Positions 1 to 64,000 of a DNA stretch of 64,000 nucleotides are shown here, piece after piece (position 1 is the stretch's first letter; each line of letters opens with the position of its first letter). The stretch covers positions 1 through 64,000 of the forward strand of contig CAMZIL010000002.1 of the NCBI GenBank assembly GCA_947307225.1, in the 5' to 3' direction. The notes beneath the pieces were generated by a model. The model was not told the DNA's origin and did not search any database. It saw only the letters and a list, made by a program, of their open reading frames with translations. Both the position numbers and the translations under genes were made by a program. The stretch comes from an uncultured Candidatus Saccharibacteria bacterium. Lineage in GTDB: Bacteria; Patescibacteriota; Saccharimonadia; Saccharimonadales; Saccharimonadaceae.

Positions 1-5
1 GGCAA

Positions 6-308
6 ATGTTAGACGTTTTCGTGACGAGTCGGGTGCGGCGGAAGATTATTGTAGTTTTTGCAAAATATCCGGATTTTAAGACGCACGTACGTGGCTTGTC
101 GAAGTTAATCAAAGAAGACCCAGGAAATATTCAGCGTGAATTGCGCAGGATGACGAAGGGCGGCTTCTTGGTTGCAACAAAGAAAGGCAATACCAGCATT
201 TACCAGACGAACAAGCAGTTCCCAATTCTTAAAGAGCTTCAGAGCATCGTGATTAAGAGTCAGCAGGCGGAAGACGCCAAAAAGACCCCAAATAAGATTA
301 TTGGATGA
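6..308 (+). CDS. Small winged-helix DNA-binding protein (ArsR/MarR-like)
   Basis: 100 aa ORF with a wHTH pattern (LSKLIKEDPGNIQRELRRMTKGGFLVATKKGNTSIYQTN), overlapping recJ by 4 nt; the true start could lie before the window. Confidence 0.6.
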   Translation: MLDVFVTSRVRRKIIVVFAKYPDFKTHVRGLSKLIKEDPGNIQRELRRMTKGGFLVATKKGNTSIYQTNKQFPILKELQSIVIKSQQAEDAKKTPNKIIG

Positions 309-1918
309 CGCGGATTTTTAAGCAGTTACTGGCCGACCGTGGGCTAGATGAATCTTTTTTGCACCCTCGTTACGAGAATCTTTTTGATCCGTTTTTGATG
401 CTTGAGGTACGCCAAGCGGTAGAGCGAATTAGGGCAGCGCGTGACAACGGGGAGAAAATCGTTATTTATGGCGATTACGACGCTGATGGCGTGACGGCGA
501 GTACGGTTTGTGAGAATGCGCTTCGAGATTATGGCTGTGAAGAGATAAAGATAATGCTGCCGGATCGGTTTGTCGATGGCTACGGTTTGAATGAGACGGC
601 AATTCCAGAGATAGTAAAGTATGGCGCTGACTTGGTTATTACTGTGGATTGCGGTAGCGGTTCTGGTGAGGTAATCGCTAGACTACGAAAACAGGGGATA
701 GATACGGTCGTTACGGATCACCACGAGATACCAAAAGTGCCGGAAAAGGCAGTAGCGGTCATTAATCCGAAACGCCGCGGTGAGAAATATGGCACGAATA
801 TGGCTGGTGTCGGCGTCGCTTTTACTTTGGCGCGGGCGCTAAATATGGATAAGAACGGCGGTGAATGTGATGGCCAGGAAAAGTGGCTGCTAGATATGGT
901 CGCGATTGGCACGATATGCGATTCGATGGTTTTGCGGGACGAGAACCGCATTATGGCATATTACGGCATGGTGGTGCTCGCAAAGACGAGGCGACGTGGC
1001 CTGCAAGAGCTGGCAAAAGTGACAAAATGCAAGCTTGACCAGATCTCGACGCATGCAATTGGGTTCCAGCTAGGCCCGAGAATAAATGCGGCGGGCAGGA
1101 TGAAGAGCGCGGATATCGCATTAGATTTGATGTTGACGGATTCGCGCGCAGAGGCTCTGCGTCTGGCGGGCGAGCTAGATGCGCTGAATAGCGAGCGTCG
1201 CGAGGCGCAAGAGAAGGCCGTTAAAGAGGTTGATGGCAGTTTTGGTGACGAGCCTGTGATTGTTGCGCACGGCAAATGGCATGAGGGGATAGTCGGGATT
1301 GTCGCTGGGCGGTTGTCGGAGATCTATCGACGACCGGCTTTCGCACTAACGCAGCTCAAGGACGGTACATATAAGGGGTCAGGACGTAGTTTTGGCGATT
1401 TCTCGTTGGCGAAAGCTTTGCAGAATTGTCCAGAGGGATTGCTTCTTTCTGGCGGTGGTCATGCGGGGGCTTGTGGTCTGAGCTTTACAAAAGACAAACT
1501 GAGTGATTTCAAAAAACAGATTACGGATTATTATCTCTCTTTGGGTTTGAAGGATCAGGAGCGCTATCTACGCGTAAAAAGCGACGTTATCCTAAGCGAC
1601 TTAAGTGAGCTGACGGTGGAGCTGTATGATGAAATTCAGCAGCTGGAGCCGTTTGGCGTAGGTAACGAGGAGCCGGTGTTTGAGTATACTGGGCGCGTGG
1701 CTGGAAAGCGGATACTCAAGGAAAAGCATTTGTCTATCGTGGTTTCTGATGGCGGGAAAGAGATAAAAATGATTAGTTTTTATAGTTCAGAAGAGCAAAT
1801 GGCGGTCGAAAATGGCGATATGGTGAGGGTTCAGTTTACGCTCTCAAAGAACGAGTGGGGCGGGAATGTGCGCGTCGAGGGCGAGATAATTTCTCTTGAA
1901 GTAATCGACAAGATATGA
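305..1918 (+). CDS. recJ: Single-stranded-DNA-specific exonuclease RecJ
   Basis: 537 aa; DHH motifs IYGDYDADGVTAS, VTVDCGSGSG, VVTDHHE and C-terminal SGGGHAGACGLSF. Confidence 0.93.
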   Translation: MTRIFKQLLADRGLDESFLHPRYENLFDPFLMLEVRQAVERIRAARDNGEKIVIYGDYDADGVTASTVCENALRDYGCEEIKIMLPDRFVDGYGLNETAIPEIVKYGADLVITVDCGSGSGEVIARLRKQGIDTVVTDHHEIPKVPEKAVAVINPKRRGEKYGTNMAGVGVAFTLARALNMDKNGGECDGQEKWLLDMVAIGTICDSMVLRDENRIMAYYGMVVLAKTRRRGLQELAKVTKCKLDQISTHAIGFQLGPRINAAGRMKSADIALDLMLTDSRAEALRLAGELDALNSERREAQEKAVKEVDGSFGDEPVIVAHGKWHEGIVGIVAGRLSEIYRRPAFALTQLKDGTYKGSGRSFGDFSLAKALQNCPEGLLLSGGGHAGACGLSFTKDKLSDFKKQITDYYLSLGLKDQERYLRVKSDVILSDLSELTVELYDEIQQLEPFGVGNEEPVFEYTGRVAGKRILKEKHLSIVVSDGGKEIKMISFYSSEEQMAVENGDMVRVQFTLSKNEWGGNVRVEGEIISLEVIDKI

Positions 1919-1934
1919 TAAAATGGAGCGCAGT

Positions 1935-2153
1935 ATGGCAATCAAAGTAACTAGAAAAGACCAGAACGAAGCTAACGAAAACATTATTCGTCGCTTCAAT
2001 CGCAAGGTTCTTCAGAGTGGCGTGATGGCTACTGCGAAGGAGAGTCTTCGTTTCTCGAAGCCTATCTCCAAGCGTGAGCGTCGCCAAAAGGCGATTCTTC
2101 GCGACAAGCGCAAAGCCGAAAAAGCCGAACGCATGAAGTTAGGCCTTAAATAA
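1935..2153 (+). CDS. rpsU: 30S ribosomal protein bS21
   Basis: MAIKVTRKDQNEANENIIRRFNRKVLQSG...KRERRQKAILRDKRKAE, basic bS21-like sequence; the ATG at 1935 is preferred over the ORF-track start. Confidence 0.8.
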   Translation: MAIKVTRKDQNEANENIIRRFNRKVLQSGVMATAKESLRFSKPISKRERRQKAILRDKRKAEKAERMKLGLK

Positions 2154-2156
2154 AGA

Positions 2157-2183
2157 ATACCCCCTCTAAAGCGGGGTATTTTT
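2157..2183 (+). terminator. Rho-independent terminator after rpsU
   Basis: ATACCCCtctaaagCGGGGTATTTTT. Confidence 0.8.
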
Positions 2184-2207
2184 GAGGAAAATAAAAAGGA
2201 GAAAATC

Positions 2208-2750
2208 ATGATTATCTTATTCGGACCAGCAGGAAGCGGAAAAAGCATCCAGGGGCAGCGTTTGGCTGAAAAATATGGCTGGCGTTGGCTATCGGTTGGT
2301 CAGCTCTTGCGCAACCAAAAGAACCCATCGCTAGATGAAACGATGAAAGAGGGTGCGCTCGTTGACGATAATTTTGTTGTTAATATGATGCACGATGCGA
2401 TTAAGGATGCAGAGTATGCGGGCCAAAATGCGGTTCTCGATGGTTATCCGCGTAATGACTGGCAGGCAGAGTGGATCGTTGAACATGGTGATCTGAAAAA
2501 CGTAGATGGTGCAATTATTTTGAACGTGCCAAAGGACGAATTGTGGCGCCGTTTGGAAGCACGCGGCCGTGCTGACGATCAGAAGGATGCGATTGAGAAA
2601 CGTTGGAGCATTTTTGAACAAACAATTTCTGCGATGCGCGAGATCCTCGGTAAAGAAAATTTGAAAATTACAGAGATTGACGGTGTTGGCGAAATTGAAC
2701 AAATTGCAGAGCGAATCGAGGACGTTCTTCGCGGCTGGGGTGTAATATAA
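2208..2750 (+). CDS. adk: Adenylate kinase
   Basis: P-loop FGPAGSGKSIQGQRLAEKYGW, DGYPRN, RLEARGRADD. Confidence 0.85.
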   Translation: MIILFGPAGSGKSIQGQRLAEKYGWRWLSVGQLLRNQKNPSLDETMKEGALVDDNFVVNMMHDAIKDAEYAGQNAVLDGYPRNDWQAEWIVEHGDLKNVDGAIILNVPKDELWRRLEARGRADDQKDAIEKRWSIFEQTISAMREILGKENLKITEIDGVGEIEQIAERIEDVLRGWGVI

Positions 2751-2754
2751 ATAT

Positions 2755-3498
2755 ATGGATGATAAAAAAGTTTCTGCAATGCGCGCTGGCGGCAAGATTA
2801 TGGCCCAGCTTTTTGCAGAGTTGAAAGATTATACCCAGGTCGGTATGACCGGCAAGCAGATCGATAAATGGGTCGAGAAGCAGATTTTGAGCGCTGGGGC
2901 CGGTGTGGCCTATTATGAACCAGAGGTAGATTTTCCGGGTTCTATCTGTATTTCGGTTAACGATGAGTTGATTCACGGTATTCCGAAAGATATTCCGCTC
3001 GAAGAGGGCGATAAGGTGAGTTATGATCTCGTGATCAAGTATCGGGGCTACTATGTCGACTCTGCCTTTACGATGATTCTCGGTAAGCCGACGGCGGCAC
3101 AAAAGCACCTCTTGAGCTTCACCGAATCTTCGCTTTACGAAGGCATCGAACAGGTACGCGACGGCGCAAAGCTCGGCGATATCGGCGCAGCAGTTCAGAA
3201 AGTGCTAGAAAAGGGAAAGCTAGGTGTAATTCGCAACTATGTTGGTCATGGCATCGGCAAATCAATGCATATGCCACCAGAGGTGCCAAACTATGGCAAG
3301 AAGGGACAGGGCTTAGTGCTCCATACTGGCGATACGATTTGTATTGAGCCAATGTCTAGTCTTGGTAAGCCGGACACGGTGGTGGTTGAGGATGACGATG
3401 GATGGACTGTTTGCCTTCGCGACGGCTCGCTTGGCGCGCATTTCGAACACACTGTTTTAGTGACCGACGACGGATACGAAATTTTGACACAAGCATAA
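2755..3498 (+). CDS. map: Methionine aminopeptidase type I
   Basis: ISVNDELIHGIP, YYVDSAFT, NYVGHGIGKSMHMPPEVPNY, TICIEPM, FEHTVLVTDDGYEILT. Confidence 0.93.
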   Translation: MDDKKVSAMRAGGKIMAQLFAELKDYTQVGMTGKQIDKWVEKQILSAGAGVAYYEPEVDFPGSICISVNDELIHGIPKDIPLEEGDKVSYDLVIKYRGYYVDSAFTMILGKPTAAQKHLLSFTESSLYEGIEQVRDGAKLGDIGAAVQKVLEKGKLGVIRNYVGHGIGKSMHMPPEVPNYGKKGQGLVLHTGDTICIEPMSSLGKPDTVVVEDDDGWTVCLRDGSLGAHFEHTVLVTDDGYEILTQA

Positions 3499-3516
3499 GC
3501 TTATATGCTACAATAA
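3484..3516 (+). promoter_or_regulatory. Putative promoter of ftsA carrying the AAGCATAAGCTT element
   Basis: TTGACAcAAGCATAAGCTTATATGCTACAAT directly upstream of ftsA. Confidence 0.5.
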
Positions 3517-3520
3517 ACTT

Positions 3521-4756
3521 ATGGAAGAAAAAGCGCGTTTTGCGGTGGGAATTGACGTCGGCACTAATTTTGTGCGGACGGTTTTAGGTACTGTTAAAGG
3601 CGAGGAAGTCTCTGTTATCGGATATGGCGAAGTGCCAACCGAGGGGATGCGTCGCGGTGTAGTAAAGGAACTTGTTCCGCCTGCAAAGGCGATAGACGAG
3701 TGTCTTGCCAAGGTAGAGGGCATGAGCGGCGTAAAAGTCGATCGTGCGAACGTTGGCATTAACGGTGCTCATATTGGCAGCGTAAAGATTGATGGCATGA
3801 TTGCTGTCGGTGTTGCCGAGCATGAGATCAACGAAGATGATATTGTCCGTATTGCTGATACGGCGATTGCTGGCAAGGTTCCAGCAAATCGCGAGACTTT
3901 AGCGCTTGTCCCGTATGAATATATTCTTGATGGCCAGGGCGGCATTAGAGAGCCGCTTGGTATGCATGGTGCTCGTCTAGAGCTTCGTGCTAATGTTGTT
4001 TCTGCATTAACTCCAGATTGTGAAAACCTACGTAAGGTATGCGAGAGCGCAGCAATTGAGCCGCACGGTCCATTTGAGCCAGGCGTAGTTGCCGCAGCCC
4101 GCGCCGTTACGAACAGCTCTCAGCGTGAGAATGGTGTCGGTGTCGTCGATATGGGCGGTGCAACGACCAGCCTTGCTATCTTTGATGAAGGCGAGTTGCA
4201 GTTTGTCGGCGTTATTCCAATTGGTAGTAATGACGTCACGAAGGATCTTGCTACGGTACTTGCTACGATTCCCGATGTTGCAGAGGAAATCAAGGTACGC
4301 TTCGTATCGGCCGTAAAGGGTGAGACTGATAGGGATATCGTTGTAAAACGTGGCCGGGAAGAATTCCGCTTTAAGCGTAAAGATGTTGAAGATGTAGTTG
4401 AGGCTCGTCTAGAAGAAATCTTTGAGGGCATCCGCAAGATGCTTACTGCGGCTGGCTATGATCGTCGTCTCCCGGAAGGCTTAGTTCTTTGTGGCGGTGG
4501 CGCAAAGCTTCGCAACATCGATATGTTCGCACGCAAACAGGTTGAGCTCGCGGCTCGTATCGCGAAGCCGAGCGGCATTATTGGCGTGAGTGAAGATATT
4601 TTGAAACCCGAGTACGCAACTGCAATTGGTCTGATGCTTGGCGATAATGAACGTGCAAGTATTGATAGTTTTGATGGTAATAACAAGGCCAAAAAGAAGC
4701 AGAAAAAGCCAAAAGAAGGCAGTCTCTTCTCTAGAATCGCAAAGTTGTTCAAATAA
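3521..4756 (+). CDS. ftsA: Cell division protein FtsA
   Basis: GIDVGTNFVRTVLG, VDMGGATTSLAIF, GLVLCGGGAKLRNI; followed by ftsZ. Confidence 0.92.
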   Translation: MEEKARFAVGIDVGTNFVRTVLGTVKGEEVSVIGYGEVPTEGMRRGVVKELVPPAKAIDECLAKVEGMSGVKVDRANVGINGAHIGSVKIDGMIAVGVAEHEINEDDIVRIADTAIAGKVPANRETLALVPYEYILDGQGGIREPLGMHGARLELRANVVSALTPDCENLRKVCESAAIEPHGPFEPGVVAAARAVTNSSQRENGVGVVDMGGATTSLAIFDEGELQFVGVIPIGSNDVTKDLATVLATIPDVAEEIKVRFVSAVKGETDRDIVVKRGREEFRFKRKDVEDVVEARLEEIFEGIRKMLTAAGYDRRLPEGLVLCGGGAKLRNIDMFARKQVELAARIAKPSGIIGVSEDILKPEYATAIGLMLGDNERASIDSFDGNNKAKKKQKKPKEGSLFSRIAKLFK

Positions 4757-4835
4757 TTTGTGCGAAAACTAGACAAATAGAAAATACAGGTGTTATTATC
4801 TAAGTAAGTATTTTTGAAACGTGGAGGAGAAAAAC

Positions 4836-6074
4836 ATGCCCGAAGTAAAACCGAGCGAGGTGGAGAGTACAGCTAGCATTAAAGTTATTGGCGTTGGTGG
4901 CGCTGGCGGCTCTGCCGTAAATCGCATGCGCGAGGCAGGTCTTAATGGCGTCGAGTTCGTTGCGATGAACACCGATGCTCAGGCTTTGCATAATTCTAAA
5001 GCAGATATCAAGGTCCACCTTGGCCATGATACGACTAACGGTCTTGGTGCCGGTGCCGATCCTACGGTCGGTGAGCGCGCAGCCGATGAGAGCCGTGAAG
5101 AAATTAAGAACGCTTTGGCTGGTGCCGATATGGCATTTGTTACTTTGGGTGCTGGTGGCGGTACCGGTTCTGGTGCTGGCTACATTGTTGCCGAAGAGGC
5201 TCGCAAGCTAGATATTCTTACAGTTGGCGTTGTTACGAAGCCATTCTCCTTTGAAGGTCAAAAGCGCAAGGCTAATGCCGATTGGGGTATTGAGCGCCTA
5301 GCTCGCAATGTTGACGCTTTGATTACTATTCCAAACGATCGTCTTCTCCAAACTATTGATCAGCGTACTCCTATTCTCGAGGCATTCAAGATTGCCGACG
5401 ATGTTCTTCGCCAGGGCGTTCAGGGCATTTCCGAGCTTATTACCGAGCATGGTTTGGTCAACTTGGACTTTGCCGATGTTCGCACCATTATGAAGGATGC
5501 CGGTTCGGCTCTCATGGGCATTGGTCGTGCATCTGGCGAAAACCGTGCAACGATTGCTGCTCAGCAGGCGATTGAATCTCCACTCATCGAGGTTTCTATC
5601 GACGGTGCCCGTGGCGTATTGCTCTCGGTTATCGGTGGCTACGATCTCTCTATGTCTGAAATCAACGAAGCTGCAGAGCTTGTTACGGCAAGCATCAGCC
5701 CAGACGCAAACATCATCTGGGGTGCAGCTATCCGCCCAGAGCTCGAAGACGAGGTTATTGTTACGGTTGTCGCAACTGGTTTCGATTCGCAGTATTATAG
5801 CGACGATCCACGCGCACAGCAGGACGTTTATGTTAGCGATCTAAACAGCAGCATCTCCGAGCCAATCGCTCCAGCTCAGACTGTAAGCGATCCAGTTCAG
5901 ACGATGCCAGCAGAGGAACCAAGTGCTCAGCCAATTCAGCCAGAAACTCAGGCCTCGGCAGTTTTCACAAATAATGATAATGTAAATATGTGGGATCAGA
6001 TTCGCAACGATAGCGATGATGACGACAGCGATATTCCAGCAATTTTGAGGCGCCGCAAAAAGAATAAAGATTAG
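4836..6074 (+). CDS. ftsZ: Cell division protein FtsZ
   Basis: [39 protein letters not shown] tubulin signature; SD ggagg before the ATG at 4836. Confidence 0.97.
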
Positions 6075-6083
6075 GAGAGCGAA

Positions 6084-6557
6084 ATGAGCCATCTAAAAAT
6101 TGGCGAAAGCAAAGTGATCGAGAGTCGTGAATCGCAAGACGGCACGATGATTCGAAGGCGACGTGTGTCGCTAGATGGCAAACATCGTTTTACTACTTAC
6201 GAGCGCATTGAGCGCCCAGGTATGCTTGTGCGCAAGCGTTCTGGAGCGCGCGAAGCCTTTGACCGCGACAAACTTATGCGCGCAGTGCGTAATTCCGTTG
6301 GAAAGTACTTCAATAGTGATCTAGATGTGCAGACTGTGGTCGATTCCGTTGAGGAACGTATCTATGATGTTGGCAAAGATGAAGTCCCGTCGAGCCTGAT
6401 TGGCGAGACAATTTTGGAGGTTCTGGCAGATACGAACGAAATGGCCTACGTGCGTTTCGCGAGTGTCTTTAAAGAATTCAAATCGTTAGACGATTTGGAG
6501 CGCAGTATCAAAGAGCAGCGCGAACGAATGAAAAATAAAGCAGCAAAGAAGGAGTAA
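6084..6557 (+). CDS. nrdR: NrdR-family regulator with degenerate zinc ribbon
   Basis: ATP-cone part matches NrdR (MIRRRR...RFTTYERIE...VRKRSGAREAFDRDKLMRAV...PSSLIGETILEVLADTNEMAYVRFASVFKEFKSLDDL), but the N-terminal CPxC and CxxC cysteines are absent. Confidence 0.8.
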   Translation: MSHLKIGESKVIESRESQDGTMIRRRRVSLDGKHRFTTYERIERPGMLVRKRSGAREAFDRDKLMRAVRNSVGKYFNSDLDVQTVVDSVEERIYDVGKDEVPSSLIGETILEVLADTNEMAYVRFASVFKEFKSLDDLERSIKEQRERMKNKAAKKE

Positions 6558-6561
6558 ATCT

Positions 6562-6834
6562 ATGCGGGTGGTAATTATTTGGCGCGACGATACGGATTAT
6601 TCGCGTACGGTAACAGAGTGGCTAAGGGATTTTGAGCATCGTACTGGCAAGCAGCCGGAGAGCTATAGCCCAGATAGCCCAGAGGGCGAGAGTATCTGCC
6701 GTACTTATGACGTAGTAGAGTATCCGACGATTTTGGCTTTTGATGACGAGGGGAAGCTTCTCCAGGAATGGCGCGGTATGAACCCGAGCTTGCCTCGTAT
6801 TGATGACGTAAACTATTACATGATGGACCGTTAA
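6562..6834 (+). CDS. Thioredoxin-fold protein without CxxC
   Basis: VVIIWRDDTDYS...YDVVEYPTILAFDDEGKLLQEWRG with cis-Pro-like EYPT; no CxxC. Confidence 0.55.
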   Translation: MRVVIIWRDDTDYSRTVTEWLRDFEHRTGKQPESYSPDSPEGESICRTYDVVEYPTILAFDDEGKLLQEWRGMNPSLPRIDDVNYYMMDR

Positions 6835-6847
6835 GGTAAGGAGAAAA

Positions 6848-7816
6848 ATGCAGGATTTTTTTGCAATTCCAGATGATGACTTGAGGTGGAGTGCGCGTTA
6901 TCTGCGCAAGGAGCTTCGGCGCCGCGGTTGGACGGAGGGGAAATACCTTCGCAGTAAGGCGATTGGCATTATTTTTGCGAAGCGCCCAGATGGTAAAGAG
7001 GTGCGTTTCTGCTCCTGTTTTCCATATGAGACGACCGTGATCGCAAGTAGGATTGCTGATGATAAGATCCTGTCATATGAAGTACTAAAGAGCGCTGGCG
7101 TAGACCAGCCAGAGACGGTTTTGCTTTCGGACGATGAAGCCGAAATGCGCCAGCAGATCTCAGAATTCTTGGCAAAGTATCCAAAGATTGTTATTAAGCC
7201 AGTAGACGGTGCGCATGGCTGGGGTGTCGTTACTGGCGTTACGGATATTGAAGAGGCAGTTGCAGCAGCAAAGGCTTGCAATGAGCTCGAAGGCCATAAT
7301 GCTATGATGCAGGAACAATTGCCGGACGGCCAAAAGGAAGTTCGCACAATCTGTATCGATGGCAAGTTTGTGGCGGCATATGAACGCATCCCGGCAGCAG
7401 TGACCGGTGACGGCGTGCATAGTGTTATGGAGCTAATCGATATCGAGAACGAAACGATTAGGGAAGCAGCCTATCATGTCGGCTTGCCGCGTATTGATGT
7501 CGAAGCGGCTCACCGTTATTTGAAAGAAATCAATTTTGACAATAGTGTTATCCCGGCAGCTGGCGAGAAAGTCCGCGTGATGGGCATTTGTAATGTTGGC
7601 ATGGGTGGCACTGTAAAGGAAGTTGAGCTGAGCCCGGAGAAAATCGAGCTTTCCGAGCGCATTGCGAAGGTTACGGATTTGCCGGTTTTGGGCGTCGATT
7701 TTCTTGGCGACAAAGTCATTGAAATCAATGCAGGACCGGCACTATATTGGCCAACTGGCGACGGCAATGAAGACAAATGTGTCAAAGTCTATGCCGACTA
7801 TTTGGACAGCCATTAA
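6848..7816 (+). CDS. ATP-grasp ligase (RimK/cyanophycin synthetase-like)
   Basis: IVIKPVDGAHGWGVVTGV, RIPAAVTGDGVHSVMELI, VLGVDFLGDKVIEINAGPALYW. Confidence 0.75.
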   Translation: MQDFFAIPDDDLRWSARYLRKELRRRGWTEGKYLRSKAIGIIFAKRPDGKEVRFCSCFPYETTVIASRIADDKILSYEVLKSAGVDQPETVLLSDDEAEMRQQISEFLAKYPKIVIKPVDGAHGWGVVTGVTDIEEAVAAAKACNELEGHNAMMQEQLPDGQKEVRTICIDGKFVAAYERIPAAVTGDGVHSVMELIDIENETIREAAYHVGLPRIDVEAAHRYLKEINFDNSVIPAAGEKVRVMGICNVGMGGTVKEVELSPEKIELSERIAKVTDLPVLGVDFLGDKVIEINAGPALYWPTGDGNEDKCVKVYADYLDSH

Positions 7817-7875
7817 TTTTTGCATGTAAATGATTATGTTTGTTGCACATTGAATAAATGTGATATAATTTTTGC

Positions 7876-8062
7876 ATAAAGCGTTTGAGCAGCTATCAAC
7901 TGCGAGCTGGTGGAAGAAAGACGTGTCTTAAAACTGCGAGTAGACAGGTCTAGTAGAACCATTCGTGAATCCGCGTGAGAGATGAACTGAGTGCCGAATT
8001 ATACAATTCGGAAATTGGATGGTACCGCTCCAAGGAGTTCCAATGAAAATTGGAATTTTTTT
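7876..8062 (+). promoter_or_regulatory. T-box leader of ileS
   Basis: Conserved T-box TGGTACCGC (8020-8028), AGCTGGTGG Stem I-like element, AUC triplet in GTGAATCCGCGTGAG as candidate Ile specifier, followed by a terminator and then ileS. Confidence 0.85.
8038..8062 (+). terminator. T-box intrinsic terminator
   Basis: TTCCAAT-GAAA-ATTGGAA-TTTTTTT. Confidence 0.85.
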
Positions 8063-8087
8063 GTTCAATAAGAAAGGAGAAGTGGGC

Positions 8088-10985
8088 ATGAAATACAAAT
8101 ATGGTGAACGTCGCCGCGCGAGTGAGTATGAAAAAGCGCTCGTTGAATATTGGAAGAAAAACAAGACGTTCGAAAAATCGGTCGACAATCGCGATGCGAA
8201 GAACTCGTATGTTTTTTATGACGGCCCTCCATTCATTACCGGCATGCCTCACCACGGCACTTTGTTGTCTTCCGTCGTAAAAGATGCGGTCCCGCGTTAT
8301 TGGACTATGAATGGCAAACACGTTGAGCGCCGTTGGGGCTGGGACTGCCACGGTTTGCCAGCTGAGAATTTTGTTGAGAAGCAGCTTGGCATTACGGATC
8401 GCCGCGATATTGGCACGAAGATTTCTCTTGAAGATTATATTATTAAGGCGCGCGAGTCGATGGTCGCTAACTCCGAGACTTGGCGCGGCACGATCGATCG
8501 CATTGGCCGTTGGGTAGATTTTGATAACTGCTATCGCACCATGAACAAGGACTTCATGGAGTCGGTCTGGTGGGCCTTCAAGACGCTCTACGAGAAGGGC
8601 AAGATTTATGAAGGCGAAAAGGTTTTGATGTATGATACGAAGTTTGCGACCCCTGTTTCTAAGGCCGAGGTCACGATGGACAACGATGCATATCAGACTG
8701 TTACCGACCCAAGTGCGTTCGTAAAGTTTAAACTTGTTGATTCTGATGAATATATCCTTGCCTGGACGACTACGCCTTGGACGCTTCCGGCCAACATGGC
8801 GCTCGCCGTGTCCAAGAAGCTCGAATACGGCCTCTATGACGTTGATGGCTGTAAGATGATTATGGCTAAGGTTTTGGCGAAAAAACTCGTTGGCGAGGAC
8901 GCTAAGGCCCTTAAAACGTATTCTGGCAGCGAGCTGGAGGGTTTGAAGTATGAGCCACTCTTTGCAATGGATGATGAGATTGCTAACGACAAGAACGCCC
9001 ATAAAGTTTGGACGGCAGATTTCGTCAGCGCTGAGGATGGTACCGGTATTGTCCATATCGCGCCGGCTTATGGTGAAGATGACTTTGCGCTTGGCAAGAA
9101 GAACAAGATCCCAACTCGCCACACGATTGATGATAATGGTTACTACTTCCCAGAATGGGCAGAGAAACTGCATGAGATTGGCGTCCGCGACACCGATGAA
9201 AACGGTCTTGAGGTCTGGGCGGCAAACAAGTTTATCGCGAAGTGCCTCGAAGAAAAGGGCATTATCTGGAAAATTGAATATATTAAGCACGAATATCCGT
9301 TCAATCCACGTAGCAAGCAGCGCATTATGTATCGCGCAATCCCAAGCTGGTTCTTCGACATTGAGGGCAGCAAGCCTTTGATGCTCGAGAAGAACGAGGG
9401 CATTAACTGGTTCCCGGAGCACCTAAAGCATGGCCGTTTCGCAAAGAATATTGAGCAGGCTCCGGACTGGAACCTCTCGCGCGATCGTTTCTGGGCAACT
9501 GCGATGCCGGTTTGGCGTGGCGATAAGGGCTCGCTCAAGGTAGTCGGCTCTTACGATGAGCTCTATGAACTATCCGGTGTACGTCTCGAGGACTATCATC
9601 GTCCATGGATTGATGAGGTAGAGTTCGATATCGATGGCGAACACTTCACGCGCGTCGACAAGGTGCTCGACTGCTGGTTTGAATCTGGCTCGATGCCATT
9701 CGCTCAGCTCCATTATCCATTCGAGAATAAGGAAAAGTTTGAAGCTAATTACCCGGCAGACTTTATCGTGGAATACGTTGGCCAGGTGCGCGCATGGTTC
9801 TATTATGTTCATGCGGTGAATACGGCGCTCTTTGGCGATAAGGCTTATAAGAATGTGATTACGACCGGTACTTTGGCTGGTAATGATGGCCGTAAGATGA
9901 GCAAGTCACTTGGTAACTATACTGATCCGAACGTTTTGATGGATCAATATTCGGCCGACGCGCTTCGCTTCGTGATGCTTTCTAGCCCAGTGCTAGCTGG
10001 TGAGGACTTTGCGTTATTAGATAAGGATGTTTCAGACGTCGCACGTAAGCTTACGATGATTTGGAACGTTTACGACTTCTTCACGATGTACGCAGAGGTT
10101 GACGGTTGGGATTCGAGAGATAGCTGGAAGCCGGAGGGTAAAGGTTTTGACAGCATTAAAAACCCACTCGATCGCTGGATTATCTCGCGCTTACATCAGG
10201 TAAAAGGCGAGATTATTGATGGCATGGAACAATATAATATTCCGAAAGCACTCGCAGGTGTCTTGCCGTTCGTTGACGATCTCTCAAACTGGTTCGTGCG
10301 TCGTTCGCGCCGTCGCTTCTGGAAATCGGAAGATGATGGTGACAAGGCAGAGGCATATTGGACGCTATATATGGTCTTGAAAAAGTTTGCGACAGTCGTG
10401 GCACCATTTGTGCCGTTCTTAGCGGAGGAACTATGGCAAAAGATGACTGGCGGCGAAGAAGGCGAATCGGTTCATCTTCTTGATTATCCTAGGAATGTTG
10501 AAGTTGATCAAAAAGTGCTTGACGATATGGCACGTTGCCGCGCGATCATTACTGAAGGTTTAGCAATGCGCATGGACCGCAACGATGAGTTTGGCCAGAT
10601 TAAAGTACGCCAGCCACTCGCAAGCCTGAAATATGGTGGCGAGAAACTCGATGAGTTTTATGAGCAGATTATCGCCGAAGAAGTTAACGTTAAGAGTGTC
10701 ACGCATGGCAAGAAGCTCGAACTCGACAAAAAGCTTACCGATGAGCTACGCGAGGAAGGCTTCGTGCGTGAACTTATCCGTTTCGTTCAGTCCGCTCGTA
10801 AAAAAGCTGGCCTGAACGTCGACGACCGTATTAAACTCAGCGTTTCCTGCGAAGTCCCTGCGGCCTACGTAGATACTTTGAAGAATGAAGTGCTCGCGAC
10901 TGAGCTAACAAATGATAACTATAGCTACGACGAGATTGTTAAGGTCGAAGGCGATAATGTCACGATTAGCCTAGAAAAAGCCTAA
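8088..10985 (+). CDS. ileS: Isoleucyl-tRNA synthetase
   Basis: PPFITGMPHHGTLLSSVVKD (HIGH), KMSKSLGNY (KMSKS), WDCHGLPAE; the ATG at 8088 after ggagaagtgggc is preferred, because the ORF-track start at 8019 lies inside the T-box. Confidence 0.96.
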   Translation: MKYKYGERRRASEYEKALVEYWKKNKTFEKSVDNRDAKNSYVFYDGPPFITGMPHHGTLLSSVVKDAVPRYWTMNGKHVERRWGWDCHGLPAENFVEKQLGITDRRDIGTKISLEDYIIKARESMVANSETWRGTIDRIGRWVDFDNCYRTMNKDFMESVWWAFKTLYEKGKIYEGEKVLMYDTKFATPVSKAEVTMDNDAYQTVTDPSAFVKFKLVDSDEYILAWTTTPWTLPANMALAVSKKLEYGLYDVDGCKMIMAKVLAKKLVGEDAKALKTYSGSELEGLKYEPLFAMDDEIANDKNAHKVWTADFVSAEDGTGIVHIAPAYGEDDFALGKKNKIPTRHTIDDNGYYFPEWAEKLHEIGVRDTDENGLEVWAANKFIAKCLEEKGIIWKIEYIKHEYPFNPRSKQRIMYRAIPSWFFDIEGSKPLMLEKNEGINWFPEHLKHGRFAKNIEQAPDWNLSRDRFWATAMPVWRGDKGSLKVVGSYDELYELSGVRLEDYHRPWIDEVEFDIDGEHFTRVDKVLDCWFESGSMPFAQLHYPFENKEKFEANYPADFIVEYVGQVRAWFYYVHAVNTALFGDKAYKNVITTGTLAGNDGRKMSKSLGNYTDPNVLMDQYSADALRFVMLSSPVLAGEDFALLDKDVSDVARKLTMIWNVYDFFTMYAEVDGWDSRDSWKPEGKGFDSIKNPLDRWIISRLHQVKGEIIDGMEQYNIPKALAGVLPFVDDLSNWFVRRSRRRFWKSEDDGDKAEAYWTLYMVLKKFATVVAPFVPFLAEELWQKMTGGEEGESVHLLDYPRNVEVDQKVLDDMARCRAIITEGLAMRMDRNDEFGQIKVRQPLASLKYGGEKLDEFYEQIIAEEVNVKSVTHGKKLELDKKLTDELREEGFVRELIRFVQSARKKAGLNVDDRIKLSVSCEVPAAYVDTLKNEVLATELTNDNYSYDEIVKVEGDNVTISLEKA

Positions 10986-11002
10986 AATAGTCTAATTGTG
11001 AT

Positions 11003-11042
11003 ATATATTTCCACGGTCCGAAAGGGCGGTGGAAATATTTTT
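11003..11042 (+). terminator. Terminator after ileS
   Basis: ATTTCCAC...GTGGAAAT followed by an A/T-rich tract. Confidence 0.65.
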
Positions 11043-11097
11043 TAAAAATTGCAAGGGCAATTTGACCTCTGTTATTTTTGACATTTTTCAAAAATAT

Positions 11098-11143
11098 AGC
11101 ATAAGCACTATTGACAAAAAAGCATAAGTGTGATAGCATAAGG
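11098..11143 (+). promoter_or_regulatory. Promoter with three AGCATAAG copies
   Basis: AGCATAAGC (11098), AGCATAAGT (11121), AGCATAAGG (11135); TTGACA-N17-TAGCAT at 11111-11139. Confidence 0.5.
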
Positions 11144-11239
11144 ACAGTTGAGCAAGCAAAGCCAACACAAAAACGAAAATCAAATTCCAACGGGTATCAG
11201 GAAGGAGACTAGCCAACAAGAAAGGAAACAAAAATAAAT

Positions 11240-11491
11240 ATGGCAAACAAATTCGAATTGGGGAGTAGCGAATGGGCTATCCCAGAAAGCACAAACGAGC
11301 ATTATACGGACGAAGAGTTCGAACAAGCACAAGAAATGTATAGCGCGAACGCATACGATGAAGGTGTAACCCCGGATCAATACGTTAGCAAAAAAGAGGT
11401 TTCGAAGGACGCAGAAAGGATGATATCAGAGTTTAAGAGTAAGAAAATTGGTAAAGGCACGTTCGAAATCCTTAAAAACTTAGCTGCGTAA
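11240..11491 (+). CDS. Hypothetical small acidic protein
   Basis: 83 aa ORF preceded by a purine-rich stretch (aagaaaggaaac); promoter and downstream gap support an independent unit. Confidence 0.6.
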   Translation: MANKFELGSSEWAIPESTNEHYTDEEFEQAQEMYSANAYDEGVTPDQYVSKKEVSKDAERMISEFKSKKIGKGTFEILKNLAA

Positions 11492-11644
11492 ATAGCTTTG
11501 TAGCCATATAGAAATAAAGGAGACTGCCTATAAGATAAAAATTTATTCATAAAAAATAAAATAGGAGTACAGCCAATGTAAAAATTGTACGAGTTTAATA
11601 AATAAAGTGAGTTTCAAAAATTAAAAATCGGCGAAAGCCAGAAA

Positions 11645-11688
11645 AGAGGACTAATCCGTAGAAAGGCGAATCGGTCCTCTTTTTGTTG
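11645..11688 (+). terminator. Intrinsic terminator
   Basis: GAGGACTAATCCG...CGGTCCTCTTTTTG. Confidence 0.65.
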
Positions 11689-11781
11689 TTGCGATAAAAA
11701 GGGCTTGACATTTGGATAATGCTAGTGCTAAACTGGACCCAAACTAGGTCAAAAATAAAAAATAAAAAAGGAAAAACGAGA

Positions 11782-13632
11782 ATGTCAGAAATACCAAGAC
11801 TCCCAGGAAGCACTGGCGACCCAGAAGGCGGCCAGAGATGGTCAATGGATCCAAATCCAAGGCGCAATGAAATCATTGTTCCTGAAAACCAACCGCAGCA
11901 GCCGGAGAATGTTGAGAATTCCGAGAGCGCGGAAGATAGAGAATCGAAGCGCTTGAACGGCGAAATTGCCAAGAACTATGGTGCTGACATTTTTGCTGCA
12001 GCAAGGCGACTCGGTATGCCTGTTGAGCATTCTCGTGATACCTATAAGTGGTCTAATGAAGACAAGCAACGCTTGCTGGACGAACTCGCAAACTCGGCTG
12101 CGGCTGCAGAAACTACGACATCTACGACAACTCCAGCGCCTGGCGAAGGTGGCACTCCAGCTCCAGCGCCGGCACCTGGTGAAGGTGGCGATGGCGGCAC
12201 TGATACTCCAGAAGGTGATGATGGCGATGGCGGCGACGGTGGCGATGGCGGCACCCCAGTCCCAACTCCTGTACCAGCGCCTGGCGAAGGTGGCACCCCA
12301 GCTCCAGCACCAGCACCTGGTGAAGGTGGCGATGGCGGCGACGGTGGCAATGGTACCCCAGAGGGGGGGACCGGCGCTGGCAATAATGAGAGCGCCTCGA
12401 CTAGCGTAGCTGAGAAGGCAGCAAATAAGAAGAGAAACATAGCTATTGGTGCTGGCGTGCTTGCAGTTGTGTCGCTATTGGCTTTGATCGGAATTGGTGC
12501 TAACCAAAATGCGAAGAAAGAGACTACGGAAACGACGGCTATAACCGAGGAAGAAAACGATGATGACGGCGAAACCGCAGAAGAAAACGAGTCAATCCAC
12601 GACATCTCTACCTATAAGGGTATGTTCGCTAACGAGGCTGGCACGACCTATAACGAAAACAAGACTGGCGACCACGCCTTTGGCGAAGGCCTAGAAACCG
12701 GTGTATCTGAAGACGAGATGAAGGAAGGCCTTGGCGATCGTATGATTCAGCCAGGTCAGCTCGCTGCAACATACTTCTACATGCAAGAAAAATCTACCGA
12801 TCCTAACTTCGGTGTCGATGGCGCAAACTTCTCTAACCCAGATGAGCTTCTTGAGGCAATGGAAGAGGATGGTGATCTCCATCAACGCGTTTATGATTAC
12901 GTCATGGGCGCAATCAAGGGTGGCTCGATGGAAGAAAGTACTGTTAGTGGTATGGTTCATAACTTCTATCTCGATTCGCTATTTGAAACTGGCGATGTCG
13001 ACACGAGTAATGTTGAGGTTGTTGGTTGCGATACGCAAGAAAATGGCACGAAAGTCTATAAGCTCGAAGTTACTTGGACTGATGCGGACGGCAATATTCA
13101 TACTGATACATACACCTTCAAGGAAGCTTGTGGTGGTCAGCCAGTAGATGAATTCGACTTTACGCAGACTGTACGCAAGATCCCTGGCGATCCAGAAGGC
13201 GGCGACGAGAAGGACGAAGACGCTGAGCGCAGAAATGCAGGCGAAGATGCTGACAAGCGCGGTATCGATAACAATGAAACGCCTCCAACTGCCGATCCTC
13301 GCGGAGATGATTCGGACGGTGATGGCGTTGGTGATCTCGATGAGTATAAGCCGGGCGAAGGCAATGATGGATCTACGGGCGGCCAAGATGCTGAAACACC
13401 AAGTGAGGATTCGGACGCTGGCTCAATCGGCGATGTGATTGAAAAAGGTGAAGACACGGATCAGAACGGCGAAGAAAACTACGAGAATCCAGAAGAGCAT
13501 GCGGCCGAAGAAGAGGAACAAAAGAAGGCCGATGACCAGCAAGAGCAGGCTAACGAGCAAGCCGACGACGTTAAGGAAGATATTGATCAGAATGGCGGCA
13601 ACACCGACGTTAACTTCGATGACGTCATATAG
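11782..13632 (+). CDS. Single-pass membrane protein with Pro/Gly repeat region and acidic C-terminal tail
   Basis: PAPGEGGTPAPAPAPGEGGDGG repeats, TM IAIGAGVLAVVSLLALIGIGA, long D/E-rich tail; ATG at 11782. Confidence 0.75.
   Translation: MSEIPRLPGSTGDPEGGQRWSMDPNPRRNEIIVPENQPQQPENVENSESAEDRESKRLNGEIAKNYGADIFAAARRLGMPVEHSRDTYKWSNEDKQRLLDELANSAAAAETTTSTTTPAPGEGGTPAPAPAPGEGGDGGTDTPEGDDGDGGDGGDGGTPVPTPVPAPGEGGTPAPAPAPGEGGDGGDGGNGTPEGGTGAGNNESASTSVAEKAANKKRNIAIGAGVLAVVSLLALIGIGANQNAKKETTETTAITEEENDDDGETAEENESIHDISTYKGMFANEAGTTYNENKTGDHAFGEGLETGVSEDEMKEGLGDRMIQPGQLAATYFYMQEKSTDPNFGVDGANFSNPDELLEAMEEDGDLHQRVYDYVMGAIKGGSMEESTVSGMVHNFYLDSLFETGDVDTSNVEVVGCDTQENGTKVYKLEVTWTDADGNIHTDTYTFKEACGGQPVDEFDFTQTVRKIPGDPEGGDEKDEDAERRNAGEDADKRGIDNNETPPTADPRGDDSDGDGVGDLDEYKPGEGNDGSTGGQDAETPSEDSDAGSIGDVIEKGEDTDQNGEENYENPEEHAAEEEEQKKADDQQEQANEQADDVKEDIDQNGGNTDVNFDDVI
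12127..12375 (+). repeat. Low-complexity repeat encoding PAPGEGG/GDGG units
   Basis: Repeated cc(a/t)gcgcctggcgaaggtggca / cacctggtgaaggtggcgatggcgg units within the ORF. Confidence 0.8.
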
Positions 13633-13677
13633 CGGCCGAGCGTAGATAAACATGAGTGAGTAAAAAGGAGAACAAAA

Positions 13678-15270
13678 ATGCTAAAACAAACAAATATCAA
13701 ATTTAAACGGAGGTTGACGGTAGCTGGCCTAGCGGCAATAGCGATTGCAGCGCTAATACCGTTCTCCTCTAGCTCGGCATGGGGGCCGGAGAATCGTAAG
13801 ACTTTTACGAATAAAAGTCCTGCAGATTATCCAGTCTTTAACTCGATTACCGACAACGCCGGTGTGGGCGACGAACGCAACTTCGTTCGTATCAAAGAAG
13901 TCGGCACGAGTGGAAAATATGTCGACACGGTCAACGTCACGGCTGGCAAGGAGTATGAGGTTTATATCTACTTCCACAACAATGCCAAGACGAGCCTCAA
14001 CAAGACTGCCGATGGCAAGCTAGGCCCAGGCGTCGCAACTCAGGTGAAAGTATCTACGGGTCTTTCCGCCTGGACTATTAACTCATCCAAGAAGATTAAA
14101 GTTAGTGGCGTGATTTCGTCCTCTAATACTAATCCAGCTTCCGTTTGGGATGAGGCGTACCTTACTACTTCCTCTAAAGACGATATTGTTCTTAAGTATG
14201 TAACTGCTTCTGCAAAGATTCATAACAGTTTCGAGGCAAACAATTCCGTACTTAGCGATAAGTATCTCTTTAGTAGCGAAGGCACATATATTGGCGTGAA
14301 TAAACTAAACGGCTATATTCCTGGCTGTGCAGAATACTCCGGCTATATTACATATCGCATTCGTGCTGATGTAGCAAAATCTACGATTAGCAAGACCGTT
14401 TCAAAAGATGGCAAGAACTTCTATGAAACTGTCGACGCAAAACCTGGCGACACGCTTACTTACAAGGTTGTCTGGAAGAACACTGGTACGCTCGATCTTA
14501 CGAACGTAACTTTCCACGATAAGCTTCCAACTGGCGTTACGCTAGTCAACGGCACTACGATGCTTTACAACAACTCCAATCCAAATGGCGTAAAGATGTC
14601 AGATTCGATTGGTAAAACTGGTTTCAAGACCGGCCTTTATGGCAAAAATACAACTGCGACGATTACTTATAAAGTAACCGTAAACAAAGACGCTGTAGCA
14701 AAGAAAGATTGTAATTCGAAGACTGCATTTACGAATAAAATCTTTGCTGACTACAACGTTGGTTCGACTTCTGGCGTGGGTGAGGTATATGATAGCTCCA
14801 CCATTTATGTAACCCGCGTTTGTGAGCCTGAAAAGAAAGAGCCATGTAAGCCGGACGATAAGGACTGTATCTGTAAAGAGAATCCAAAGGATCCAATTTG
14901 CGAGGAGCCAAAGACTCCATGCAAAGAAGGTGATCCGGAATGTCCTGGTGACACCAAGTGTGATCCAAACGACAAGGAATGTATCTGTACGGAAGATCCG
15001 AAGAACCCAATTTGTGAGGAACCTTGCAAAGAAGGTGATCCGGAATGTCCAGGTGACGACGACGAATGTGACGACGACGACGTCGATTGTATCTGTAAAG
15101 AAGATCCAACCAATCCAATTTGTAATCCGCCAATTCCAAAGACTGGTCCTGGCGAGATTGCCTTGGCAATTGTTGCAGTAGTCTGTATTGCAACTGGCGG
15201 TATCTACTGGTATCGTAGCCAAAAAGACCTTGCGACGATCGAGAAGGGTCTCGACAAGGGTAAAAAATAA
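13678..15270 (+). CDS. Secreted surface protein: DUF11-like repeat domain, Cys-rich stalk, IPKTG sorting-type signal
   Basis: Signal peptide, DUF11-like GDTLTYKVVWKNTGTLDLTNVTFHDKLPTGVTLVNG, repeated CICKE(N/D)PK(D/N)PICEEP, C-terminus IPKTGPGEIALAIVAVVCIATGGIYWYRSQK. Confidence 0.8.
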   Translation: MLKQTNIKFKRRLTVAGLAAIAIAALIPFSSSSAWGPENRKTFTNKSPADYPVFNSITDNAGVGDERNFVRIKEVGTSGKYVDTVNVTAGKEYEVYIYFHNNAKTSLNKTADGKLGPGVATQVKVSTGLSAWTINSSKKIKVSGVISSSNTNPASVWDEAYLTTSSKDDIVLKYVTASAKIHNSFEANNSVLSDKYLFSSEGTYIGVNKLNGYIPGCAEYSGYITYRIRADVAKSTISKTVSKDGKNFYETVDAKPGDTLTYKVVWKNTGTLDLTNVTFHDKLPTGVTLVNGTTMLYNNSNPNGVKMSDSIGKTGFKTGLYGKNTTATITYKVTVNKDAVAKKDCNSKTAFTNKIFADYNVGSTSGVGEVYDSSTIYVTRVCEPEKKEPCKPDDKDCICKENPKDPICEEPKTPCKEGDPECPGDTKCDPNDKECICTEDPKNPICEEPCKEGDPECPGDDDECDDDDVDCICKEDPTNPICNPPIPKTGPGEIALAIVAVVCIATGGIYWYRSQKDLATIEKGLDKGKK

Positions 15271-15288
15271 GCATATAGAACTCCTTTA

Positions 15289-15327
15289 AAGTAGCACCGG
15301 TCGGGTATCCCGGTGCTACTTCTTTTT
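15289..15327 (+). terminator. Intrinsic terminator
   Basis: AAGTAGCACCGG...CCGGTGCTACTTCTTTTT. Confidence 0.85.
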
Positions 15328-15384
15328 ATGCTTGAAAGACAAGCGATTTTTTGCTATAATATGCGGAGTAATAAAAGGAATTTT

Positions 15385-15696
15385 ATGAAAAAAGCAGTCG
15401 TAAAGATTGGCGGCAAGCAGTACGTTGTCGCTGAAAAAGAGACCCTCCGTGTGGACCTCCTCCCGGAAGGAACTAAAGATCTCGCTCTCGATGCTTTACT
15501 CGTAATTGACGGCGACAAGACCACCGTTGGTGAGCCTACCGTCAAAGGAGTTAAGGTTAAGGCGAAGGTCGTAGAAGCAAAGGTAGCTGGCGACAAGGTT
15601 CGCGTTATCCGCTATCACTCCAAGAAACGTGTCCATACTGAGACTGGTCACCGCCAGAAGTATTCGGAAATCGAAATCGAAAGTATTGGAAAATAA
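15385..15696 (+). CDS. rplU: 50S ribosomal protein bL21
   Basis: MKKAVVKIGGKQYVVAEKETLRVDLLP...YHSKKRVHTETGHRQKYSEIEIESI; ATG at 15385. Confidence 0.92.
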   Translation: MKKAVVKIGGKQYVVAEKETLRVDLLPEGTKDLALDALLVIDGDKTTVGEPTVKGVKVKAKVVEAKVAGDKVRVIRYHSKKRVHTETGHRQKYSEIEIESIGK

Positions 15697-15724
15697 CAAA
15701 AAACTCCCAAAAAGGGAGTTTTTT
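15697..15724 (+). terminator. Intrinsic terminator after rplU
   Basis: AAAAAACTCCCaaaaaGGGAGTTTTTT. Confidence 0.85.
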
Positions 15725-15792
15725 GGTGCTGCTTATGTTATTATATAAGCATAAATAGTAAGGCTTCAGAAGTGAGGCCAGCGGAGGTAAAA

Positions 15793-16356
15793 ATGAGTAA
15801 AAAGAGAAGCGCTGCTGCTGCGTTCATCGTTTTGGGCGTAGTTGTCTTGGGACTTGCTGCTGCTGTTTATGCGAAATACGTTTCGACGATTCAGGCTACG
15901 GGCGAGATTTCAGTCGCGAAATGGGCATTTACGTCCGACAACACTGACGGTGGAACCGTTGAGTGTGTATTAAGCAAGACATACAACGCAGCTACGCTAG
16001 TAGCCGATAAGATTGCGCCTGGTACGTCCGGCAAGTGCCCGATTGTAGTATCGAATGAGAATACTGAAGTTGGCATTCGCTATACGATTACTCCAAGCAC
16101 TGATAGTGCAAAACCAGTACACCTAAAGTTCTATACGGACGAAGAGCACACAACGGAGTTGACTAGCGGCGACTCTATTACTGACACGTTGAGGCCACAG
16201 GAAACCAGCCCCGAAGTGTATGTATATTGGTACTGGCCATATGAGGACGATCCTAGCACGGCCGCATATGATGAGGTCGATACTAATGACGGTGAAACCA
16301 AGACCGACATGACGATTACCTTCGATATTACTGGCACTCAGGTCAAGCCAGAATAA
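15793..16356 (+). CDS. TasA/camelysin-like secreted protein (gene A of surface cluster)
   Basis: Short signal-anchor followed by AVYAKYVSTIQATGEISVAKWAF and C-terminal VYVYWYWPYEDD...YDEVDTNDGE..MTITFDITGTQ, as in TasA/CalY-type proteins. Confidence 0.65.
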   Translation: MSKKRSAAAAFIVLGVVVLGLAAAVYAKYVSTIQATGEISVAKWAFTSDNTDGGTVECVLSKTYNAATLVADKIAPGTSGKCPIVVSNENTEVGIRYTITPSTDSAKPVHLKFYTDEEHTTELTSGDSITDTLRPQETSPEVYVYWYWPYEDDPSTAAYDEVDTNDGETKTDMTITFDITGTQVKPE

Positions 16357-16370
16357 TAAAAATATACTTT

Positions 16371-16442
16371 GTGGAGACTTTTAGTCTCCACATGGACAAT
16401 GAATGAACAAATTGATTGGCCATGCGGAGACTAAAAGAGGAG
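16371..16442 (+). promoter_or_regulatory. Mutually exclusive hairpins preceding the second gene of the surface cluster
   Basis: GTGGAGACT-TTT-AGTCTCCAC (16371-16391) versus CTTTTAGTCTCCaCATGG (16378-16395) pairing with CCATGcGGAGACTAAAAG (16420-16437), abutting SD AGAGGAG. Confidence 0.6.
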
Positions 16443-16444
16443 TA

Positions 16445-17176
16445 ATGAAAGAGCAACAAGACAAAGACAACAAGGGTTTAATTGCGGCCGTAGTCGTATT
16501 AGTGATAACGGTCGGTGTTTTGTTGTGGCTCCTCTTCAAGCCGATGTCCAAACCGGATAAAATCGAGACCGGAAATGTCGACGTTTTTGATATTCGGATT
16601 GGTTGTATTTGCGAGGGCGAGGACTGCGCTAAAGATAAAGACGGCTTTATACCCGATTTGACGCCTAGCAAGAGAGAACGGGGCGAGTACAGGGAAGGAA
16701 AGATTAACGGCGAGACGGACACCGACGTAGATGACGACGGAATTGTTTATGTTGACGATAAGAATGGCTCATATGTCTATCAGAAGAATTTGGCCATTTT
16801 TGAAAACGCTGCGTTTGAATATACGGACAAGATTACGCCTGGCGTATCGAATTCTTATCGTTTCAAGGTTCACAATGAGACGAGCGGCTCGATTCGCTAT
16901 AATATCGTGTTCTCGGAAAAGTCTGAATATGACATCAACATGCTTTACAGACTGAAGCGTGGCGATGATTATGTGGTCGGCAGCGACTCACAGTGGGTGA
17001 GAGCGGCTGAGCTGGCGTCAGCAATGAAGAATTTGTCTAGCGATGGCGTCGATAGTTATACGCTGGATTGGCAATGGCCATATGAGAGTGGTAGGGATGC
17101 GCTAGATACGGAAATTGGCGAAAAGATGACTTCCAAGTACAGCTTGGGCATAAAAATTAACTTCGAGGAAATATAG
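16445..17176 (+). CDS. TasA/camelysin-like membrane-anchored protein (gene B)
   Basis: N-terminal TM, then GNVDVFDIRIG and VHNETSGSIRYNIVFSE; ends YTLDWQWPYESGRDALDTEIGEK, sharing the W.WPYE..D..DT signature with gene A. Confidence 0.6.
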   Translation: MKEQQDKDNKGLIAAVVVLVITVGVLLWLLFKPMSKPDKIETGNVDVFDIRIGCICEGEDCAKDKDGFIPDLTPSKRERGEYREGKINGETDTDVDDDGIVYVDDKNGSYVYQKNLAIFENAAFEYTDKITPGVSNSYRFKVHNETSGSIRYNIVFSEKSEYDINMLYRLKRGDDYVVGSDSQWVRAAELASAMKNLSSDGVDSYTLDWQWPYESGRDALDTEIGEKMTSKYSLGIKINFEEI

Positions 17177-17177
17177 C

Positions 17178-17690
17178 ATGGCGATGACGAAGAAGCGCGT
17201 CGCAATTTGCAAGTATGCAGCTCTTCTAATTTTTATGTCCTGCGCATTGCTAGTGGGGATAAGTGCAGCGAAAATGGCAAGCACTGAAGCCATCGAGAGA
17301 AATGACGAGATTCAAGTGGCAGGTTGGAGCGTGGATGTGAGCACGACTAGCAGTGATAGTATGACGTTGGACGCGGGGGAAGGCGCGCAGACCTATGAGC
17401 TGACTGTGGCGAATAACTCCGACGTCGCTAGCGATTACGTGATAAAGGTATCCAATATACCATCTGGGGTGAAAATCGGTTTGGACATTCAGTCTGATAG
17501 CGACTTGGTAGTGCCAACTGGCGGCGAAGTAGTATTTACTAACACGAGCGGCAGTTTGGGCTATGCGGCACCAGATAATACGAGGTCGCATGTCCTGACT
17601 TTAGTAGCAGAACCAACGGCGAATATTACGCAGAGAGGTGTTAACATGTCGATAGAAGTGCGATTTGCGCAAAAGGATCCAGAGCTATGA
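17178..17690 (+). CDS. TasA/camelysin-like secreted protein (gene C)
   Basis: Signal region GISAAKMASTEAIERNDEIQVAGWSVDVS resembles gene A; beta-rich body; overlaps gene D. Confidence 0.55.
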   Translation: MAMTKKRVAICKYAALLIFMSCALLVGISAAKMASTEAIERNDEIQVAGWSVDVSTTSSDSMTLDAGEGAQTYELTVANNSDVASDYVIKVSNIPSGVKIGLDIQSDSDLVVPTGGEVVFTNTSGSLGYAAPDNTRSHVLTLVAEPTANITQRGVNMSIEVRFAQKDPEL

Positions 17691-19678
17691 GGCGGAAGTT
17701 TGCGTATCTATTGCTAGGGCTTGTAGCCACGACGGCGGTTGGCTGCTTGTGCGCTGACGAGGCGAGTGCAAAGTATGCCGAAAGCAAGAGTTTGTCCTTG
17801 ACGATTAATATCGAGAAGCATTACGAGGTTGAGTTTAGAGCTAACGGCGGTATTGGCTCGATGGCGAACCAACAGTTTACGGCCGGAGTTTCGCAGGCTT
17901 TGACGGCTAATGCATTCACGCAAGAGGGGTATCACTTTATCGGATGGAACCGCGTAGCGACTGGCGGCATGGAGGGCGATTTTTATGAAAACCAAGAGAT
18001 GATCAGTACTGACCTGACGAACATTGGCGGTGGAACCGTGGTTTTGTATGCCCAGTGGGAGAAGAATGCGATGAAGACGGTGTTCGAAATCACGGGCGCG
18101 TGCATCTTTCATGGTTATGATATACAGCAGAATACGGGCGATGGTTATATTACGGGTACAGATTGTACGTCTAACGGCACGAATTGGGCTGATGGCTCAC
18201 ATAAATATATCGATTCCGACATCAAACTCTACGATACGACGAATTATGAGAAAGACTATGAGATTGGTTTCATAATTCAGAGTTATGATCAGGCTCATCA
18301 ATATATTGAGCCGGGCGATTCTGCGAGCCAAGCTACCTTTATGAACTCGAAATACGAGAATGAAGATAGGCATTGGCCGGGTATTGTTATTCGTAAAAGT
18401 GCCGAGAAGATTGAGATTACTCAAACTATCAAAAAAGGCAACACACACGAGAAGAAGACGGGTTCTAAAGCGAGCGCGGATGGGATGAAAGTTGTGATTA
18501 CGAGGGTTGACGGCGTGGTCTATTATTCGTTTAACGATGGCCCGTTTACGGTGTTGCAAGATATGAATGGCACGTCTGACTATTTTGACGTGGATGTATG
18601 GTTTGGCGCCTCCGAAAAGAGTGACGGGACTCCGATGCGCTATATTGATGCTGCATTATCTGATATTTATATTAAGGTTGGCGAGAAGGGGTCGAATAAG
18701 CACGTAGTTAGCTTTGACGCTGGTGGCGTTGTGGCTGATCCGGATGATGTGACGGTTATCTCGACTAGAACAATCGGTAACAATTTGCCTAGTATGCCTG
18801 AATATGAAGATACTGAGGAAGGGCGTTTGTACTTCATCGGTTGGTATACTGGCGCTGACGGCACAGGCGAGAAGGTCACGGAGGATACCGTGATCGACCG
18901 CGACGTTGCGCTTTATGCATTTTGGAATGACGAAAAGATTGTATGTAGCGCAGCGGGCGAGACGGATGACACTTTGCAAGACTGCGTCAATAAGGCTGGC
19001 GCTGGCGATACGGTCACGCTTCTCGATAACATTAGGGAGCAGATAACCGTGGCAAATGGCAAAGAAATCATACTCGATTTGAATGGCCACAAATTGAGTG
19101 ATAACTCAGTGGCGGGCAAACCGGTGATTGAAAACTTCGGTAAATTGACGGTCATAAATGGTACTATCACCTCGACGCTTAGGGCAGGCGTATTGAATAA
19201 TAACTCCACGGGTGAGATGTATATCGGAAGCGATGCTCGTATTATTGCAACTGGCATTCGCCAGGCAATCTACAACAACGGCGGTAGGCTCGAAATTAGT
19301 GGCAATGCATATCTTAGCGCCGTATCGAGTGAACGTGCGACGGTCCATAACTTGGCTGGCGGTAGTTTAGTTATTAAGGGCGGTACGATTATTGCGACGA
19401 AGCAAGAGGCTGTGAAGGTTGACTCCGGCTCGCTCGTGATTGGAACTGAGGATGGAACGGCGCATAATGATACGCCAGTCATTCAGGGCGCAACCTATGG
19501 CGTGACGACTAGCGTGAATATCACGATGTATGACGGTGTTTTGAGAGGCAAAACGGCTGCCATTAACGATACGACTAAGATTGCGGAATGGGAAGACGGA
19601 GCGACGGCGGTTGGCATTGACTCAGTCGTGACCGAGACGATCGATGGCGTCGTTTATGAGGTGATATATTACCAATAG
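17687..19678 (+). CDS. Large secreted protein with two InlB-type B-repeats and C-terminal beta-helix-like repeats (gene D)
   Basis: YEVEFRANGGIGSM...GYHFIGWNRVATGG...LYAQWE and VVSFDAGGVVADPDD...LYFIGWYTGADGTG...LYAFWN; then VINGTITSTL..GVLNNNSTGEMYIGSDARI..GGRLEISGNAYL..GGSLVIKGGTI. Confidence 0.75.
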   Translation: MRRKFAYLLLGLVATTAVGCLCADEASAKYAESKSLSLTINIEKHYEVEFRANGGIGSMANQQFTAGVSQALTANAFTQEGYHFIGWNRVATGGMEGDFYENQEMISTDLTNIGGGTVVLYAQWEKNAMKTVFEITGACIFHGYDIQQNTGDGYITGTDCTSNGTNWADGSHKYIDSDIKLYDTTNYEKDYEIGFIIQSYDQAHQYIEPGDSASQATFMNSKYENEDRHWPGIVIRKSAEKIEITQTIKKGNTHEKKTGSKASADGMKVVITRVDGVVYYSFNDGPFTVLQDMNGTSDYFDVDVWFGASEKSDGTPMRYIDAALSDIYIKVGEKGSNKHVVSFDAGGVVADPDDVTVISTRTIGNNLPSMPEYEDTEEGRLYFIGWYTGADGTGEKVTEDTVIDRDVALYAFWNDEKIVCSAAGETDDTLQDCVNKAGAGDTVTLLDNIREQITVANGKEIILDLNGHKLSDNSVAGKPVIENFGKLTVINGTITSTLRAGVLNNNSTGEMYIGSDARIIATGIRQAIYNNGGRLEISGNAYLSAVSSERATVHNLAGGSLVIKGGTIIATKQEAVKVDSGSLVIGTEDGTAHNDTPVIQGATYGVTTSVNITMYDGVLRGKTAAINDTTKIAEWEDGATAVGIDSVVTETIDGVVYEVIYYQ

Positions 19679-19711
19679 CATAATGATCTGGTTGTGCTAA
19701 TATAGATATAT

Positions 19712-20962
19712 ATGAGTGTGGTATTAGGTATTGTTGTTGGTCTATTAATCTTAATGCTCTTAGTGGTGGGGCACGAATTTGGCCATTTCATTGCTGCTAG
19801 GCGTAATGGCGTAGAAGTAGAAGAATTTGGCATTTGTTTCCCGCCGCGCGCGCTTGCTTGGCGCAAGGTGAACGGTAAATGGCGTCGCTTGAAAAAGTCT
19901 GAGTGGAAACGCCCACCTGGTGAGGGCTTGATCATTTCGCTAAACTGGTTGCCGATTGGCGGTTTTTGCCAGATGAAAGGCGAGAGTGATGCGGAACGCT
20001 CGAAGGGTAGTTTTGGCGCGTCGTCATTCTGGTCAAAGACGAAGATTCTCTTTGCTGGCGTGACAATGAACTGGTTGATGGCAATTGTCGTCTTTACGGT
20101 GTTGGCCTGGATCGGCATGCCACATTTTCTAGAGGGGCAATTCGAGATGCCTGGCGATACGCAGACTATCGTTGAGGCGCCGGTTACAATTGGCGAAGTA
20201 AAGGATGGCAGCCCAGCCGACAAGGCGAGACTGCGCGAGGGTGATGTCGTAATGCAAATGCGCTCTCTGGGCTGCTCAGACGGCTCCTGTGAGCTTCCTG
20301 ACGGCGAGAGGCGTATCATTAATACTACGGAAGATTTGCTTTCGTTTGACGAGAAATACGCGGGTGAGACGATTTATATGACCTATCAGCGTGGCGATGA
20401 GATTAGCATGGTCGAAATAAAGCTGAATGGTTCCGATGCGGAGTATATTCTTGGCGCTGGTATATCCGGCAAGGCAATTTATCGCAGCACTTGGAGTGCG
20501 CCGATTGTTGGCTTTATGACAACGGCCCAGATTACGGGCGAGACCTTTAAGGGTGTCGGTCAGTTAATTTGGAATTTGGTCTCGGGCGTGGTCCGTCAGT
20601 TGAACTTCTTTGATCAGAGTGCAAGGGAGAGCGGCGCAGAGGCCGTTAAGGCAGCTGGCGATTCGGTTAGCGGCCCAGTTGGTATTATTGGCGTGCTATT
20701 TCCAAGCGTGCTTTCGAGTGGTATCGGTAATTTACTGTTTTTGACTGGTTTAATTTCGGTCTCGCTAGCAGTAATGAATGTTTTGCCGATTCCGGCACTC
20801 GATGGCGGTCGCTGGCTATTAATCCTTATCTTTAGACTGAGGAAGAAAGAGCTGACGAAAGAGAGAGAAGAAAAGATAGTCGGTAGGGCATTCTTGGCTT
20901 TGCTATTGATTGTGGCGGTAGTGACAGTGCTCGATATCGTAAGGATGATGAGCAATGGTTAA
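19712..20962 (+). CDS. rseP: RseP-like site-2 metalloprotease (M50)
   Basis: VGHEFGHFIAARRNGVEVEEFGICFPPR (HExxH), PDZ-like segment, NVLPIPALDGGRWLL. Confidence 0.9.
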   Translation: MSVVLGIVVGLLILMLLVVGHEFGHFIAARRNGVEVEEFGICFPPRALAWRKVNGKWRRLKKSEWKRPPGEGLIISLNWLPIGGFCQMKGESDAERSKGSFGASSFWSKTKILFAGVTMNWLMAIVVFTVLAWIGMPHFLEGQFEMPGDTQTIVEAPVTIGEVKDGSPADKARLREGDVVMQMRSLGCSDGSCELPDGERRIINTTEDLLSFDEKYAGETIYMTYQRGDEISMVEIKLNGSDAEYILGAGISGKAIYRSTWSAPIVGFMTTAQITGETFKGVGQLIWNLVSGVVRQLNFFDQSARESGAEAVKAAGDSVSGPVGIIGVLFPSVLSSGIGNLLFLTGLISVSLAVMNVLPIPALDGGRWLLILIFRLRKKELTKEREEKIVGRAFLALLLIVAVVTVLDIVRMMSNG

Positions 20963-21755
20963 TAAAAAGGTATCTACGCCGAAGGCAATTACTCCTCGCG
21001 GCCGTTTTTCTGAGCTTCGCGAAAAAGCAGAAAAGCTGTCGAAGAAGAGTAAAGGCTGGAAAGCATTCTTTATTGGCCTATATGGGGTCTGTTTGGCGGC
21101 ATGGGTTGCATTGGTGTTCTTTGTTATTCAATATGTGGTCGCCTTTCTCTTTGTGAAACTTTTACCAAAGTCGGTTCTCGGCACTAACGCCATCAATTCT
21201 ATTTATCAGGTGGTCGCCTATGCGTTGGCGTTGTTCGTGATTATCTTTGTGCCATGGAAGGTATTAAAGCGAAAAACGACGCGCGACGAACTCGGTATGC
21301 GCGGTTTGCCGACTTGGACGGATGTCCTTTTGGCGCCGATTGGTTTTATCGTAACCCTATTCCTCGGTGGCGCATTGACCTATATTATGATGGCATTTTT
21401 GCCAGAGATTAATTGGCAACAGGCACAGGAGGTGGGGTATCACGGTTTATATCGAGCAAGCGATTTCGCAGCGGCGTTTATTTGTCTGGTAGTCTTGGCG
21501 CCTCTTTGCGAAGAGATAATCTTCCGTGGGTGGCTATACGGCAAGCTTCGCTTTAGAATGCCGGCTGTACCGGCAATATTGATCACTTCGGTGCTATTCG
21601 GTCTCGTTCACGGTCAGTGGAATGTTGGCGTGACGGTCTTTGCGATGAGTCTAGGTATGTGCGTGATGCGCGAGTTGACTGGTACGATTTGGTCTGGCGT
21701 TTTGCTTCATATGATCAAGAACGGTATCGCGTTCTACTTCTTATTCGTCGTATAA
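20955..21755 (+). CDS. CPBP family intramembrane protease
   Basis: APLCEEIIFRGWLYGKLR and FGLVHG..N motifs, multi-TM. Confidence 0.8.
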   Translation: MVNKKVSTPKAITPRGRFSELREKAEKLSKKSKGWKAFFIGLYGVCLAAWVALVFFVIQYVVAFLFVKLLPKSVLGTNAINSIYQVVAYALALFVIIFVPWKVLKRKTTRDELGMRGLPTWTDVLLAPIGFIVTLFLGGALTYIMMAFLPEINWQQAQEVGYHGLYRASDFAAAFICLVVLAPLCEEIIFRGWLYGKLRFRMPAVPAILITSVLFGLVHGQWNVGVTVFAMSLGMCVMRELTGTIWSGVLLHMIKNGIAFYFLFVV

Positions 21756-21762
21756 TTAGAGT

Positions 21763-22611
21763 ATGCCGGAGTTACCTGAGGTAGAGACTATCAAGCGAGG
21801 GCTTGAGAAGTGTATTGTTGGTAAGACCATTTTGAAGGTGCATATTTTGTGCGAGAAAAGTTTCCGCGGTAAGCCGGAACTAATTGAGGGGCAAGAAATA
21901 ATTGGGATCGACCGATGCGGAAAGGCATTATTGATTCGGCTGAAAAATAAGCTGACGATAATGGTCCACTTACGCATGACGGGGCAGATGATCCATGACG
22001 GACTGGAACGTTTCGCCGCTGGGCATCCAGACGAAAGTTTTCGCGAGGAGATGCCAGGTCGTTTTACGCGGATATATGCGGATCTTAGTGATGGAACGCA
22101 TCTGTATTTTAATGATTTGCGTAAGTTTGGTTTTTGGTCAGTTATGGACGAATTGGCGCTAGCGACAGATAAGTTTTTGACGAGTCTTGGTCCAGAGCCG
22201 TGGGACATGAAGGCGGAAGATTTTAGGGCTATGTTAGAGCGGCATCAAAATTCTCCGGTAAAGGCGGTGATTTTGGATCAACATAATATTGCCGGCGTCG
22301 GAAATATTTACGCCGACGAGGGTTGTTTCTATGCCGGAATTTTGCCGTGGCGAAAGTGCGGAGATTTGACGCGCGCGGATGCAGATAAACTGCTGGAGGG
22401 GCTTTGCAAAGTGATGCAGGCTTCGATCGACAGCGGCGGTTCGACGATGAAAGATTACGTGAAGGCGGATGGTACGCGGGGGAACTATCTCGAAAAGTTC
22501 GCGCAGGTATTTCGTCGCGAGGGGCAGGAGTGTCCGCGTTGCGGTGGTGAGATCTTAAAAACGCGCACGGCTGGTCGTGGTACGCATTATTGTGGAGGAT
22601 GTCAGAAATGA
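21763..22611 (+). CDS. mutM: Formamidopyrimidine-DNA glycosylase
   Basis: MPELPEVETIKRGLEK, VGNIYADEGCFYAGILP, C-terminal zinc finger CPRCGGEILKTRTAGRGTHYCGGCQ. Confidence 0.95.
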   Translation: MPELPEVETIKRGLEKCIVGKTILKVHILCEKSFRGKPELIEGQEIIGIDRCGKALLIRLKNKLTIMVHLRMTGQMIHDGLERFAAGHPDESFREEMPGRFTRIYADLSDGTHLYFNDLRKFGFWSVMDELALATDKFLTSLGPEPWDMKAEDFRAMLERHQNSPVKAVILDQHNIAGVGNIYADEGCFYAGILPWRKCGDLTRADADKLLEGLCKVMQASIDSGGSTMKDYVKADGTRGNYLEKFAQVFRREGQECPRCGGEILKTRTAGRGTHYCGGCQK

Positions 22612-23222
22612 TCAGGGTTTTTTATGGCGAAGATCGTATTCTTGCGCGTAAGATGATTGATAGACAATTGGGCGCCGACTATGAGGTAATTGAGGCGGAA
22701 TCACTGCAGGCGGACGATATGGCGTCAGTATTTCTTGGCGTGTCGTTGTTTGGCGATGCTCGCTCTATCCTAGTGAAAGATTTATCGGCAAATAAAGACT
22801 GTTGGGATATTTTGCCAAAATTCGTGGACGACTGTACGCACAATATTGTGCTTTGGGAGTCGAAATTGGATAAACGCTCTGCGACGTATAAAACTTTGAG
22901 CAAAAATAAGAGCGTTGAATTTAAAGAATTTAAGCTTGCTGAAGATCCGAACAAAAAATTAGTTTTTGATGTCCTGGATACTGCGTTGCGTGGCGATGGC
23001 GCTGGAGCGGTAAAAATGTGCGAAAAAATAGAGGCGACGAACGATCCATATATGTTTGTTGGCTTGATGGTGACGCAGTTGGTGAAGAAATTGCAGATAA
23101 ATAATCCGAGGGCAGCAAATGCGCTTAAAATACTTGCGCAAGCGGACGTCGATATGAAGACGACTGGCCTAGAGCCGTGGACGATCGTGAAGATGGCGCT
23201 GCTGAAAATGTCCTCTCTGTAG
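22608..23222 (+). CDS. holA: DNA polymerase III delta subunit-like (short)
   Basis: RVFYGEDRILARKMIDRQL, SLFGDARSILVKDLS, MFVGLMVTQLVKKLQI, DMKTTGLEPWTIVKMALLKM; only about 204 aa. Confidence 0.7.
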   Translation: MIRVFYGEDRILARKMIDRQLGADYEVIEAESLQADDMASVFLGVSLFGDARSILVKDLSANKDCWDILPKFVDDCTHNIVLWESKLDKRSATYKTLSKNKSVEFKEFKLAEDPNKKLVFDVLDTALRGDGAGAVKMCEKIEATNDPYMFVGLMVTQLVKKLQINNPRAANALKILAQADVDMKTTGLEPWTIVKMALLKMSSL

Positions 23223-23273
23223 TCTAGAGCCAGTTTCTCTGACCATGCGGCGGTAAGCGTAGATATTGAGATA

Positions 23274-23306
23274 TAAAAAATCTCCTCGTAATGAGGAGAT
23301 TTTTTG
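23274..23306. terminator. Bidirectional terminator between holA-like gene and rpmA
   Basis: AAAAAATCTCCTCgtaatGAGGAGATTTTTT. Confidence 0.8.
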
Positions 23307-23317
23307 ATGTTGCCAAA

Positions 23318-23596
23318 TTAAGCAGCGTGAACTTCGACGCGGGTGCGGCGAACGCTCTTGCCAGAGAAGTGGCTCTTCTTGGTCTTTACGAAGACGACCT
23401 TGCCATCGATGGCAGCATGAATCGTGAAATTGCGGCTCATGAAGGTGCCTGGGCCTGCGAGCTTGGTTGCGCCGGTTTGGCGAACGAGAACTTCACCAGT
23501 CTTTACAGTTTGGCCACCAAAGCGCTTGACGCCGAGGCGTTGGCCAGCATTGTTGTGGATGTTTTTACTGGTACCACCAGCTTTGACATGTGACAT
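23318..23596 (-). CDS. rpmA: 50S ribosomal protein bL27
   Basis: MSHVKAGGTSKNIHNNAGQRLGVKRFGGQTVKTGEVLVRQTG. Confidence 0.88.
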   Translation of the reverse strand: MSHVKAGGTSKNIHNNAGQRLGVKRFGGQTVKTGEVLVRQTGATKLAGPGTFMSRNFTIHAAIDGKVVFVKTKKSHFSGKSVRRTRVEVHAA

Positions 23597-23599
23597 ACT

Positions 23600-24715
23600 T
23601 TACTTTTTCCTTAATACTATTATTTGACGCGCAACGATTTGGCCCTCTCTGTAGTACAAGAGGTCGTCAGAAGTCGCGTATCGATACTTTGTTAGATTAT
23701 ACCCAAGGTTATCTAATCTGTCAAGAATATCCAGGCCGGAATATTTGCCGTTTGGACGGAGCCAGGCCGGGATGGCAAGAGCGATACCGGTGCCGCTTTT
23801 GATTTGCGGAGCGAGGTTCTTGAGAAATGCGGTTAGGAGAGCTTCAGAATTCTCCTTTTCGGTGCGGAATTTGATCTCGACCGGAGGCTGAGACATTGGA
23901 TGTCCGAGATAAATCTCGCTAGCGATGAAGTCTGGCGCCGGTTTCCACTGGTGCGAGGTAGCGTCGCCTGTCTCGAGCTGCGGTTTTGCCATGATGTCGG
24001 AATAACGACCGGCGAGCCAAGAGAGGTTGCGCTCGGAATAATCGATCATCTTTTCAGAAAGGTCAGTTCCATAAATGGAGTAGCCCATAAGAGAAGCTTC
24101 TTGCAAGACAACTCCGGTGCCGCAGAATGGGTCGAGCAGACGTCCTTCGCTGGCGCCTTCGGTTGCGAGGTTGATGAGGATTTGCGCGAGCTTTGGCGGT
24201 AACATGCCGACGAAAGCATCGCGGGCAGGGCGAGCCTGATCGCGCTTGGCATAGGCAGTGATGTTTTGCGTGCCGATAGATGTGGCGAATTGGTCGCCAA
24301 ATTTGATGAGTTCAATGTGGTTCAACTTTTCGCCAAGCTGGTTGTGATGCGCGGTGGCGCTAGAGATGATGGCGGACTTACCTGGAATTAGACGGACGTT
24401 ACGGCCGTGGCGCTTGAGCATGTTTTTGTACTTTAGGGCCAGATCCCAGGCGGATTTCTGGTTGGCTTTGGTGGAATAATCGCTGACACCAAGAGTGATT
24501 TTGCCCTCTGGCAACTTGCCCAGATAGTCTGTCGGTGATTCGTCGAGAATTTTTGCGACTTTGATTGAACCGCCGAGACGGTTGATGTCTACATATTTTG
24601 CGGTAACGACTGCTAGATTTGGTGCGACTTGTTTGACCTTGCTGGATGAAAAAAGTGCCTCTAGTTCTGCGAGGGATATTTTCGTTTCACGGCCGAGTAC
24701 AACAAGATACTGCAT
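23600..24715 (-). CDS. TRM11-like RNA methyltransferase family protein
   Basis: SAM motif GRLLDPFCGTGVVLQEASLMGYSIYGTDLSEKMIDYSERNL; THUMP-like N-terminal region. Confidence 0.7.
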   Translation of the reverse strand: MQYLVVLGRETKISLAELEALFSSSKVKQVAPNLAVVTAKYVDINRLGGSIKVAKILDESPTDYLGKLPEGKITLGVSDYSTKANQKSAWDLALKYKNMLKRHGRNVRLIPGKSAIISSATAHHNQLGEKLNHIELIKFGDQFATSIGTQNITAYAKRDQARPARDAFVGMLPPKLAQILINLATEGASEGRLLDPFCGTGVVLQEASLMGYSIYGTDLSEKMIDYSERNLSWLAGRYSDIMAKPQLETGDATSHQWKPAPDFIASEIYLGHPMSQPPVEIKFRTEKENSEALLTAFLKNLAPQIKSGTGIALAIPAWLRPNGKYSGLDILDRLDNLGYNLTKYRYATSDDLLYYREGQIVARQIIVLRKK

Positions 24716-24765
24716 ACCCTTAAATTATACCGAAAACGGCCCGAAAATGGTATACTAAAAAGGCT

Positions 24766-25851
24766 ATGTTAAAGAAGGTCTTAAGTGTAATTACGTTGGC
24801 TTTGGTTGCCTTTATTGGCTACCAGGCTTTTTCCGGGGAAGTTGAATTAAATGGCCAGATGATGCCGATGTGGGATGCATTATGCTACTCGTTCCAACAT
24901 CTCAATCCGTGGATTTTATTGCTCTTAATACCGGAGCAGATCTTGATGTATTATGCGGCGGGACAGATTTACTTCGCATTCCTAAAACAGCGTAAAAATT
25001 TCAAGATGACACAGGCGAAGTTGACGCGTATATCTTTGGAAATTAACTTCGTTAACCACGCTTTGCCGAGTGGTGGCGCGAGCGGTTTAGCCTATCTCGT
25101 TTGGCGCCTAAAGGATATTGGCGTAACGGCAGGGCAGATTAGCTTCGTTCATATTTTGCGTTACGGTATCTGTGCGCTAGCTAATACGCTCCAGACCTTC
25201 ATCGCTATCGCAATCGTGTTAATCGCCGGCTGCGTCTTGCCGGGCAAGCATTGGACTTTGGGGCTTGCAGCGCTCGTTGCGCTAGGCATTCAGACCGTGA
25301 TTTTGACGGTATGGCTAATTGTACGCAAGCAGAAAAATATTGATTGGCTATCAGATAAGGCGACGAAGTTTGTGAACGGAATCGTGCGCAAACTTACGCG
25401 CGGCAAAAAGCGCAAATATCTCAAAGAGGACAGCGTTTCGAATTTCTTTGGCGATTTGCGTGGCGACTATTTGACGCTTAAAAAGAATAAGAAAATCTTG
25501 TGGAAGCCAACAATTTGGGGTGCGTTTTATTCCTTCCTTGAGCTTGCAACTTATTGGGTGGTAGCGTGCTCTTTGGGTCATCCGGAAGTATTACCTCAGA
25601 TCATGATTGCTGAGGGCGTGGCGAGCGTAGTTGGTACGGTGATGGTGACGCCAGGTGGCCTCGGTGGCTATGAAGGTGCAATGGTGCTCATTATGGTCGC
25701 AACCGGCGTTGATCCTTCGACGGCTATGATTACGGTTATCGTAACTCGTATCTGCGTGTTGCTCGGTACGATTGTTAGCGGTTGGGGCTTCTACCAGCAG
25801 GCATTGATGAGCCGCGACGATAAGTTTAGGGTCGAAAAAGATGGAAAATAA
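24766..25851 (+). CDS. Lysylphosphatidylglycerol synthase TM region/UPF0104 family membrane protein
   Basis: LPSGGASGLAYLVWRLKDIG, VTPGGLGGYEGAMVLIMVATGV, multi-TM. Confidence 0.75.
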   Translation: MLKKVLSVITLALVAFIGYQAFSGEVELNGQMMPMWDALCYSFQHLNPWILLLLIPEQILMYYAAGQIYFAFLKQRKNFKMTQAKLTRISLEINFVNHALPSGGASGLAYLVWRLKDIGVTAGQISFVHILRYGICALANTLQTFIAIAIVLIAGCVLPGKHWTLGLAALVALGIQTVILTVWLIVRKQKNIDWLSDKATKFVNGIVRKLTRGKKRKYLKEDSVSNFFGDLRGDYLTLKKNKKILWKPTIWGAFYSFLELATYWVVACSLGHPEVLPQIMIAEGVASVVGTVMVTPGGLGGYEGAMVLIMVATGVDPSTAMITVIVTRICVLLGTIVSGWGFYQQALMSRDDKFRVEKDGK

Positions 25852-26956
25852 TCCGCAACAGGTCTACACGGTTTCGGATTTTCAGGCAGTTTGCAATCAG
25901 ATTTTAGAGACGGCTTTTACCGGCGTCGTAATCGAGGGCGAAGTCGCGAGTTTCAAGATTAATCAGGGCAAATACGTCTTCTTTGATTTGAAGGATGAAC
26001 AGACGAGCGTTGGCTGTTTTATGATGGCGTTTGCTTTGCGCTTTCCAATCGAAGATGGGATGCGCGTTCGCGTGCGTGCGGTGCCGAAACTGACGAATTG
26101 GGGCAAGTTCTCGTTAACGATTCAGGCGATTGTCCCAGCGGGTGAGGGGAGCATCAAAAAGAGTTTGGAATTGCTTAAAAAGAAGCTAACGGCTGAGGGC
26201 CTGTTCGACGTCGCAAAGAAGCGTCCATTGCCGGACAAGATTACTGCTATCGGTGTTATTTCCAGCACGCAGGCAGCTGGATATGCGGATTTCTGTAAGA
26301 TTTTGAATGAACGTTGGGGTGGTTTGAAGGTGCTGACGGCGCACTGCCAAGTGCAGGGAATGGTTGCGGCGGACCAAATCATTCGTGCGCTCAATTACTT
26401 TAATGAGCATGGCAAAGTAGACGTTATCGCCGTGATTCGTGGTGGCGGCTCGGCGGACGACCTAGCAGTGTTTAATGACGAGGCGCTTGTGCGCGCGATC
26501 GCTGCATCGAAGATTCCGGTCGTGACGGGAATTGGCCATGAAGTGGACGAGAGCTTATGCGATTTGGCGGCCGACGTTGTGGCGTCTACGCCATCGAATG
26601 TGGCGCAAATATTGACGCGCGATCGTCGCGAAGTGGCGAAAAATATCCGCGATGATGTAAAACGAATAAATAATTTGCTCAAGGACAAAATCGACGAAAT
26701 AACAGAGATGAATCGCACCGAATTGAAGCGCGTTTTGCAAGAAATTGTGCGGAAAATCGATGTCGTTTGCGCTGATGTTGCGAGCCAAAGAAAAATTCTA
26801 GAACAATTAAACCCGGAGTGCGTGCTTGAGCGCGGCTATGCATTAGTGCGTGGCGATTTGGCAGTCGGAAATGACGTCGATATCGTATTATCGAAAAAAG
26901 AAGTTAAGGTAAAAGTAATAGCAGTAAAGGAGCGAAAAAATGGCAAAAACAATTAG
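25841..26956 (+). CDS. xseA: Exodeoxyribonuclease VII large subunit
   Basis: OB domain VVIEGEVASFKINQGKYVFFDLKDE; GVISSTQAAGYADF; VIAVIRGGGSADDLAVFNDEALVRAIAASKIPVVTGIGHEVDESLCDLAADVVASTPSNVA. Confidence 0.95.
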   Translation: MENNPQQVYTVSDFQAVCNQILETAFTGVVIEGEVASFKINQGKYVFFDLKDEQTSVGCFMMAFALRFPIEDGMRVRVRAVPKLTNWGKFSLTIQAIVPAGEGSIKKSLELLKKKLTAEGLFDVAKKRPLPDKITAIGVISSTQAAGYADFCKILNERWGGLKVLTAHCQVQGMVAADQIIRALNYFNEHGKVDVIAVIRGGGSADDLAVFNDEALVRAIAASKIPVVTGIGHEVDESLCDLAADVVASTPSNVAQILTRDRREVAKNIRDDVKRINNLLKDKIDEITEMNRTELKRVLQEIVRKIDVVCADVASQRKILEQLNPECVLERGYALVRGDLAVGNDVDIVLSKKEVKVKVIAVKERKNGKNN

Positions 26957-27131
26957 CGATAAAATCGATGATCTAAAGACTGGCGTCGAATGGTTTTATT
27001 CGGATGACTTTAAATTGGAAGATGCGAGCGCAAAATATAAAGCGATGACGGAGCTTGCAAAAGAGATCGAGAAAGATTTGGCCGAGTTGAAAAATGAGAT
27101 CTCGGTCATAGATAAAGATTTTAGTAAATAA
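26940..27131 (+). CDS. xseB: Exodeoxyribonuclease VII small subunit
   Basis: 63 aa coiled-coil downstream of and overlapping xseA: KIDDLKTGVEWFYSDDFKLEDASAKYKAMTELAKEIEKDLAEL. Confidence 0.75.
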   Translation: MAKTISDKIDDLKTGVEWFYSDDFKLEDASAKYKAMTELAKEIEKDLAELKNEISVIDKDFSK

Positions 27132-27134
27132 TTC

Positions 27135-27163
27135 TTGCGAAAAAGCATAAGCTTAAATATAAT
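27135..27163 (+). promoter_or_regulatory. Promoter with AAGCATAAGCTT in the spacer
   Basis: TTGCGA-N17(aaAAGCATAAGCTTaaa)-TATAAT. Confidence 0.6.
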
Positions 27164-27169
27164 TAGCTT

Positions 27170-28105
27170 ATGGATCAGAATTCTAATATGGGTGGCTTTG
27201 CGCCGATGCCTGGACAAACTGGTATGGGTGGCAATGATACGGTTGTTGCGCCTGATGGTTTTCAGGCCGCGCCTGCGGCAGCTCCGATGCCTGGGGCAGC
27301 TCCAATGAATACTATGCCTAATATGGCTGCGCCTGCGGCGATGCCTGGTATGCCGGCTCCGGCTATGCCTGCTGCTGCGCCTGGTGTTGCGCCAATTAAT
27401 CCAGCGGTTCCTCAGATGAATCCGGCTGCGGCACCAAATGCTGCTACCGCTGCTGCTGGCAAAAAAGATACAACAATGATTGAGACCATTATCTTGGTTA
27501 TCGTCTGTTTGATCGCTGCTGCCGCGATTGTCTTTGCAGTAATTTTCTTCATGAAGTACAACGAGCTTAATACTGATTTCGAATCGCAAAAGTCGATTGC
27601 TGAGGCGAACGCAAGAGTTGAGCAGGAAGAGGCTGATATTGCGAAGTTTGAAGAGGAAAAGAAGCTTCCATTCCAGAAGTTTACCGGCCCAAGCGATTAC
27701 GGCTCTATTAGCTTTGAGTATCCAAAGACTTGGAGCATCTATGTAGAGAGTGATGGTACGGATAATAGCGACTACGTCGCCTACTTCCGTCCTGGCCAAG
27801 TTGATCCAGTTGGCAAGGAAGATTCGCGCTATGCTTTGAGATTCAAGATTATGAATCAGCAGATTACTTCTGTTCAGGAAGAGTACGAAGGTCTGCTCGA
27901 AGATGGCTCTGTTACTTCCAGTGTGTTTAATGCGGATAATAACAAGGTCACCGGCACGATGTATACCGGTAAAATTGCAGAGAATATGAACGGCATCGTG
28001 GTGCTTATTAAGGTTAACGATAAGACCGCCATCTTCCAGACGGATGCGATGATCTATAAGAACGATTTCCAGACGCTTATTAGCAAGATTCGTCGCAACT
28101 CGTAA
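27170..28105 (+). CDS. Membrane protein with Ala/Pro/Met-rich N-terminus, one TM and extracytoplasmic domain
   Basis: PAAAPMPGAAPMNTMPNMAAPAAMPGMPAPAMP, TM IIETIILVIVCLIAAAAIVFAVIFF, FEYPKTWSIYVESDG. Confidence 0.75.
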   Translation: MDQNSNMGGFAPMPGQTGMGGNDTVVAPDGFQAAPAAAPMPGAAPMNTMPNMAAPAAMPGMPAPAMPAAAPGVAPINPAVPQMNPAAAPNAATAAAGKKDTTMIETIILVIVCLIAAAAIVFAVIFFMKYNELNTDFESQKSIAEANARVEQEEADIAKFEEEKKLPFQKFTGPSDYGSISFEYPKTWSIYVESDGTDNSDYVAYFRPGQVDPVGKEDSRYALRFKIMNQQITSVQEEYEGLLEDGSVTSSVFNADNNKVTGTMYTGKIAENMNGIVVLIKVNDKTAIFQTDAMIYKNDFQTLISKIRRNS

Positions 28106-28164
28106 TTGAAAATCCAAAATCCCTACGCTTTCTTGTGTGGGGATTTTTGTTGTAGAATGGGGAC

Positions 28165-28839
28165 ATGGAGAGTGAGGTAATTGTTGCGCATGAACTGAAA
28201 GCGCCGCTTAGTTTGGTGCGACAACTCGCTTTGTCTTTGGATTTTGAAGAGGATATTGCTGGGGCGCGCGAAGTCGGGCGACAGATTGCTGCGACGAGCG
28301 AACGTGCGTTGCAACAGGTCAATGATTTGACGAGAATCGCCCGCCTCGAGGATGCACTATTTGAGATGGAGCCGGTCAATCCGCGCTTGGTTTGCGACGA
28401 GGTTGTTGGCGAATTGTGGCGGCTATTTGAATTTAATCGTCGCGAACTGAGAATTGAATATCGTAATAAGAGGCGACTCGTGGTCGCGAACCCGCAGCTA
28501 CTGCACTCGGTGGTTTACAATTTTTGCTTGAACGCGATGAACTATGGCGGCGAGGAATTGCCGAGCGAGATTACGGTGATTGACCGCGCAAATAAGATTA
28601 GGATTGCGGTGCGCGATTATGGCCCGGCGGTACCGACGAAGATTTGGCGCGAGATTAAAGATGGCTTCGTGAAGAAGCCAGTGGCGACGCCAATGCGCCC
28701 AGGCTCGAGCGGGCTTGGTCTCTATATCGCAGCGAAATTCGCGAACTATATGGGTTGTGATTTTGGCTTGATTCGTCACCGTGACGGGACGAGTTTCTAT
28801 ATTGATTTGCCGGTAAGCGGGCAGTTGAGTTTTCTATGA
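28165..28839 (+). CDS. Sensorless histidine kinase
   Basis: H-box EVIVAHELKAPLSLVRQLAL, N-box LLHSVVYNFCLNAMNYG, G-box GSSGLGLYIAAKFANYMG; no TM. Confidence 0.8.
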   Translation: MESEVIVAHELKAPLSLVRQLALSLDFEEDIAGAREVGRQIAATSERALQQVNDLTRIARLEDALFEMEPVNPRLVCDEVVGELWRLFEFNRRELRIEYRNKRRLVVANPQLLHSVVYNFCLNAMNYGGEELPSEITVIDRANKIRIAVRDYGPAVPTKIWREIKDGFVKKPVATPMRPGSSGLGLYIAAKFANYMGCDFGLIRHRDGTSFYIDLPVSGQLSFL

Positions 28840-29180
28840 TATTCGTACTAGAGGATGATCGCGGGTGGGAGAGTTATTACCGCCGGTTTTTGAAGGACAA
28901 GGACCTTCGCTTTTATCGAGATGGCGTAGCGGCGATTGCCGGGATGGATGAAGAGGTGCCGGATTTGGTTATTCTTGATGTCCTTTTGACTGGCCCAACA
29001 GGCTTCGCGGTACTGAATGAAATGCGGAGCTATCCGGAACTAATGAATGTGCCGGTAGCGATAGTTAGCAGCGTATCGATCGCGACGGATATTGCGGATA
29101 AATATGGTGTTGTGGCCGTGCTAGACAAAGGCGAGATGCGCCCGGACGAGCTCAGGGAGTTAGTGGGGCGCTATGCGTGA
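28836..29180 (+). CDS. Receiver-only response regulator
   Basis: VLEDDRGWESYYRRF, DLVILDVLLTGPTGFAVLNEM, VAIVSSVS, VLDKGEM. Confidence 0.8.
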   Translation: MIFVLEDDRGWESYYRRFLKDKDLRFYRDGVAAIAGMDEEVPDLVILDVLLTGPTGFAVLNEMRSYPELMNVPVAIVSSVSIATDIADKYGVVAVLDKGEMRPDELRELVGRYA

Positions 29181-29874
29181 TCTAAAAACGAAAGCAATCG
29201 TGTTGAAGCGTACAGACTATGGCGAGGCCGATAGAATTTTGCAATTGCTGACGCCTGAGGGTAAGAAATCTGTGATGGCAAAAGGGGTTCGTCGTGAGAA
29301 ATCTAAACTGGCGGGCGGCATTGAGCTGTTTAGTGTTTCCGAGGTTGTGATTCATGAAGGTAAGGGCGAGTTGGGGATTTTAACCTCGGCGAAGCTGCTC
29401 GAGCATTACGACGCATTCGTGCGCGATATTGAGCTACTAGAGCTGGGCGGTAATCTTATGCGCGATGCGTCTAGGCGGGCTGAGCAGGTTGATTCTCCGG
29501 AATTCTTTAATATCTTGCGCCAAAGTCTCCAGTCGGCACAAAAACATGCCCTAGAAGGCTCTGAGACGCGCTGGAAGGAGCTTTTACGCTCTTGGGCGAG
29601 TATGAATATGCTCAGAGCTGCAGGCGAGGAAATTAACCTCAAATACGACGTTTCGGGCTCCAAGCTAACGCCGGATTCTTACTATGTTTGGGACGTAGAA
29701 AATTCGGCATTAGCAGAGCACAGTTCTGGCCGAATTGGCGCGGATCACATAAAGATGATGCGCGTCATGGTGTCGACGCCGCTTGAAGTTGCAATGAAGG
29801 TGGCCGGCTATGCAGACTTGATGGACGAGATTGGCTATATCGTAAAATGCGCCGAAAAGGCAACTAAGGTATAA
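29173..29874 (+). CDS. recO: DNA repair protein RecO
   Basis: KTKAIVLKRTDYGEADRILQLLTPEGKKSVMAKGVRREKSKLAGGIELFS. Confidence 0.9.
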   Translation: MRDLKTKAIVLKRTDYGEADRILQLLTPEGKKSVMAKGVRREKSKLAGGIELFSVSEVVIHEGKGELGILTSAKLLEHYDAFVRDIELLELGGNLMRDASRRAEQVDSPEFFNILRQSLQSAQKHALEGSETRWKELLRSWASMNMLRAAGEEINLKYDVSGSKLTPDSYYVWDVENSALAEHSSGRIGADHIKMMRVMVSTPLEVAMKVAGYADLMDEIGYIVKCAEKATKV

Positions 29875-29881
29875 TTGAACT

Positions 29882-30142
29882 ATGAGTGAAAAAGATATTG
29901 AAAAAGAAATTTCGGCTATCAAGGCGCGTAATAAGCGCGTAGAGACGGATAAGGCTTGGGAGACAAGCTGGACACGTCGCATTTGCATCATGGTCTTAAC
30001 ATATGCGGTAGTAGTGCTTTATTCGATGACGATTTCGAAGATTTCGAACGCCTGGCTGAGTTCGCTCGTGCCAGTTATGGGCTTTTTGCTTTCGACTTTG
30101 TCGCTGAAGCTCATTCGCGGGCTTTGGGAAAAACATCGTTAA
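29882..30142 (+). CDS. Small membrane protein
   Basis: 86 aa with two predicted TM segments. Confidence 0.55.
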   Translation: MSEKDIEKEISAIKARNKRVETDKAWETSWTRRICIMVLTYAVVVLYSMTISKISNAWLSSLVPVMGFLLSTLSLKLIRGLWEKHR

Positions 30143-30162
30143 AGTGGTAAAATAGGTCTATT

Positions 30163-31476
30163 ATGGCAGCAAAAATGGAAGATATTGTAAGTTTGTGTAA
30201 ACGCCGTGGTTTTATCTGGCAGGGTTCAGATGTCTATGGTGGTATGGCGGGTACCTGGGATTTTGGTCCGCTTGGCGTTGCTCTAAAACGCAAGATTATG
30301 GATGCCTGGTGGGATTACTGGGTTGATAGTCGTGAGGATATGTATGGTGTTGATGCGGCTATTATTATGAATCCGCGCACTTGGCAGGCTTCTGGTCATA
30401 CTGCGACTTTTGCTGATCCGCTCGTAGAATGTGGCGCATGCCATGGCCGTTTCCGCGCCGACAAGATTGCTGATGGTATTTCCGAGAGTGTCACGACCGA
30501 AGAATTTAAAGCACTCAATGTGAAGTGTCCAACTTGCGGAAAGACAGAGTGGGGTGACATTCGTAAGTTCAATATGATGTTCCAGACCCACGTTGGTCCA
30601 GTCGACGATGATAGCTCGATCGCCTATTTGCGCCCTGAAACTGCCCAGGGCATCTTTACGAACTACAAGAACGTTGTTGATACGATTTATCCTGATCTTC
30701 CATTTGGTCTTGCTCAGCAGGGTAAGGCTTTCCGCAATGAGATTTCGCCACGTGACTTTATCTTGCGCGATCGCGAATGTTCGCAGATGGAGATCGAGTA
30801 CTTTGTGGCGCCAGAGACTTGGGAAGAGAATTTTGAAAAGTTACTCAAAGAGCAGCACGAATTCTTGACTGAGGTAATGGGTCTTGATGAGTCAAAGATT
30901 CATAATCTCGAGGTAGCTGAGGCTGATCGCGCACATTATTCCAAGCGTACAGTCGATATCATGTTTGATTATCCAAATGGTCAGGAAGAATTGATGGGCT
31001 TGGCTTATCGCACCGACTTCGATTTGGCAAATATTCAGCGCGAAAGCGGCAAGAATATGGAGTACATCGTTAAAGGTGGTGGCGCGCGCTTTGTCCCGCA
31101 TGTTATCGAACCATCAATTGGCGTCGAGCGCTTGTTGCTCGCTGTATTGACCTGTGCTTATCGCCAAGAAGAGAATCGCATCGTTTTGGCTTTGCCAGAG
31201 AACTTGGCGCCTTATCGCTTCTGTGTATCACCACTTCTCAAGAACAAGCCGGAGTTGGTAGAAAAGGCCCGTGAGGTCTATGCAATGCTGCGCAAGAAAT
31301 ACCAGAATGTGGCTTGGGATGATTCTGGCAACATCGGTAAGCGCTATTTGAAGCAGGACGAGATTGGCACGCCGAAGTGCATTGTGATTGATTTTGACAC
31401 GCTTGAAGACGGAACCGTCACTGTTCGCGATCGCGACACGACCGAGCAGATTCGCGTGAAACCTGAAGAATTATAA
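30163..31476 (+). CDS. glyS: Glycyl-tRNA synthetase (class II, alpha2 type)
   Basis: DIVSLCKRRGFIWQGSDVYGGMAGTWDFGPLGVALKR, RPETAQGIFTNYKNV, FRNEISPRDFILRDREC, EPSIGVERLLLAVL. Confidence 0.95.
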   Translation: MAAKMEDIVSLCKRRGFIWQGSDVYGGMAGTWDFGPLGVALKRKIMDAWWDYWVDSREDMYGVDAAIIMNPRTWQASGHTATFADPLVECGACHGRFRADKIADGISESVTTEEFKALNVKCPTCGKTEWGDIRKFNMMFQTHVGPVDDDSSIAYLRPETAQGIFTNYKNVVDTIYPDLPFGLAQQGKAFRNEISPRDFILRDRECSQMEIEYFVAPETWEENFEKLLKEQHEFLTEVMGLDESKIHNLEVAEADRAHYSKRTVDIMFDYPNGQEELMGLAYRTDFDLANIQRESGKNMEYIVKGGGARFVPHVIEPSIGVERLLLAVLTCAYRQEENRIVLALPENLAPYRFCVSPLLKNKPELVEKAREVYAMLRKKYQNVAWDDSGNIGKRYLKQDEIGTPKCIVIDFDTLEDGTVTVRDRDTTEQIRVKPEEL

Positions 31477-31508
31477 AAAATAGCCTCCGAAAGGAGGTTA
31501 TTTTTTGT
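31475..31508. terminator. Bidirectional terminator
   Basis: AAAAAATAGCCTCCgaaaGGAGGTTATTTTTT. Confidence 0.8.
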
Positions 31509-33066
31509 TTTTTGCAGCAGCTTTGGCCTTTTTCTTGGCGGCAATTTTCTCGGCTTTGAGTGCGGCTTTGACGGCGTTCTGCTCTGGGTTGGTGACAAAT
31601 CCCGGGATGAGAGAATGGAGCTGTGACAAGAGTTTATGGCGGGCATGTTTACTGCCGACTTTGTCGAGCCAGCCGGGATTTGGTTTTGAGTTTTTGGCGG
31701 TGATAATTTCGACAATATCGCCACCCTTTAGTTTTGTATTGAGGCTGACCATTTTGCCGTTAATCTTTGCGCCAATACAAGCGGCGCCGATCTCGCTATG
31801 GAGGCGGTAGGCAAAATCTAGCGGCATGGAGCCGTTTGGCAGGTCGATAATGTCGCCCTTTGGCGTGTAGACGAAAATCTTATCGGCGAAGAGAGTGAGC
31901 CGGAGCTTTTTTGTGTCAACCTTTTCGCCGGAAGCAAGCTTCGTGGCGGTCTCTTGAAGCTCTTTGATCCAGAGCAAATTGCTCGGTAGACGACTGACGC
32001 GACCTTCGGTATAGGCGGAAGTAAGTTTTTGTTCGTTGTAGTAGAAGGTTGCCGCAAGCCCGCGTTCGGCGTAGTCGTGCATCTCGCGGGTGCGAATCTG
32101 GAATTCGACGATCTGCTTGTCTTTTGTAATAACGGTAGTATGGATGGACTGATATCCGTTCTGTTTTGGCATGGCGATGTAGTCTTTGATACGGCCATCC
32201 ATTGGCGTAAAGAGGGAATGAATGAGTCCGAGCACAAGATAACAGGTCGTCACGTCATCGACGATAAAACGCAGTGCAATGAGATCGTAGATACGATCGA
32301 TGTTTTGATCGTACTTTGCGAGTTTTTTATGAAGCGAATAGATGGATTTGACGCGACCGTCGCAAGTATACTTGATGCCTTCTTTTTTGAGGAGTTGCTC
32401 GACGGCTTGTTGAGCGTTTTTGAGCTTTTTATCAGCCTGACGGAGTCGCTCTTCGGTAAGCTTTTTGAGTTCTTCGTAGCGTTTTGGATCGAGATAGCGG
32501 AAGCTGGTTTCCTCGATTTCGACACGAGCGCGACCCATCTGGAGGCGATCGGCGAGAGGCGCGAAGACATCTAGTGATTCGTGGGCAATTTTCTGCTGCT
32601 TGTCTGGTGGTAGGGCGCTGAGAGTACGGAGATTATGGAGGCGATCGGCGAGTTTGATGATGAGGACGCGGACGTCCTGGCCGGTTGCGATAAGTAGCTT
32701 TAGGAGATTGTCGGAAGTTTCCGGCAAGTACTCGTCGAGATTTTTCATGCCGCTACGCGCCTTGCCGAGCTTAGTTACGCCGTTCACGAGGAAGGCGACG
32801 TCTTTGCCAAATTGGTCCTCAATGTCTTTTAGCGTTAGGTCGGTATCTTCGACGGTATCATGGAGAATGCCAGCAACAATAGAATCTTCATCCATATTCC
32901 ATTCTTCGAGAATCTTCATAACGGCGAGTGGGTGGACAATATACGGCTCCCCGGTTTTGCGCAATTGCCCCTCGTGTGCCTTGGTGGCGACCTTGATGGC
33001 TTGCTTTATCCGAGTGCGGTCTTTTTCTGCCGACTTCTCATCTATAGATGTTGGCGTTTCGCTCAT
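31498..33066 (-). CDS. relA: RelA/SpoT-type (p)ppGpp synthetase/hydrolase, without a C-terminal ACT domain
   Basis: HD motif VAGILHDTVEDT, synthetase RIYDLIALRFIVDDV...KDYIAMPKQNGYQSIHTTV, TGS domain IFVYTPKGDIIDLPNGSMPLDFAYRLHSEIG; 522 aa. Confidence 0.92.
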   Translation of the reverse strand: MSETPTSIDEKSAEKDRTRIKQAIKVATKAHEGQLRKTGEPYIVHPLAVMKILEEWNMDEDSIVAGILHDTVEDTDLTLKDIEDQFGKDVAFLVNGVTKLGKARSGMKNLDEYLPETSDNLLKLLIATGQDVRVLIIKLADRLHNLRTLSALPPDKQQKIAHESLDVFAPLADRLQMGRARVEIEETSFRYLDPKRYEELKKLTEERLRQADKKLKNAQQAVEQLLKKEGIKYTCDGRVKSIYSLHKKLAKYDQNIDRIYDLIALRFIVDDVTTCYLVLGLIHSLFTPMDGRIKDYIAMPKQNGYQSIHTTVITKDKQIVEFQIRTREMHDYAERGLAATFYYNEQKLTSAYTEGRVSRLPSNLLWIKELQETATKLASGEKVDTKKLRLTLFADKIFVYTPKGDIIDLPNGSMPLDFAYRLHSEIGAACIGAKINGKMVSLNTKLKGGDIVEIITAKNSKPNPGWLDKVGSKHARHKLLSQLHSLIPGFVTNPEQNAVKAALKAEKIAAKKKAKAAAKNKK

Positions 33067-33127
33067 AGTATTATTGTAGCATTTTATGATATATTGAAGA
33101 TAACGCTTATGTTAAGAAGGAGCAAAG

Positions 33128-33898
33128 ATGATTAAAAAAATAAAAAATATCTTAGCGATATGGGGAGCGGGCGGCCTTTTTGGTGTGTTCGTGATGAGCT
33201 CTATTGGTTTTTGCATTATTGCTGGGACTATTGGCTATTACGACGAATTCTTTAGCGCTATTTCCTACGGAAATAGGAAGGGGGCAGATGAGCTACTCGG
33301 CAAACTGTGGCCACAGACTATCCCGCTAATTATATTATCCGTTTTAGCAATTGCAGCGATTGTTTTTGCGATTATTCACGCAGTTCGTACTGCTGAGGAT
33401 AAACCACAGAAGTCAGCAATTGGTATTACATCGATGTTGCTTACGATTGCGGCGCATATTTTCATGATGGTCCTTATTATTGTTCTGCTTGCCTGCGACG
33501 CAAAGTCTTCGTCGCGATCGTCGGGTGATACAGGACTAGTGCTCGTTGCGATGAAGTCTATGTATATCCCGACTTGGTCGCTTGTGATTGCGTTGGTCAT
33601 TTCGATTATCAATACGCTAATTTCGGCCGGTGCGGTTATCGTGGCATTGCTTCCTGAGAACGGCAGTGTTTCCGCGCTTTCGTTCGAACGACCTGTTGCT
33701 CAGCCGGCCGTACAGCCGATGGGCACGGTTCCAGTCGAACAGCCTGTCATTGCTCCAGCCGCAGCTCCAGTCGAGACGATGACGCAACCAGAACCAAACG
33801 CTCCAGTTGCTCCAGTTACCCCAGCCGCTCCAGTTGAGCAGCCGGTGGCTCCAGTTGAGCCGATTGCTCCTGAGCAGCCAATGACTCCTCAGTTCTAA
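33128..33898 (+). CDS. Multi-TM membrane protein with Pro/Val/Gln-rich tail
   Basis: Four predicted TMs followed by APVETMTQPEPNAPVAPVTPAAPVEQPVAPVEP. Confidence 0.7.
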   Translation: MIKKIKNILAIWGAGGLFGVFVMSSIGFCIIAGTIGYYDEFFSAISYGNRKGADELLGKLWPQTIPLIILSVLAIAAIVFAIIHAVRTAEDKPQKSAIGITSMLLTIAAHIFMMVLIIVLLACDAKSSSRSSGDTGLVLVAMKSMYIPTWSLVIALVISIINTLISAGAVIVALLPENGSVSALSFERPVAQPAVQPMGTVPVEQPVIAPAAAPVETMTQPEPNAPVAPVTPAAPVEQPVAPVEPIAPEQPMTPQF

Positions 33899-33904
33899 AG
33901 GACT

Positions 33905-33940
33905 TAAAAAGCGCCACATTAAGACAAAGTGGCGCTTTTT
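33905..33940. terminator. Intrinsic terminator
   Basis: AAAAAGCGCCACattaagacaaaGTGGCGCTTTTTT. Confidence 0.85.
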
Positions 33941-33952
33941 TGATGGCGATGA

Positions 33953-34426
33953 TTAGAGGACTAATTCGATTTTCTTGCCCGTAGCTTTATATTCCTCGCA
34001 TTTGATGCCGCAGCGGCGAAGCATCATTTTTGCGGCGATCGTGTTTTCGGCGTCGGCGTATTTGTCGTCGGCGTAAACGACGCGCTTGATACCAGATTGA
34101 ATCACGGCCTTGGCACATTCGTTGCAAGGGAAGAGGGTGACATAGAGAGTGCAGCCGTCAAGCTTTGTGACGCTGTTTAGAATGGCGTTGAGTTCGGCAT
34201 GACAGACATAGGCATACTTCGTATCGAGGAAGTTTCCTTCGCGTGCCCATGGCATTTCTTCGTCTTTAATGCCGGTAGGCATACCGTTGTAGCCAGTGGC
34301 GACAATCTTGTGCTCGTCATTGACAATGCAGGCGCCGACCTGGGTATTTGGGTCCTTACTACGCTGTGCGGAAAGCAATGCGAGGCCCATGAAATATTCG
34401 TCCCACCTGATGTAATCATCGCGCAT
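33953..34426 (-). CDS. dCMP deaminase / ComEB family
   Basis: YVCHAELNAILNSV and TLFPCNECAKAVIQSGIKRVVY zinc-deaminase motifs. Confidence 0.9.
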   Translation of the reverse strand: MRDDYIRWDEYFMGLALLSAQRSKDPNTQVGACIVNDEHKIVATGYNGMPTGIKDEEMPWAREGNFLDTKYAYVCHAELNAILNSVTKLDGCTLYVTLFPCNECAKAVIQSGIKRVVYADDKYADAENTIAAKMMLRRCGIKCEEYKATGKKIELVL

Positions 34427-34532
34427 TTTAACACTCCTATTGTGATTAAGATCATTGTAGCATGAAAAACCCGTCCATGGGGGTATTGGGGGTGTTGGAC
34501 GGGCTTTCTTAACGAAAAGAGCAAAGGAGCTC

Positions 34533-34895
34533 TTATGATACGTATGAGATGTTCAGCATGTCATTCTCGATAGAGACTGATGCTTTAGGTGTGTTACTAT
34601 TGAGCTCACTTTTGTCAGCGAGGTCGTCGTCGCGATGTGCGACTTGCATGGATTCGTTGGCGTTTTTATTACGAACGTCGATCCACCATGCGATTTCCTC
34701 GAGGGTTTTCATGAGGCCATTCGGGTCATCCGGGAAGGCGTAAGGAATTTCCGAGAGCGGTATAGCATATACCGCGTAACTCTCCCCGAAATTATTCTTG
34801 ATATACTCATGAATCCAGGTGTCGAGTTCTGCGACATCATCTTCAAATGAATCATTTTGAGGGTTAAGGATAGTTTTTTCAGGTGTTTCAGCCAT
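34533..34895 (-). CDS. Hypothetical acidic protein
   Basis: 120 aa ORF with RBS (aaaggagga) and downstream terminator. Confidence 0.6.
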   Translation of the reverse strand: MAETPEKTILNPQNDSFEDDVAELDTWIHEYIKNNFGESYAVYAIPLSEIPYAFPDDPNGLMKTLEEIAWWIDVRNKNANESMQVAHRDDDLADKSELNSNTPKASVSIENDMLNISYVS

Positions 34896-35013
34896 AAACT
34901 ATTCCTCCTTTGAATATAAAAAAGTACAAGACAGGCTTGCCTGTAATTGTTATAGCATAAAAGAGGCGCATAGTCAATGGGCGGCCGCGCCTGCCGTATG
35001 CTATCATGAAAGT

Positions 35014-35805
35014 ATGAAATTATACTCTTGGAATGTGAACGGGCTAAGAGCGGTGCTAGCTAAGGGCGCGCTGCAGAGTTTTATTAAAGAACATGAGCCC
35101 GACATTCTATGTCTACAAGAGACGAAGGCAAAACAGGGACAGGCTGAGGTTGATTTGCCAGAATACGAGGAGATTTGGAACTCGGCTGAGCGTGCGGGCT
35201 ATTCTGGCACGGCGATTTTTACGAAGATAAAACCGCTTTCGGTGCGTTTTGGCTTCTTTGACGAGCAGGATGCGATGCTCGGTTGGGAGGATGCCTTTGG
35301 TGATGCTCGCAAGGAGGGGCGGCTTTTGACGGCGGAATTTGAGGATTTCTATCTGGTAAATGCTTACGTTCCGAACGAAAAGCATAGTCTCGAACGCATG
35401 GGCTATCGTGAAGATGTATGGGACAAGGCGTTGCTCGCCTATATGAAGCAGCTTGAGCAGACAAAACCAGTGATTGTTTGTGGGGATTTTAACGTCGCGC
35501 ACGAGGAGATCGATTTGGCGCGTCCAAAAGAAAATGAAGGCAATGCTGGCTTTACGAAGTCTGGCCGGCAGGGCATGACGAACTTTTTGAATAATGGCTT
35601 TATCGATTCGTGGCGTTCGCTTCACCCGGGCGAGCAAAAGTATAGTTGGTGGAGCTTCAGAATGGGCGCCAGAAAGCGTAATATCGGCTGGCGCATTGAC
35701 TACTTTTTAGTCAGTAAGAAGCTCGAAAAACAGATAGCGGCAGCGGAAATTTATGACGATGTGATGGGCTCTGATCACTGCCCAATTATGCTGGAGTTAA
35801 AATGA
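35014..35805 (+). CDS. xth: Exodeoxyribonuclease III
   Basis: SWNVNGLRAVLAKG, DILCLQETKAKQGQ, YVPNEKHSLERMGYR, VCGDFNVAHEEIDLARP, GSDHCPIMLEL. Confidence 0.95.
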   Translation: MKLYSWNVNGLRAVLAKGALQSFIKEHEPDILCLQETKAKQGQAEVDLPEYEEIWNSAERAGYSGTAIFTKIKPLSVRFGFFDEQDAMLGWEDAFGDARKEGRLLTAEFEDFYLVNAYVPNEKHSLERMGYREDVWDKALLAYMKQLEQTKPVIVCGDFNVAHEEIDLARPKENEGNAGFTKSGRQGMTNFLNNGFIDSWRSLHPGEQKYSWWSFRMGARKRNIGWRIDYFLVSKKLEKQIAAAEIYDDVMGSDHCPIMLELK

Positions 35806-36602
35806 GCGAAAACCTAGATTATTGGCATAGGCAGAGTACAAAAAAGTTGTTCAATGAAGTGGATTTGCTGCCACCGGAGCAGCGCCGCTTTGCTGGAAAG
35901 CTGCTAATTATTGGCGGGAATAGGGGTTTGTTTTTTGCGGTCGCAAATGCGCTGGAAACGGCAAAGCGCTTCGGCGCAGGCGAAGTGCGTGCCTTGATGC
36001 CCGATGCTCTTAAAAACCAGGTGCCGAGTACGCCAGAGCTGTATTTCGCCGAGGCGGAGGCTTCGGGTGCTTTTGGGCGGATGGCGCTTCAAGAGATGTT
36101 GCGCCAGGCCGAATGGGCCGATGCAGTGCTTTTGATAGGCGATAGTGGCAAGAATGCCGAGACGACCCTTGTTTTTGCGGAGTTTATGGAGAAGTGCCAG
36201 AAGCCGGTTTTTGTGACACGCGATGCAGTTGAGGCGGTGACGCCGTCGGCGGCCGATTGGGCGATGCGCGAGTATGAAACGGGGGTGCTTTTGACGATGC
36301 CGCAGCTGCAAAAGTTGCTCCGCACGATGTATTATCCGAAGGTTATTACGCTTTCGATGCCGACGAACCAGTTGGTTGAGACGCTGCATAAGTTCACTTT
36401 GAGCTATCCGGTGTCGGTGGCGACCTACCACAACGATCTCTTGATCGTGGCGCAGAATGGCGAAGTGGTGACGCAGACGATTGCTGAGACGAATTGGACG
36501 CCGATTTCTCTCTGGGGTGGCGCGCTCTATACGCAGGCGATTGTGGCGCGACTTTGGAACTCAGAAAAAGACTTTTATAAGGTGTTAGCGAGCGTTTTGT
36601 AG
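35802..36602 (+). CDS. NAD(P)H-hydrate dehydratase-like (ribokinase fold) protein, catalytic motif degenerate
   Basis: LLIIGGNRGLFFAVANALETAKRFGAGEVRALMPDAL resembles NnrD; the GxGD motif appears replaced by LWGG. Confidence 0.6.
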   Translation: MSENLDYWHRQSTKKLFNEVDLLPPEQRRFAGKLLIIGGNRGLFFAVANALETAKRFGAGEVRALMPDALKNQVPSTPELYFAEAEASGAFGRMALQEMLRQAEWADAVLLIGDSGKNAETTLVFAEFMEKCQKPVFVTRDAVEAVTPSAADWAMREYETGVLLTMPQLQKLLRTMYYPKVITLSMPTNQLVETLHKFTLSYPVSVATYHNDLLIVAQNGEVVTQTIAETNWTPISLWGGALYTQAIVARLWNSEKDFYKVLASVL

Positions 36603-36644
36603 GCAAGAAAAAGGACCGTACCCGTATGGGGTGCGGCCCTCTTT

Positions 36645-37769
36645 TTAGTAGTAGTAATAGGATCTTTTGCTTTCGACAATATCTTCGTTTTCGACGAAGA
36701 TCGTAATTAGGCTCAGTACCGCGACAATTACGGCGCCGATGATCGCTACGTGTCCCCAGTACATAAACCCGAAGGTCATTGTAGCCGTGGAGGCAATGAG
36801 CCAGACGTAGGCTACTAAGCTTCTAGCGGTCGATATAGCGAAATGCCCGTCCTCTTGGAGGAACGACGTGATGTCGTAGCGCCCTGTGAGGTGCCAGATC
36901 GCCGTAATGATGTCTTTAATGATTATGATCGCAACGCAGAAGAACATAAGAATACTCGTTCCGTTGTTGCCGTTAATCTTGACATCGCTTTTCCAGACTA
37001 TATAGCAGAGCGCAATGCTATTACTGGCGAATAGATACTTTACGATGAAAGTATCAAGCCAACAGAAAGCTTTGTGTGCCTTTTCGTCTGAGAGATAGAA
37101 GAAGCTGTTGAGTGCCAGTTCTACTATAATGGCGATTCCGGCTCCTGCGGCGATTGGAAAGCCGCAAGTTGACACTAAGAGTAGGCAGAACGGTGCGAAT
37201 ATTGCGAGGCCTAATCTCCAGAGCGCCAGATAGCAGCACGCGCCGATCTCGCGGATTGTTGATCGCTCTTTGGCGGGTATCTCGGCTATCTCTTTTGGCA
37301 TTTTTAACCATTTCGGGTTCCACTTTTGCGCGACCAGAATGATGGTGCGTGCAAGCTCATAGAACGTAGCGATTACTATGATGAGCCATGGAATAACTTG
37401 CCACTGGACATCGATTTGCCATGCTGAATGATGAGCTAATGTGGCCATGTATGCGAATAAGATGGAGAAAAAGTAGGCAGTCAGTTTAATGATGGCGCCT
37501 ACCTTGTAGAGTTCATCCTTTTGCGGGCACCAATAGTGTGCAGCGGGGTGAAAATCTACGAAAAACCAAAAACCGCATGCGAGAAACCTCGCGATCTCTG
37601 CGACGACAACCGCGCAGAGCAGGTAGTGTCCAGCGACACTTGAGCCAAAGATCATTGACCTCATTAAAACTACTACTACTATCACGATTGCCGTCAGGAT
37701 TTCAAAGACTCCTGAGCGTTTTTTCTGTACCATCTGTGTAATTGCTGATAACAATAACATCCATATCAC
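36645..37769 (-). CDS. Multi-TM protein, paralog of the neighbouring CDP-alcohol phosphotransferase without its active-site motif
   Basis: Co-linear with 37884-38951 (AEIARFLACGFWFFVDFHPAAHYWCPQKDE versus ADIFRFFVRGSWYYAPSHSAAHRRNPSRDH). Confidence 0.65.
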   Translation of the reverse strand: MIWMLLLSAITQMVQKKRSGVFEILTAIVIVVVVLMRSMIFGSSVAGHYLLCAVVVAEIARFLACGFWFFVDFHPAAHYWCPQKDELYKVGAIIKLTAYFFSILFAYMATLAHHSAWQIDVQWQVIPWLIIVIATFYELARTIILVAQKWNPKWLKMPKEIAEIPAKERSTIREIGACCYLALWRLGLAIFAPFCLLLVSTCGFPIAAGAGIAIIVELALNSFFYLSDEKAHKAFCWLDTFIVKYLFASNSIALCYIVWKSDVKINGNNGTSILMFFCVAIIIIKDIITAIWHLTGRYDITSFLQEDGHFAISTARSLVAYVWLIASTATMTFGFMYWGHVAIIGAVIVAVLSLITIFVENEDIVESKRSYYYY

Positions 37770-37883
37770 ATCCTTTCAAAAAGCTATTGCGTACAAAAAA
37801 TAACCCAATCCTTTCTATTATATCACACTTTGGCCAAAAAGTCAATGGCGGCAAAAAGGCAGTCAAGAGAAAATGACTGCCTT

Positions 37884-38951
37884 TTAAGTTTGGAGCGCCT
37901 TCTGGAGGCGTCGGTAATCGACATAAACGCTGATGGCACTGAGTAACGCTACGATGAAGATCATGATTACGCCAAGGATCGTCATATAGAGGTTAATAGT
38001 ACCGGTAGGAATGGACAATGCGATGGCGGTTGAGAGCAGCCAAGCGCAAATTCCGACCATGCGGATTTTGTCGATCAGGCTTGCGCCGATGCCGCTCGGG
38101 ATTTTGCGCCCGTTAGTGAAGAACCAGATAAAGAACAGAACGTCTCTTGTAAAAGCAATTGCAAAGAAAATTGCAGTAGAGATAAGAACTGCCCAGTCAT
38201 CGGTTGCGACGCTATTGCGGTAGAGTAACCAAATGAAAGCCACGGCATTCGGGACAAAGATGATCTTGTCTCCGAGCGGATCGAGGTATTTGCCAACCTT
38301 CGTGATACTGTTTGTGTGTCGCGCAATGTAGCCGTCGACAGAGTCGGTAGCGATTGCGAGAATCATCACGGTGGTAGCAATAAGGTTGCTTTTGGTTCCG
38401 AACGATTGCGTCATGTAGATGTGCGGCATGATGAGTGAAATTCCTATTCTTGTGATGCTGATCCAGTTTGGCGCGCCAATTCTGCCACCAGAGCCGACGA
38501 GCCAGTCTGCGTTGTATTTGTGCATTGTGTGCAACAGACAACGGAAGGTCTCGACGATAGTGGCGACGATGATGACGTACCAGAGGCAGCTGCGGATGCA
38601 GAGCAGGAAAACTGGTTGGTCGCCGAGTTGGAGCTCGGGTAGTTTGGTCAGTAAGAGTAGGAAAAGCGCAATGATTTTGATGCAGCCAGCAACAGCAGCA
38701 TTATGATCTCTGCTGGGGTTGCGGCGGTGGGCGGCGCTATGTGATGGTGCGTAATACCATGAGCCACGGACGAAGAAGCGGAAGATGTCCGCAAGAACGA
38801 CAATGGCGATGAAGTACCAGGCTGCTTTGCAAGCTACCAGTGGATAGAAGAATATGACGCCGAAATCACAAAGGAGATCGGCGAACTCGAGGTAACTTGT
38901 GCGCTTTGCTGCACTTCGGAAAAAATTCCTGAGGTTTTGCCAAGTAAGCAT
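37884..38951 (-). CDS. CDP-alcohol phosphatidyltransferase family protein
   Basis: Exact D-x2-D-G-x2-A-R-x8-G-x3-D-x3-D motif: DSVDGYIARHTNSITKVGKYLDPLGD. Confidence 0.85.
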   Translation of the reverse strand: MLTWQNLRNFFRSAAKRTSYLEFADLLCDFGVIFFYPLVACKAAWYFIAIVVLADIFRFFVRGSWYYAPSHSAAHRRNPSRDHNAAVAGCIKIIALFLLLLTKLPELQLGDQPVFLLCIRSCLWYVIIVATIVETFRCLLHTMHKYNADWLVGSGGRIGAPNWISITRIGISLIMPHIYMTQSFGTKSNLIATTVMILAIATDSVDGYIARHTNSITKVGKYLDPLGDKIIFVPNAVAFIWLLYRNSVATDDWAVLISTAIFFAIAFTRDVLFFIWFFTNGRKIPSGIGASLIDKIRMVGICAWLLSTAIALSIPTGTINLYMTILGVIMIFIVALLSAISVYVDYRRLQKALQT

Positions 38952-39100
38952 TTATATCATCTCCTTTAAATGTGCGCGATTAACGGCAACGATCCCAAAA
39001 ATACGTGTGTTTATTGTAGAATAAAAATGCTGTTTAGTCAAGGTTTGGAATTGCTGACCATAAGTGGTAAAATAGTAAAAAGCTTTGGAGGAAATTTTTT

Positions 39101-41746
39101 ATGTGCGGTATTGCTGGCTGTTTCGGCTACGATGACGTGAAAGACATTCTTGGAAAAATGACCGCCGCGATGGTACATCGTGGTCCTGATGGTAATGGTG
39201 AGACGAGCCTAGTCGATGGCGGCGTCAAGATCGGCCTTGCGCATCGCCGCTTGGCAATTATTGACCGCGCCGCTGGCAAGCAACCGATGAAGTCGGCAAA
39301 TAATCCAGATTACGAAATTATTTACAACGGTGAGGTCTACAACTACCTCGAGCTCAAAGAGGAGCTTTTGGCGGAGAATCCAAAGCTTAAATTCCGCACA
39401 AACGCCGATACTGAGGTTGTCCTCGAGGCCTTCATTCAATGGGGCGACAAAGCTTTTGATAAGTTTAATGGCATGTTCGGCCTTGCGATTATGAACCGCA
39501 AGAAGGGCGAGGTGACGCTTGCGCGTGACCACTTTGGCATCAAGCCGGTCTACTATTACGAAGATGGCAAGAAGGTTATCTTTGCTTCTGAGATCAAGAC
39601 GATGCTCGCTTCTGGCGTAGTAAAGACTGAGCCGAACGACAAGATTATCTATCGTTACCTAAAGTTCCGCGTTCAGGACGACACGAATGAGACTTTCTTT
39701 ACAAATATTTACCGCCTCATGCCGGGCGAGATGATGACCATCAACAAGAGCGGCTCGAAGCGTAAGATGTATACGAATCTCCGCGAGGAATTGATTGAGC
39801 TCGCAAAGCATCCAAAGGCTTATAGCGCTGAGGAAGCCAAGGAATACGGCGCTCGCCTCGATAAGGCTGTACGTATGCGCTTGGTCGGCGAGGTGCCTGT
39901 CGGCACGTCGCTTTCTGGTGGCCTCGATTCTTCATCGGTAGCAGCGCTCATTGCGAAGAACCTCGAAGAAGACAGTAAAAATAAGGAACTCGAGTCGGTT
40001 GGTACGCGCCAGAACACCTTCTCAGCAGTTTTCCCGAACCTCAGCAACGACGAGGAAGTATATGTCGATGCGTTGATTAATAAGTATCCAAACAAGATCA
40101 AATCTCACAAGATTAAGCCAACGCCGAAGACCTTCCTAGAGGATTTGACGGATTTTGTGCGTACGCAGGAAGAGCCAATTATCAGCACTGGTCCATATGC
40201 GCAGTATGCTGTGATGCGTGAGGCTTCAAAGTACGTGACGGTCTTGCTCGACGGCCAGGGTGCTGACGAGATGATGGCGGGTTACAACCCTTATTACTAC
40301 GTCTATCTAAACCAGCTCAAGAGCCGCAAGCAGTACAAGCGCCTTCTCGAAGAGACGAGCAAGTCCGGCGACATCGTAAAGAAGATTTTGCGCAGCAAAC
40401 GTAACAAGTTGAAGCCGATTACGAATCTCATGCAGCCGGAATTTGCAGAGAAGTATACCGACGAAAAGATGGTTGTTATTAATAATAACCTTAAGATGCG
40501 CTTGCTTGATGACATCTTTAAGCATAGTTTGCCATCCCTGCTTCGCTACGAGGATCGCAACACGATGCGCTTCAGTCTCGAGGGGCGCGTACCATTCATC
40601 GATAAAGAGTTGCTCAAATATCTCTTTAGTCTTGATGAAGCCGCGATTATCCATGGCGGCTGGAACAAGAACATTCTCCGCGAGTCAATGAAGGGTATTT
40701 TGCCAGAGAAGATTCGTGCACGTCGCAACAAGATTGGTTTCACGACTCCAGAAGGTGAATGGTTTAAAGAGATTCATAAAGATCTTGAGAAGATTCTTGC
40801 CTCCGATGAATTCGCACATCGTAAATACTTCAATCAGCTAGAGGTACTCCGCGAGTTCAAGCTCGACGAAAAGGGCAAGGGCAGTTATGGTTCGATGGCC
40901 TTCTGGCGCATCATTAACGTTGAGCTTTGGCTCCGTGAATTCTTCGACGAAAAGCCAGATGAGAATGCGCCAAAGCCAGAAGAGCTTGGCTATGGCCCGA
41001 ACGACAAGAAGCAGGCTGACATTAAATCCGATGTGAATAACAAGGTCTATACGCGCTATATGCTTCGCACGGAGCTCGTGACGCCAGAGACGAAGCTCGA
41101 TGATTATATCAATCGCTACGTCGGCGCTTTCGCGAAGACGATGAGCAAGGAAGTAGGTTCCAAGAAATGGCAGCTCTATATCAGTGAAAAGATTATTGCG
41201 ACGATGCAAGGCCGCTCGTACTTCCTATGGGACGTCGATGCGCGCTGGAGCGCTCGCGTACTTAGTCGCTTTGTTCATCGTACGCCGGCTGGTATTGGCC
41301 TCGGTAATCCTGCAACGATGGAGCTCGCATTGCGTGAGGCTGGTACGCCAAGAATCTTGCTCGCTACGGTTGCGAGCGCCGCCGGTAAAGCAGTAGGCAA
41401 GCGCGGTGTCTTTTATAACGTTGCTGGCGCAAACGTACGCGCGATTGACGGTCCAACTTCGTATTCTGCCTATCCAGCAAACGTTTCGGCGAAGTTACCG
41501 CCAAAGGATCCAGATAATGTTGCTGAGCATATCACGGTTTTGATTCGCGAGAATGCAAAGATCGCAAAGACTCTGCGCGATAACTTTGAAGGCGTCGTAG
41601 TGATCGATTCGAACGATATTGGCCGCAACATCCTAGGTAAGGCTTGCACGGATGAAGATGCGCTTCTTGCCTCGAAGTTCGCAGATAACCCATTTGGTCA
41701 GGCTCGCCAGCTCACGCCAATGGCGATTGTCGTAGAGAAAGACTAG
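39101..41746 (+). CDS. asnB: Asparagine synthetase (glutamine-hydrolysing) fused to a CofE-like (F420 gamma-glutamyl ligase) domain
   Basis: MCGIAGCFGYDD N-terminal nucleophile domain, SLSGGLDSSSVAALIA PPi loop; C-terminal ~240 aa ATMELALREAGTPRILLATVASAAGKAVGKRGVFYNVAGANVRAID...KLPPKDPDNVAEHI...VVVIDSNDIGRNILGKA. Confidence 0.85.
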   Translation: MCGIAGCFGYDDVKDILGKMTAAMVHRGPDGNGETSLVDGGVKIGLAHRRLAIIDRAAGKQPMKSANNPDYEIIYNGEVYNYLELKEELLAENPKLKFRTNADTEVVLEAFIQWGDKAFDKFNGMFGLAIMNRKKGEVTLARDHFGIKPVYYYEDGKKVIFASEIKTMLASGVVKTEPNDKIIYRYLKFRVQDDTNETFFTNIYRLMPGEMMTINKSGSKRKMYTNLREELIELAKHPKAYSAEEAKEYGARLDKAVRMRLVGEVPVGTSLSGGLDSSSVAALIAKNLEEDSKNKELESVGTRQNTFSAVFPNLSNDEEVYVDALINKYPNKIKSHKIKPTPKTFLEDLTDFVRTQEEPIISTGPYAQYAVMREASKYVTVLLDGQGADEMMAGYNPYYYVYLNQLKSRKQYKRLLEETSKSGDIVKKILRSKRNKLKPITNLMQPEFAEKYTDEKMVVINNNLKMRLLDDIFKHSLPSLLRYEDRNTMRFSLEGRVPFIDKELLKYLFSLDEAAIIHGGWNKNILRESMKGILPEKIRARRNKIGFTTPEGEWFKEIHKDLEKILASDEFAHRKYFNQLEVLREFKLDEKGKGSYGSMAFWRIINVELWLREFFDEKPDENAPKPEELGYGPNDKKQADIKSDVNNKVYTRYMLRTELVTPETKLDDYINRYVGAFAKTMSKEVGSKKWQLYISEKIIATMQGRSYFLWDVDARWSARVLSRFVHRTPAGIGLGNPATMELALREAGTPRILLATVASAAGKAVGKRGVFYNVAGANVRAIDGPTSYSAYPANVSAKLPPKDPDNVAEHITVLIRENAKIAKTLRDNFEGVVVIDSNDIGRNILGKACTDEDALLASKFADNPFGQARQLTPMAIVVEKD

Positions 41747-41747
41747 A

Positions 41748-41778
41748 AAAAAATCCCCTCTAATGAGAGGGGATTTTT
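41748..41778. terminator. Bidirectional terminator
   Basis: AAAAAATCCCCTCtaatGAGAGGGGATTTTT. Confidence 0.85.
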
Positions 41779-41787
41779 GATGGTTCG

Positions 41788-42399
41788 TTATTTCTTTGGA
41801 TGCCATTCGACGGCGTTACGGCAGGATTTGCATTTGCCGACGGTGCCGATGATATGGTTAGCTTTACCGCAGCTAGGGCACTTAACGACGTGAGGTGTTT
41901 CTTGGTCGGCCGGGTCGGTCGAGGCGTTGTCTTTTTGCATGACGCGCGACGAAACGTTCTTTGGCTGGTTGCTGTTCGCTTCGGATTTAGCCATAGAAGC
42001 CATTCTGATGGCCTGTGAGGCAAGGTTAGCGACTTTGCTGAGAACTTGGCTAGCAATGAGCATAATGATGCTGAAAATCGCTGTCCAGCGGCCAAAGTCG
42101 GTTAGCTTTGGATATAGCGGATGAGCGCGGAAATCGATAAGAGGTTGAAAGACTGGGACTTGGTCACCAAAATTCTGTTGGAGCAGCTCGTAACCGCGAG
42201 GAGCGAGGCAGAGTAACGCAACGATGAGAATTGCGGCCGGAACGCGGTAGTAGCGGTAGCTGCCATAAATGAAGAGGCGTGCAATTGTTAGAATGACACC
42301 GAGTGGCGGCACGAAGTATAAAGTGACAAGTAAAACCGGTAGGCTGCAGATTAGCCTTGGTGCGGAGGGGAGTCTAAAAGAGAAATTTTGCAGATTCAT
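41788..42399 (-). CDS. Membrane protein with C-terminal zinc ribbon
   Basis: Several TM segments, then VKCPSCGKANHIIGTVGKCKSCRNAVEW. Confidence 0.7.
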   Translation of the reverse strand: MNLQNFSFRLPSAPRLICSLPVLLVTLYFVPPLGVILTIARLFIYGSYRYYRVPAAILIVALLCLAPRGYELLQQNFGDQVPVFQPLIDFRAHPLYPKLTDFGRWTAIFSIIMLIASQVLSKVANLASQAIRMASMAKSEANSNQPKNVSSRVMQKDNASTDPADQETPHVVKCPSCGKANHIIGTVGKCKSCRNAVEWHPKK

Positions 42400-42419
42400 A
42401 GCCTCATTTTACCATGGTC

Positions 42420-43682
42420 TTATTGCTGACCAGTTAGCCACTTCCAGAATTGGACTAGTGGCGGATCGTCGTTCTTTGGCATCTCTGGCTGGTTGTTTTC
42501 GTCGATTTCGACTGGCTCTTCGACTTCTGGGGCGCCTTCATAGGATGGGTGAATTTGTTCGCCGTAGACAAGGAGACGGTATTTTGAAGTACCGAGTGGC
42601 GTACAGGTGATGAGAGTGATCATTGGCTTACCAGAGTTGTCGCTGGCAATTTTGCGAAGAGCGGCAGAGTTGGATGGGTCGACTGTGCGTGTACCGGTGA
42701 CGCGGTAAGTGTAGCGCTGGCCCTTGTAGTCCATATAGATGAGGTCATTCGCGGCCATCCTAGTGAGGCCGGAGAAGATGAATTTATAATCGGATTGCTG
42801 ATAGATGTTGCCCGCAGAGTGACCAGATACGGCGAAGTTGCCGATTTCGCCTGGGTTGGCGGAGGCGCCAGGGATAGAGAAGTGTGCGACGCCGTTAGAC
42901 ATGGCGGCGGACATCGAGTTTAGATCGTTTTTAGCGCCGAATACGACTGGGACCTCAACGTTTAGCTTTGGGATCATAAGGGTTGGTTTGTTGTGGACGC
43001 TGGCGGAGACGGTTGGATCGATAGCTGAGATATCATTCACGTCGGAACCGCCTGGCGACATATAGGCAACAGCGTTGGCAATAATGACTTGGTTGTATTC
43101 AAAGAGAAGGCCAAGAATCAAAATGGATAGACCGATTGTGATAGGTATAAAGTGGCGTGATTTGCGCATTTTTTTGGCGCGTTTGGCGACTTTTTTCTGG
43201 ATTTTTGCCTTGAAATCGTTCTGGACATCCTGAGGGTTTTCTTGAGTTTGCCCCTGGGTAGCGACGGAATACATCGCCGTGCGTTCGTTGGCGGCTTGCG
43301 ATTCGCGTTCGGCATAGTCGCGTTCGAGTTTTAGACGTTCGCGAGCGACGTAATCTTTAGCGGCGCGGCCGTAGTACTGGCCATAATACTTCTGATAGTA
43401 TTGCTGCCAGGCGGTGTGGTATTTGCGCCAATCTTCGGCTTTAATCTGAGGGGTAGCAGCGGCTGCCTGCTTGTTCGTTTCGCGGTAATTTTGAGGAGAA
43501 TGTTTGTATGCTTCGAGGACTTTTTGGCGAGCCAAAGCTGCCGCCGTCTGCTGCTGTCGCTGCGCTACGGTCGGCGTTTTTGCCGCTTGCCCAGGCTGTG
43601 CGTAGCCATTTTTCGCTGCGGCTTGCCCCCAAGCGTTCCAGCTAGGAGGAGTAGTCGGTTGCCCACCTTTCTGATTGTCCAT
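42420..43682 (-). CDS. Sortase with long cytoplasmic N-terminal extension
   Basis: NFAVSGHSAGN (His), TLITCTPLGTSKYRLLVYGEQI (Cys/Arg), TM HFIPITIGLSILILGLLFEY. Confidence 0.9.
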   Translation of the reverse strand: MDNQKGGQPTTPPSWNAWGQAAAKNGYAQPGQAAKTPTVAQRQQQTAAALARQKVLEAYKHSPQNYRETNKQAAAATPQIKAEDWRKYHTAWQQYYQKYYGQYYGRAAKDYVARERLKLERDYAERESQAANERTAMYSVATQGQTQENPQDVQNDFKAKIQKKVAKRAKKMRKSRHFIPITIGLSILILGLLFEYNQVIIANAVAYMSPGGSDVNDISAIDPTVSASVHNKPTLMIPKLNVEVPVVFGAKNDLNSMSAAMSNGVAHFSIPGASANPGEIGNFAVSGHSAGNIYQQSDYKFIFSGLTRMAANDLIYMDYKGQRYTYRVTGTRTVDPSNSAALRKIASDNSGKPMITLITCTPLGTSKYRLLVYGEQIHPSYEGAPEVEEPVEIDENNQPEMPKNDDPPLVQFWKWLTGQQ

Positions 43683-43747
43683 TTAGGTATATTCTAGCAT
43701 AAACGTATCTTTTATGCTAAACTAATATTGTTCTTTCAGAGAGCTAT

Positions 43748-43834
43748 GGGCGAGTGGTGGAATTGGTAGACACGCTAGACTCAAAATCTTGTGACAGCAA
43801 TGTCGTGAGGGTTCAAGTCCCTCCTCGCCCACCA
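43748..43834 (+). tRNA. tRNA-Leu (CAA)
   Basis: GGGCGAG/CTCGCCC acceptor, loop CTCAAAA, long variable arm, GTTCAAGTC T-loop, encoded CCA; one apparent U-U mismatch in the anticodon stem. Confidence 0.92.
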
Positions 43835-43881
43835 TTTCAGAATCCGCCATATTGGCGGCTTTTTGTTGGTATAATTTTGGT

Positions 43882-44910
43882 ATGAAAAGCGCAAAGAGAG
43901 CGGAAATCTCATACGAGAGAAAACCGGGTAAAATTCATTCATTTTTCGCACTAAAGTTTCATGATGGCGACGAGGATCGCGCTAAGGTGGAGGCAATTGA
44001 AGCGGCACTAAATAAGGCTGGTGTCGAGATAACCTTGATGGCGAGAGACGTCGAGAAGTGGGGCAAAGCAGAAATCCCGGTTGGCAAGACTTTAATGAAG
44101 GATTTTGCTTTCCCGGCGATGAAGCAATGCGACTGCAATATTATTGAATTCAGCGAAAAAGGCGTTGGTCTCGGCATGAATGGCGGCTTCTGCTATGCGG
44201 CCGGTAAGCCGATTTATGTGATTGCGAAAAAGGGCAGTGATATTTCGACAACAATGGCAAATATCGCTACGGAAGTGATTTTCTATGAAAAGCCGGAGGA
44301 CCTCATCGCTCCGTTTAAACGTATTGTGGCGGGCTTTCCGCGCGTTATTTTGGCGTCTAGCTCGAAGTACCGTAAACAGATGATGATGGATGCGGGAATT
44401 CCATTTGAGGTGGTCGTAAGCGACGCTGACGAGACTCCAGATGAAGCGAAATCTCTGAAAGATCAGTTGGCGGAAATTGCGATGCGCAAAGCGATGGTAG
44501 TATTTGAAGCTACAAAGAAGCGTGGTCGCAGGCTAATAATTGCTGCCGATCAAAACATTGCGTTTGAGAATGTGCTTTACGGGAAGCAGAAGACCGTCAA
44601 AGCCGCACGTGAGTTGCTATGCAAGATGCGCGGTTCGGATGAGATCTATTCTTATACTGGTAATGCAATTATCCTTGCCGATGGCGATAAGATTTTGCAG
44701 ACCGTGAATCTGACCGATACGGCGAGACTGGTGATGGATGATTTGTCGGACGACGAAATCGAGGAATTCTTGAAGCTCGACACTTGGAAAACAGTTTGCG
44801 GCGCAGCAAATATTAATAACTCATTCTTTGTACGACTAAAAGAAGGACGCCTTTCGACGGCGCAGGGTATGACTTTAGAGTACGCAAAAGAATTGTTGCG
44901 CGATCTATAG
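43882..44910 (+). CDS. Fusion of nucleoside 2-deoxyribosyltransferase-like domain and Maf-type NTP pyrophosphatase
   Basis: N-terminus SFFALKFHDGDEDRAKVEAIEAALNKAGVEITLMARD...CDCNIIEFSEKGVGLGMNGGFCYAAGKPIYVIAKKG; C-terminus RVILASSSKYRKQMMMDAGIPFEVVVSDADETPDE (Maf). Confidence 0.75.
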   Translation: MKSAKRAEISYERKPGKIHSFFALKFHDGDEDRAKVEAIEAALNKAGVEITLMARDVEKWGKAEIPVGKTLMKDFAFPAMKQCDCNIIEFSEKGVGLGMNGGFCYAAGKPIYVIAKKGSDISTTMANIATEVIFYEKPEDLIAPFKRIVAGFPRVILASSSKYRKQMMMDAGIPFEVVVSDADETPDEAKSLKDQLAEIAMRKAMVVFEATKKRGRRLIIAADQNIAFENVLYGKQKTVKAARELLCKMRGSDEIYSYTGNAIILADGDKILQTVNLTDTARLVMDDLSDDEIEEFLKLDTWKTVCGAANINNSFFVRLKEGRLSTAQGMTLEYAKELLRDL

Positions 44911-46413
44911 AGCTTTGCGTTTTAGTTTGTATTTGATTGTGGTTTCGGTAGTATTAACTGGGGCGGCATCGGATGGGGCTTTGCTGTCCGCATCGGTTGC
45001 CGACTCTTCTTCGGTGGCGTCAAAGTAATAGAGCCACTTGTTGTTTTCGCTGATTGCAACTGGGAATGGATTGTTGACGTTGGAGATGATCTCGCGGCGG
45101 TTGTCGCCATCAAAGTCGCGAATAACGATTGTGCTGTCGATATTTTGCCAGATTAGGTAAGTATCGAGCCAGTTGATGTTTGTGAGAGTATTGTCAAGCT
45201 TGATGTCGAAACTATCTTTAGTCTCGACGTCGTAACTAGTTAGGCGCTTTTCGCCAGAGAGAACAGCGACGCGCTGGTTTGCGTTGACGGATAGAAGTTG
45301 CGGCACGTAATCGAGCTCGCGCTCGAAAGTTGTCTTTAGTTTGGAGACGTCGTTCTTGCCATAGGAAGGATATTTGCCGCTGATGAGTTTGACGTTCTTG
45401 TCGACGCTGTAGATGAGCCATTCTTCATTCCAATAGGTACCCATCGCGAGTTTAAACACGGTTTTATCAGAGGTATTTTCAAATTTCGTGATGGTCGTGT
45501 AGCCTTTCTCGCCTTCCTTAAAGAAGCTGAGCTGGCGTACGTCATTGTCTACATGAATAAACGAAATGGCGTCGCGGTTATGCGCGATTTTCTCGATGCC
45601 GGTTGCGATTGCGCCAGAGATCGTAAGGTTATTAACGTCGATGAGGCGAAGGTTCTGGTTTTCGAGGGCCCAGAGCTTGCTGGCTGAATCGTTGATAATG
45701 AGAATGCTATCAAAGGCTAGGTTGAACTTCTTGCTAAGATTAATGCTATTTTCTGGATGCTCGAGATCGACAAGATGCCAGCTTGTCTTGTTATTGACGG
45801 TCCACTTTGCGAGGAAGCGGTTATTATTTTCGTTCCAGGCGACGATGGAAATTGCGCCATCGACGGCCTTTGCCGCGGTGGTGCTGAGGAAATTATTGAG
45901 GTCCTGCTTGTTGTTCTTGGCTTTGTCGCCTTGAATATCAATAATATTTAGAGCGTTTTTGCCGTTTTCGATAACAAGGAGTTTTTTGCGGTCGGCAGAG
46001 AATGAGGCGAGACGTAATTCGTCGAAAGTCTTAGCGTCGCTAATGTTGTTCTTTTTAGGGAAGAGGCGAATCCACTCGACGCGGGTAAGGAGGCCGGCGT
46101 CGATACGGAGGTTCTTGGACCAGGTGTCGTAGCCGGATTTTGTGACTTTGATCTGATGCATGCCACTACTGAGCATCTTGCTGAACTCGGTATGACTGAA
46201 CTGAGCTTCGCCGTCAATATTGACGTTCGCATCGGAGGGATTAGATGCGAGCTGGACGAGGCCGGCCTGTTCGAGCTTGCCGGATTCATTAAATGTGAAA
46301 CCCATCGCAATCATCATAAGGATGAAAACGATCGCTACGACGGAAATGCACATAAAAATATTGGTCGCGATTACGCGAATATTTCGCAGTCTTTTTGATC
46401 TCGCACGGTCCAT
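44905..46413 (-). CDS. PEGA-domain membrane-anchored protein
   Basis: N-terminal TM, then LASNPSDANVNIDGEAQFSHTEFSKMLSSGMHQIKVTKSGYDTWSKNLRI. Confidence 0.8.
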   Translation of the reverse strand: MDRARSKRLRNIRVIATNIFMCISVVAIVFILMMIAMGFTFNESGKLEQAGLVQLASNPSDANVNIDGEAQFSHTEFSKMLSSGMHQIKVTKSGYDTWSKNLRIDAGLLTRVEWIRLFPKKNNISDAKTFDELRLASFSADRKKLLVIENGKNALNIIDIQGDKAKNNKQDLNNFLSTTAAKAVDGAISIVAWNENNNRFLAKWTVNNKTSWHLVDLEHPENSINLSKKFNLAFDSILIINDSASKLWALENQNLRLIDVNNLTISGAIATGIEKIAHNRDAISFIHVDNDVRQLSFFKEGEKGYTTITKFENTSDKTVFKLAMGTYWNEEWLIYSVDKNVKLISGKYPSYGKNDVSKLKTTFERELDYVPQLLSVNANQRVAVLSGEKRLTSYDVETKDSFDIKLDNTLTNINWLDTYLIWQNIDSTIVIRDFDGDNRREIISNVNNPFPVAISENNKWLYYFDATEEESATDADSKAPSDAAPVNTTETTIKYKLKRKAL

Positions 46414-46489
46414 AAATTGAATTAATTATATCACAAATAATGCTTATGCTTAAAAGAATTGAACGTTGAACAAATATTTTAAAATGCTA

Positions 46490-46518
46490 TTGATTTCCGC
46501 GCGCTTATGTTTTAAGAT
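46490..46518 (+). promoter_or_regulatory. Promoter with GCTTATG in the spacer
   Basis: TTGATT-N17(tccgcgcGCTTATGttt)-TAAGAT. Confidence 0.5.
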
Positions 46519-46545
46519 AACATTAGCAGAATTAAGAGAGGTAGT

Positions 46546-47601
46546 ATGGACGGAGTCAAAGTCAGAGTTGGAAATGCATCTAGCGCGAAGAACGCGAGCG
46601 CAGTTAATAAGCGTCGACTCCAGAGTTCTACTACGCTTAACCGTAGGTTCGTAAAGAAACCTACTCCAGCCCCTAGGATTAAGGCTTCGGCCGGTGCTGC
46701 TTCCCGTGCTTTAAAGATGCAGAGCAAGAAGCGCGTTTTGATCGAAAAAGGCCATGGTGTAAAGCTTCAGCCAGTCGAAAAAGTTGCCCAGAAAGAAACA
46801 ATTGCGCAGGAGACCGAAAAAGTTGTTCAGCGCGCTGAAAAGCAGCTTGGTGCGCAGACTCAGCGCAGCAAAGTTGAGGCTCGCGCGGCTTCAAATACGA
46901 TTTCTTTGCGCGATTTAGCTTCCGTGAAAGCGATTGACGATGAGCCAATTGCGCCAGCTCGTGATTCTCGTTTGGCGAAGGTTGCGAAGGCGAAAATGGC
47001 CGCTCGCAAGGCTGCCGCTCAGCCACAGGCTTTGACGGCGCAGGAATTGAAGGAGCGCGCTATTCAGCAGGCGCTTCGCAAGGTTTCGACGATGAGCGAT
47101 GAGGAAGAATCCAGCGCAAAGGGCGCAAAGCATCATTTCTGGCAGAAAAAGCGCTTCGCTTTGGCTGCTACGATGGCGGTTATTTCGCTTGCCGTCCTTG
47201 GCTATCTTGTCAGCGTGAATTTGCCTGATATCTCCGTGCGCGTCGCAGCAATGCATAGCGGTATTGAGAAGGCTTATCCTAGCTATGTTCCAGCGAACTA
47301 CCGCCTCGATGGCCTCGTAAAAGAGGAAAATGGCCGCATCACGATGGCATTCAAGAACGATCGCGATCAGAGATTCACTCTGATGGAGGAGAAGTCCTCT
47401 TGGGATTCATCAGCAGTGCTTACAAATTATGTTTTGAAGAAGTGGGGCGCTAGCTACTCAATCGCAAAGGGGCAGGGATTGACTATCTATATCTCTGGCT
47501 CGAATGCGGCTTGGGTGAACGGCGGCGTGTTCTACGTGATTAATGACGAAACGAACTCGCTTAGCGCTGGTGACTTGCACGATATTGCAGTCAGCTTATA
47601 A
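46546..47601 (+). CDS. Basic membrane protein with C-terminal DUF4367-like domain
   Basis: Lys/Arg/Ala-rich cytoplasmic part, TM FALAATMAVISLAVLGYLVSV, YVPANYRLDGLVKEENGRITMAFKNDRDQRFTLMEEKSSWDS. Confidence 0.65.
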   Translation: MDGVKVRVGNASSAKNASAVNKRRLQSSTTLNRRFVKKPTPAPRIKASAGAASRALKMQSKKRVLIEKGHGVKLQPVEKVAQKETIAQETEKVVQRAEKQLGAQTQRSKVEARAASNTISLRDLASVKAIDDEPIAPARDSRLAKVAKAKMAARKAAAQPQALTAQELKERAIQQALRKVSTMSDEEESSAKGAKHHFWQKKRFALAATMAVISLAVLGYLVSVNLPDISVRVAAMHSGIEKAYPSYVPANYRLDGLVKEENGRITMAFKNDRDQRFTLMEEKSSWDSSAVLTNYVLKKWGASYSIAKGQGLTIYISGSNAAWVNGGVFYVINDETNSLSAGDLHDIAVSL

Positions 47602-47612
47602 TTAGGCAATCA

Positions 47613-47641
47613 AACAGGGGTGAGAGCCCCTGTTTTTTGTG
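47613..47641 (+). terminator. Intrinsic terminator
   Basis: AACAGGGGtgagagCCCCTGTTTTTTG. Confidence 0.85.
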
Positions 47642-47649
47642 CCTTCCTC

Positions 47650-47678
47650 TTGACTTTTTGGTAAGCTTATGCTATAAT
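47650..47678 (+). promoter_or_regulatory. Promoter with AAGCTTATGC in the spacer
   Basis: TTGACT-N17(ttttggtAAGCTTATGC)-TATAAT. Confidence 0.7.
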
Positions 47679-47750
47679 TAGAAGGATTAGCCTTTTTGAG
47701 GCTTATTTTGAACATTTCGGCCTTTTCGTTTTTCCATAGGAGGTGGAAAT

Positions 47751-48053
47751 ATGAAAAATTCTACAAGAAATTCACTCGCGTCATTCCCGACAGCATATAA
47801 GTCAGGCAGAAAAGCAGCAGAATCAATGGACGAGAACGAGAGCTTCTCTGATCTTCTTGAGTCTCTTTTCTTCGGCATAGGCGTCATTCTTCTTCTTGCA
47901 ATATTTGTTTTCGTATTTGCGAGATCGGAATGGTTAATTCCGTCTATTTTGGGCAGGCTTGGACTTGCCAGCGTAGTAGATGCAATGCTTCTGCTTTCGC
48001 TCGCTTTGTTTGTAAGCACTGCCGATAAAGATAAAGAGGAAGACGACGAGTAA
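47751..48053 (+). CDS. Small two-TM membrane protein
   Basis: SD aggaggtggaaat; TMs GIGVILLLAIFVFVFA and VVDAMLLLSLALFVS. Confidence 0.7.
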   Translation: MKNSTRNSLASFPTAYKSGRKAAESMDENESFSDLLESLFFGIGVILLLAIFVFVFARSEWLIPSILGRLGLASVVDAMLLLSLALFVSTADKDKEEDDE

Positions 48054-48131
48054 AATAGAGCTGAGCCCCTTCGGGAATTATCCCAGGGGCTTTTATTATG
48101 CTAAAATAAAGGTAAGTATTTCGGAGGTTTC

Positions 48132-49391
48132 ATGATTGATTTTAGGTGCGATTATAAAGGTTTAATCTCTGACGAAGAGCTAAACGAGCGTGTTGCATTG
48201 ACGCGTCAGTTTGTGGCGCGGGCGCAGCAGGACGGTTTTGGTGGCTGGGTGGATTTGCCAGTAAACTACGACCGCGACGAATTTGCACGTATTAAGTCAG
48301 CAGCAGCTCAGATTAATGCAGATTCAGATTATTTGATTTGTGTTGGCATTGGTGGCAGCTATCTCGGTCATCGTGCCGTGATTGAGGCGCTCGGCGGTGA
48401 ACGTGGTCGTACGAAGATCCTCTATGCTGGCAATTCGCTCAGCGCGCGCGAGCTCGAAAAAGTCGTGAAGCAACTCGGCGCCGCAGATTTCTCCGTAAAT
48501 GTGATTTCGAAGTCTGGCACGACAACGGAGCCAGCAGTGGCATTCCGCACTTTCAAGAAGCTTCTGATCGATAAATACGGCGAGGAAGCGGCGGCGAAGC
48601 GCATTTATGCGACGACGGACGCAAACAAGGGCGCGCTGCATGATGAGGCAGTTGCAAAAGGCTATACGACTTTTGTGGTGCCGGATAATATCGGTGGTCG
48701 CTATTCGGTTTTGACCGGGGTTGGTTTGCTCGCAATTGCGGTAGCGGGAATTGATATTGATAGGTTGATGGATGGCGCAGAGGAAGAGCGTACGGCTTTG
48801 ATTTCTGATGGCGGCAAGGCGGCAGAATATGCGGTTCTTCGCAATGTTATGCTTGAGAAAGGCTATAACATTGAGGTATTGGCGAACTTCGAGCCGAGCT
48901 TTATGTATTTTAATGAATGGTGGAAGCAGCTATTCGGCGAAAGCGAAGGCAAAGAGGGCAAGGGTATTTTCCCGGCCAGCGTAATTTATTCGACCGATCT
49001 TCATTCGATGGGGCAATACATGCAGGAAGGTCGCCGTGCTTTGTTTGAGACTTTTGTCGAGATCGCTGGTGACTATGCCGGTGTGACGGTGCCGGGTTCT
49101 GCCGAGAACCTTGATGGCCTGCAGTATTTGGAAGGTCGTGAGCTCGATAGCATTTGTAAGGTTGCAGCTCAGGCGACGCGCGAAGCGCATGCGGCGGGCG
49201 GTGTGCCGGTAACACAAATAACCATGCCAAACATCGATGAGCGTTCACTTGGTGCGTTGATTTACTTCTTTGAGATGGCTTGCGCATTGAGCGCCTTTAC
49301 GCTTGGCGTGAACCCATTTAACCAGCCAGGCGTTGAGGCTTACAAAACGCGCATGTTTGAACTATTAGGTAAACCTGGCTACAATAACTAA
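48132..49391 (+). CDS. pgi: Glucose-6-phosphate isomerase
   Basis: VGIGGSYLGHRAVIEAL, VISKSGTTTEPAVAFR, GRYSVLTGVGLLAIAVAG, NPFNQPGVEAYK. Confidence 0.93.
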   Translation: MIDFRCDYKGLISDEELNERVALTRQFVARAQQDGFGGWVDLPVNYDRDEFARIKSAAAQINADSDYLICVGIGGSYLGHRAVIEALGGERGRTKILYAGNSLSARELEKVVKQLGAADFSVNVISKSGTTTEPAVAFRTFKKLLIDKYGEEAAAKRIYATTDANKGALHDEAVAKGYTTFVVPDNIGGRYSVLTGVGLLAIAVAGIDIDRLMDGAEEERTALISDGGKAAEYAVLRNVMLEKGYNIEVLANFEPSFMYFNEWWKQLFGESEGKEGKGIFPASVIYSTDLHSMGQYMQEGRRALFETFVEIAGDYAGVTVPGSAENLDGLQYLEGRELDSICKVAAQATREAHAAGGVPVTQITMPNIDERSLGALIYFFEMACALSAFTLGVNPFNQPGVEAYKTRMFELLGKPGYNN

Positions 49392-49392
49392 G

Positions 49393-49860
49393 ATGTTTTT
49401 CAATTTCGTAAAGATATTTCTGATTTCGATGGTGCCGCTGATTGAGCTCCGCGGTGCGATTCCGATTTCGCAGGTTTGGGGTATGCCACCAATCCCTTCG
49501 TATATCGTATGTATTATCGGAAATATGCTGCCGGTGCCTTTCATTTATCTGTTTGCGGCGCGTTTTTTGGAGTGGGGCAAGGACAAGAAGGCGATTGGCA
49601 AGTTTTGCTCTTGGTGTCTAAAGAAGGGGCATAAGGCAGGCAAAAAACTATCCGATAAGGCCGGCGAAAAGGGCGCATTCATTGCATTGCTATTATTCGT
49701 CGGGATCCCACTTCCTGGTACGGGTGCCTGGACGGGCACTTTGGCGGCCAGCTTCCTTGGGTTTGGTTTCAAAAAGTCGGCAATCGCTGTAATGTGCGGC
49801 GTATTGTTGGCGGGTATTATTATGATGACAGCTAGCGCATTAGGAGTAGCATTACTATGA
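49393..49860 (+). CDS. Small multidrug export-like membrane protein (COG2426 type)
   Basis: SMVPLIELRGAIPISQVWGMPP and FVGIPLPGTGAWTGTLAASFLGF. Confidence 0.75.
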   Translation: MFFNFVKIFLISMVPLIELRGAIPISQVWGMPPIPSYIVCIIGNMLPVPFIYLFAARFLEWGKDKKAIGKFCSWCLKKGHKAGKKLSDKAGEKGAFIALLLFVGIPLPGTGAWTGTLAASFLGFGFKKSAIAVMCGVLLAGIIMMTASALGVALL

Positions 49861-50693
49861 CAGAGAAAAAGACAGCAAAGACAAAGAAGGTGGCAAAGAC
49901 TAGTGAATACAAGAACGCCGTGAAAGGCAAAAAGAAAGGTACGGTCGTCGTTTCGCAGACCTATGTCGCTGTGATGGCGATTATTATCGCTGTGCAGACC
50001 CTAGTAATTCTAGTTTTAATGATGGCGCTGACGACTTCATTGAATGGCAAGGGCATTGATTCGCTATTTGGCGGTGAGCAGACTGCGCAGCGCCAAGACC
50101 GCGACATTAGGCACGGCGGGATTATCGCAGCATCGCCCGAAAGCGGTAATATTGGCGAACATGTTCGCGGCAAGAAGGATTCAAAAGTTGTCTTTATCTG
50201 GTATACCGATATGCAGTGCCCGGCTTGCGCGCAGATGTGGCCAATCATCGAGGCGCTCTATGCGAAATATAGTGACAAGGTGGCATTCGTGACGCGTTAT
50301 TTGCCACTAAATATGCATCCATACGCTCGTCCGGCTTCGATTGCGCTAGAATCGGCTGATGCGCAAGGTTATTATTACGAGATGATGTCGGCTCTCTTTA
50401 CGCGTCGCAATGACTGGGTATATGTCAGCGACGAAGATATGCTCGCGGATCGTTTTGATGAAATCTTTAAGGAAGCCAGTGGCGGTAAGGGCGACGGCGT
50501 AAAATTCCGCGAAGGGCTGAATCGTGAAGAATACGGCAAGAAAGTTGATCACGATATGAAGCTGGCGCGTGAAGATAGCCTCACTTCTACGCCAACAGTC
50601 TTTATTAACGGCCGCGAGATTGACTTTGCGAATGCCTCCGAGGGCGCGTCGACGGCATTTATCAACGCAATCGAAGACGCATTGAACAAATAA
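49857..50693 (+). CDS. DsbA/DsbG-like thiol-disulfide oxidoreductase, membrane anchored
   Basis: TM, then FIWYTDMQCPACAQMWPIIEAL (CPAC) and LTSTPTVFINGREI. Confidence 0.85.
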   Translation: MTEKKTAKTKKVAKTSEYKNAVKGKKKGTVVVSQTYVAVMAIIIAVQTLVILVLMMALTTSLNGKGIDSLFGGEQTAQRQDRDIRHGGIIAASPESGNIGEHVRGKKDSKVVFIWYTDMQCPACAQMWPIIEALYAKYSDKVAFVTRYLPLNMHPYARPASIALESADAQGYYYEMMSALFTRRNDWVYVSDEDMLADRFDEIFKEASGGKGDGVKFREGLNREEYGKKVDHDMKLAREDSLTSTPTVFINGREIDFANASEGASTAFINAIEDALNK

Positions 50694-50722
50694 AAAAATC
50701 TCCCCGAAAGGGGAGATTTTTG
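50693..50722. terminator. Bidirectional terminator
   Basis: AAAAAATCTCCCCgaaaGGGGAGATTTTTG. Confidence 0.85.
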
Positions 50723-50726
50723 TTGG

Positions 50727-52046
<1,320 letters not shown>

Positions 52047-52133
52047 TTAAATAAACAAAAGCTTAATTGATATAATTTTAGCATATATGATACTATTAAG
52101 CTAAAGTTTATTTTAAAGGAGGGCATTTTGACC

Positions 52134-52457
52134 ATGGCTACAAAGAAGCAGCCAGCCACCAAGAAGAGCACCGTCGTAAAGAAGTCTTCTGGTGCAACCA
52201 AAACTACTAAACGTCGCGTTTCAGCAGAGATGCTTTACAAGGAGCGCAATCCAGAGCGCCATCAGGCAACCGGTAAATATAAATTCTTCTATATTATGTT
52301 TGCTTGTACTACGCTTTTCTTCGCGGCTCTTAGCGTATGGCTTTTTGTGTTCGCTAGCGAAACTCAAAACAAGTACGAAGCTGTTGATGCTTGCGTACGC
52401 GCACACACTAGCTGTAACGTTCGTCTCGAAGACAACAAGTACAGCGTTGAGGAGTAA
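52134..52457 (+). CDS. Small membrane protein with basic N-terminus
   Basis: Lys-rich N-terminus and one TM IMFACTTLFFAALSVWLFVFA; SD aaaggaggg. Confidence 0.65.
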   Translation: MATKKQPATKKSTVVKKSSGATKTTKRRVSAEMLYKERNPERHQATGKYKFFYIMFACTTLFFAALSVWLFVFASETQNKYEAVDACVRAHTSCNVRLEDNKYSVEE

Positions 52458-52463
52458 TAAATA

Positions 52464-54029
52464 ATGGATGACGATAAATATCGCGAAGGGTTTGGCGACG
52501 CCGCTCCTGCTACCGATCCATCGGTAACGGATGCCGCTGCTGAGCTCAACGCAGAACAGGCTGCTGCCGTAGAGGCACAGGCTGAGGAAGATTTTATTTC
52601 CGCTCCAGAGGATACTGTAAACCCATTGGTTCCAGCTCCAGATGATGATGCGGAAAATCGCCTAGAGGGTGCAATCGGCTCCGGCAATCTTGAAGCCGAT
52701 TATCCTGATGAGGCCGCTCCTGCTGCAGAGAGCAATGAAGGCAACATGATTCTTGATAGCGCTGCCGAGACGGTCAGCGAAGCTCCTGCTACGGAGACTC
52801 CTGTCGAGGCTGCTCCTGCCGAAGAACCAGTTGTTGCTGCCGAGGCTCCTGCCGAAGCTGCTCCAGCTGCCAGTATTCTTGGCGGTTCTGAACAGCCAGC
52901 TGCTGAGGCTGCTGCTCCAGTTGCTGCTGCGCCAAAGAAGTCTAAGAAAGGCTTGATCATTGGCATTATCATCACCTTGGTCGTCTTGATCGGCGCTAGT
53001 GTTGGTATCTTGCTATGGCTCATCTTGGGTAACAACCCAGATAAGATTTTGGGCGATGCGCTCGTAAATCTCTACAAGTCCGAAAACGTTGTCGCTACTG
53101 GTACTTTAGAGTACAAGAACAGCGATGGCGATACGAATACTGCCACTTTCGAGATTTCCAAAGATGGCGGCAATATTGGCGGTAGTGGCTCTATCGAAGC
53201 CGAGGCTGAAGGCAAGAAGATCACGCTAAACTTTTCCGCATCTTACATTGAGGGCGGCAATGCTTACTTCATGTTTGAAAACCTCAAGAGCCTAAAGAAG
53301 ATAATTCTTAACGGCAGCGGTTCTGCTTCCGCTTCTGCAAAGAAGATCTACGAAAAGCTAATCGACGCTATCGTCGAAAAGGTTGATGGTCAATGGTACA
53401 AGCTTAATTCTGCTAATTCAAAGCAGATCAGCATGCTTGGCGATACTTCCTGTTTCTTCGATAGTATCGACGATGCAATGAGCAGTGAGTCGATGGAAAA
53501 AATCGCTTCCGTCTACAAGGAGCATCCTTTCCTAAAGGTTAAGGAAGGTTCCAAGAAGGAATCCGATGATGGCGTCGATTACTACACTGTTGTTATCGAT
53601 GAAGACGAAGAGAAAGCTTTTTCCGATAAGGCAAAAGAGAACGATGCTGTAAAGAAGCTCTACTCCTGCACCGAAAAGAGCAGCAAAACTTCTAGCGATT
53701 CTGATGAGAAGAAGAGCAGCAGCACCGATGTAGAAGAGTATCGCATCGGCATTAAGTCCGGCAAGATCGTTTCTATCGAGTTTGTCGCAAACGAAGGCAA
53801 GAAGACTGAAGCTAAGACCAAGCTCGATCTAACTTACGATAAGAAATCCGTCAATGAGCCAGATGGCGCACGCGATGCAAGCAAACTCATGGAAGATATT
53901 TCGTCTGCCGTGATTGATAGCTTCTGCGGCTCATACACTGGCAACACGCGTCAGTTGTGCGAACAAACCTTTGGTAATATGGGCATAGGTAGTATGCTTG
54001 GTGGCCTTGGTGGCGGCATTAATACCTAG
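52464..54029 (+). CDS. Membrane-anchored protein, Ala/Glu/Pro-rich cytoplasmic part plus extracytoplasmic LppX/LolA-like domain (tentative)
   Basis: PAETPVEAAPAEEPVVAAEAPAEAAP; TM KKGLIIGIIITLVVLIGASVGILLWLI; VVATGTLEYKNSDGDTNTATFEISKDGG. Confidence 0.65.
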   Translation: MDDDKYREGFGDAAPATDPSVTDAAAELNAEQAAAVEAQAEEDFISAPEDTVNPLVPAPDDDAENRLEGAIGSGNLEADYPDEAAPAAESNEGNMILDSAAETVSEAPATETPVEAAPAEEPVVAAEAPAEAAPAASILGGSEQPAAEAAAPVAAAPKKSKKGLIIGIIITLVVLIGASVGILLWLILGNNPDKILGDALVNLYKSENVVATGTLEYKNSDGDTNTATFEISKDGGNIGGSGSIEAEAEGKKITLNFSASYIEGGNAYFMFENLKSLKKIILNGSGSASASAKKIYEKLIDAIVEKVDGQWYKLNSANSKQISMLGDTSCFFDSIDDAMSSESMEKIASVYKEHPFLKVKEGSKKESDDGVDYYTVVIDEDEEKAFSDKAKENDAVKKLYSCTEKSSKTSSDSDEKKSSSTDVEEYRIGIKSGKIVSIEFVANEGKKTEAKTKLDLTYDKKSVNEPDGARDASKLMEDISSAVIDSFCGSYTGNTRQLCEQTFGNMGIGSMLGGLGGGINT

Positions 54030-54093
54030 TTAAAACAAAAAGCATGAGAATCCGCTCAAGAAATTGGGCGGATTTTTGTTGTAGAATAATAGT

Positions 54094-55368
54094 ATGACGC
54101 CTAAGCTTAAAGAAAAGCTAAAGGAACTTCCGCGCGAACCGGGGGTGTATTTTCATAAGAACCGCGCGGGTGAAGTGATCTATGTCGGCAAGGCGGCGGT
54201 TTTGCGTAATCGTGTGCGCCAATATTTTCAGTCTCCAGAGCGTAAAGATGCCAAGACGCGTGCGTTAGTGGCGGAGATTGATGATACGGACTGGATTGTC
54301 GTTGATACAGAGATGGATGCGCTATTTCTCGAGAGCGAAATGATCAAGCGCTATATGCCGAAATGGAATATTTTGTTGCGTGACGATAAGTCTGTGAGCT
54401 ATGTGCGTATTGATATGAAGTCTGAAGTGCCATACGTGACGATGACACGCAATCCGGAGGATGATGGCGCAGAGTATTTCGGTCCGTATTATGGTAAAAC
54501 GGCCATTACGCGCGCACTTAGGATTTTACGTAAGATTTTCCCATATTATGACCGACCATATACTGGCAGAAAGACATTGAATACGGATCTTGGTTTGACG
54601 CCGGGGATCGAGTCGGGAAAGATGACCCCGCGCGATTACAAGCATAATTTGCGTCGGATGATTAGTTATCTGAAGGGCAATCGCAAACGTCTCGTCCGCG
54701 ACATTGAAAAGTTGATGTATGAGGCGGCGGCGAACGGCGAATACGAACGTGCAGCAGAGTATCGCAATCAGTTCTTTGGCCTGAAGGGATTGGGCACGAA
54801 GATTGTGTTTTCGGATAAAGAATACCTAGATATATCCAGCGATCAGGCGCTGCAGGATTTGCAGGATTTGTTAGAGCTAAAGAAGCCGCCGGTTCGGATT
54901 GAGGGCTACGATATTAGCCATCAATCGGGTACGAATGTTGTCGGTTCAATGGTCTGTTTTATTAATGGTGTAGCAGATCGAACGAAGTATAAACGCTTCA
55001 AGTTGCGCAAGCAGCAGAATAACGACCCAGAAAGCATGCTCGAGGTGCTCACTCGTCGCCTGAATCACCTAGAAGATTGGGGGCGACCGGACTTGATTGT
55101 GCTCGATGGTTCGGTTGGGCAGCTGAGTGCCGTGCGTGAGCTTTGCGAAAAGGCCGGTGTGCCGGTGATTGGACGTGATAAGAGTGGCGACCATAGCCGA
55201 AATGCGCGCGTACGTATCGTGTTGCCGCGTAGAAAAGAGGATTACGAGATGGCCGAGTTGGCGCCAGATAGCCATATTGCTAAGCTGATCGCGAGAATTG
55301 ACGACGAGAGCCATCGCTTTGCGATCCAGTACCATACTTTATTAAAACGCAAGGATGCGTTAAAATAG
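54094..55368 (+). CDS. uvrC: UvrABC system protein C, shortened
   Basis: GIY-YIG: EPGVYFHKNRAGEVIYVGKAAVLRNRVRQYF; UVR motif; RNase H-like EGYDISHQSG, PDLIVLDGSVGQLSA, DESHRFAIQYH; 424 aa. Confidence 0.92.
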   Translation: MTPKLKEKLKELPREPGVYFHKNRAGEVIYVGKAAVLRNRVRQYFQSPERKDAKTRALVAEIDDTDWIVVDTEMDALFLESEMIKRYMPKWNILLRDDKSVSYVRIDMKSEVPYVTMTRNPEDDGAEYFGPYYGKTAITRALRILRKIFPYYDRPYTGRKTLNTDLGLTPGIESGKMTPRDYKHNLRRMISYLKGNRKRLVRDIEKLMYEAAANGEYERAAEYRNQFFGLKGLGTKIVFSDKEYLDISSDQALQDLQDLLELKKPPVRIEGYDISHQSGTNVVGSMVCFINGVADRTKYKRFKLRKQQNNDPESMLEVLTRRLNHLEDWGRPDLIVLDGSVGQLSAVRELCEKAGVPVIGRDKSGDHSRNARVRIVLPRRKEDYEMAELAPDSHIAKLIARIDDESHRFAIQYHTLLKRKDALK

Positions 55369-55372
55369 GCTT

Positions 55373-55750
55373 ATGGTAAAGAGGCAGGTCCTGAGCTTTA
55401 TTTTGCGTTGGTTTGTTTCCAGCGTCGCGATGTATATCTGTATAAATTTTTTTGCCACCTTCAAAGAAGGCTCCGAAGTTATGCGGTCGAGCTTTTGGCT
55501 CTATCTGTCGGCTGGTCTTATTTTCTCGGTAGTCAACACGGTAGTAAAGCCAGTTTTGACGATTTTCTCGCTGCCGCTAATCTTCTTAACGCTAGGTTTG
55601 TTCACGATTTTGGTGAATGCCGCGGTGGTTGGTTTAACGATTTGGCTAATGCCGGATGTACAGATGACATTCTGGGGTGCAATTGAAAGCTGTTTGTTGA
55701 TTTCGGTGATAAATTACCTTGTCAATCTGGCAATGCCTGATGTAAAATAG
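55373..55750 (+). CDS. Phage holin family 4-type membrane protein
   Basis: AGLIFSVVNTVVKPVLTIFSLPLIFLTLGLFTILVNAAVVGLTIWLMP. Confidence 0.75.
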   Translation: MVKRQVLSFILRWFVSSVAMYICINFFATFKEGSEVMRSSFWLYLSAGLIFSVVNTVVKPVLTIFSLPLIFLTLGLFTILVNAAVVGLTIWLMPDVQMTFWGAIESCLLISVINYLVNLAMPDVK

Positions 55751-55754
55751 ATCT

Positions 55755-55979
55755 ATGGAAATAGGTGCGTTTTGTAATACTGTTACCGGCATTTCTGCCG
55801 TATTATTGATTCTTTTGATTTTGTTGCAGCAGCGCGGTGCAAGCCTCGGTGCTGGCTTTGGCGCTAGCGGCGAGCTCTTTACTGAGCGCCGTGGCCTCGA
55901 AAAATCAATGTTCAATACGACGGTTGTTATTGCCTTTATCTTTGCGTTGTCGATTCTAGCAACATTAATCGTAGGATAA
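55755..55979 (+). CDS. secG: Preprotein translocase subunit SecG
   Basis: LILLILLQQRGASLGAGFGASGELFTERRGLEKSMFNTTVVIAFIFALSILATLIV. Confidence 0.88.
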   Translation: MEIGAFCNTVTGISAVLLILLILLQQRGASLGAGFGASGELFTERRGLEKSMFNTTVVIAFIFALSILATLIVG

Positions 55980-57767
55980 ATGAGTATTATCAGAAAAAAG
56001 AGTGGGCGCAGTCGTTTTAGCCGTAAGAAGATTGCGGATTTTTACCATGAGTCGACCGATAAGGTAGGCAAGCATTTTTCTGATAATTTTATTTCACGTA
56101 TCAAGAACGTGCATGAGGTACGTTTATGGGTGATAGAGTGGGTGCTTTTGATGGTCGTGGTCTTTTTGTTCGCGATTGTCCAGATCATGTGGTACGGCGA
56201 TTCGTATGAGACCGAGGCATTCGTCCGCGGCGGCAACTACTCGGAGGCGGTTTTGGGCGAAATCAACTCTATGAATCCTCTTTATGCGGCAACAAATGCC
56301 GAAAAGACTCTCGGTAAGCTTTTGTTTGCAAACTTGGTTGCGCCTGATACGTCTGGCCACAACAAAGGTGAACTCGCAAAAACTATTACGATGGATAAAG
56401 AGGGAAAAGTATGGACAGTCACTTTGCGCGACAAGCTATATTGGTCGGATGGGGAACCAATCACTGCTGATGACATTATTTATACCGTCGGTTTGATCCG
56501 CGATAATAGCGCAAAAACGACCGTTTCGGCTGATTTCTCACGCGTTACGACGAAAAAGATCAACGAAAAGACAGTAGAGTTTACCTTGCCGGCGACCTAT
56601 GTTGACTTTATTGATACGCTAGAATTTCCTTTGGTGCCAAAGCATATTCTTGGCAACATTAGCCCTGCGCTCGTTTACGAAAGTGAGTTTTCGAAGAAGC
56701 CAGTTTCTTCTGGCCCGTTCGTCTTGAATGCCGTGCAGAAGGCGGGCGCTACGAGCCTTAATACGAATACGATCTATCTAAACCGCAACACTCGCTACTT
56801 CTTGCCTGATACAAAGCTTGATACCTTTACGCTAAAGACTTATACGAAGCGTGATGACATTGTGTCGGCAATGAATTCGTCCGACGTTTCTGCGACAGCC
56901 GAACTAAGCGAAGCGATGTCATCGAAGCTCGAAAAGAATATTTCGGCCCGCGAGAGTCTTTTGAATAGTGGCGCATTTGCGTTTTTGAATACGGCAAGTG
57001 ATGTTTTAAAGAACCGCGGTTTGCGTCAGGCGATTCGCCAGGGTATTAACCTTGCAAAGATCCGCGAAGGCATTGACGACACGCGCCTGCTTGATTATCC
57101 GATTTTGGAGAATCAGGAAAAGTTGAATTATCCAGAGTTGACGAAGTACGATCGAAAAGCGGCAAAGGAATTGATCGAGAAATCTGGCTGTCAGTATGAC
57201 AAGAATGGCAAGTTGCTTGATAAGGACGGTGGAGTCGTACTGATTAATATTGCCGTCCAGAAGCGCGATATGTTGATGAAAGTTGCGAATAGGTTTGCCG
57301 ATGAATTGCGCGCTCTTGGCTTTGAGGTTTCGGTAAACGAATACGACGAATCGAAGGCAGCGGCAGACTTCTTTACGGCCGTTGTTCGTCCGCGCGATTA
57401 CGATATTTTGATCTACGAAATCGATCTTGGCGTCAGCGCCGATCCGTATGTTTACTACAACTCGACACAGATTTCGACGAGCGGTTGGAACTTTAGTAAT
57501 TACACCAATAGCCTAGTTGATGACGCTTTGCTTTCGGCGCACACGACGACGAATATGAGCATTCGTAAGGCGAAGTATGAGTACTTCTTGAAGGCTTGGA
57601 TGGCGGATGTGCCAGCGATTGGCCTCTATCGTTCGAGCTTGAAGTATTACTACGACGAGAAGGTGAGCATTTACTCTGAAGATTTACATATGACGGATGT
57701 CTTGGACCGTTTTAATGACGTGCGCTATTGGGCGTCAGAGAAGCGCTCCGTGAATATTACGCCATAA
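55980..57767 (+). CDS. Family 5 (peptide/nickel-type) extracellular solute-binding protein with N-terminal TM anchor
   Basis: NPLYAATNAEKTLGKLLFANLV, WTVTLRDKLYWSDGEPITADDIIYTVGLIRD, LRQAIRQGINLAKI. Confidence 0.85.
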   Translation: MSIIRKKSGRSRFSRKKIADFYHESTDKVGKHFSDNFISRIKNVHEVRLWVIEWVLLMVVVFLFAIVQIMWYGDSYETEAFVRGGNYSEAVLGEINSMNPLYAATNAEKTLGKLLFANLVAPDTSGHNKGELAKTITMDKEGKVWTVTLRDKLYWSDGEPITADDIIYTVGLIRDNSAKTTVSADFSRVTTKKINEKTVEFTLPATYVDFIDTLEFPLVPKHILGNISPALVYESEFSKKPVSSGPFVLNAVQKAGATSLNTNTIYLNRNTRYFLPDTKLDTFTLKTYTKRDDIVSAMNSSDVSATAELSEAMSSKLEKNISARESLLNSGAFAFLNTASDVLKNRGLRQAIRQGINLAKIREGIDDTRLLDYPILENQEKLNYPELTKYDRKAAKELIEKSGCQYDKNGKLLDKDGGVVLINIAVQKRDMLMKVANRFADELRALGFEVSVNEYDESKAAADFFTAVVRPRDYDILIYEIDLGVSADPYVYYNSTQISTSGWNFSNYTNSLVDDALLSAHTTTNMSIRKAKYEYFLKAWMADVPAIGLYRSSLKYYYDEKVSIYSEDLHMTDVLDRFNDVRYWASEKRSVNITP

Positions 57768-57810
57768 ACGTTTTACAATTACGCTGAAGTGTGCTAAGAT
57801 ATCTCTATCT

Positions 57811-57901
57811 GCGCCCGTGGTGGAATTGGTAGACACGCTAGCTTGAGGTGCTAGTGGCTATTCAAACGGCTGTGCTAGTTCGAGTCTAGTCGGGCGCACC
57901 A
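57811..57901 (+). tRNA. tRNA-Leu (GAG)
   Basis: GCGCCCG/CGGGCGC acceptor, CTAGC-TTGAGGT-GCTAG anticodon arm, long variable arm, encoded CCA. Confidence 0.95.
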
Positions 57902-57972
57902 AGTTTTAAAAAGAACGGCCTTCGGGCTGCTTTTTTGTTTGAGAAAAACATATGTAGTATACTGAAATTATT

Positions 57973-58701
57973 ATGATTGGACGCCCACATATTTCTTTTG
58001 GCATTATACATAATCGCACTCGTCAGGGTAATTATGAGGCGAAACGACGCAGTGACGAGCTGGCTAAAAAGAGGCAAAATAACGATGTGTATGATGACGA
58101 GGATGGAAATGTTGTGCCGCATAAAGTTAAATCTTGGACAGAGATGGCAAAAGAGGCCAAAGCCGAGCACAAACGTATCGAAGAACAGCGTCGCAAAAGT
58201 AGGCAGTATAGGCTCGAAGAGTTAGCTAAGAGAAAGGCGTACGAAGAGGCTATTTGGGGTGCAAAATGGGATCAAAATTCCGATGACGATAAGTATAGGC
58301 TACTGTGCAGTCATCTCATAAAAATTGCAGGTATTGTGCCTGCTTATATAAGATTTTTGGATAGTACGGATTGGGATACGGAAAGACGCATGTATGGCTG
58401 GTTGCTTGACGGAAAGGGCTATAAACTCCTTAGGTCACTAAAGAAGACTCGCATTGCGGCTAAGACTGCGCCGGAGAAGGATAAACTGGAATATGAACGC
58501 CTGACGGCTCGTATCTGTGAGCTGGATGCGCATGGTGGCATGACGCCATTGGGATATTTGATAGCAAAGAGAAAGCTGCGAGAGGAGCATAGGGCCGCGA
58601 TTGGCGACAAGCCGACTCGTACCGATGAAATGGAGACCTTCGGCGAAGAGATTATGAAGGCAGGTGAGATTTCGTCGGAAAAGAAAAACGAACGAGAGTA
58701 A
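57973..58701 (+). CDS. Hypothetical charged cytoplasmic protein
   Basis: 242 aa ORF, helical, no recognised family. Confidence 0.6.
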   Translation: MIGRPHISFGIIHNRTRQGNYEAKRRSDELAKKRQNNDVYDDEDGNVVPHKVKSWTEMAKEAKAEHKRIEEQRRKSRQYRLEELAKRKAYEEAIWGAKWDQNSDDDKYRLLCSHLIKIAGIVPAYIRFLDSTDWDTERRMYGWLLDGKGYKLLRSLKKTRIAAKTAPEKDKLEYERLTARICELDAHGGMTPLGYLIAKRKLREEHRAAIGDKPTRTDEMETFGEEIMKAGEISSEKKNERE

Positions 58702-58797
58702 CTGAGACCATATTGATTTTTGAAACAATTATGGTATTATTCTTCCATGGATTTGGGGGAGTTCGGTACATTTCAAAGATGGGTACAGGAGGTTCTT

Positions 58798-59322
58798 ATG
58801 GGTAAAGAAGAAGTGAAGAGAACGTCCACCTGTGTCAGTGCATACGGTGGGAATTTAGTGATGATTCTTGTGCGAAATTTTATGGTCCCCGGCAGAGGGG
58901 ATGATTTTGTTTTGTCGATGAACGAACTCGGTATCGGCGGTTATGGTACTTTGCTCATCTCGTTAAACAATGACGAATACAGCAGGGCAGTTAACGTCGC
59001 GGATAGTGACGACGTTGAACTGTTAGGAGTCGAGGACACGGAAAGCGGCTCTCCTTATGTTTTCGTCAAAAGAGTGATTCGTAACGGGAAAGCATACTTG
59101 TTTCCGGTAATCCTGAACGCGAAGCTGGCCGAGACTCGTCCATGCGAGGACAGTCATTTGTACGAGGAAGACTATGAAGTATTGGGCTCGAATAGTTTTA
59201 CTCTGCGTCTTAGTAGTGAGTTGGATCCTGAACACCTTTGCGCTATGCGCATCATCTACGCTCCCGGAGAACGAATCGAGTGGAACGAAGATGACGTAGA
59301 GCGAGTCTTCGCGCGTATTTAA
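58798..59322 (+). CDS. Hypothetical protein
   Basis: ATG at 58798 preceded by aggaggttctt; followed by a terminator. Confidence 0.65.
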   Translation: MGKEEVKRTSTCVSAYGGNLVMILVRNFMVPGRGDDFVLSMNELGIGGYGTLLISLNNDEYSRAVNVADSDDVELLGVEDTESGSPYVFVKRVIRNGKAYLFPVILNAKLAETRPCEDSHLYEEDYEVLGSNSFTLRLSSELDPEHLCAMRIIYAPGERIEWNEDDVERVFARI

Positions 59323-59352
59323 GAGGCATTTTTCTCCCCCATCAATCCATGA

Positions 59353-59391
59353 TAAAACCGAGGAGCATATAAAAGTCCCTCGGTTTTTTCG
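59353..59391 (+). terminator. Intrinsic terminator
   Basis: AAAACCGAGGagcatataaaagtcCCTCGGTTTTTTC. Confidence 0.8.
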
Positions 59392-59447
59392 TGCTTTTAA
59401 AGCTTATGCATATGCTATAATGTAAGCAAATATAAGTGTGAGGTGTG

Positions 59448-60638
59448 ATGAAAAGTGTGTGGACCAAAGTGAGCGCCGTTGCGCTTGCTGGCGTGGTAAT
59501 ATTAAATGCCTGTATTCCTTATGCGGTCGCGGCGACAGATACTGAGCCGGTGATTGCGGGTACGAAGGATGAATCTGCAAAGGTAGCGGAGGAATTTTTC
59601 TCTGTCGCGGATTATACCTTGGATTTTGGTCGCGTATCTGAGCTGGGTCGTAGCTACACAAAGACGATCACGGTTCGCAATAATACGACGAACGATGTAA
59701 TTATTGATGCATCGGTTAGCGCTTTTGAAGGTGATGCGGCGGATAATAACCGCAAATTATCTCAGTGGATTGCATTCGTAGGCGGTGTGACGCATTTCAA
59801 CGTCGCTGCGGGCGGTACGCGTGAGGTGAACGTACGCGTTGCCTTGCCAGAGGATGCTCCGGCCGGTTCGCAGTATGCCAATATCACTTTGACCGACGCA
59901 AATGGCCATGCCGAAAAAGTCATGGTAAAGATGGACGTGGCTGGCGATGGTCTAAAGTACAATAGCGAAGTTTCCGGTGCTTGGATTGATCCGGTGCATC
60001 TCGATGATTCACTTAACGGCCGCGTGATGATTAAGAATACCGGTACGGCCGGCTTCACCTCCACTTACCAGATTAAGGCCAAGAATGTCTTTGGCGGTAT
60101 GGACTGGATTATTATTAAGGAAACGAGTGAAGAGGTTTTCCCGGGTAAACAGGTCGAGTTTAGCGTTTCCGACAAGCTCGGCTTTGGTGTCTATACGGTA
60201 GAGCAGCGCGTTACTTTCGTGAATGCTGAGGGCAGGATCTCTGAATCGATGCTTTCGCGCACGGTTATCAATATTCCTTGGTGGCTACTTGTTGCCGTTG
60301 GTGGCTTCATTATCCTTCTGATTATTGTTATCACTGTCCTAAAGCGTCGACATCGTGCGAAGAACGCCGACAAGATGGCGCGCGCGGAGCGCAAAGTTCA
60401 CAAGGCGGAGATTGCGCGCATTGAAAAGGCTGAAGAGAAGGCGATCGCAAAAGAGAAGAAGGCTGCTTCGAAGAAAGAGAAGGATGAAGACGAAGAGATT
60501 GCGGAGATTGCCGGCCAGCTCGATGATGCTCAGTCTGAGGAGCCTGTTGGCGACGATGACGCGATCTTTGACGAGGAAGAGGCTACGCCGATCAAAATCG
60601 TCGTGAAGAAGCGTCCGCCGACAAAGAAGATTCAATGA
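59448..60638 (+). CDS. DUF916/WxL-associated-like secreted Ig-fold protein with C-terminal TM and cytoplasmic tail
   Basis: Signal peptide; FSVADYTLDFGRVSELGRSYTKTITVRNNTTNDVIIDASVSAFEG; TM WWLLVAVGGFIILLIIVITVLKRRHR; Lys/Glu tail. Confidence 0.65.
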   Translation: MKSVWTKVSAVALAGVVILNACIPYAVAATDTEPVIAGTKDESAKVAEEFFSVADYTLDFGRVSELGRSYTKTITVRNNTTNDVIIDASVSAFEGDAADNNRKLSQWIAFVGGVTHFNVAAGGTREVNVRVALPEDAPAGSQYANITLTDANGHAEKVMVKMDVAGDGLKYNSEVSGAWIDPVHLDDSLNGRVMIKNTGTAGFTSTYQIKAKNVFGGMDWIIIKETSEEVFPGKQVEFSVSDKLGFGVYTVEQRVTFVNAEGRISESMLSRTVINIPWWLLVAVGGFIILLIIVITVLKRRHRAKNADKMARAERKVHKAEIARIEKAEEKAIAKEKKAASKKEKDEDEEIAEIAGQLDDAQSEEPVGDDDAIFDEEEATPIKIVVKKRPPTKKIQ

Positions 60639-60673
60639 TAAAAAAGAGCCCTTGTGAAGGGCTCTTTTTCTTA
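60639..60673 (+). terminator. Intrinsic terminator
   Basis: AAAAAAGAGCCCTTgtgAAGGGCTCTTTTTC. Confidence 0.85.
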
Positions 60674-60685
60674 TATATTTTTCCA

Positions 60686-60775
60686 AAAAAAATGGTGAGT
60701 CCGGTTTCGATTTTCAATTCATTCAAATCTCGCCGTCCTCACATTTTTGCTTCGCAAAAAAATGGTGAGTCCGGT
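60686..60775. repeat. Direct repeat pair of the tRNA-Lys 3' end
   Basis: AAAAAAATGGTGAGTCCGGT at 60686-60705 and 60756-60775. Confidence 0.9.
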
Positions 60776-60839
60776 GAGACTTGAACTCACGACACCCTGC
60801 TTAAAAGGCAGGTGCTCTAACCAGCTGAGCTACGGACCC
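60763..60839 (-). tRNA. tRNA-Lys (UUU)
   Basis: Reverse complement GGGTCCGTAGCTCAGCTGGTTAGAGCACCTGCCTTTTAAGCAGGGTGTCGTGAGTTCAAGTCTCACCGGACTCACCA. Confidence 0.96.
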
Positions 60840-60931
60840 ATTTTTAAATACCTGTTTATTATAGCGCTTCTGCTGCGTTTTTGCAAGCGGGCATGAGAAA
60901 GGCGCCACTGGGGCGCCTTTCGGGAATAAGT

Positions 60932-61387
60932 TTAGTTAAATTGAGACTTCAGTTGCTCGTAATAGAGTGCTTCTTTGATGAAGCACGTTCTCTTTTCCTT
61001 GCCGTCGTCAATGTAGACACTGGCAGACTTTTCTCCGACGAAATCCATAAGAGTTTCGATCAGATCATAGAAACCGCTCTCCCAGATGTCACAGAATGCC
61101 TGCCTACTGACGTTTCCGTCGTACTGACATTCGTTCATGATAGAAGTGATTTTGAGCGCGCAACGCTGTCCTATTCCGGGCTTGAAGGTGTATGCCGGTA
61201 CGACTTCGAGGGCGAGATGGAGATTTTCGCGATCGGTATTACCGTAGATGAAACCCATTACCTTATCGAACTTTTCATTTATGTCGACAAGCTCTTCTTT
61301 CTCGATTGAAATCGTAACCGTAGCTGAAACGATGGCATCCTTGGACTGATGTCCGCCCGGTGTATGATATCTCTTAAACTTTCCCAT
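60932..61387 (-). CDS. Hypothetical protein
   Basis: 151 aa ORF with SD (ggaggaaatt) and a good upstream promoter on the minus strand. Confidence 0.65.
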   Translation of the reverse strand: MGKFKRYHTPGGHQSKDAIVSATVTISIEKEELVDINEKFDKVMGFIYGNTDRENLHLALEVVPAYTFKPGIGQRCALKITSIMNECQYDGNVSRQAFCDIWESGFYDLIETLMDFVGEKSASVYIDDGKEKRTCFIKEALYYEQLKSQFN

Positions 61388-61449
61388 AATTTCCTCCTAT
61401 ACAAAGCATAGATTTAGCACCCGAGGGGGAGGCGCTAGCTTATCCTTTC

Positions 61450-61478
61450 ATTATATCATACATAAGCATTTTTGTCAA
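61450..61478 (-). promoter_or_regulatory. Promoter with TGCTTATG in the spacer
   Basis: Minus strand TTGACA-N17(aaaaTGCTTATGtatga)-TATAAT. Confidence 0.75.
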
Positions 61479-61536
61479 GAAAGGGCACGATAATGCTTGT
61501 AATCAGCGGAGAAACGTGCTAAAATAAGTAAGTCTT

Positions 61537-61613
61537 GGGCGGTTAGCTCAGTTGGCTAGAGCGTATCTTTGACGTAGATAAGGTCATAGGTTCGAATCCT
61601 ATACCGCCCACCA
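61537..61613 (+). tRNA. tRNA-Val (GAC)
   Basis: GGGCGGT/ACCGCCC acceptor, TATCT-TTGACGT-AGATA, GGTTCGAATCC, encoded CCA. Confidence 0.95.
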
Positions 61614-61758
61614 TTCTGAAGAGCTACAATCGCCGATTTTGGCGTTTTTTCGTGCTTTACATAGCGTATATGTACGAAGAAAACACCAATTTCGACGATT
61701 TTATCTCTTTCAGAGTTGATAGGCATACCTAGAAAATAGGGCAAGAAAAGGGGCATAT

Positions 61759-63582
61759 ATGAACGATAAAAGTAAAATCAGAAATGTTGCTATTATTGCG
61801 CACGTCGACCACGGTAAGACGACGCTTGTTGATGCGCTTTTGAAACAGAGCAATACTTTCCGCGATAACCAGGCAGAGATGGCGCAGACTCTTATTATGG
61901 ACTCTGGCGATCAGGAGCATGAGCGCGGTATTACCATTACTGCAAAGCAGACTGCAGTCTATCATAACGGATATAAAATTAATATTATTGATACTCCGGG
62001 TCACGCCGATTTCTCCGGTGAGGTTGAGCGCACGCTCAATATGGCGGATGGCGTACTTTTGATTGTTGATGCCCAGGAAGGTCCAATGCCTCAGACAAAA
62101 TTCGTTCTCCAAAAGGCTTTGGAGCTCAATTTGACCCCTATTGTCGTTATTAATAAGATCGATAAGCCAGCTGCTCGCCTCGGTGAGGTTGAGGACGAGA
62201 TTGCTGATTTGTTCCTTGAGCTCGCAACGAATGAGGCTCAGCTCAAGTATCCTACCTATTACGCGATTGCACGCGATGGCAAGGCTGGTAAGACTCCAGA
62301 GCTCGATAATGATCTTCATGTGATTTTCGACGCAATTATTAACGAAATCCCAGAGCCACAGGTCGATACGGACGATTCTAAGGGTGCGCAGCTCCTCGTT
62401 GCGGCGCTCGCAGCGGATAGCTACCTCGGTAAATATGCGATTGGCAAGATTTTCCGCGGCAAGCTCAAAAAGAATGAGTCTGTGACCGTCATGAAGACGA
62501 ACGGCGAAACGATTCGCGGCAAGATTGATAGCCTCTATACTTATCGTGGCCTTGGCCGCGAGGAGACCAACGAGGCGATTGCTGGCGATATTGTTGCTTT
62601 GGCCGGTCTTGGTGCCGCGTCGATTGGCGATACGATTGCGACTGGCGATAACCCAGAGACTCTTCCTACGATTGAGCTCGAGGCGCCAACACTTTCGATT
62701 TACATTGGTCCAAACACTTCGCCGCTAAAAGGTCGCGAGGGCGAATTCACGACTTCTCGCCAGATTGGCGATCGCCTCCAGCGCGAGCTAGAGACGAACA
62801 TTGCGCTTCGTCTAGAGCCGCAGGGCCTCGGTTATAAGGTTTCTGGTCGCGGCGAGCTACATCTTTCTGTCCTTATTGAAACGATGCGCCGCGAGGGCTA
62901 TGAGCTCGAAGTTGGTCGCCCAGAGGTTGTCTACAAGATAGAAAATGGCGTCGAAATGGAGCCAGTTGAGGAACTTACGATTGAGGTTTCGCCAGAGTAT
63001 GTTGGTGCTGTTTCTCAGGAGCTTGGCGTTCGCAAAGCAGAGCTCGTTTCTCAGGAAATGACGACATCTGGCAGCACTCGCTTTGTTTACACGATTACTA
63101 CGGCCGCTTTGATCGGTCTTCGCAACAACTTGCTCACCGGTACGAAGGGTACGGCAATTATGAATACTTTGCCGAAGGGCTATCAGCCAGTCACTTCGCA
63201 CTATCAGCAGGAGCGCAATGGCGCGCTTGTGGCCTCTGAGGCCGGCCAGAGTACTGCCTACGCACTCGATGCAGCTCAGGCTCGTGGCGTCTTGTATATT
63301 CCGCCTCAGGTTGACGTATATATGGGCATGATTGTCGGTCTTTCGAAGAAAGACGAACTCGATATTAACGTTTGCCGCGAGAAGCAGCTTACGAACATGC
63401 GTACGCATGCATCCGACGGGGCAATTCAGCTCACTCCGCATACTCAGCTCAGTCTTGAGCAGTGCTTGGATTTCTTGATGGAAGATGAGCTTTTGGAAGT
63501 CACGCCAAAGTCTCTCCGCCTTCGCAAAAAGGAATTGAATCCGACTTTGCGCAAGCGCGCACGCAATCACGCACAGCAATAG
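61759..63582 (+). CDS. typA: Translational GTPase TypA/BipA
   Basis: RNVAIIAHVDHGKTTLVDALLKQSNTFR, MDSGDQEHERGITITAKQTAV, DTPGHADFSGEVERTLNMADG, GRGELHLSVLIETMRREGYELEVGRPEV. Confidence 0.97.
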   Translation: MNDKSKIRNVAIIAHVDHGKTTLVDALLKQSNTFRDNQAEMAQTLIMDSGDQEHERGITITAKQTAVYHNGYKINIIDTPGHADFSGEVERTLNMADGVLLIVDAQEGPMPQTKFVLQKALELNLTPIVVINKIDKPAARLGEVEDEIADLFLELATNEAQLKYPTYYAIARDGKAGKTPELDNDLHVIFDAIINEIPEPQVDTDDSKGAQLLVAALAADSYLGKYAIGKIFRGKLKKNESVTVMKTNGETIRGKIDSLYTYRGLGREETNEAIAGDIVALAGLGAASIGDTIATGDNPETLPTIELEAPTLSIYIGPNTSPLKGREGEFTTSRQIGDRLQRELETNIALRLEPQGLGYKVSGRGELHLSVLIETMRREGYELEVGRPEVVYKIENGVEMEPVEELTIEVSPEYVGAVSQELGVRKAELVSQEMTTSGSTRFVYTITTAALIGLRNNLLTGTKGTAIMNTLPKGYQPVTSHYQQERNGALVASEAGQSTAYALDAAQARGVLYIPPQVDVYMGMIVGLSKKDELDINVCREKQLTNMRTHASDGAIQLTPHTQLSLEQCLDFLMEDELLEVTPKSLRLRKKELNPTLRKRARNHAQQ

Positions 63583-63589
63583 AAAAAGG

Positions 63590-63627
63590 GAAAATTGAAC
63601 ACGAGAGTTGTTCAATTTTTTCTTTGC
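63590..63627 (+). terminator. Intrinsic terminator after typA
   Basis: AAAATTGAACacgagagttGTTCAATTTTTTC. Confidence 0.8.
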
Positions 63628-63705
63628 TTGAAAAATAACAGGGTAAAATGCATAATTATATGCGTAGAACAATTGGTTGCGCACTTATCGAAGGAGGTGA
63701 GCGCA

Positions 63706-64000
63706 TTGTTGGATCATTTAAACTTTGTTGCGTATTATCTGGCCGGATTAGTGGTAGGGATTATTAGCATTTCGCTACTTTATGCCTGCTTCACTTATTA
63801 CGGCTCGTATCGATGGTCGATCTGGTCGTCGAAGAAGTATCTGCTGTCCCATGGGCGCGGTTGTCGCGTAGAAGATAATCAGTACGCTATCCGCCATGAC
63901 AAGATACGGAGGGTGCTTTTCGTACCTCTGTTTACTATCTTTAGCTGCGCGGTAGGATTTCTTGCCCTTAAAGAGCCGGGCTCTAGATGGGGCCTGATTA
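63706..64000 (+). CDS. Partial membrane protein (truncated by window end)
   Basis: aaggaggtgagcgcaTTG; open to the window end, LDHLNFVAYYLAGLVVGIISISLLYACFTYY...; TTG start tentative. Confidence 0.5.
   Translation, partial: MLDHLNFVAYYLAGLVVGIISISLLYACFTYYGSYRWSIWSSKKYLLSHGRGCRVEDNQYAIRHDKIRRVLFVPLFTIFSCAVGFLALKEPGSRWGLI

Follow-up and report, generated by a model that had tools for sequence, protein, structure and literature searches.

A candidate SipW-associated fibre operon of Saccharibacteria, distinct from TasA, with a two-state RNA element after its first gene

What do four neighbouring genes, three of them for related beta-rich proteins and the last for a large InlB-repeat protein, make together in a tiny rumen bacterium of the Saccharibacteria? 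The genes, here called A to D, occupy positions 15793-19678 of the window, i.e., the whole 64,000-nucleotide stretch of DNA that was analysed. As had been predicted, they are close or overlapping and co-directional: all are genuine open reading frames on the + strand, A (187 aa, 15793-16356), B (243 aa, 16445-17176), C (170 aa, 17178-17690) and D (663 aa, 17687-19678), with a 1-nt gap between B and C and a 4-nt overlap of C with D. An in-frame ATG at 16403, upstream of the B start, falls in a hairpin that does not code for protein, and what it would translate to shows no conservation. The slot is bounded on the left by rplU (ribosomal protein L21; 15385-15696, + strand; 85-97% identity across the genus) and on the right by an RseP/site-2-protease-like gene (19712-20962, + strand; 58/61 relatives). 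A terminator-like hairpin with A/T-rich flanks 3′ of rplU (15697-15725; pattern scan, reported on the - strand, and sequence inspection) separates rplU from the cluster. Further upstream, a 530-aa protein (13678-15270) carries PKTG and a transmembrane segment. The bacterium probably lives attached to other cells, and the original prediction of a host-attached organism agrees with its belonging to the Saccharibacteria, a host-attached group.

The A protein has a signal sequence ending VYA-KY followed by a beta-rich mature domain, C has one ending AKM followed by an A-related N-terminal half, and that of D ends AKY. The proposal that these three share a cleavage region consisting of a small residue and AK(Y/M) is borne out, since no aligned orthologue departs from AK(Y/M) (A27-K28-Y29 in A, A31-K32-M33 in C, A28-K29-Y30 in D). 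Likewise conserved among orthologues are VA.W, from the I.VA.W strand proposed to be common to A (A42, W44) and C (A48, W50), and W.WPY..D..DT, from the W.WPYE..D..DT signature attributed to A and B. The B protein, whose orthologues are 60-69% identical, has no AK(Y/M) site; its N-terminal transmembrane segment, which in sequence looks like an uncleaved signal anchor, precedes an A-related domain. In profile-profile comparison A matches B at 97% and C at 95-98%, the latter mainly across the N-terminal half of C, and the match still reaches 97% without signal and transmembrane regions, against at most 10% for column-permuted nulls; C and B profiles show no direct match. Judged from these profiles, A, B and C belong in their mature parts to one protein superfamily, and their families have no entry in the Pfam or NCBIfam libraries searched: Pfam/NCBIfam searches of A and C orthologues gave nothing real, A-C match no PDB chain by sequence, searches of the PDB with A, C and widened profiles of A having found no relative, and no match in sequence to a known fibre protein emerged. 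Structure prediction gave models of moderate quality for A (mean pLDDT 63) and C (68), with no PDB match in Foldseek at E<=0.001 and TM-scores near 0.3, so that a donor-strand fold is only suggestive; the top, weak matches include the donor-strand pilus subunits CsuA/B and FimG for A, and FimG for C.

Within the cluster, D exceeds the other genes in both size and variability. Its signal sequence is followed by two InlB B-repeats and two further domains, and neither a C-terminal anchor nor an A-type domain was seen. The repeats match PF09479 (Flg_new/InlB B-repeat) in two stretches (E=1.2e-14; 54.6 bits versus a gathering score of 27) as well as solved internalin B repeats (PDB chains). The first covers residues 46-111 (17822-18019); the second, placed from the second PF09479 stretch and the internalin B chains, covers approximately residues 338-415 (18698-18931). 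Thus, the predicted repeats stand, while the beta-helix-like region predicted beside them is plausible by eye, the middle and C-terminal parts of D matching no Pfam family. Inspection of the translations found no sortase-type C-terminal signal (LPXTG-like motif plus transmembrane segment) in A-D.

A SipW-type signal peptidase is the usual requirement of fibres of this kind. No such peptidase (TIGR02228) is encoded in the window operon, as originally noted, and B and C are separated there by a single nucleotide. A search of the rest of the genome, which had been proposed as a check, found a SipW on another contig (C1:34248-34757; TIGR02228 match at G000:C1:34332-34739, 91.5 bits versus a cut-off of 51.85) beside a TIGR04090/TIGR04088 protein; L027:5485-6189, in the same genome, is such a match. 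In relatives of the block, from gut Firmicutes and a second Saccharibacteria genus, a SipW-type peptidase stands inside the operon, three times between B and C. The orders are SipW-A-B-SipW-C-D in G233, A-B-SipW-C′-large gene in G200 and B-SipW-C-D in L134 (Bacilli, water-buffalo rumen), and in gut Clostridia/Bacillales (L135-L137) B is accompanied by SipW-type peptidases and A-like proteins, with a large gene at the end. The TIGR02228 peptidase lies in the operon in L134, L174 and L175 and adjacent to it in L135-L137; A-like genes are duplicated in the Firmicutes loci. These arrangements lend support to the idea of a SipW-linked fibre. At the cleavage site, predicted by eye, the P2′ aromatic residue of A, Y29, does not vary among its relatives in either phylum (Saccharibacteria and Firmicutes); D has an invariant Y30, and C has M33 instead; in TasA, an aromatic P2′ residue is handled badly by LepB and cleaved by SipW (PMC10269814). 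The part of the original prediction which made SipW necessary is nevertheless doubtful in its strict form, since two near-complete genomes with A-D (G003, G170) have no SipW-type match at the family cut-off.

We consider it moderately probable (about 0.58) that A-B-C-D is a sortase-independent, SipW-associated operon for a donor-strand-type, pilus-like fibre distinct from TasA. Its secretion and cleavage, donor-strand assembly, division into base, shaft, adaptor and tip, adhesion target and control by the A-B hairpin are what we infer. B would be held in the membrane by its uncleaved N-terminal helix and form the base, and A, secreted and cleaved before K28-Y29, would polymerise into the shaft by inserting its freed N-terminal strand into a groove of the subunit below; assembly via a freed N-terminal strand is known from TasA fibres (PMC9674648). 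C, which shares its arm and domain type with A, may be a minor adaptor, and D, since it has the same N-terminal arm with neither an A-type domain nor an anchor, would close the fibre as a modular tip adhesin with InlB repeats, presumably directed at a neighbouring or host cell. Cleavage was probably performed ancestrally by the in-operon SipW, and may here be performed by the SipW of the other contig or by a general signal peptidase. A small surface complex, in which a B-anchored heteromer of A, C and D displays the adhesin D and nothing polymerises, would draw on the same sequence evidence, including the anchor of B and the size and variability of D. We nevertheless regard it as rather unlikely, because there are three paralogous beta-rich subunits, A and C with common N-terminal arms, because A-like genes are duplicated in Firmicutes, and because a hairpin placed just after A alone is less easily reconciled with a 1:1 complex than with a polymer in which A is in excess.

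In the spacer between A and B lies an RNA element (16371-16438, + strand) that has two mutually exclusive hairpins, a short one pairing arms 1 and 2 (16371-16391) and a long one of 21 bp pairing arms 2 and 3. It scores z = -8.1 relative to dinucleotide shuffles, its shared-arm statistic was reached by 0 of 120 shuffles, and seven pairs show compensatory change among 14 sequences; the covariation extends over 14 Saccharibacteria loci. The element is single-copy (one site per genome and cluster), recurs between A and B in three Firmicutes, and matches no Rfam 15 family at the gathering score. We propose that this hairpin may set the amount of shaft protein, acting post-transcriptionally so as to keep A in excess over B-D. 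Two other roles were rejected: an intrinsic terminator on the + strand, as no U-run follows, and RNase III processing, as the genome gave no match to TIGR02191, the RNase III model. That the hairpin is instead a DNA palindrome, either a recombination site or an insertion scar, without a role in expression, is improbable. The element is indeed near-palindromic, the RNA model also matches the opposite strand, and in one genome (G027) it stands where the cluster was lost; that site, however, retains the last part of A and the first part of B, and is therefore a deletion remnant. Moreover, many G-U pairs of the + strand are retained (e.g., U-G in 9/14 at columns 19/60), scores are higher on that strand, and the element always lies, as a single copy, between A and B.

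The original prediction placed A-C among TasA/CalY-type proteins, and this assignment did not survive the proposed profile search: PF12389 (M73) matches neither A, B and C nor 10 A and 12 C orthologues at E<=1, and TIGR04090 (BsaA) and TIGR04088 (SipW-cognate signal) match neither A-D nor A orthologues, the latter even at E<=1. That A-C are true camelysin (M73) members making biofilm matrix would accord with the SipW context in relatives and with an alignment, at 91%, of the signal region plus early mature segment of the A family to CalY-like proteins from the genus. When the signal is removed this match falls to noise (0.2-0.5%), whereas 94% is still reached between BsaA-like and CalY-like proteins. 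Mature-only profiles of A, B and C are at null level against TasA/CalY/BsaA-type proteins of the genus, and TasA, with its jelly-roll fold, is absent from the top 50 Foldseek matches of the A model. We thus reject TasA membership on the mature-domain profiles and hold it to be very improbable.

The predicted co-conservation of the four genes was confirmed: among 37 Saccharibacteria genomes of the same genus, 12 have A orthologues and keep A-D as one block, each time between rplU and RseP. The order is identical in every carrier, including G170, where it occupies a different genomic site, and partly so in Firmicutes. B was found in 14/396 genomes of the class, all of one family; searches of plasmid, phage and viral sequences gave no match to B, and such carriers were rejected. 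A chance grouping of unrelated secreted proteins is barely credible, for even though the rplU-RseP slot is a surface-gene hotspot, vacant in some members of the genus and in others occupied by a single large protein with InlB repeats, the fixed order at two sites and partly across phyla, the homology of A, B and C, and the one RNA element per cluster all speak against it.

More tentatively, A-D may represent a new SipW-associated class of tip-adhesin fibre, exchanged between the episymbiotic Saccharibacteria and gut Firmicutes, in which a two-state hairpin found in both phyla sets the shaft-to-base ratio. The known filaments of Saccharibacteria are type IV pili and a type IV secretion system (T4SS), and Nanosynbacter lyticus is said to encode only two type IV pili and one T4SS filament (PMC12206443). 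If the reading is correct, a separate operon that encodes a fibre together with its tip adhesin, and that has common ancestry with operons of gut Firmicutes, would add a candidate organelle for binding hosts or neighbours. The two-state spacer RNA, which has no entry in the Rfam library searched, is new here and offers a testable case of subunit stoichiometry control within an operon.

How does this system compare with known ones? Like the type IV pili of N. lyticus (T4P-1, T4P-2), the putative A-D fibre would be an episymbiont surface filament for host contact; A-D differ in matching no type IV pilin family. Chaperone-usher pili, whose CsuA/B and FimG are weakly among the closest solved folds, belong to different phyla; no chaperone or usher gene lies beside A-D, whose operon in relatives is linked to a signal peptidase. 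D shares its two repeats (PF09479, List_Bact_rpt) with internalin B-type surface proteins, from which it differs in having no leucine-rich repeat match or C-terminal anchor and in its place at the end of an operon for subunits. In Clostridium perfringens, a sipW operon encodes major polymerising (BsaA, TIGR04090) and minor subunits and yields sipW-bsaA and sipW-bsaABCRSD mRNA, with more message for the first fibre subunit than for downstream genes (PMC7395162), where an excess of A would be the counterpart; A is not a TIGR04090 protein, a true one standing with SipW elsewhere in the genome (C1), and the two-state hairpin of the A-B spacer lacks the U-run that an intrinsic terminator would have. 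From TasA/TapA/SipW of Bacillus subtilis and from CalY (camelysin), A-D differ in that no match in sequence, nor one in fold with the moderate models, was detected, in the absence of SipW from the window operon, and in a four-part operon with a membrane-anchored paralogue, B, and an InlB-repeat tip, D. They are alike in the SipW-type peptidase encoded in the operon of A-D relatives, in the aromatic residue at P2′ of the predicted cleavage site, and in a secreted beta-rich subunit, sortase-motif-free and here predicted to have a free N-terminal arm.

Four open reading frames on the + strand make up the cluster, A (15793-16356), B (16445-17176), C (17178-17690) and D (17687-19678), and lie where the original prediction had placed them; a single nucleotide separates B from C, and C overlaps D by 4 nt. 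The AK(Y/M) region that A, C and D had been proposed to have in common is invariant across all aligned orthologues, and D does contain two InlB B-repeats. In the orthologue alignment B lacks this region and keeps a hydrophobic helix that appears uncleaved. Profile-profile comparison links A to B (97%) and A to C (95-98%), also when the signal/TM region is cut out, with permuted columns and two unrelated neighbours as controls at background; B and C did not match each other directly. Note also that in D of a related genome (G005; L038 1710-3587) the C-terminal beta-helix-like part is apparently absent and an InlB-plus-middle-domain module is repeated instead, an arrangement that appears to reflect a modular tip.

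The cluster is found in the same order between rplU and an RseP/site-2-protease-like gene in 12 of 37 same-genus genomes, a count that takes in some blocks interrupted by contig ends. The predicted surface operon is real and co-conserved in related genomes. Its carriers are Candidatus Saccharibacteria MAGs, and those record titles that name a source point to ruminants (rumen or omasum). Elsewhere in the genus the interval is empty or occupied by one large InlB-repeat protein; it is a hotspot, a single such protein of 710-1242 aa replacing A-D at three loci (L103, L104, L105). One genome, G027, carries the remnant of a deleted cluster, only the end of A, the A-B spacer hairpin and the first B codons being left between rplU and RseP (L110 10440-10702). 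Across the class, B was detected in 14 of 396 sampled genomes, from two genera of one family, and in G170, of the second genus, A-D lie at a different chromosomal site. Upstream of rplU most genus members keep a secreted DUF11-repeat protein (window 13678-15270; 530 aa) with a cell-wall-anchor-like PKTG-TM end; it adjoins a 637-aa protein without clear family (11719-13632), which has one TM and a repetitive stretch rich in Pro and Gly, and the pair is conserved together in many genomes.

Membership of A-C in the TasA/CalY family, as originally predicted, was rejected on sequence grounds: the kind of operon had been guessed well but its family named wrongly. Searches of Pfam, NCBIfam and PDB linked A-C to no TasA/CalY/BsaA entry, and A-C align with the CalY- and BsaA-like proteins adjoining SipW in the genus only over the signal region and mature start. 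The mature domains compare at background level, whereas those of the CalY-like and BsaA-like proteins still match each other. Structure prediction gave models of moderate quality for A and C. For both, the nearest solved folds include subunits of donor-strand pili (CsuA/B and FimG in the case of A, FimG in that of C), with E values of ~1e-3 to 1e-2 and low TM-scores; C additionally matches SdrD and the CanA cannula protein. The N-terminal arms are of low confidence in both models, which would fit a free donor strand but also a poor model.

A SipW-type peptidase is encoded elsewhere in the window's genome (G000:C1:34332-34739), and its neighbour protein matches both the BsaA (TIGR04090) and the SipW-cognate (TIGR04088) models. 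This separate locus (L027 4786-8150, G000:C1) also encodes an InlB-repeat protein and further proteins that are secreted, and many genus members have similar SipW loci with CalY-like or BsaA-like proteins. The genus has a second kind of SipW-like protein (L083, L091, L095; 382-aa ORFs), which is extended by a long additional portion to ~385 aa and stands beside a small secreted protein. More telling than the SipW elsewhere in the genome is the one within the block of distant relatives. The order is B-SipW-C-D in L134 (Bacilli), SipW-A-B-SipW-C-D in G233 and A-B-SipW-C'-large gene in G200 (both Saccharibacteria), so that the peptidase lies between B and C, where the window has its one nucleotide; L135/L136 (Clostridia) and L137 (Bacillales) have SipW, A-like proteins and B together. 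In all relatives, from both phyla, the second residue of A after the predicted cut is tyrosine; an aromatic residue at this position slows LepB, and TasA, a SipW substrate, has one (PMC10269814). Two genomes that carry A-D, G003 (estimated 100% complete) and G170 (97%), gave no SipW match at the cut-off; since the general signal peptidase occurs in every genome tested, including G003, it may replace SipW there.

In the tree of B, Saccharibacteria branch at three points, in each case next to Firmicutes (L175 with L137, L174 with L135/L136, the window's clade with L134), with starred support for the joins but long branches and a warning of possibly false joins. Cross-phylum transfer, one or more times and in either direction, is likely; searches of plasmid, phage and viral collections gave no match to B.

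The best-supported reading, to which we assign a probability of roughly 0.58, is that A-D work like a SipW-associated fibre. By analogy with TasA fibres, which assemble via an N-terminal donor strand (PMC9674648), A would form the shaft, B, anchored and with an N-terminus unable to donate, the base, C an adaptor, and D, which has a donor-like arm but lacks an anchor and any detected A-type domain, the tip. Our literature search found no paper linking Saccharibacteria or Patescibacteria to TasA or SipW fibres; the filaments encoded by N. lyticus are said to be limited to two type IV pili and one T4SS (PMC12206443).

The A-B spacer contains a two-state RNA hairpin (16371-16438), with z = -8.1 against dinucleotide shuffles and a 21-bp stem that is 95.6% paired, seven pairs showing compensatory changes across 14 aligned Saccharibacteria loci. 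Arm 2 can pair with arm 1 (short hairpin) or arm 3 (long hairpin) and is common to both, so the two folds are mutually exclusive. The spacers of L135, L136 and L137 have the same shared-arm design, which arose in 1/120, 0/120 and 0/120 shuffles, respectively. Hits of a covariance model fall at a single site per genome, in cluster-bearing genomes and the G027 remnant, with one additional weak match in G029 (E=0.36), and the model also matches the L137 spacer (E=4.5e-5); in Rfam no family fits. Because the spacer has no terminator U-run, the element most likely protects the A message or allows processing after A, giving an excess of A; RNase III was not found in the window's genome. A similar outcome is described for Clostridium perfringens, where a terminator located downstream of bsaA gives rise to two transcripts, a short one covering sipW-bsaA and a longer one made by readthrough (PMC7395162).

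Follow-up and report, generated by a model that had tools for sequence, protein, structure and literature searches.

Saccharibacteria are small organisms that use their surface to live on other bacteria, and to our knowledge their post-transcriptional control is poorly understood. Between the first two genes of one of their surface-protein operons lies a sequence in which a single strand could pair with either its upstream or its downstream neighbor. This raises the question of whether the two pairings are features of the transcript and, if so, what they might do for the genes on either side. We analyzed this locus in a stretch of 64,000 nucleotides (hereafter the window, meaning the whole stretch) and in related genomes. 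The analysis points to an RNA element, supported by covariation, within an operon for surface proteins of Saccharibacteria; its shared-arm alternative pairing could explain how unequal amounts of subunits are obtained from one transcript.

Gene cluster and genomic setting

The cluster consists of four genes on the forward strand. The product of gene A (15793-16356) is small, secreted and beta-rich, and it bears a TasA/SipW-type signal-peptide motif (AKY...KWAF). Gene B (16445-17176, ATG at 16445) encodes a membrane-anchored or secreted protein that is a distant relative of A, gene C (17178-17690) a secreted protein, and gene D (17687-19678) a large surface protein with Listeria-Bacteroides repeats. 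Products of A, B and C all appear to be secreted, and A and B are distant paralogues. In the window, C begins 1 nt past the end of B and D overlaps C by 4 nt; relatives have the order A-element-B-C-D, with a B-C spacing of 0-5 nt and a C-D overlap of 4 nt. The A/B gap is the sole long junction of the operon. The named relatives are Saccharibacteria metagenome-assembled genomes (MAGs), several of them obtained from the rumen and omasum of sheep or goats.

The predicted structure of A had a mean pLDDT of 64, and its best Foldseek matches were pilus subunits with TM <0.5. A sequence search of the PDB gave no match for A, and searches of Pfam and NCBIfam gave none over the cut-off. The fold may thus be pilin-like, at low confidence, and the assignment to TasA/pilin proteins is tentative; the product of gene A is a probable major fibre subunit. 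A SipW-type signal peptidase is encoded elsewhere in the window's genome, away from the cluster.

Upstream, an intrinsic terminator with a 12-bp stem and a U-tract (15697-15725) parts rplU from the A operon. It is followed on the forward strand by a putative extended -10 promoter (TATGTTATTAT, 15734-15744; TATGCTATAAT in several relatives), which is conserved before gene A (window 15734-15792 and the leaders L050-L062). A leader hairpin (15762-15779, forward strand) immediately precedes the Shine-Dalgarno sequence of gene A. Its position is conserved and its sequence is variable, with stems that differ by genome among L050-L062 (GGCTTC/GAGGCC, ACTCC/GGAGT, CTTCTC/GAGAAG). Hairpins at both ends may protect the A message. 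In most relatives, rplU and the cluster are directly preceded by a gene for a DUF11 surface protein; in the window (13678-15270) the C terminus of this protein has a PKTGPGE-membrane-KK motif that looks like a sortase sorting signal.

Two pairings that share one arm

The whole element occupies 16370-16437, between the secreted-protein genes A and B, and all of its parts lie on the forward strand. Strand a (16370-16379) is the 5' arm of a short hairpin. Strand a' (16378-16392, its extension overlapping a by 2 nt) is the shared arm, able to pair with a or with a''. An apical hairpin (16391-16424) follows, and strand a'' (16423-16437) is the 3' arm of a long helix. The short hairpin pairs TGTGGAGACT (16370-16379) with AGTCTCCACA (16383-16392) around a TTT loop and measures 10 bp, one more than given in a preliminary description of the locus, whose coordinates otherwise all check. 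The perfect pairing of 16378-16389 with 16426-16437 reported there is present, and so is its extension to 17 of 18 pairs (16378-16395 with 16420-16437), the single mismatch being A16390 with C16425. In full, the long-helix arms reach 27 nt (16378-16404 and 16411-16437) and are 89% complementary. As had also been described, the duplex ends on the Shine-Dalgarno sequence of gene B (AGAGGAG, 16436-16442, forward strand), which stands directly at its foot and overlaps it by 2 nt. Strands a and a'' are near-direct repeats, and the element sequence as such is an inverted repeat.

The 111-nt region around the element folds at -33.7 kcal/mol (z = -6.6), and none of 200 shuffled sequences was equally stable. 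Elsewhere in the 64-kb window, the shared-arm score of 18 (simple ungapped scoring) recurs just twice, once per strand, and neither site has an equally strong upstream arm. Such a pattern in a single copy is unusual by chance, not impossible, and the pattern alone is no proof; it is conservation in relatives that settles what the single copy cannot, and on that ground we judge the element real. An Rfam search of the element gave nothing above the gathering score and weak matches at chance level only, and a known Rfam family or riboswitch was therefore rejected. A small open reading frame in the element was dismissed as well: its ATG-to-stop peptide in the window, MDNE, is not kept across homologues.

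Conservation of both helices

Covariation statistics for the long helix were obtained from a MAFFT alignment of 15 elements, and changes were counted by parsimony on a tree of 16 B-protein sequences. Helix a'-a'' was paired in 92.5% of cells, with a covariation of 0.327 compared to 0.083-0.155 for slid partners, and RNAalifold recovered the same helix independently. On the tree it showed 16 pair-keeping double changes, 18 single changes and 7 breaks. Wobble cells were G.U in 37 cases versus A.C in 6, an excess which implies that the constraint acts on the gene-sense transcript.

The short helix a-a' gave a weaker signal than the long one, with 3 double changes, 5 single changes and 6 breaks on the tree and no excess of G.U over A.C (5 versus 5); it is weakened in four sequences (L003, L013, L014 and L047). 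The fit of each a to its own a' was 133.5 of 144, compared with a permutation mean of 124.3, and none of 20,000 permutations, uncorrected for relatedness, equaled it. For a' and a'' the fit was 132.5 of 144, a value reached by 2 of 20,000 permutations, again uncorrected for relatedness. At two positions covariation extended across all three strands: p3 is G-C-G or A-T-A, and p10 is T-A-T or C-G-C. At p5, a conserved U.G wobble makes a'-a'' weaker relative to a-a'. The preliminary description had named a lack of covariation of both helices in relatives as one finding that would speak against it; compensatory changes were found in both. The comparison of sequences thus makes it well supported that a conserved, mutually exclusive RNA structure is real.

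Distribution among Saccharibacteria

Gene B is present in 15 of 45 genomes of the genus. When a covariance model built on the long helix was searched in the same 45 genomes, it detected one locus per genome, in exactly the 15 genomes that carry B and in one other, G027. In the latter, A-B-C-D is deleted between rplU and an M50 peptidase gene, and the scar (L032:1440-1650) still contains the end of A, the hairpin and the opening codons of B. This relic hairpin is decayed, with a folding energy of -22 kcal/mol versus -30.6 to -37.2 kcal/mol in the 16 intact Saccharibacteria gaps, all of which lie below the value of about -15 kcal/mol that serves as a criterion for selective RNA processing and stabilization (SRPS). 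In a sample of 297 genomes of the family, there was just one further strong match, in G252, which belongs to another genus. Here A, the element, B and C (L047) occupy a different genomic site beside a tRNA gene, which suggests horizontal transfer of the cluster. As there is a single locus per genome and it accompanies the A-B pair, the element is not a dispersed repeat, and a mobile palindromic repeat of the REP or MITE kind was rejected on the search of the 45 genomes.

In the clusters of distant Saccharibacteria (L072-L074) the A-B gap measures about 9-30 nt and holds no hairpin, indicating that such operons can manage without the element. In L072 and L073, signal peptidase genes adjoin A-B, as they do in the SipW operons of Bacilli and Clostridium.

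The layout in Bacilli

A homologue of B was detected in a Bacilli MAG (L065, labeled Erysipelotrichaceae), in which a SipW-type signal peptidase gene lies next to B, and this homologue led to A-B pairs in the same family. Their A-B gaps contain a short hairpin, an apical hairpin beside it and a third strand that could lengthen the apical hairpin (for example, GGAAGTTATTTAACTTCC...GGAAACTAAATA in L079 and CGAATAATATGAAAATATTATTCTTTCG...CGAGAGCGTAATGG in L093), so that the a/a'/apical/a'' layout is kept with a different sequence. A count of bases that switch partners between the prefix and the full transcript was too noisy for these AU-rich gaps, and conditional shuffles, with apical boundaries chosen by eye, were used instead. 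The downstream strand, given a' and the apical hairpin, beat its shuffles in 13 of 14 gaps (p < 0.05), as did the upstream strand, given a' (p < 0.05, 13 of 14); L086 failed with the boundary chosen for it. One gap, L078, departs from the others in that the two-hairpin form is preferred. In more distant Firmicutes, strong hairpins are present in the A-B gap with no clear shared arm. On these sequence comparisons, the layout is one that occurs in two phyla, Saccharibacteria and Bacilli.

Folding and access to the B start

Predicted folds were the same in all 17 Saccharibacteria-type sequences: transcripts stopping before a'' form the short and apical hairpins, and full transcripts form the long hairpin. 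In each of the 17 the long form is favored, by 2.7-16 kcal/mol, and therefore the element is not bistable at equilibrium in these sequences. According to these folds, the short form would be expected to exist only briefly while the RNA is being made, or to reappear when a'' is removed.

Apart from its 2-nt overlap with the foot of the long helix, the Shine-Dalgarno sequence of gene B is free of both helices and is buried in neither form, and a thermosensor or translational switch that sequesters it was rejected on this account. The fold of the window pairs this sequence with an upstream ACTTTG, a pairing that is not general among relatives. The preliminary description had seen in this locus a switch-like arrangement that could set the ratio of gene A to gene B, and control of this ratio is plausible. 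The two alternative helices are indeed conserved, but regulation as a switch fits poorly with the energetic preference for the long form and the unsequestered Shine-Dalgarno sequence. In L006 and L010, the B start has no clear Shine-Dalgarno sequence (CTAAGAAGTAGATACACAATG), in contrast to most other relatives.

Possible function of the element

We infer that the element functions in SRPS and increases A relative to B-C-D, the a-a' hairpin forming again as a 3' cap after cleavage, an explanation that we hold to be as apt to be right as wrong. In the nascent RNA, a' is predicted to pair first with the upstream a. In an exchange of strands next to the apical hairpin, a'' would then displace a, and an imperfect duplex of 20-27 bp would result, which would flag the A-B junction for cleavage by RNase Y or RNase III. 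After the loss of a'' through this cut, a would be free to pair with a' again, so that their hairpin would cap the freshly made 3' end of the A message, and the outcome would be an excess of A protein over B-C-D. Processing is favored by the location behind the first gene, by the length of the duplex, by the occurrence of both enzymes and by the lack of a U-tract, none having been found after either hairpin of the Saccharibacteria elements. On the lack of a poly-U run the preliminary description had already favored translational or RNA-processing control over termination, and the preference for processing gains from the rplU terminator nearby, which has a U-tract; by the same test, an intrinsic terminator was rejected. 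RNase Y was detected in 21 of 21 genomes, including that of the window. RNase III was detected in 30 of 31; only the draft assembly of the window's genome gave no match, probably because of an assembly gap. The SRPS scheme also gives strand a an obvious use, since it can cap the A message when a'' is gone. In a bolder version, which we offer tentatively and as rather doubtful, a' would serve to cut and cap: through the cleavage duplex made with a'' and then the 3' cap made with a, the A message would mature irreversibly and the ratio of fibre subunits would be set, in a design shared by Saccharibacteria and Bacilli, perhaps by horizontal transfer of the cluster.

The alternatives differ mainly in what they ask of the two hairpins. 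If the element were a regulatory switch, some signal (a ribosome at the A stop codon, temperature, a protein or a ligand) would hold or release the short hairpin and thereby alter the translation or stability of B. The mutually exclusive helices with their three-strand covariation agree with this idea, as do the U.G pair at p5 and the location of a, which starts about 6-27 nt past the A stop codon, in or near the reach of a stopped ribosome. However, the spacing from the stop codon to a is not conserved, no Rfam aptamer exceeded the gathering score, the Shine-Dalgarno sequence remains accessible and the long form is stabler in every Saccharibacteria-type sequence, and we regard a switch as unlikely. 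Partial transcription attenuation after A, of a non-canonical or Rho-type kind, with readthrough yielding B-C-D, is in our view a slim prospect. A short and a readthrough mRNA are known for C. perfringens sipW-bsaA (PMC7395162), and strong hairpins follow A-like genes in the distant Firmicutes L111, L113 and L115, but the Saccharibacteria hairpins lack the U-tract that intrinsic terminators in use nearby (rplU) possess.

It is also conceivable that the long hairpin alone matters, for cleavage or 3' stability, with a as a by-product whose match to a' is incidental. The excess of breaks over compensations in the short helix, its lack of a G.U excess and its weakness in four sequences are in line with this idea. 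It would leave unexplained why all 20,000 permutations gave a poorer fit of a to a' than the true partners, why the upstream hairpins of Bacilli beat shuffles in 13 of 14 gaps and why the layout persists through sequence turnover, and we consider it improbable. Least of all do we expect a DNA-level feature (an operator palindrome, a cruciform or the remnant of a mobile repeat). The inverted repeat and the near-direct repeats a and a'' are what recommends it, but the locus is single in each genome, the wobble bias of the long helix is strand-specific, and pairing is kept while the sequence differs between groups.

Comparison with known systems

In three-strand (A/A'/A'') riboswitch and attenuator platforms, one strand pairs alternately upstream or downstream during sequential folding. 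The A-B element resembles these platforms in the alternative pairing of one strand and in its predicted sequential folding, and differs from them in that no aptamer or U-tract was found, the Shine-Dalgarno sequence is free and the location is intergenic rather than in a leader.

For the preferred reading, SRPS, the closest parallel considered is the cip-cel operon of Clostridium (Ruminiclostridium) cellulolyticum, in which stem-loops direct cleavage and protect message ends (PMC4423207, PMC10311766). According to the available text of these papers, strong intercistronic stem-loops follow a subunit gene there, mostly without a U-tract, cleavage of the RNase Y type is proposed, and some sites have a small and a large stem-loop in succession (PMC4423207, PMC10311766). 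The A-B element is similar in having strong U-tract-free stem-loops after a probable subunit gene. However, the cip-cel stem-loops are described there as separate, whereas the two hairpins of the A-B element have an arm in common and cannot form together; in the same text alternative pairing is not mentioned, and neither paper contains the term "mutually exclusive" (PMC4423207, PMC10311766). Unlike that of cip-cel, the layout of the A-B element is found in two phyla, while cleavage at the A-B element is something that we infer. The findings are best read as a mechanism of the SRPS type, already known, combined with a shared-arm design that is new.

The sipW-bsaABCRSD operon of C. perfringens offers a second comparison. 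A SipW-dependent fibre-subunit gene is carried there on a short message and the downstream genes on a longer readthrough message, and a structure in the 3' flank of bsaA is predicted to be a transcription terminator (PMC7395162). The A-B operon is similar in that a structure lies in the 3' flank of a probable fibre-subunit gene with a TasA/SipW-type signal motif; the two differ in that a terminator is predicted in C. perfringens and the A-B element has no U-tract. Very strong tandem hairpins are present in the 142-193-nt A-B gaps of L111, L113 and L115, and these may be analogous to the terminator predicted downstream of bsaA.

Follow-up and report, generated by a model that had tools for sequence, protein, structure and literature searches.

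We have found a gene in which an asparagine synthetase B (AsnB)-type glutamine-dependent amidotransferase is fused to a homologue of the F420-0:glutamate ligase CofE. It lies in a 64,000-nucleotide stretch of DNA from an uncultured gut Candidatus Saccharibacteria bacterium (contig CAMZIL010000002.1), referred to throughout as the window. Sequence comparison places its C-terminal domain in a distinct branch of the CofE (PF01996) superfamily. This branch, which we name CofE*, is related to CofE but is not an F420-0:glutamate ligase. The AsnB and CofE* parts probably work on one molecule, which is not F420. Judged from the trees of its domains, the fused gene has crossed between phyla, with the one actinobacterial sequence giving no direction. 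A search of the open-access literature found no paper on the AsnB-CofE* fusion, although it may have been described elsewhere.

Saccharibacteria retain few biosynthetic genes. A conserved two-activity enzyme common to these bacteria and an actinobacterium points to a modification worth keeping, perhaps at the envelope or at the site of host contact. The CofE superfamily gains a branch and, with it, a genetic handle on its substrate, in that whatever the ligase half makes is expected to serve the amidotransferase half as substrate. The labels that family models assign to such proteins, asparagine synthase and F420 ligase, are likely misleading.

Structure and integrity of the fused gene

The fusion gene (Table 1) is a single unbroken frame from its ATG. 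Because the same open frame recurs in eight Saccharimonadia genomes and one actinobacterial contig, the fusion is real; an assembly artefact is ruled out, as is a frameshift merging two adjacent genes, the risk named in the original prediction. In both domains dN is far below dS (for CofE*, for example, 0.04 against 1.2-1.5), as calculated from the pairs with a dS estimate and with dS near saturation. Domain profiles and profile-profile comparison agree with the prediction that a genuine AsnB is joined to a genuine CofE homologue.

Table 1 Features of the AsnB-CofE* fusion gene in the window
Feature	Coordinates	Strand	Basis or remark
AsnB-CofE* fusion gene, 881 aa	39101..41746	+	8 Saccharimonadia orthologues and 1 actinobacterial orthologue
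GGAGG ribosome-binding site, 9 nt ahead of ATG	39087..39091	+	
AsnB-type glutamine-dependent amidotransferase domain, aa 1-615	39101..40945	+	GATase_7/GATase_6, Asn_synthase, TIGR01536
Cys2, glutaminase nucleophile	39104..39106	+	MCGIAG start, family-conserved
SGGLDSS ATP-pyrophosphatase loop	39914..39934	+	
QEEPIISTGPYAQY, clade-specific acceptor-site segment replacing E. coli YDVTTIRAS	40166..40207	+	Alignment
Pro/Glu/Lys-rich interdomain linker, aa 616-643 (about 28 residues)	40946..41029	+	Least conserved against G003/G025
CofE* domain, aa ~644-881 (238 residues)	41030..41743	+	Divergent F420_ligase superfamily
SEKIIATMQGR, counterpart of the CofE SKVVS..EGR motif	41183..41215	+	
AIDGP	41441..41455	+	Asp invariant in 28/28 CofE* sequences
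VVVIDSNDIGRNILG	41594..41638	+	Asp at aa 836 aligns with Af-CofE Asp150 (TDTNGR), invariant in 28/28
DNPFGQARQLTP, counterpart of the CofE MGE...TP segment	41684..41719	+	

In profile searches the AsnB part matches GATase_7 (E=1.8e-40, 138 bits) and Asn_synthase (E=2.6e-65), and it scores 390.6 bits against TIGR01536, above the cutoff of 267.1. Against TIGR03104 (NAGGN amidotransferase) it reaches 308.7 bits, under the cutoff of 570.1. The predicted Cys2 nucleophile and SGGLDSS loop are both present, and the AsnB is complete as claimed, although it ends near residue 615 rather than at about 635. An acceptor segment of the YDVTTIRAS type found in E. coli and human asparagine synthetase is absent from the window protein, which has QEEPIISTGPYAQY instead; in the alignment, the whole clade of CofE*-linked AsnBs described below carries QEEPxISxxPYAxY where the E. 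coli and human enzymes have YD(V/I)TT(I/V)RAS. We took the YDVTTIRAS-like segment to hold the Asp-binding D and R whose loss marks enzymes amidating something other than Asp (PMC8554201). The same work reports that AsnO and AsnH of B. subtilis, from a clade without proven mDAP activity, can make asparagine and complement an Asn auxotroph.

Other genes of the window were recorded around the fusion. Two adjacent membrane-protein genes on the minus strand (36645-37769 and 37884-38951), the second coding for a CDP-alcohol phosphatidyltransferase that is extended at its N-terminus, separate a YjeF-like gene from the fusion in the window and in G012, and are absent in G038. A Maf-like nucleotide pyrophosphatase is encoded at 43852-44910, its N-terminal stretch weakly resembling nucleoside 2-deoxyribosyltransferase (PF05014, below cutoff).

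CofE*, a branch of its own in the CofE superfamily

Against PF01996 (F420_ligase), the window domain searched alone scored weakly (17.7 bits, E=0.0027; gathering cutoff 25), the fusion of G002 scored 32.2 bits, and standalone CofE* proteins mostly fell between 25 and 50 bits. The window domain had no match to TIGR01916 (CofE) or TIGR04132 (FolC2); standalone CofE* reached at most 32 bits against the TIGR01916 cutoff of 180.65, and CofE* gave about 20 bits or less against the TIGR04132 cutoff of 350 and stayed far under that of PRK13293. PDB sequence searches with the domain or a seven-row profile returned no CofE match, so the link to CofE needed a profile-profile comparison, in which hhalign aligned the CofE* family profile with classical CofE at 99.0% probability over most of the domain. 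An AlphaFold model of the domain, built on five close sequences, had a mean pLDDT of 39.7, too low for use. The profile-profile match bears out the CofE-like assignment proposed for the C-terminus; homology to CofE stands, whereas identity with CofE proper gives way to a shortened, separate branch of the PF01996 superfamily. The four peptides cited for the prediction are all present, with direct alignment to CofE for KLPPKDPDNVAEHI and VVVIDSNDIGRNILG only; MELALREAGTPRILLATV sits within an insert specific to CofE*, and GVFYNVAGANVRAID at the end of that insert.

The motifs of the family are SEKivAI.QGR, AIDGP, IDANDxG..(V/I)LG and DNPxGQ..EQTP, and they include invariant Asp, Asn and Thr-Pro positions. 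From the invariant Asp that aligns with the metal Asp150 of Archaeoglobus CofE to xG[E/Q] there are about 31 residues in CofE* versus 57 in classical CofE-like proteins, about 26 fewer, and the CofE* C-terminus falls short of the counterpart of the F420-stacking Arg234. The AGID motif, in which we take Asp109 to be a metal ligand, is out of register. We speak of CofE* as a putative ligase because of this displaced motif and the shortening after Asp150. Deazaflavin contacts in CofE are made by G153-C155, R234 and a domain-swapped hairpin (PMC10861534), and the stretch missing from CofE* may be this hairpin.

The displaced AGID motif and the missing residues would also suit a catalytically dead CofE* acting as a regulatory or dimerization module for AsnB. 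We regard this as distinctly improbable, given that standalone CofE* in many genomes keeps the invariant Asp, Asn and Thr-Pro, that dN is far below dS, and that AsnB of the linked clade was never found without CofE*.

Distribution and transfer between phyla

Six of the eight genomes with an intact fusion belong to the genus of the window and two to other genera of its family. The fusion was also found on public genome contigs JAHKZT010000019.1, JAKSSX010000001.1, DGRN01000015.1 and CAMJQQ010000001.1, three of which carry the title Candidatus Saccharibacteria; these four matches probably duplicate four of the eight genomes. With a profile of the fused domain, standalone CofE* of about 230 residues was identified in another 22 of the 389 Patescibacteria genomes sampled, a 23rd (G268) being marginal. 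Among the 389 genomes, CofE* occurred in 24, AsnB in 66 and both in 10, a modest association (Fisher p=0.003); our main evidence of linkage is adjacency, fusion and an exclusive AsnB clade rather than these counts. Every gene absence reported here is subject to MAG incompleteness. No relatives were detected in viral contigs scanned with two CofE* alignments, and plasmids yielded no CofE*, the AsnB matches there reaching at most the AsnB part.

A further full fusion occurs on MT835656.1 (L201), which is filed as 'Bacteriophage sp.' and is a 73% GC segment of actinobacterial chromosome with the gene order IF-2, ribF, pnp, M16 protease, dapB, HAD, fusion, dapA-like frame and RNase J. The protein encoded at 14006-16762 is 55% identical to the window protein over its whole length, and GC3 is 0.98 or more in both halves of the gene. 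In trees of each domain it nests inside the Saccharimonadia fusions, beside the window group (support 97/98 and 95/90), a placement that argues for passage of the fused gene between phyla. The fusion is thus not confined to Patescibacteria.

Unfused pairs and an exclusive AsnB clade

In five other Patescibacteria lineages, separate AsnB and CofE* genes lie adjacent and co-directional, in both gene orders. AsnB comes first in G400, where it overlaps CofE* by 4 bp and Wzy_C follows, and in G303, G504 and G152, with gaps of about 4-14 bp; the order is reversed in G138 (3 bp). As unfused neighbors occur in five lineages and both orders, the pairing appears functional and not accidental. In G504 (L134, ~9140-10971), the AsnB gene beside CofE* is split into two overlapping frames by a frameshift or a sequencing error. 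Fusion partners vary, since CofE* of G225 is joined to adenylate kinase (L136, 8076-9488), by position probably within a ribosomal-protein operon.

All 14 linked AsnBs fall into one exclusive clade among 88 AsnB sequences (SH-aLRT 98) with no unlinked AsnB inside, and a careful 46-row tree supports this clade at 100/98. The 88-row tree was built from matches at E up to 1e-60 in the 389 genomes together with the linked AsnBs, leaving out the long-branched G072. No CofE* was seen near 36 newly fetched AsnB regions within flanks of about 1 kb. The nearest unlinked (sister) AsnBs, those of G356, G441 and G423, lie in surface-polysaccharide gene clusters, as judged from reading frames. CofE* is often present without AsnB of the linked clade, in many genomes, and the CofE* partners of that clade do not form a single clade in their tree. 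An AsnB clade found only with CofE*, and a CofE* that is often alone, suggest that AsnB depends on CofE* and not vice versa, and that AsnB acts on the CofE* product.

Some CofE* genes adjoin Wzy_C, VanW, LysM/M23, LysM/CHAP or SpoIID genes. Together with the position of the actinobacterial fusion between dapB and the dapA-like frame, these neighbors fit the cell-wall substrate suggested in the original prediction: CofE* would attach Glu or Asp to a peptidoglycan precursor, and the residue so added, or mDAP, would be amidated by AsnB. AsnB homologues do amidate mDAP or D-Asp in Gram-positive walls (PMC8554201, PMC4155827). However, neighboring genes vary by lineage, no mur or murT/gatD gene was seen beside the fusion, and the actinobacterial locus is a single one, so that we hold this special case of the ligate-then-amidate scheme proposed below to be rather unlikely.

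F420, asparagine and folate

Genome-wide searches of 16 CofE*-bearing genomes found no F420 synthesis gene (cofH/FO synthase, cofD) above cutoff. The lack of other F420 genes, remarked in the original prediction for the window, therefore extends to whole genomes for FO synthase and CofD. F420 glutamylation is ruled out, as carrier genomes showed no F420 synthesis genes and the F420-site segments are missing from CofE*.

In G000 and six further fusion genomes, no asparaginyl-tRNA synthetase (AsnRS) match reached the TIGR00457 cutoff; by length the matches resemble AspRS/LysRS, and GatB is present. Asn-tRNA is thus presumably made via GatCAB, which leaves translation with no need for free Asn. 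This argument does not cover every lineage, since in G123, G138 and G303 a protein of about 440-450 aa scores higher against TIGR00457, though below cutoff, and G504 has a true AsnRS match. The claim that the substrate is something other than free Asp receives indirect support from the clade's lack of YDVTTIRAS and from the absence of AsnRS alongside GatB in G000 and most fusion genomes.

The AsnB half might instead be an ordinary asparagine synthetase, with CofE* ligating its Asn or Gln-derived Glu and the fusion serving as a substrate-supply device. AsnB releases Glu, which CofE-type enzymes consume. The score above the TIGR01536 cutoff and the complementation of an Asn auxotroph by B. subtilis AsnO/AsnH (PMC8554201) are in keeping with such a device. 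We nonetheless find it doubtful in view of QEEPIISTGPYAQY standing in place of YD(V/I)TT(I/V)RAS, the lack of a need for free Asn in translation in most carriers, and the surface-polysaccharide setting of the nearest unlinked AsnBs.

Simple replacement of FolC by CofE* is not supported, as the distribution of FolC is not complementary: FolC and the AsnB-CofE* pair occur together in G002 and G138, and neither CofE type occurs in many of the relatives listed as having no FolC. A gut contig filed as phage (MT838774.1, L202; 1-2892) carries three consecutive bacterial genes, fhs, fchA (FTCD_C) and standalone CofE*, which may link CofE* to folate. Classical CofE-like genes were seen in sister species (L054 of G020, 8172-8990; L055 of G004, 7996-8742), with a sub-cutoff best match to TIGR04132; in both they are convergent to a YjeF-like gene that in G038 directly precedes the fusion. 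This classical type and the fusion occur together in 0/151 genomes.

We know of no reason to amidate folate tails, as would be expected were CofE* a folate-type gamma-glutamyl ligase (FolC2-like) and AsnB the modifier of the tail. The FolC distribution and the single folate-linked contig also weigh against such an activity, which seems to us very improbable even though Chlamydia CT611 replaces FolC (PMC1971073), the fhs-fchA-CofE* row exists, and the classical genes match TIGR04132 best, with the G004 and G020 copies adjoining the gene that precedes the G038 fusion.

Proposed mechanism

The reading that we favor, with somewhat less than even confidence, is by analogy a bifunctional ligate-then-amidate enzyme. 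CofE* would use a nucleoside triphosphate to activate the carboxylate of a small acid or precursor and would join an amino acid, most probably glutamate, to it. The AsnB domain would hydrolyze glutamine at Cys2, channel the ammonia, adenylate a carboxylate of the CofE* product and convert it to a carboxamide, leaving an amide-capped glutamyl conjugate. We infer the order of steps, glutamate as the added residue and the identity of the acceptor, for which a wall precursor, a folate-type molecule and a small solute are candidates. Hints from gene context diverge and are single observations (dapB/dapA in the actinobacterium; Wzy_C, VanW, LysM and SpoIID; fhs-fchA).

More tentatively, these proteins may form a new bifunctional class, in which a shortened ligase of the CofE type would work with an amide-capping amidotransferase to build an amidated glutamyl conjugate (an envelope precursor or a small-molecule tag) in reduced-genome epibionts, the fused gene having been exchanged between Saccharibacteria and Actinomycetota. 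The latter is the phylum of the known hosts of Saccharibacteria.

The ligate-then-amidate proposal draws on systems in which a ligase and an AsnB-type enzyme are known to act in turn. On the D-Asp crossbridge AslA is followed by AsnH (PMC4155827), and the osmolyte NAGGN is made by Ngg and then AsnO (PMC8070244). The proposal draws also on Chlamydia CT611 (COG1478), a CofE homologue that replaces FolC and so serves a non-F420 acid (PMC1971073). Counting against it are the displaced AGID motif and the shortening of CofE*, the variety of its fusion partners, the scatter of the CofE* partners over more than one clade, and the ability of B. subtilis AsnO/AsnH, which do not have the E. coli motif, to make asparagine.

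Comparison with known systems

CofE and the FbiB N-domain (PF01996, TIGR01916; PDB 2phn, 7uld) share with CofE* the profile-profile match and the elements SEK..QGR, P.dP, (I/T)D.N and G[E/Q]...TP in equal order. In contrast to them, CofE* has an insert before AIDGP, the shorter Asp-to-xG[E/Q] spacing and an end before the R234 counterpart; its carriers lack F420 genes, and its scores are far under the TIGR01916 and PRK13293 cutoffs. The AsnB half resembles AsnB/AsnO/AsnH (TIGR01536; PDB 1ct9, 6gq3, 7ylz) in Cys2, the SGGLDSS loop, full length and a score above cutoff, but its acceptor segment differs from that of E. coli and human AsnB, and it is fused or operonic with CofE*.

In the NAGGN system (AsnO of TIGR03104 with Ngg), the gene of an AsnB-type amidotransferase likewise adjoins that of a peptide-forming enzyme, although Ngg and CofE are enzymes of different types and the window AsnB scores under the TIGR03104 cutoff. 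FolC2 (TIGR04132; Chlamydia CT611) shows that the superfamily glutamylates non-F420 acids (PMC1971073), but the classical CofE-like gene that sister species carry separately matches it more closely than CofE* does. Lactococcus AslA and AsnH offer the same succession of an amino-acid ligase and an AsnB homologue, there on the D-Asp crossbridge, with the difference that AslA is an ATP-grasp enzyme and not CofE-like (PMC4155827).
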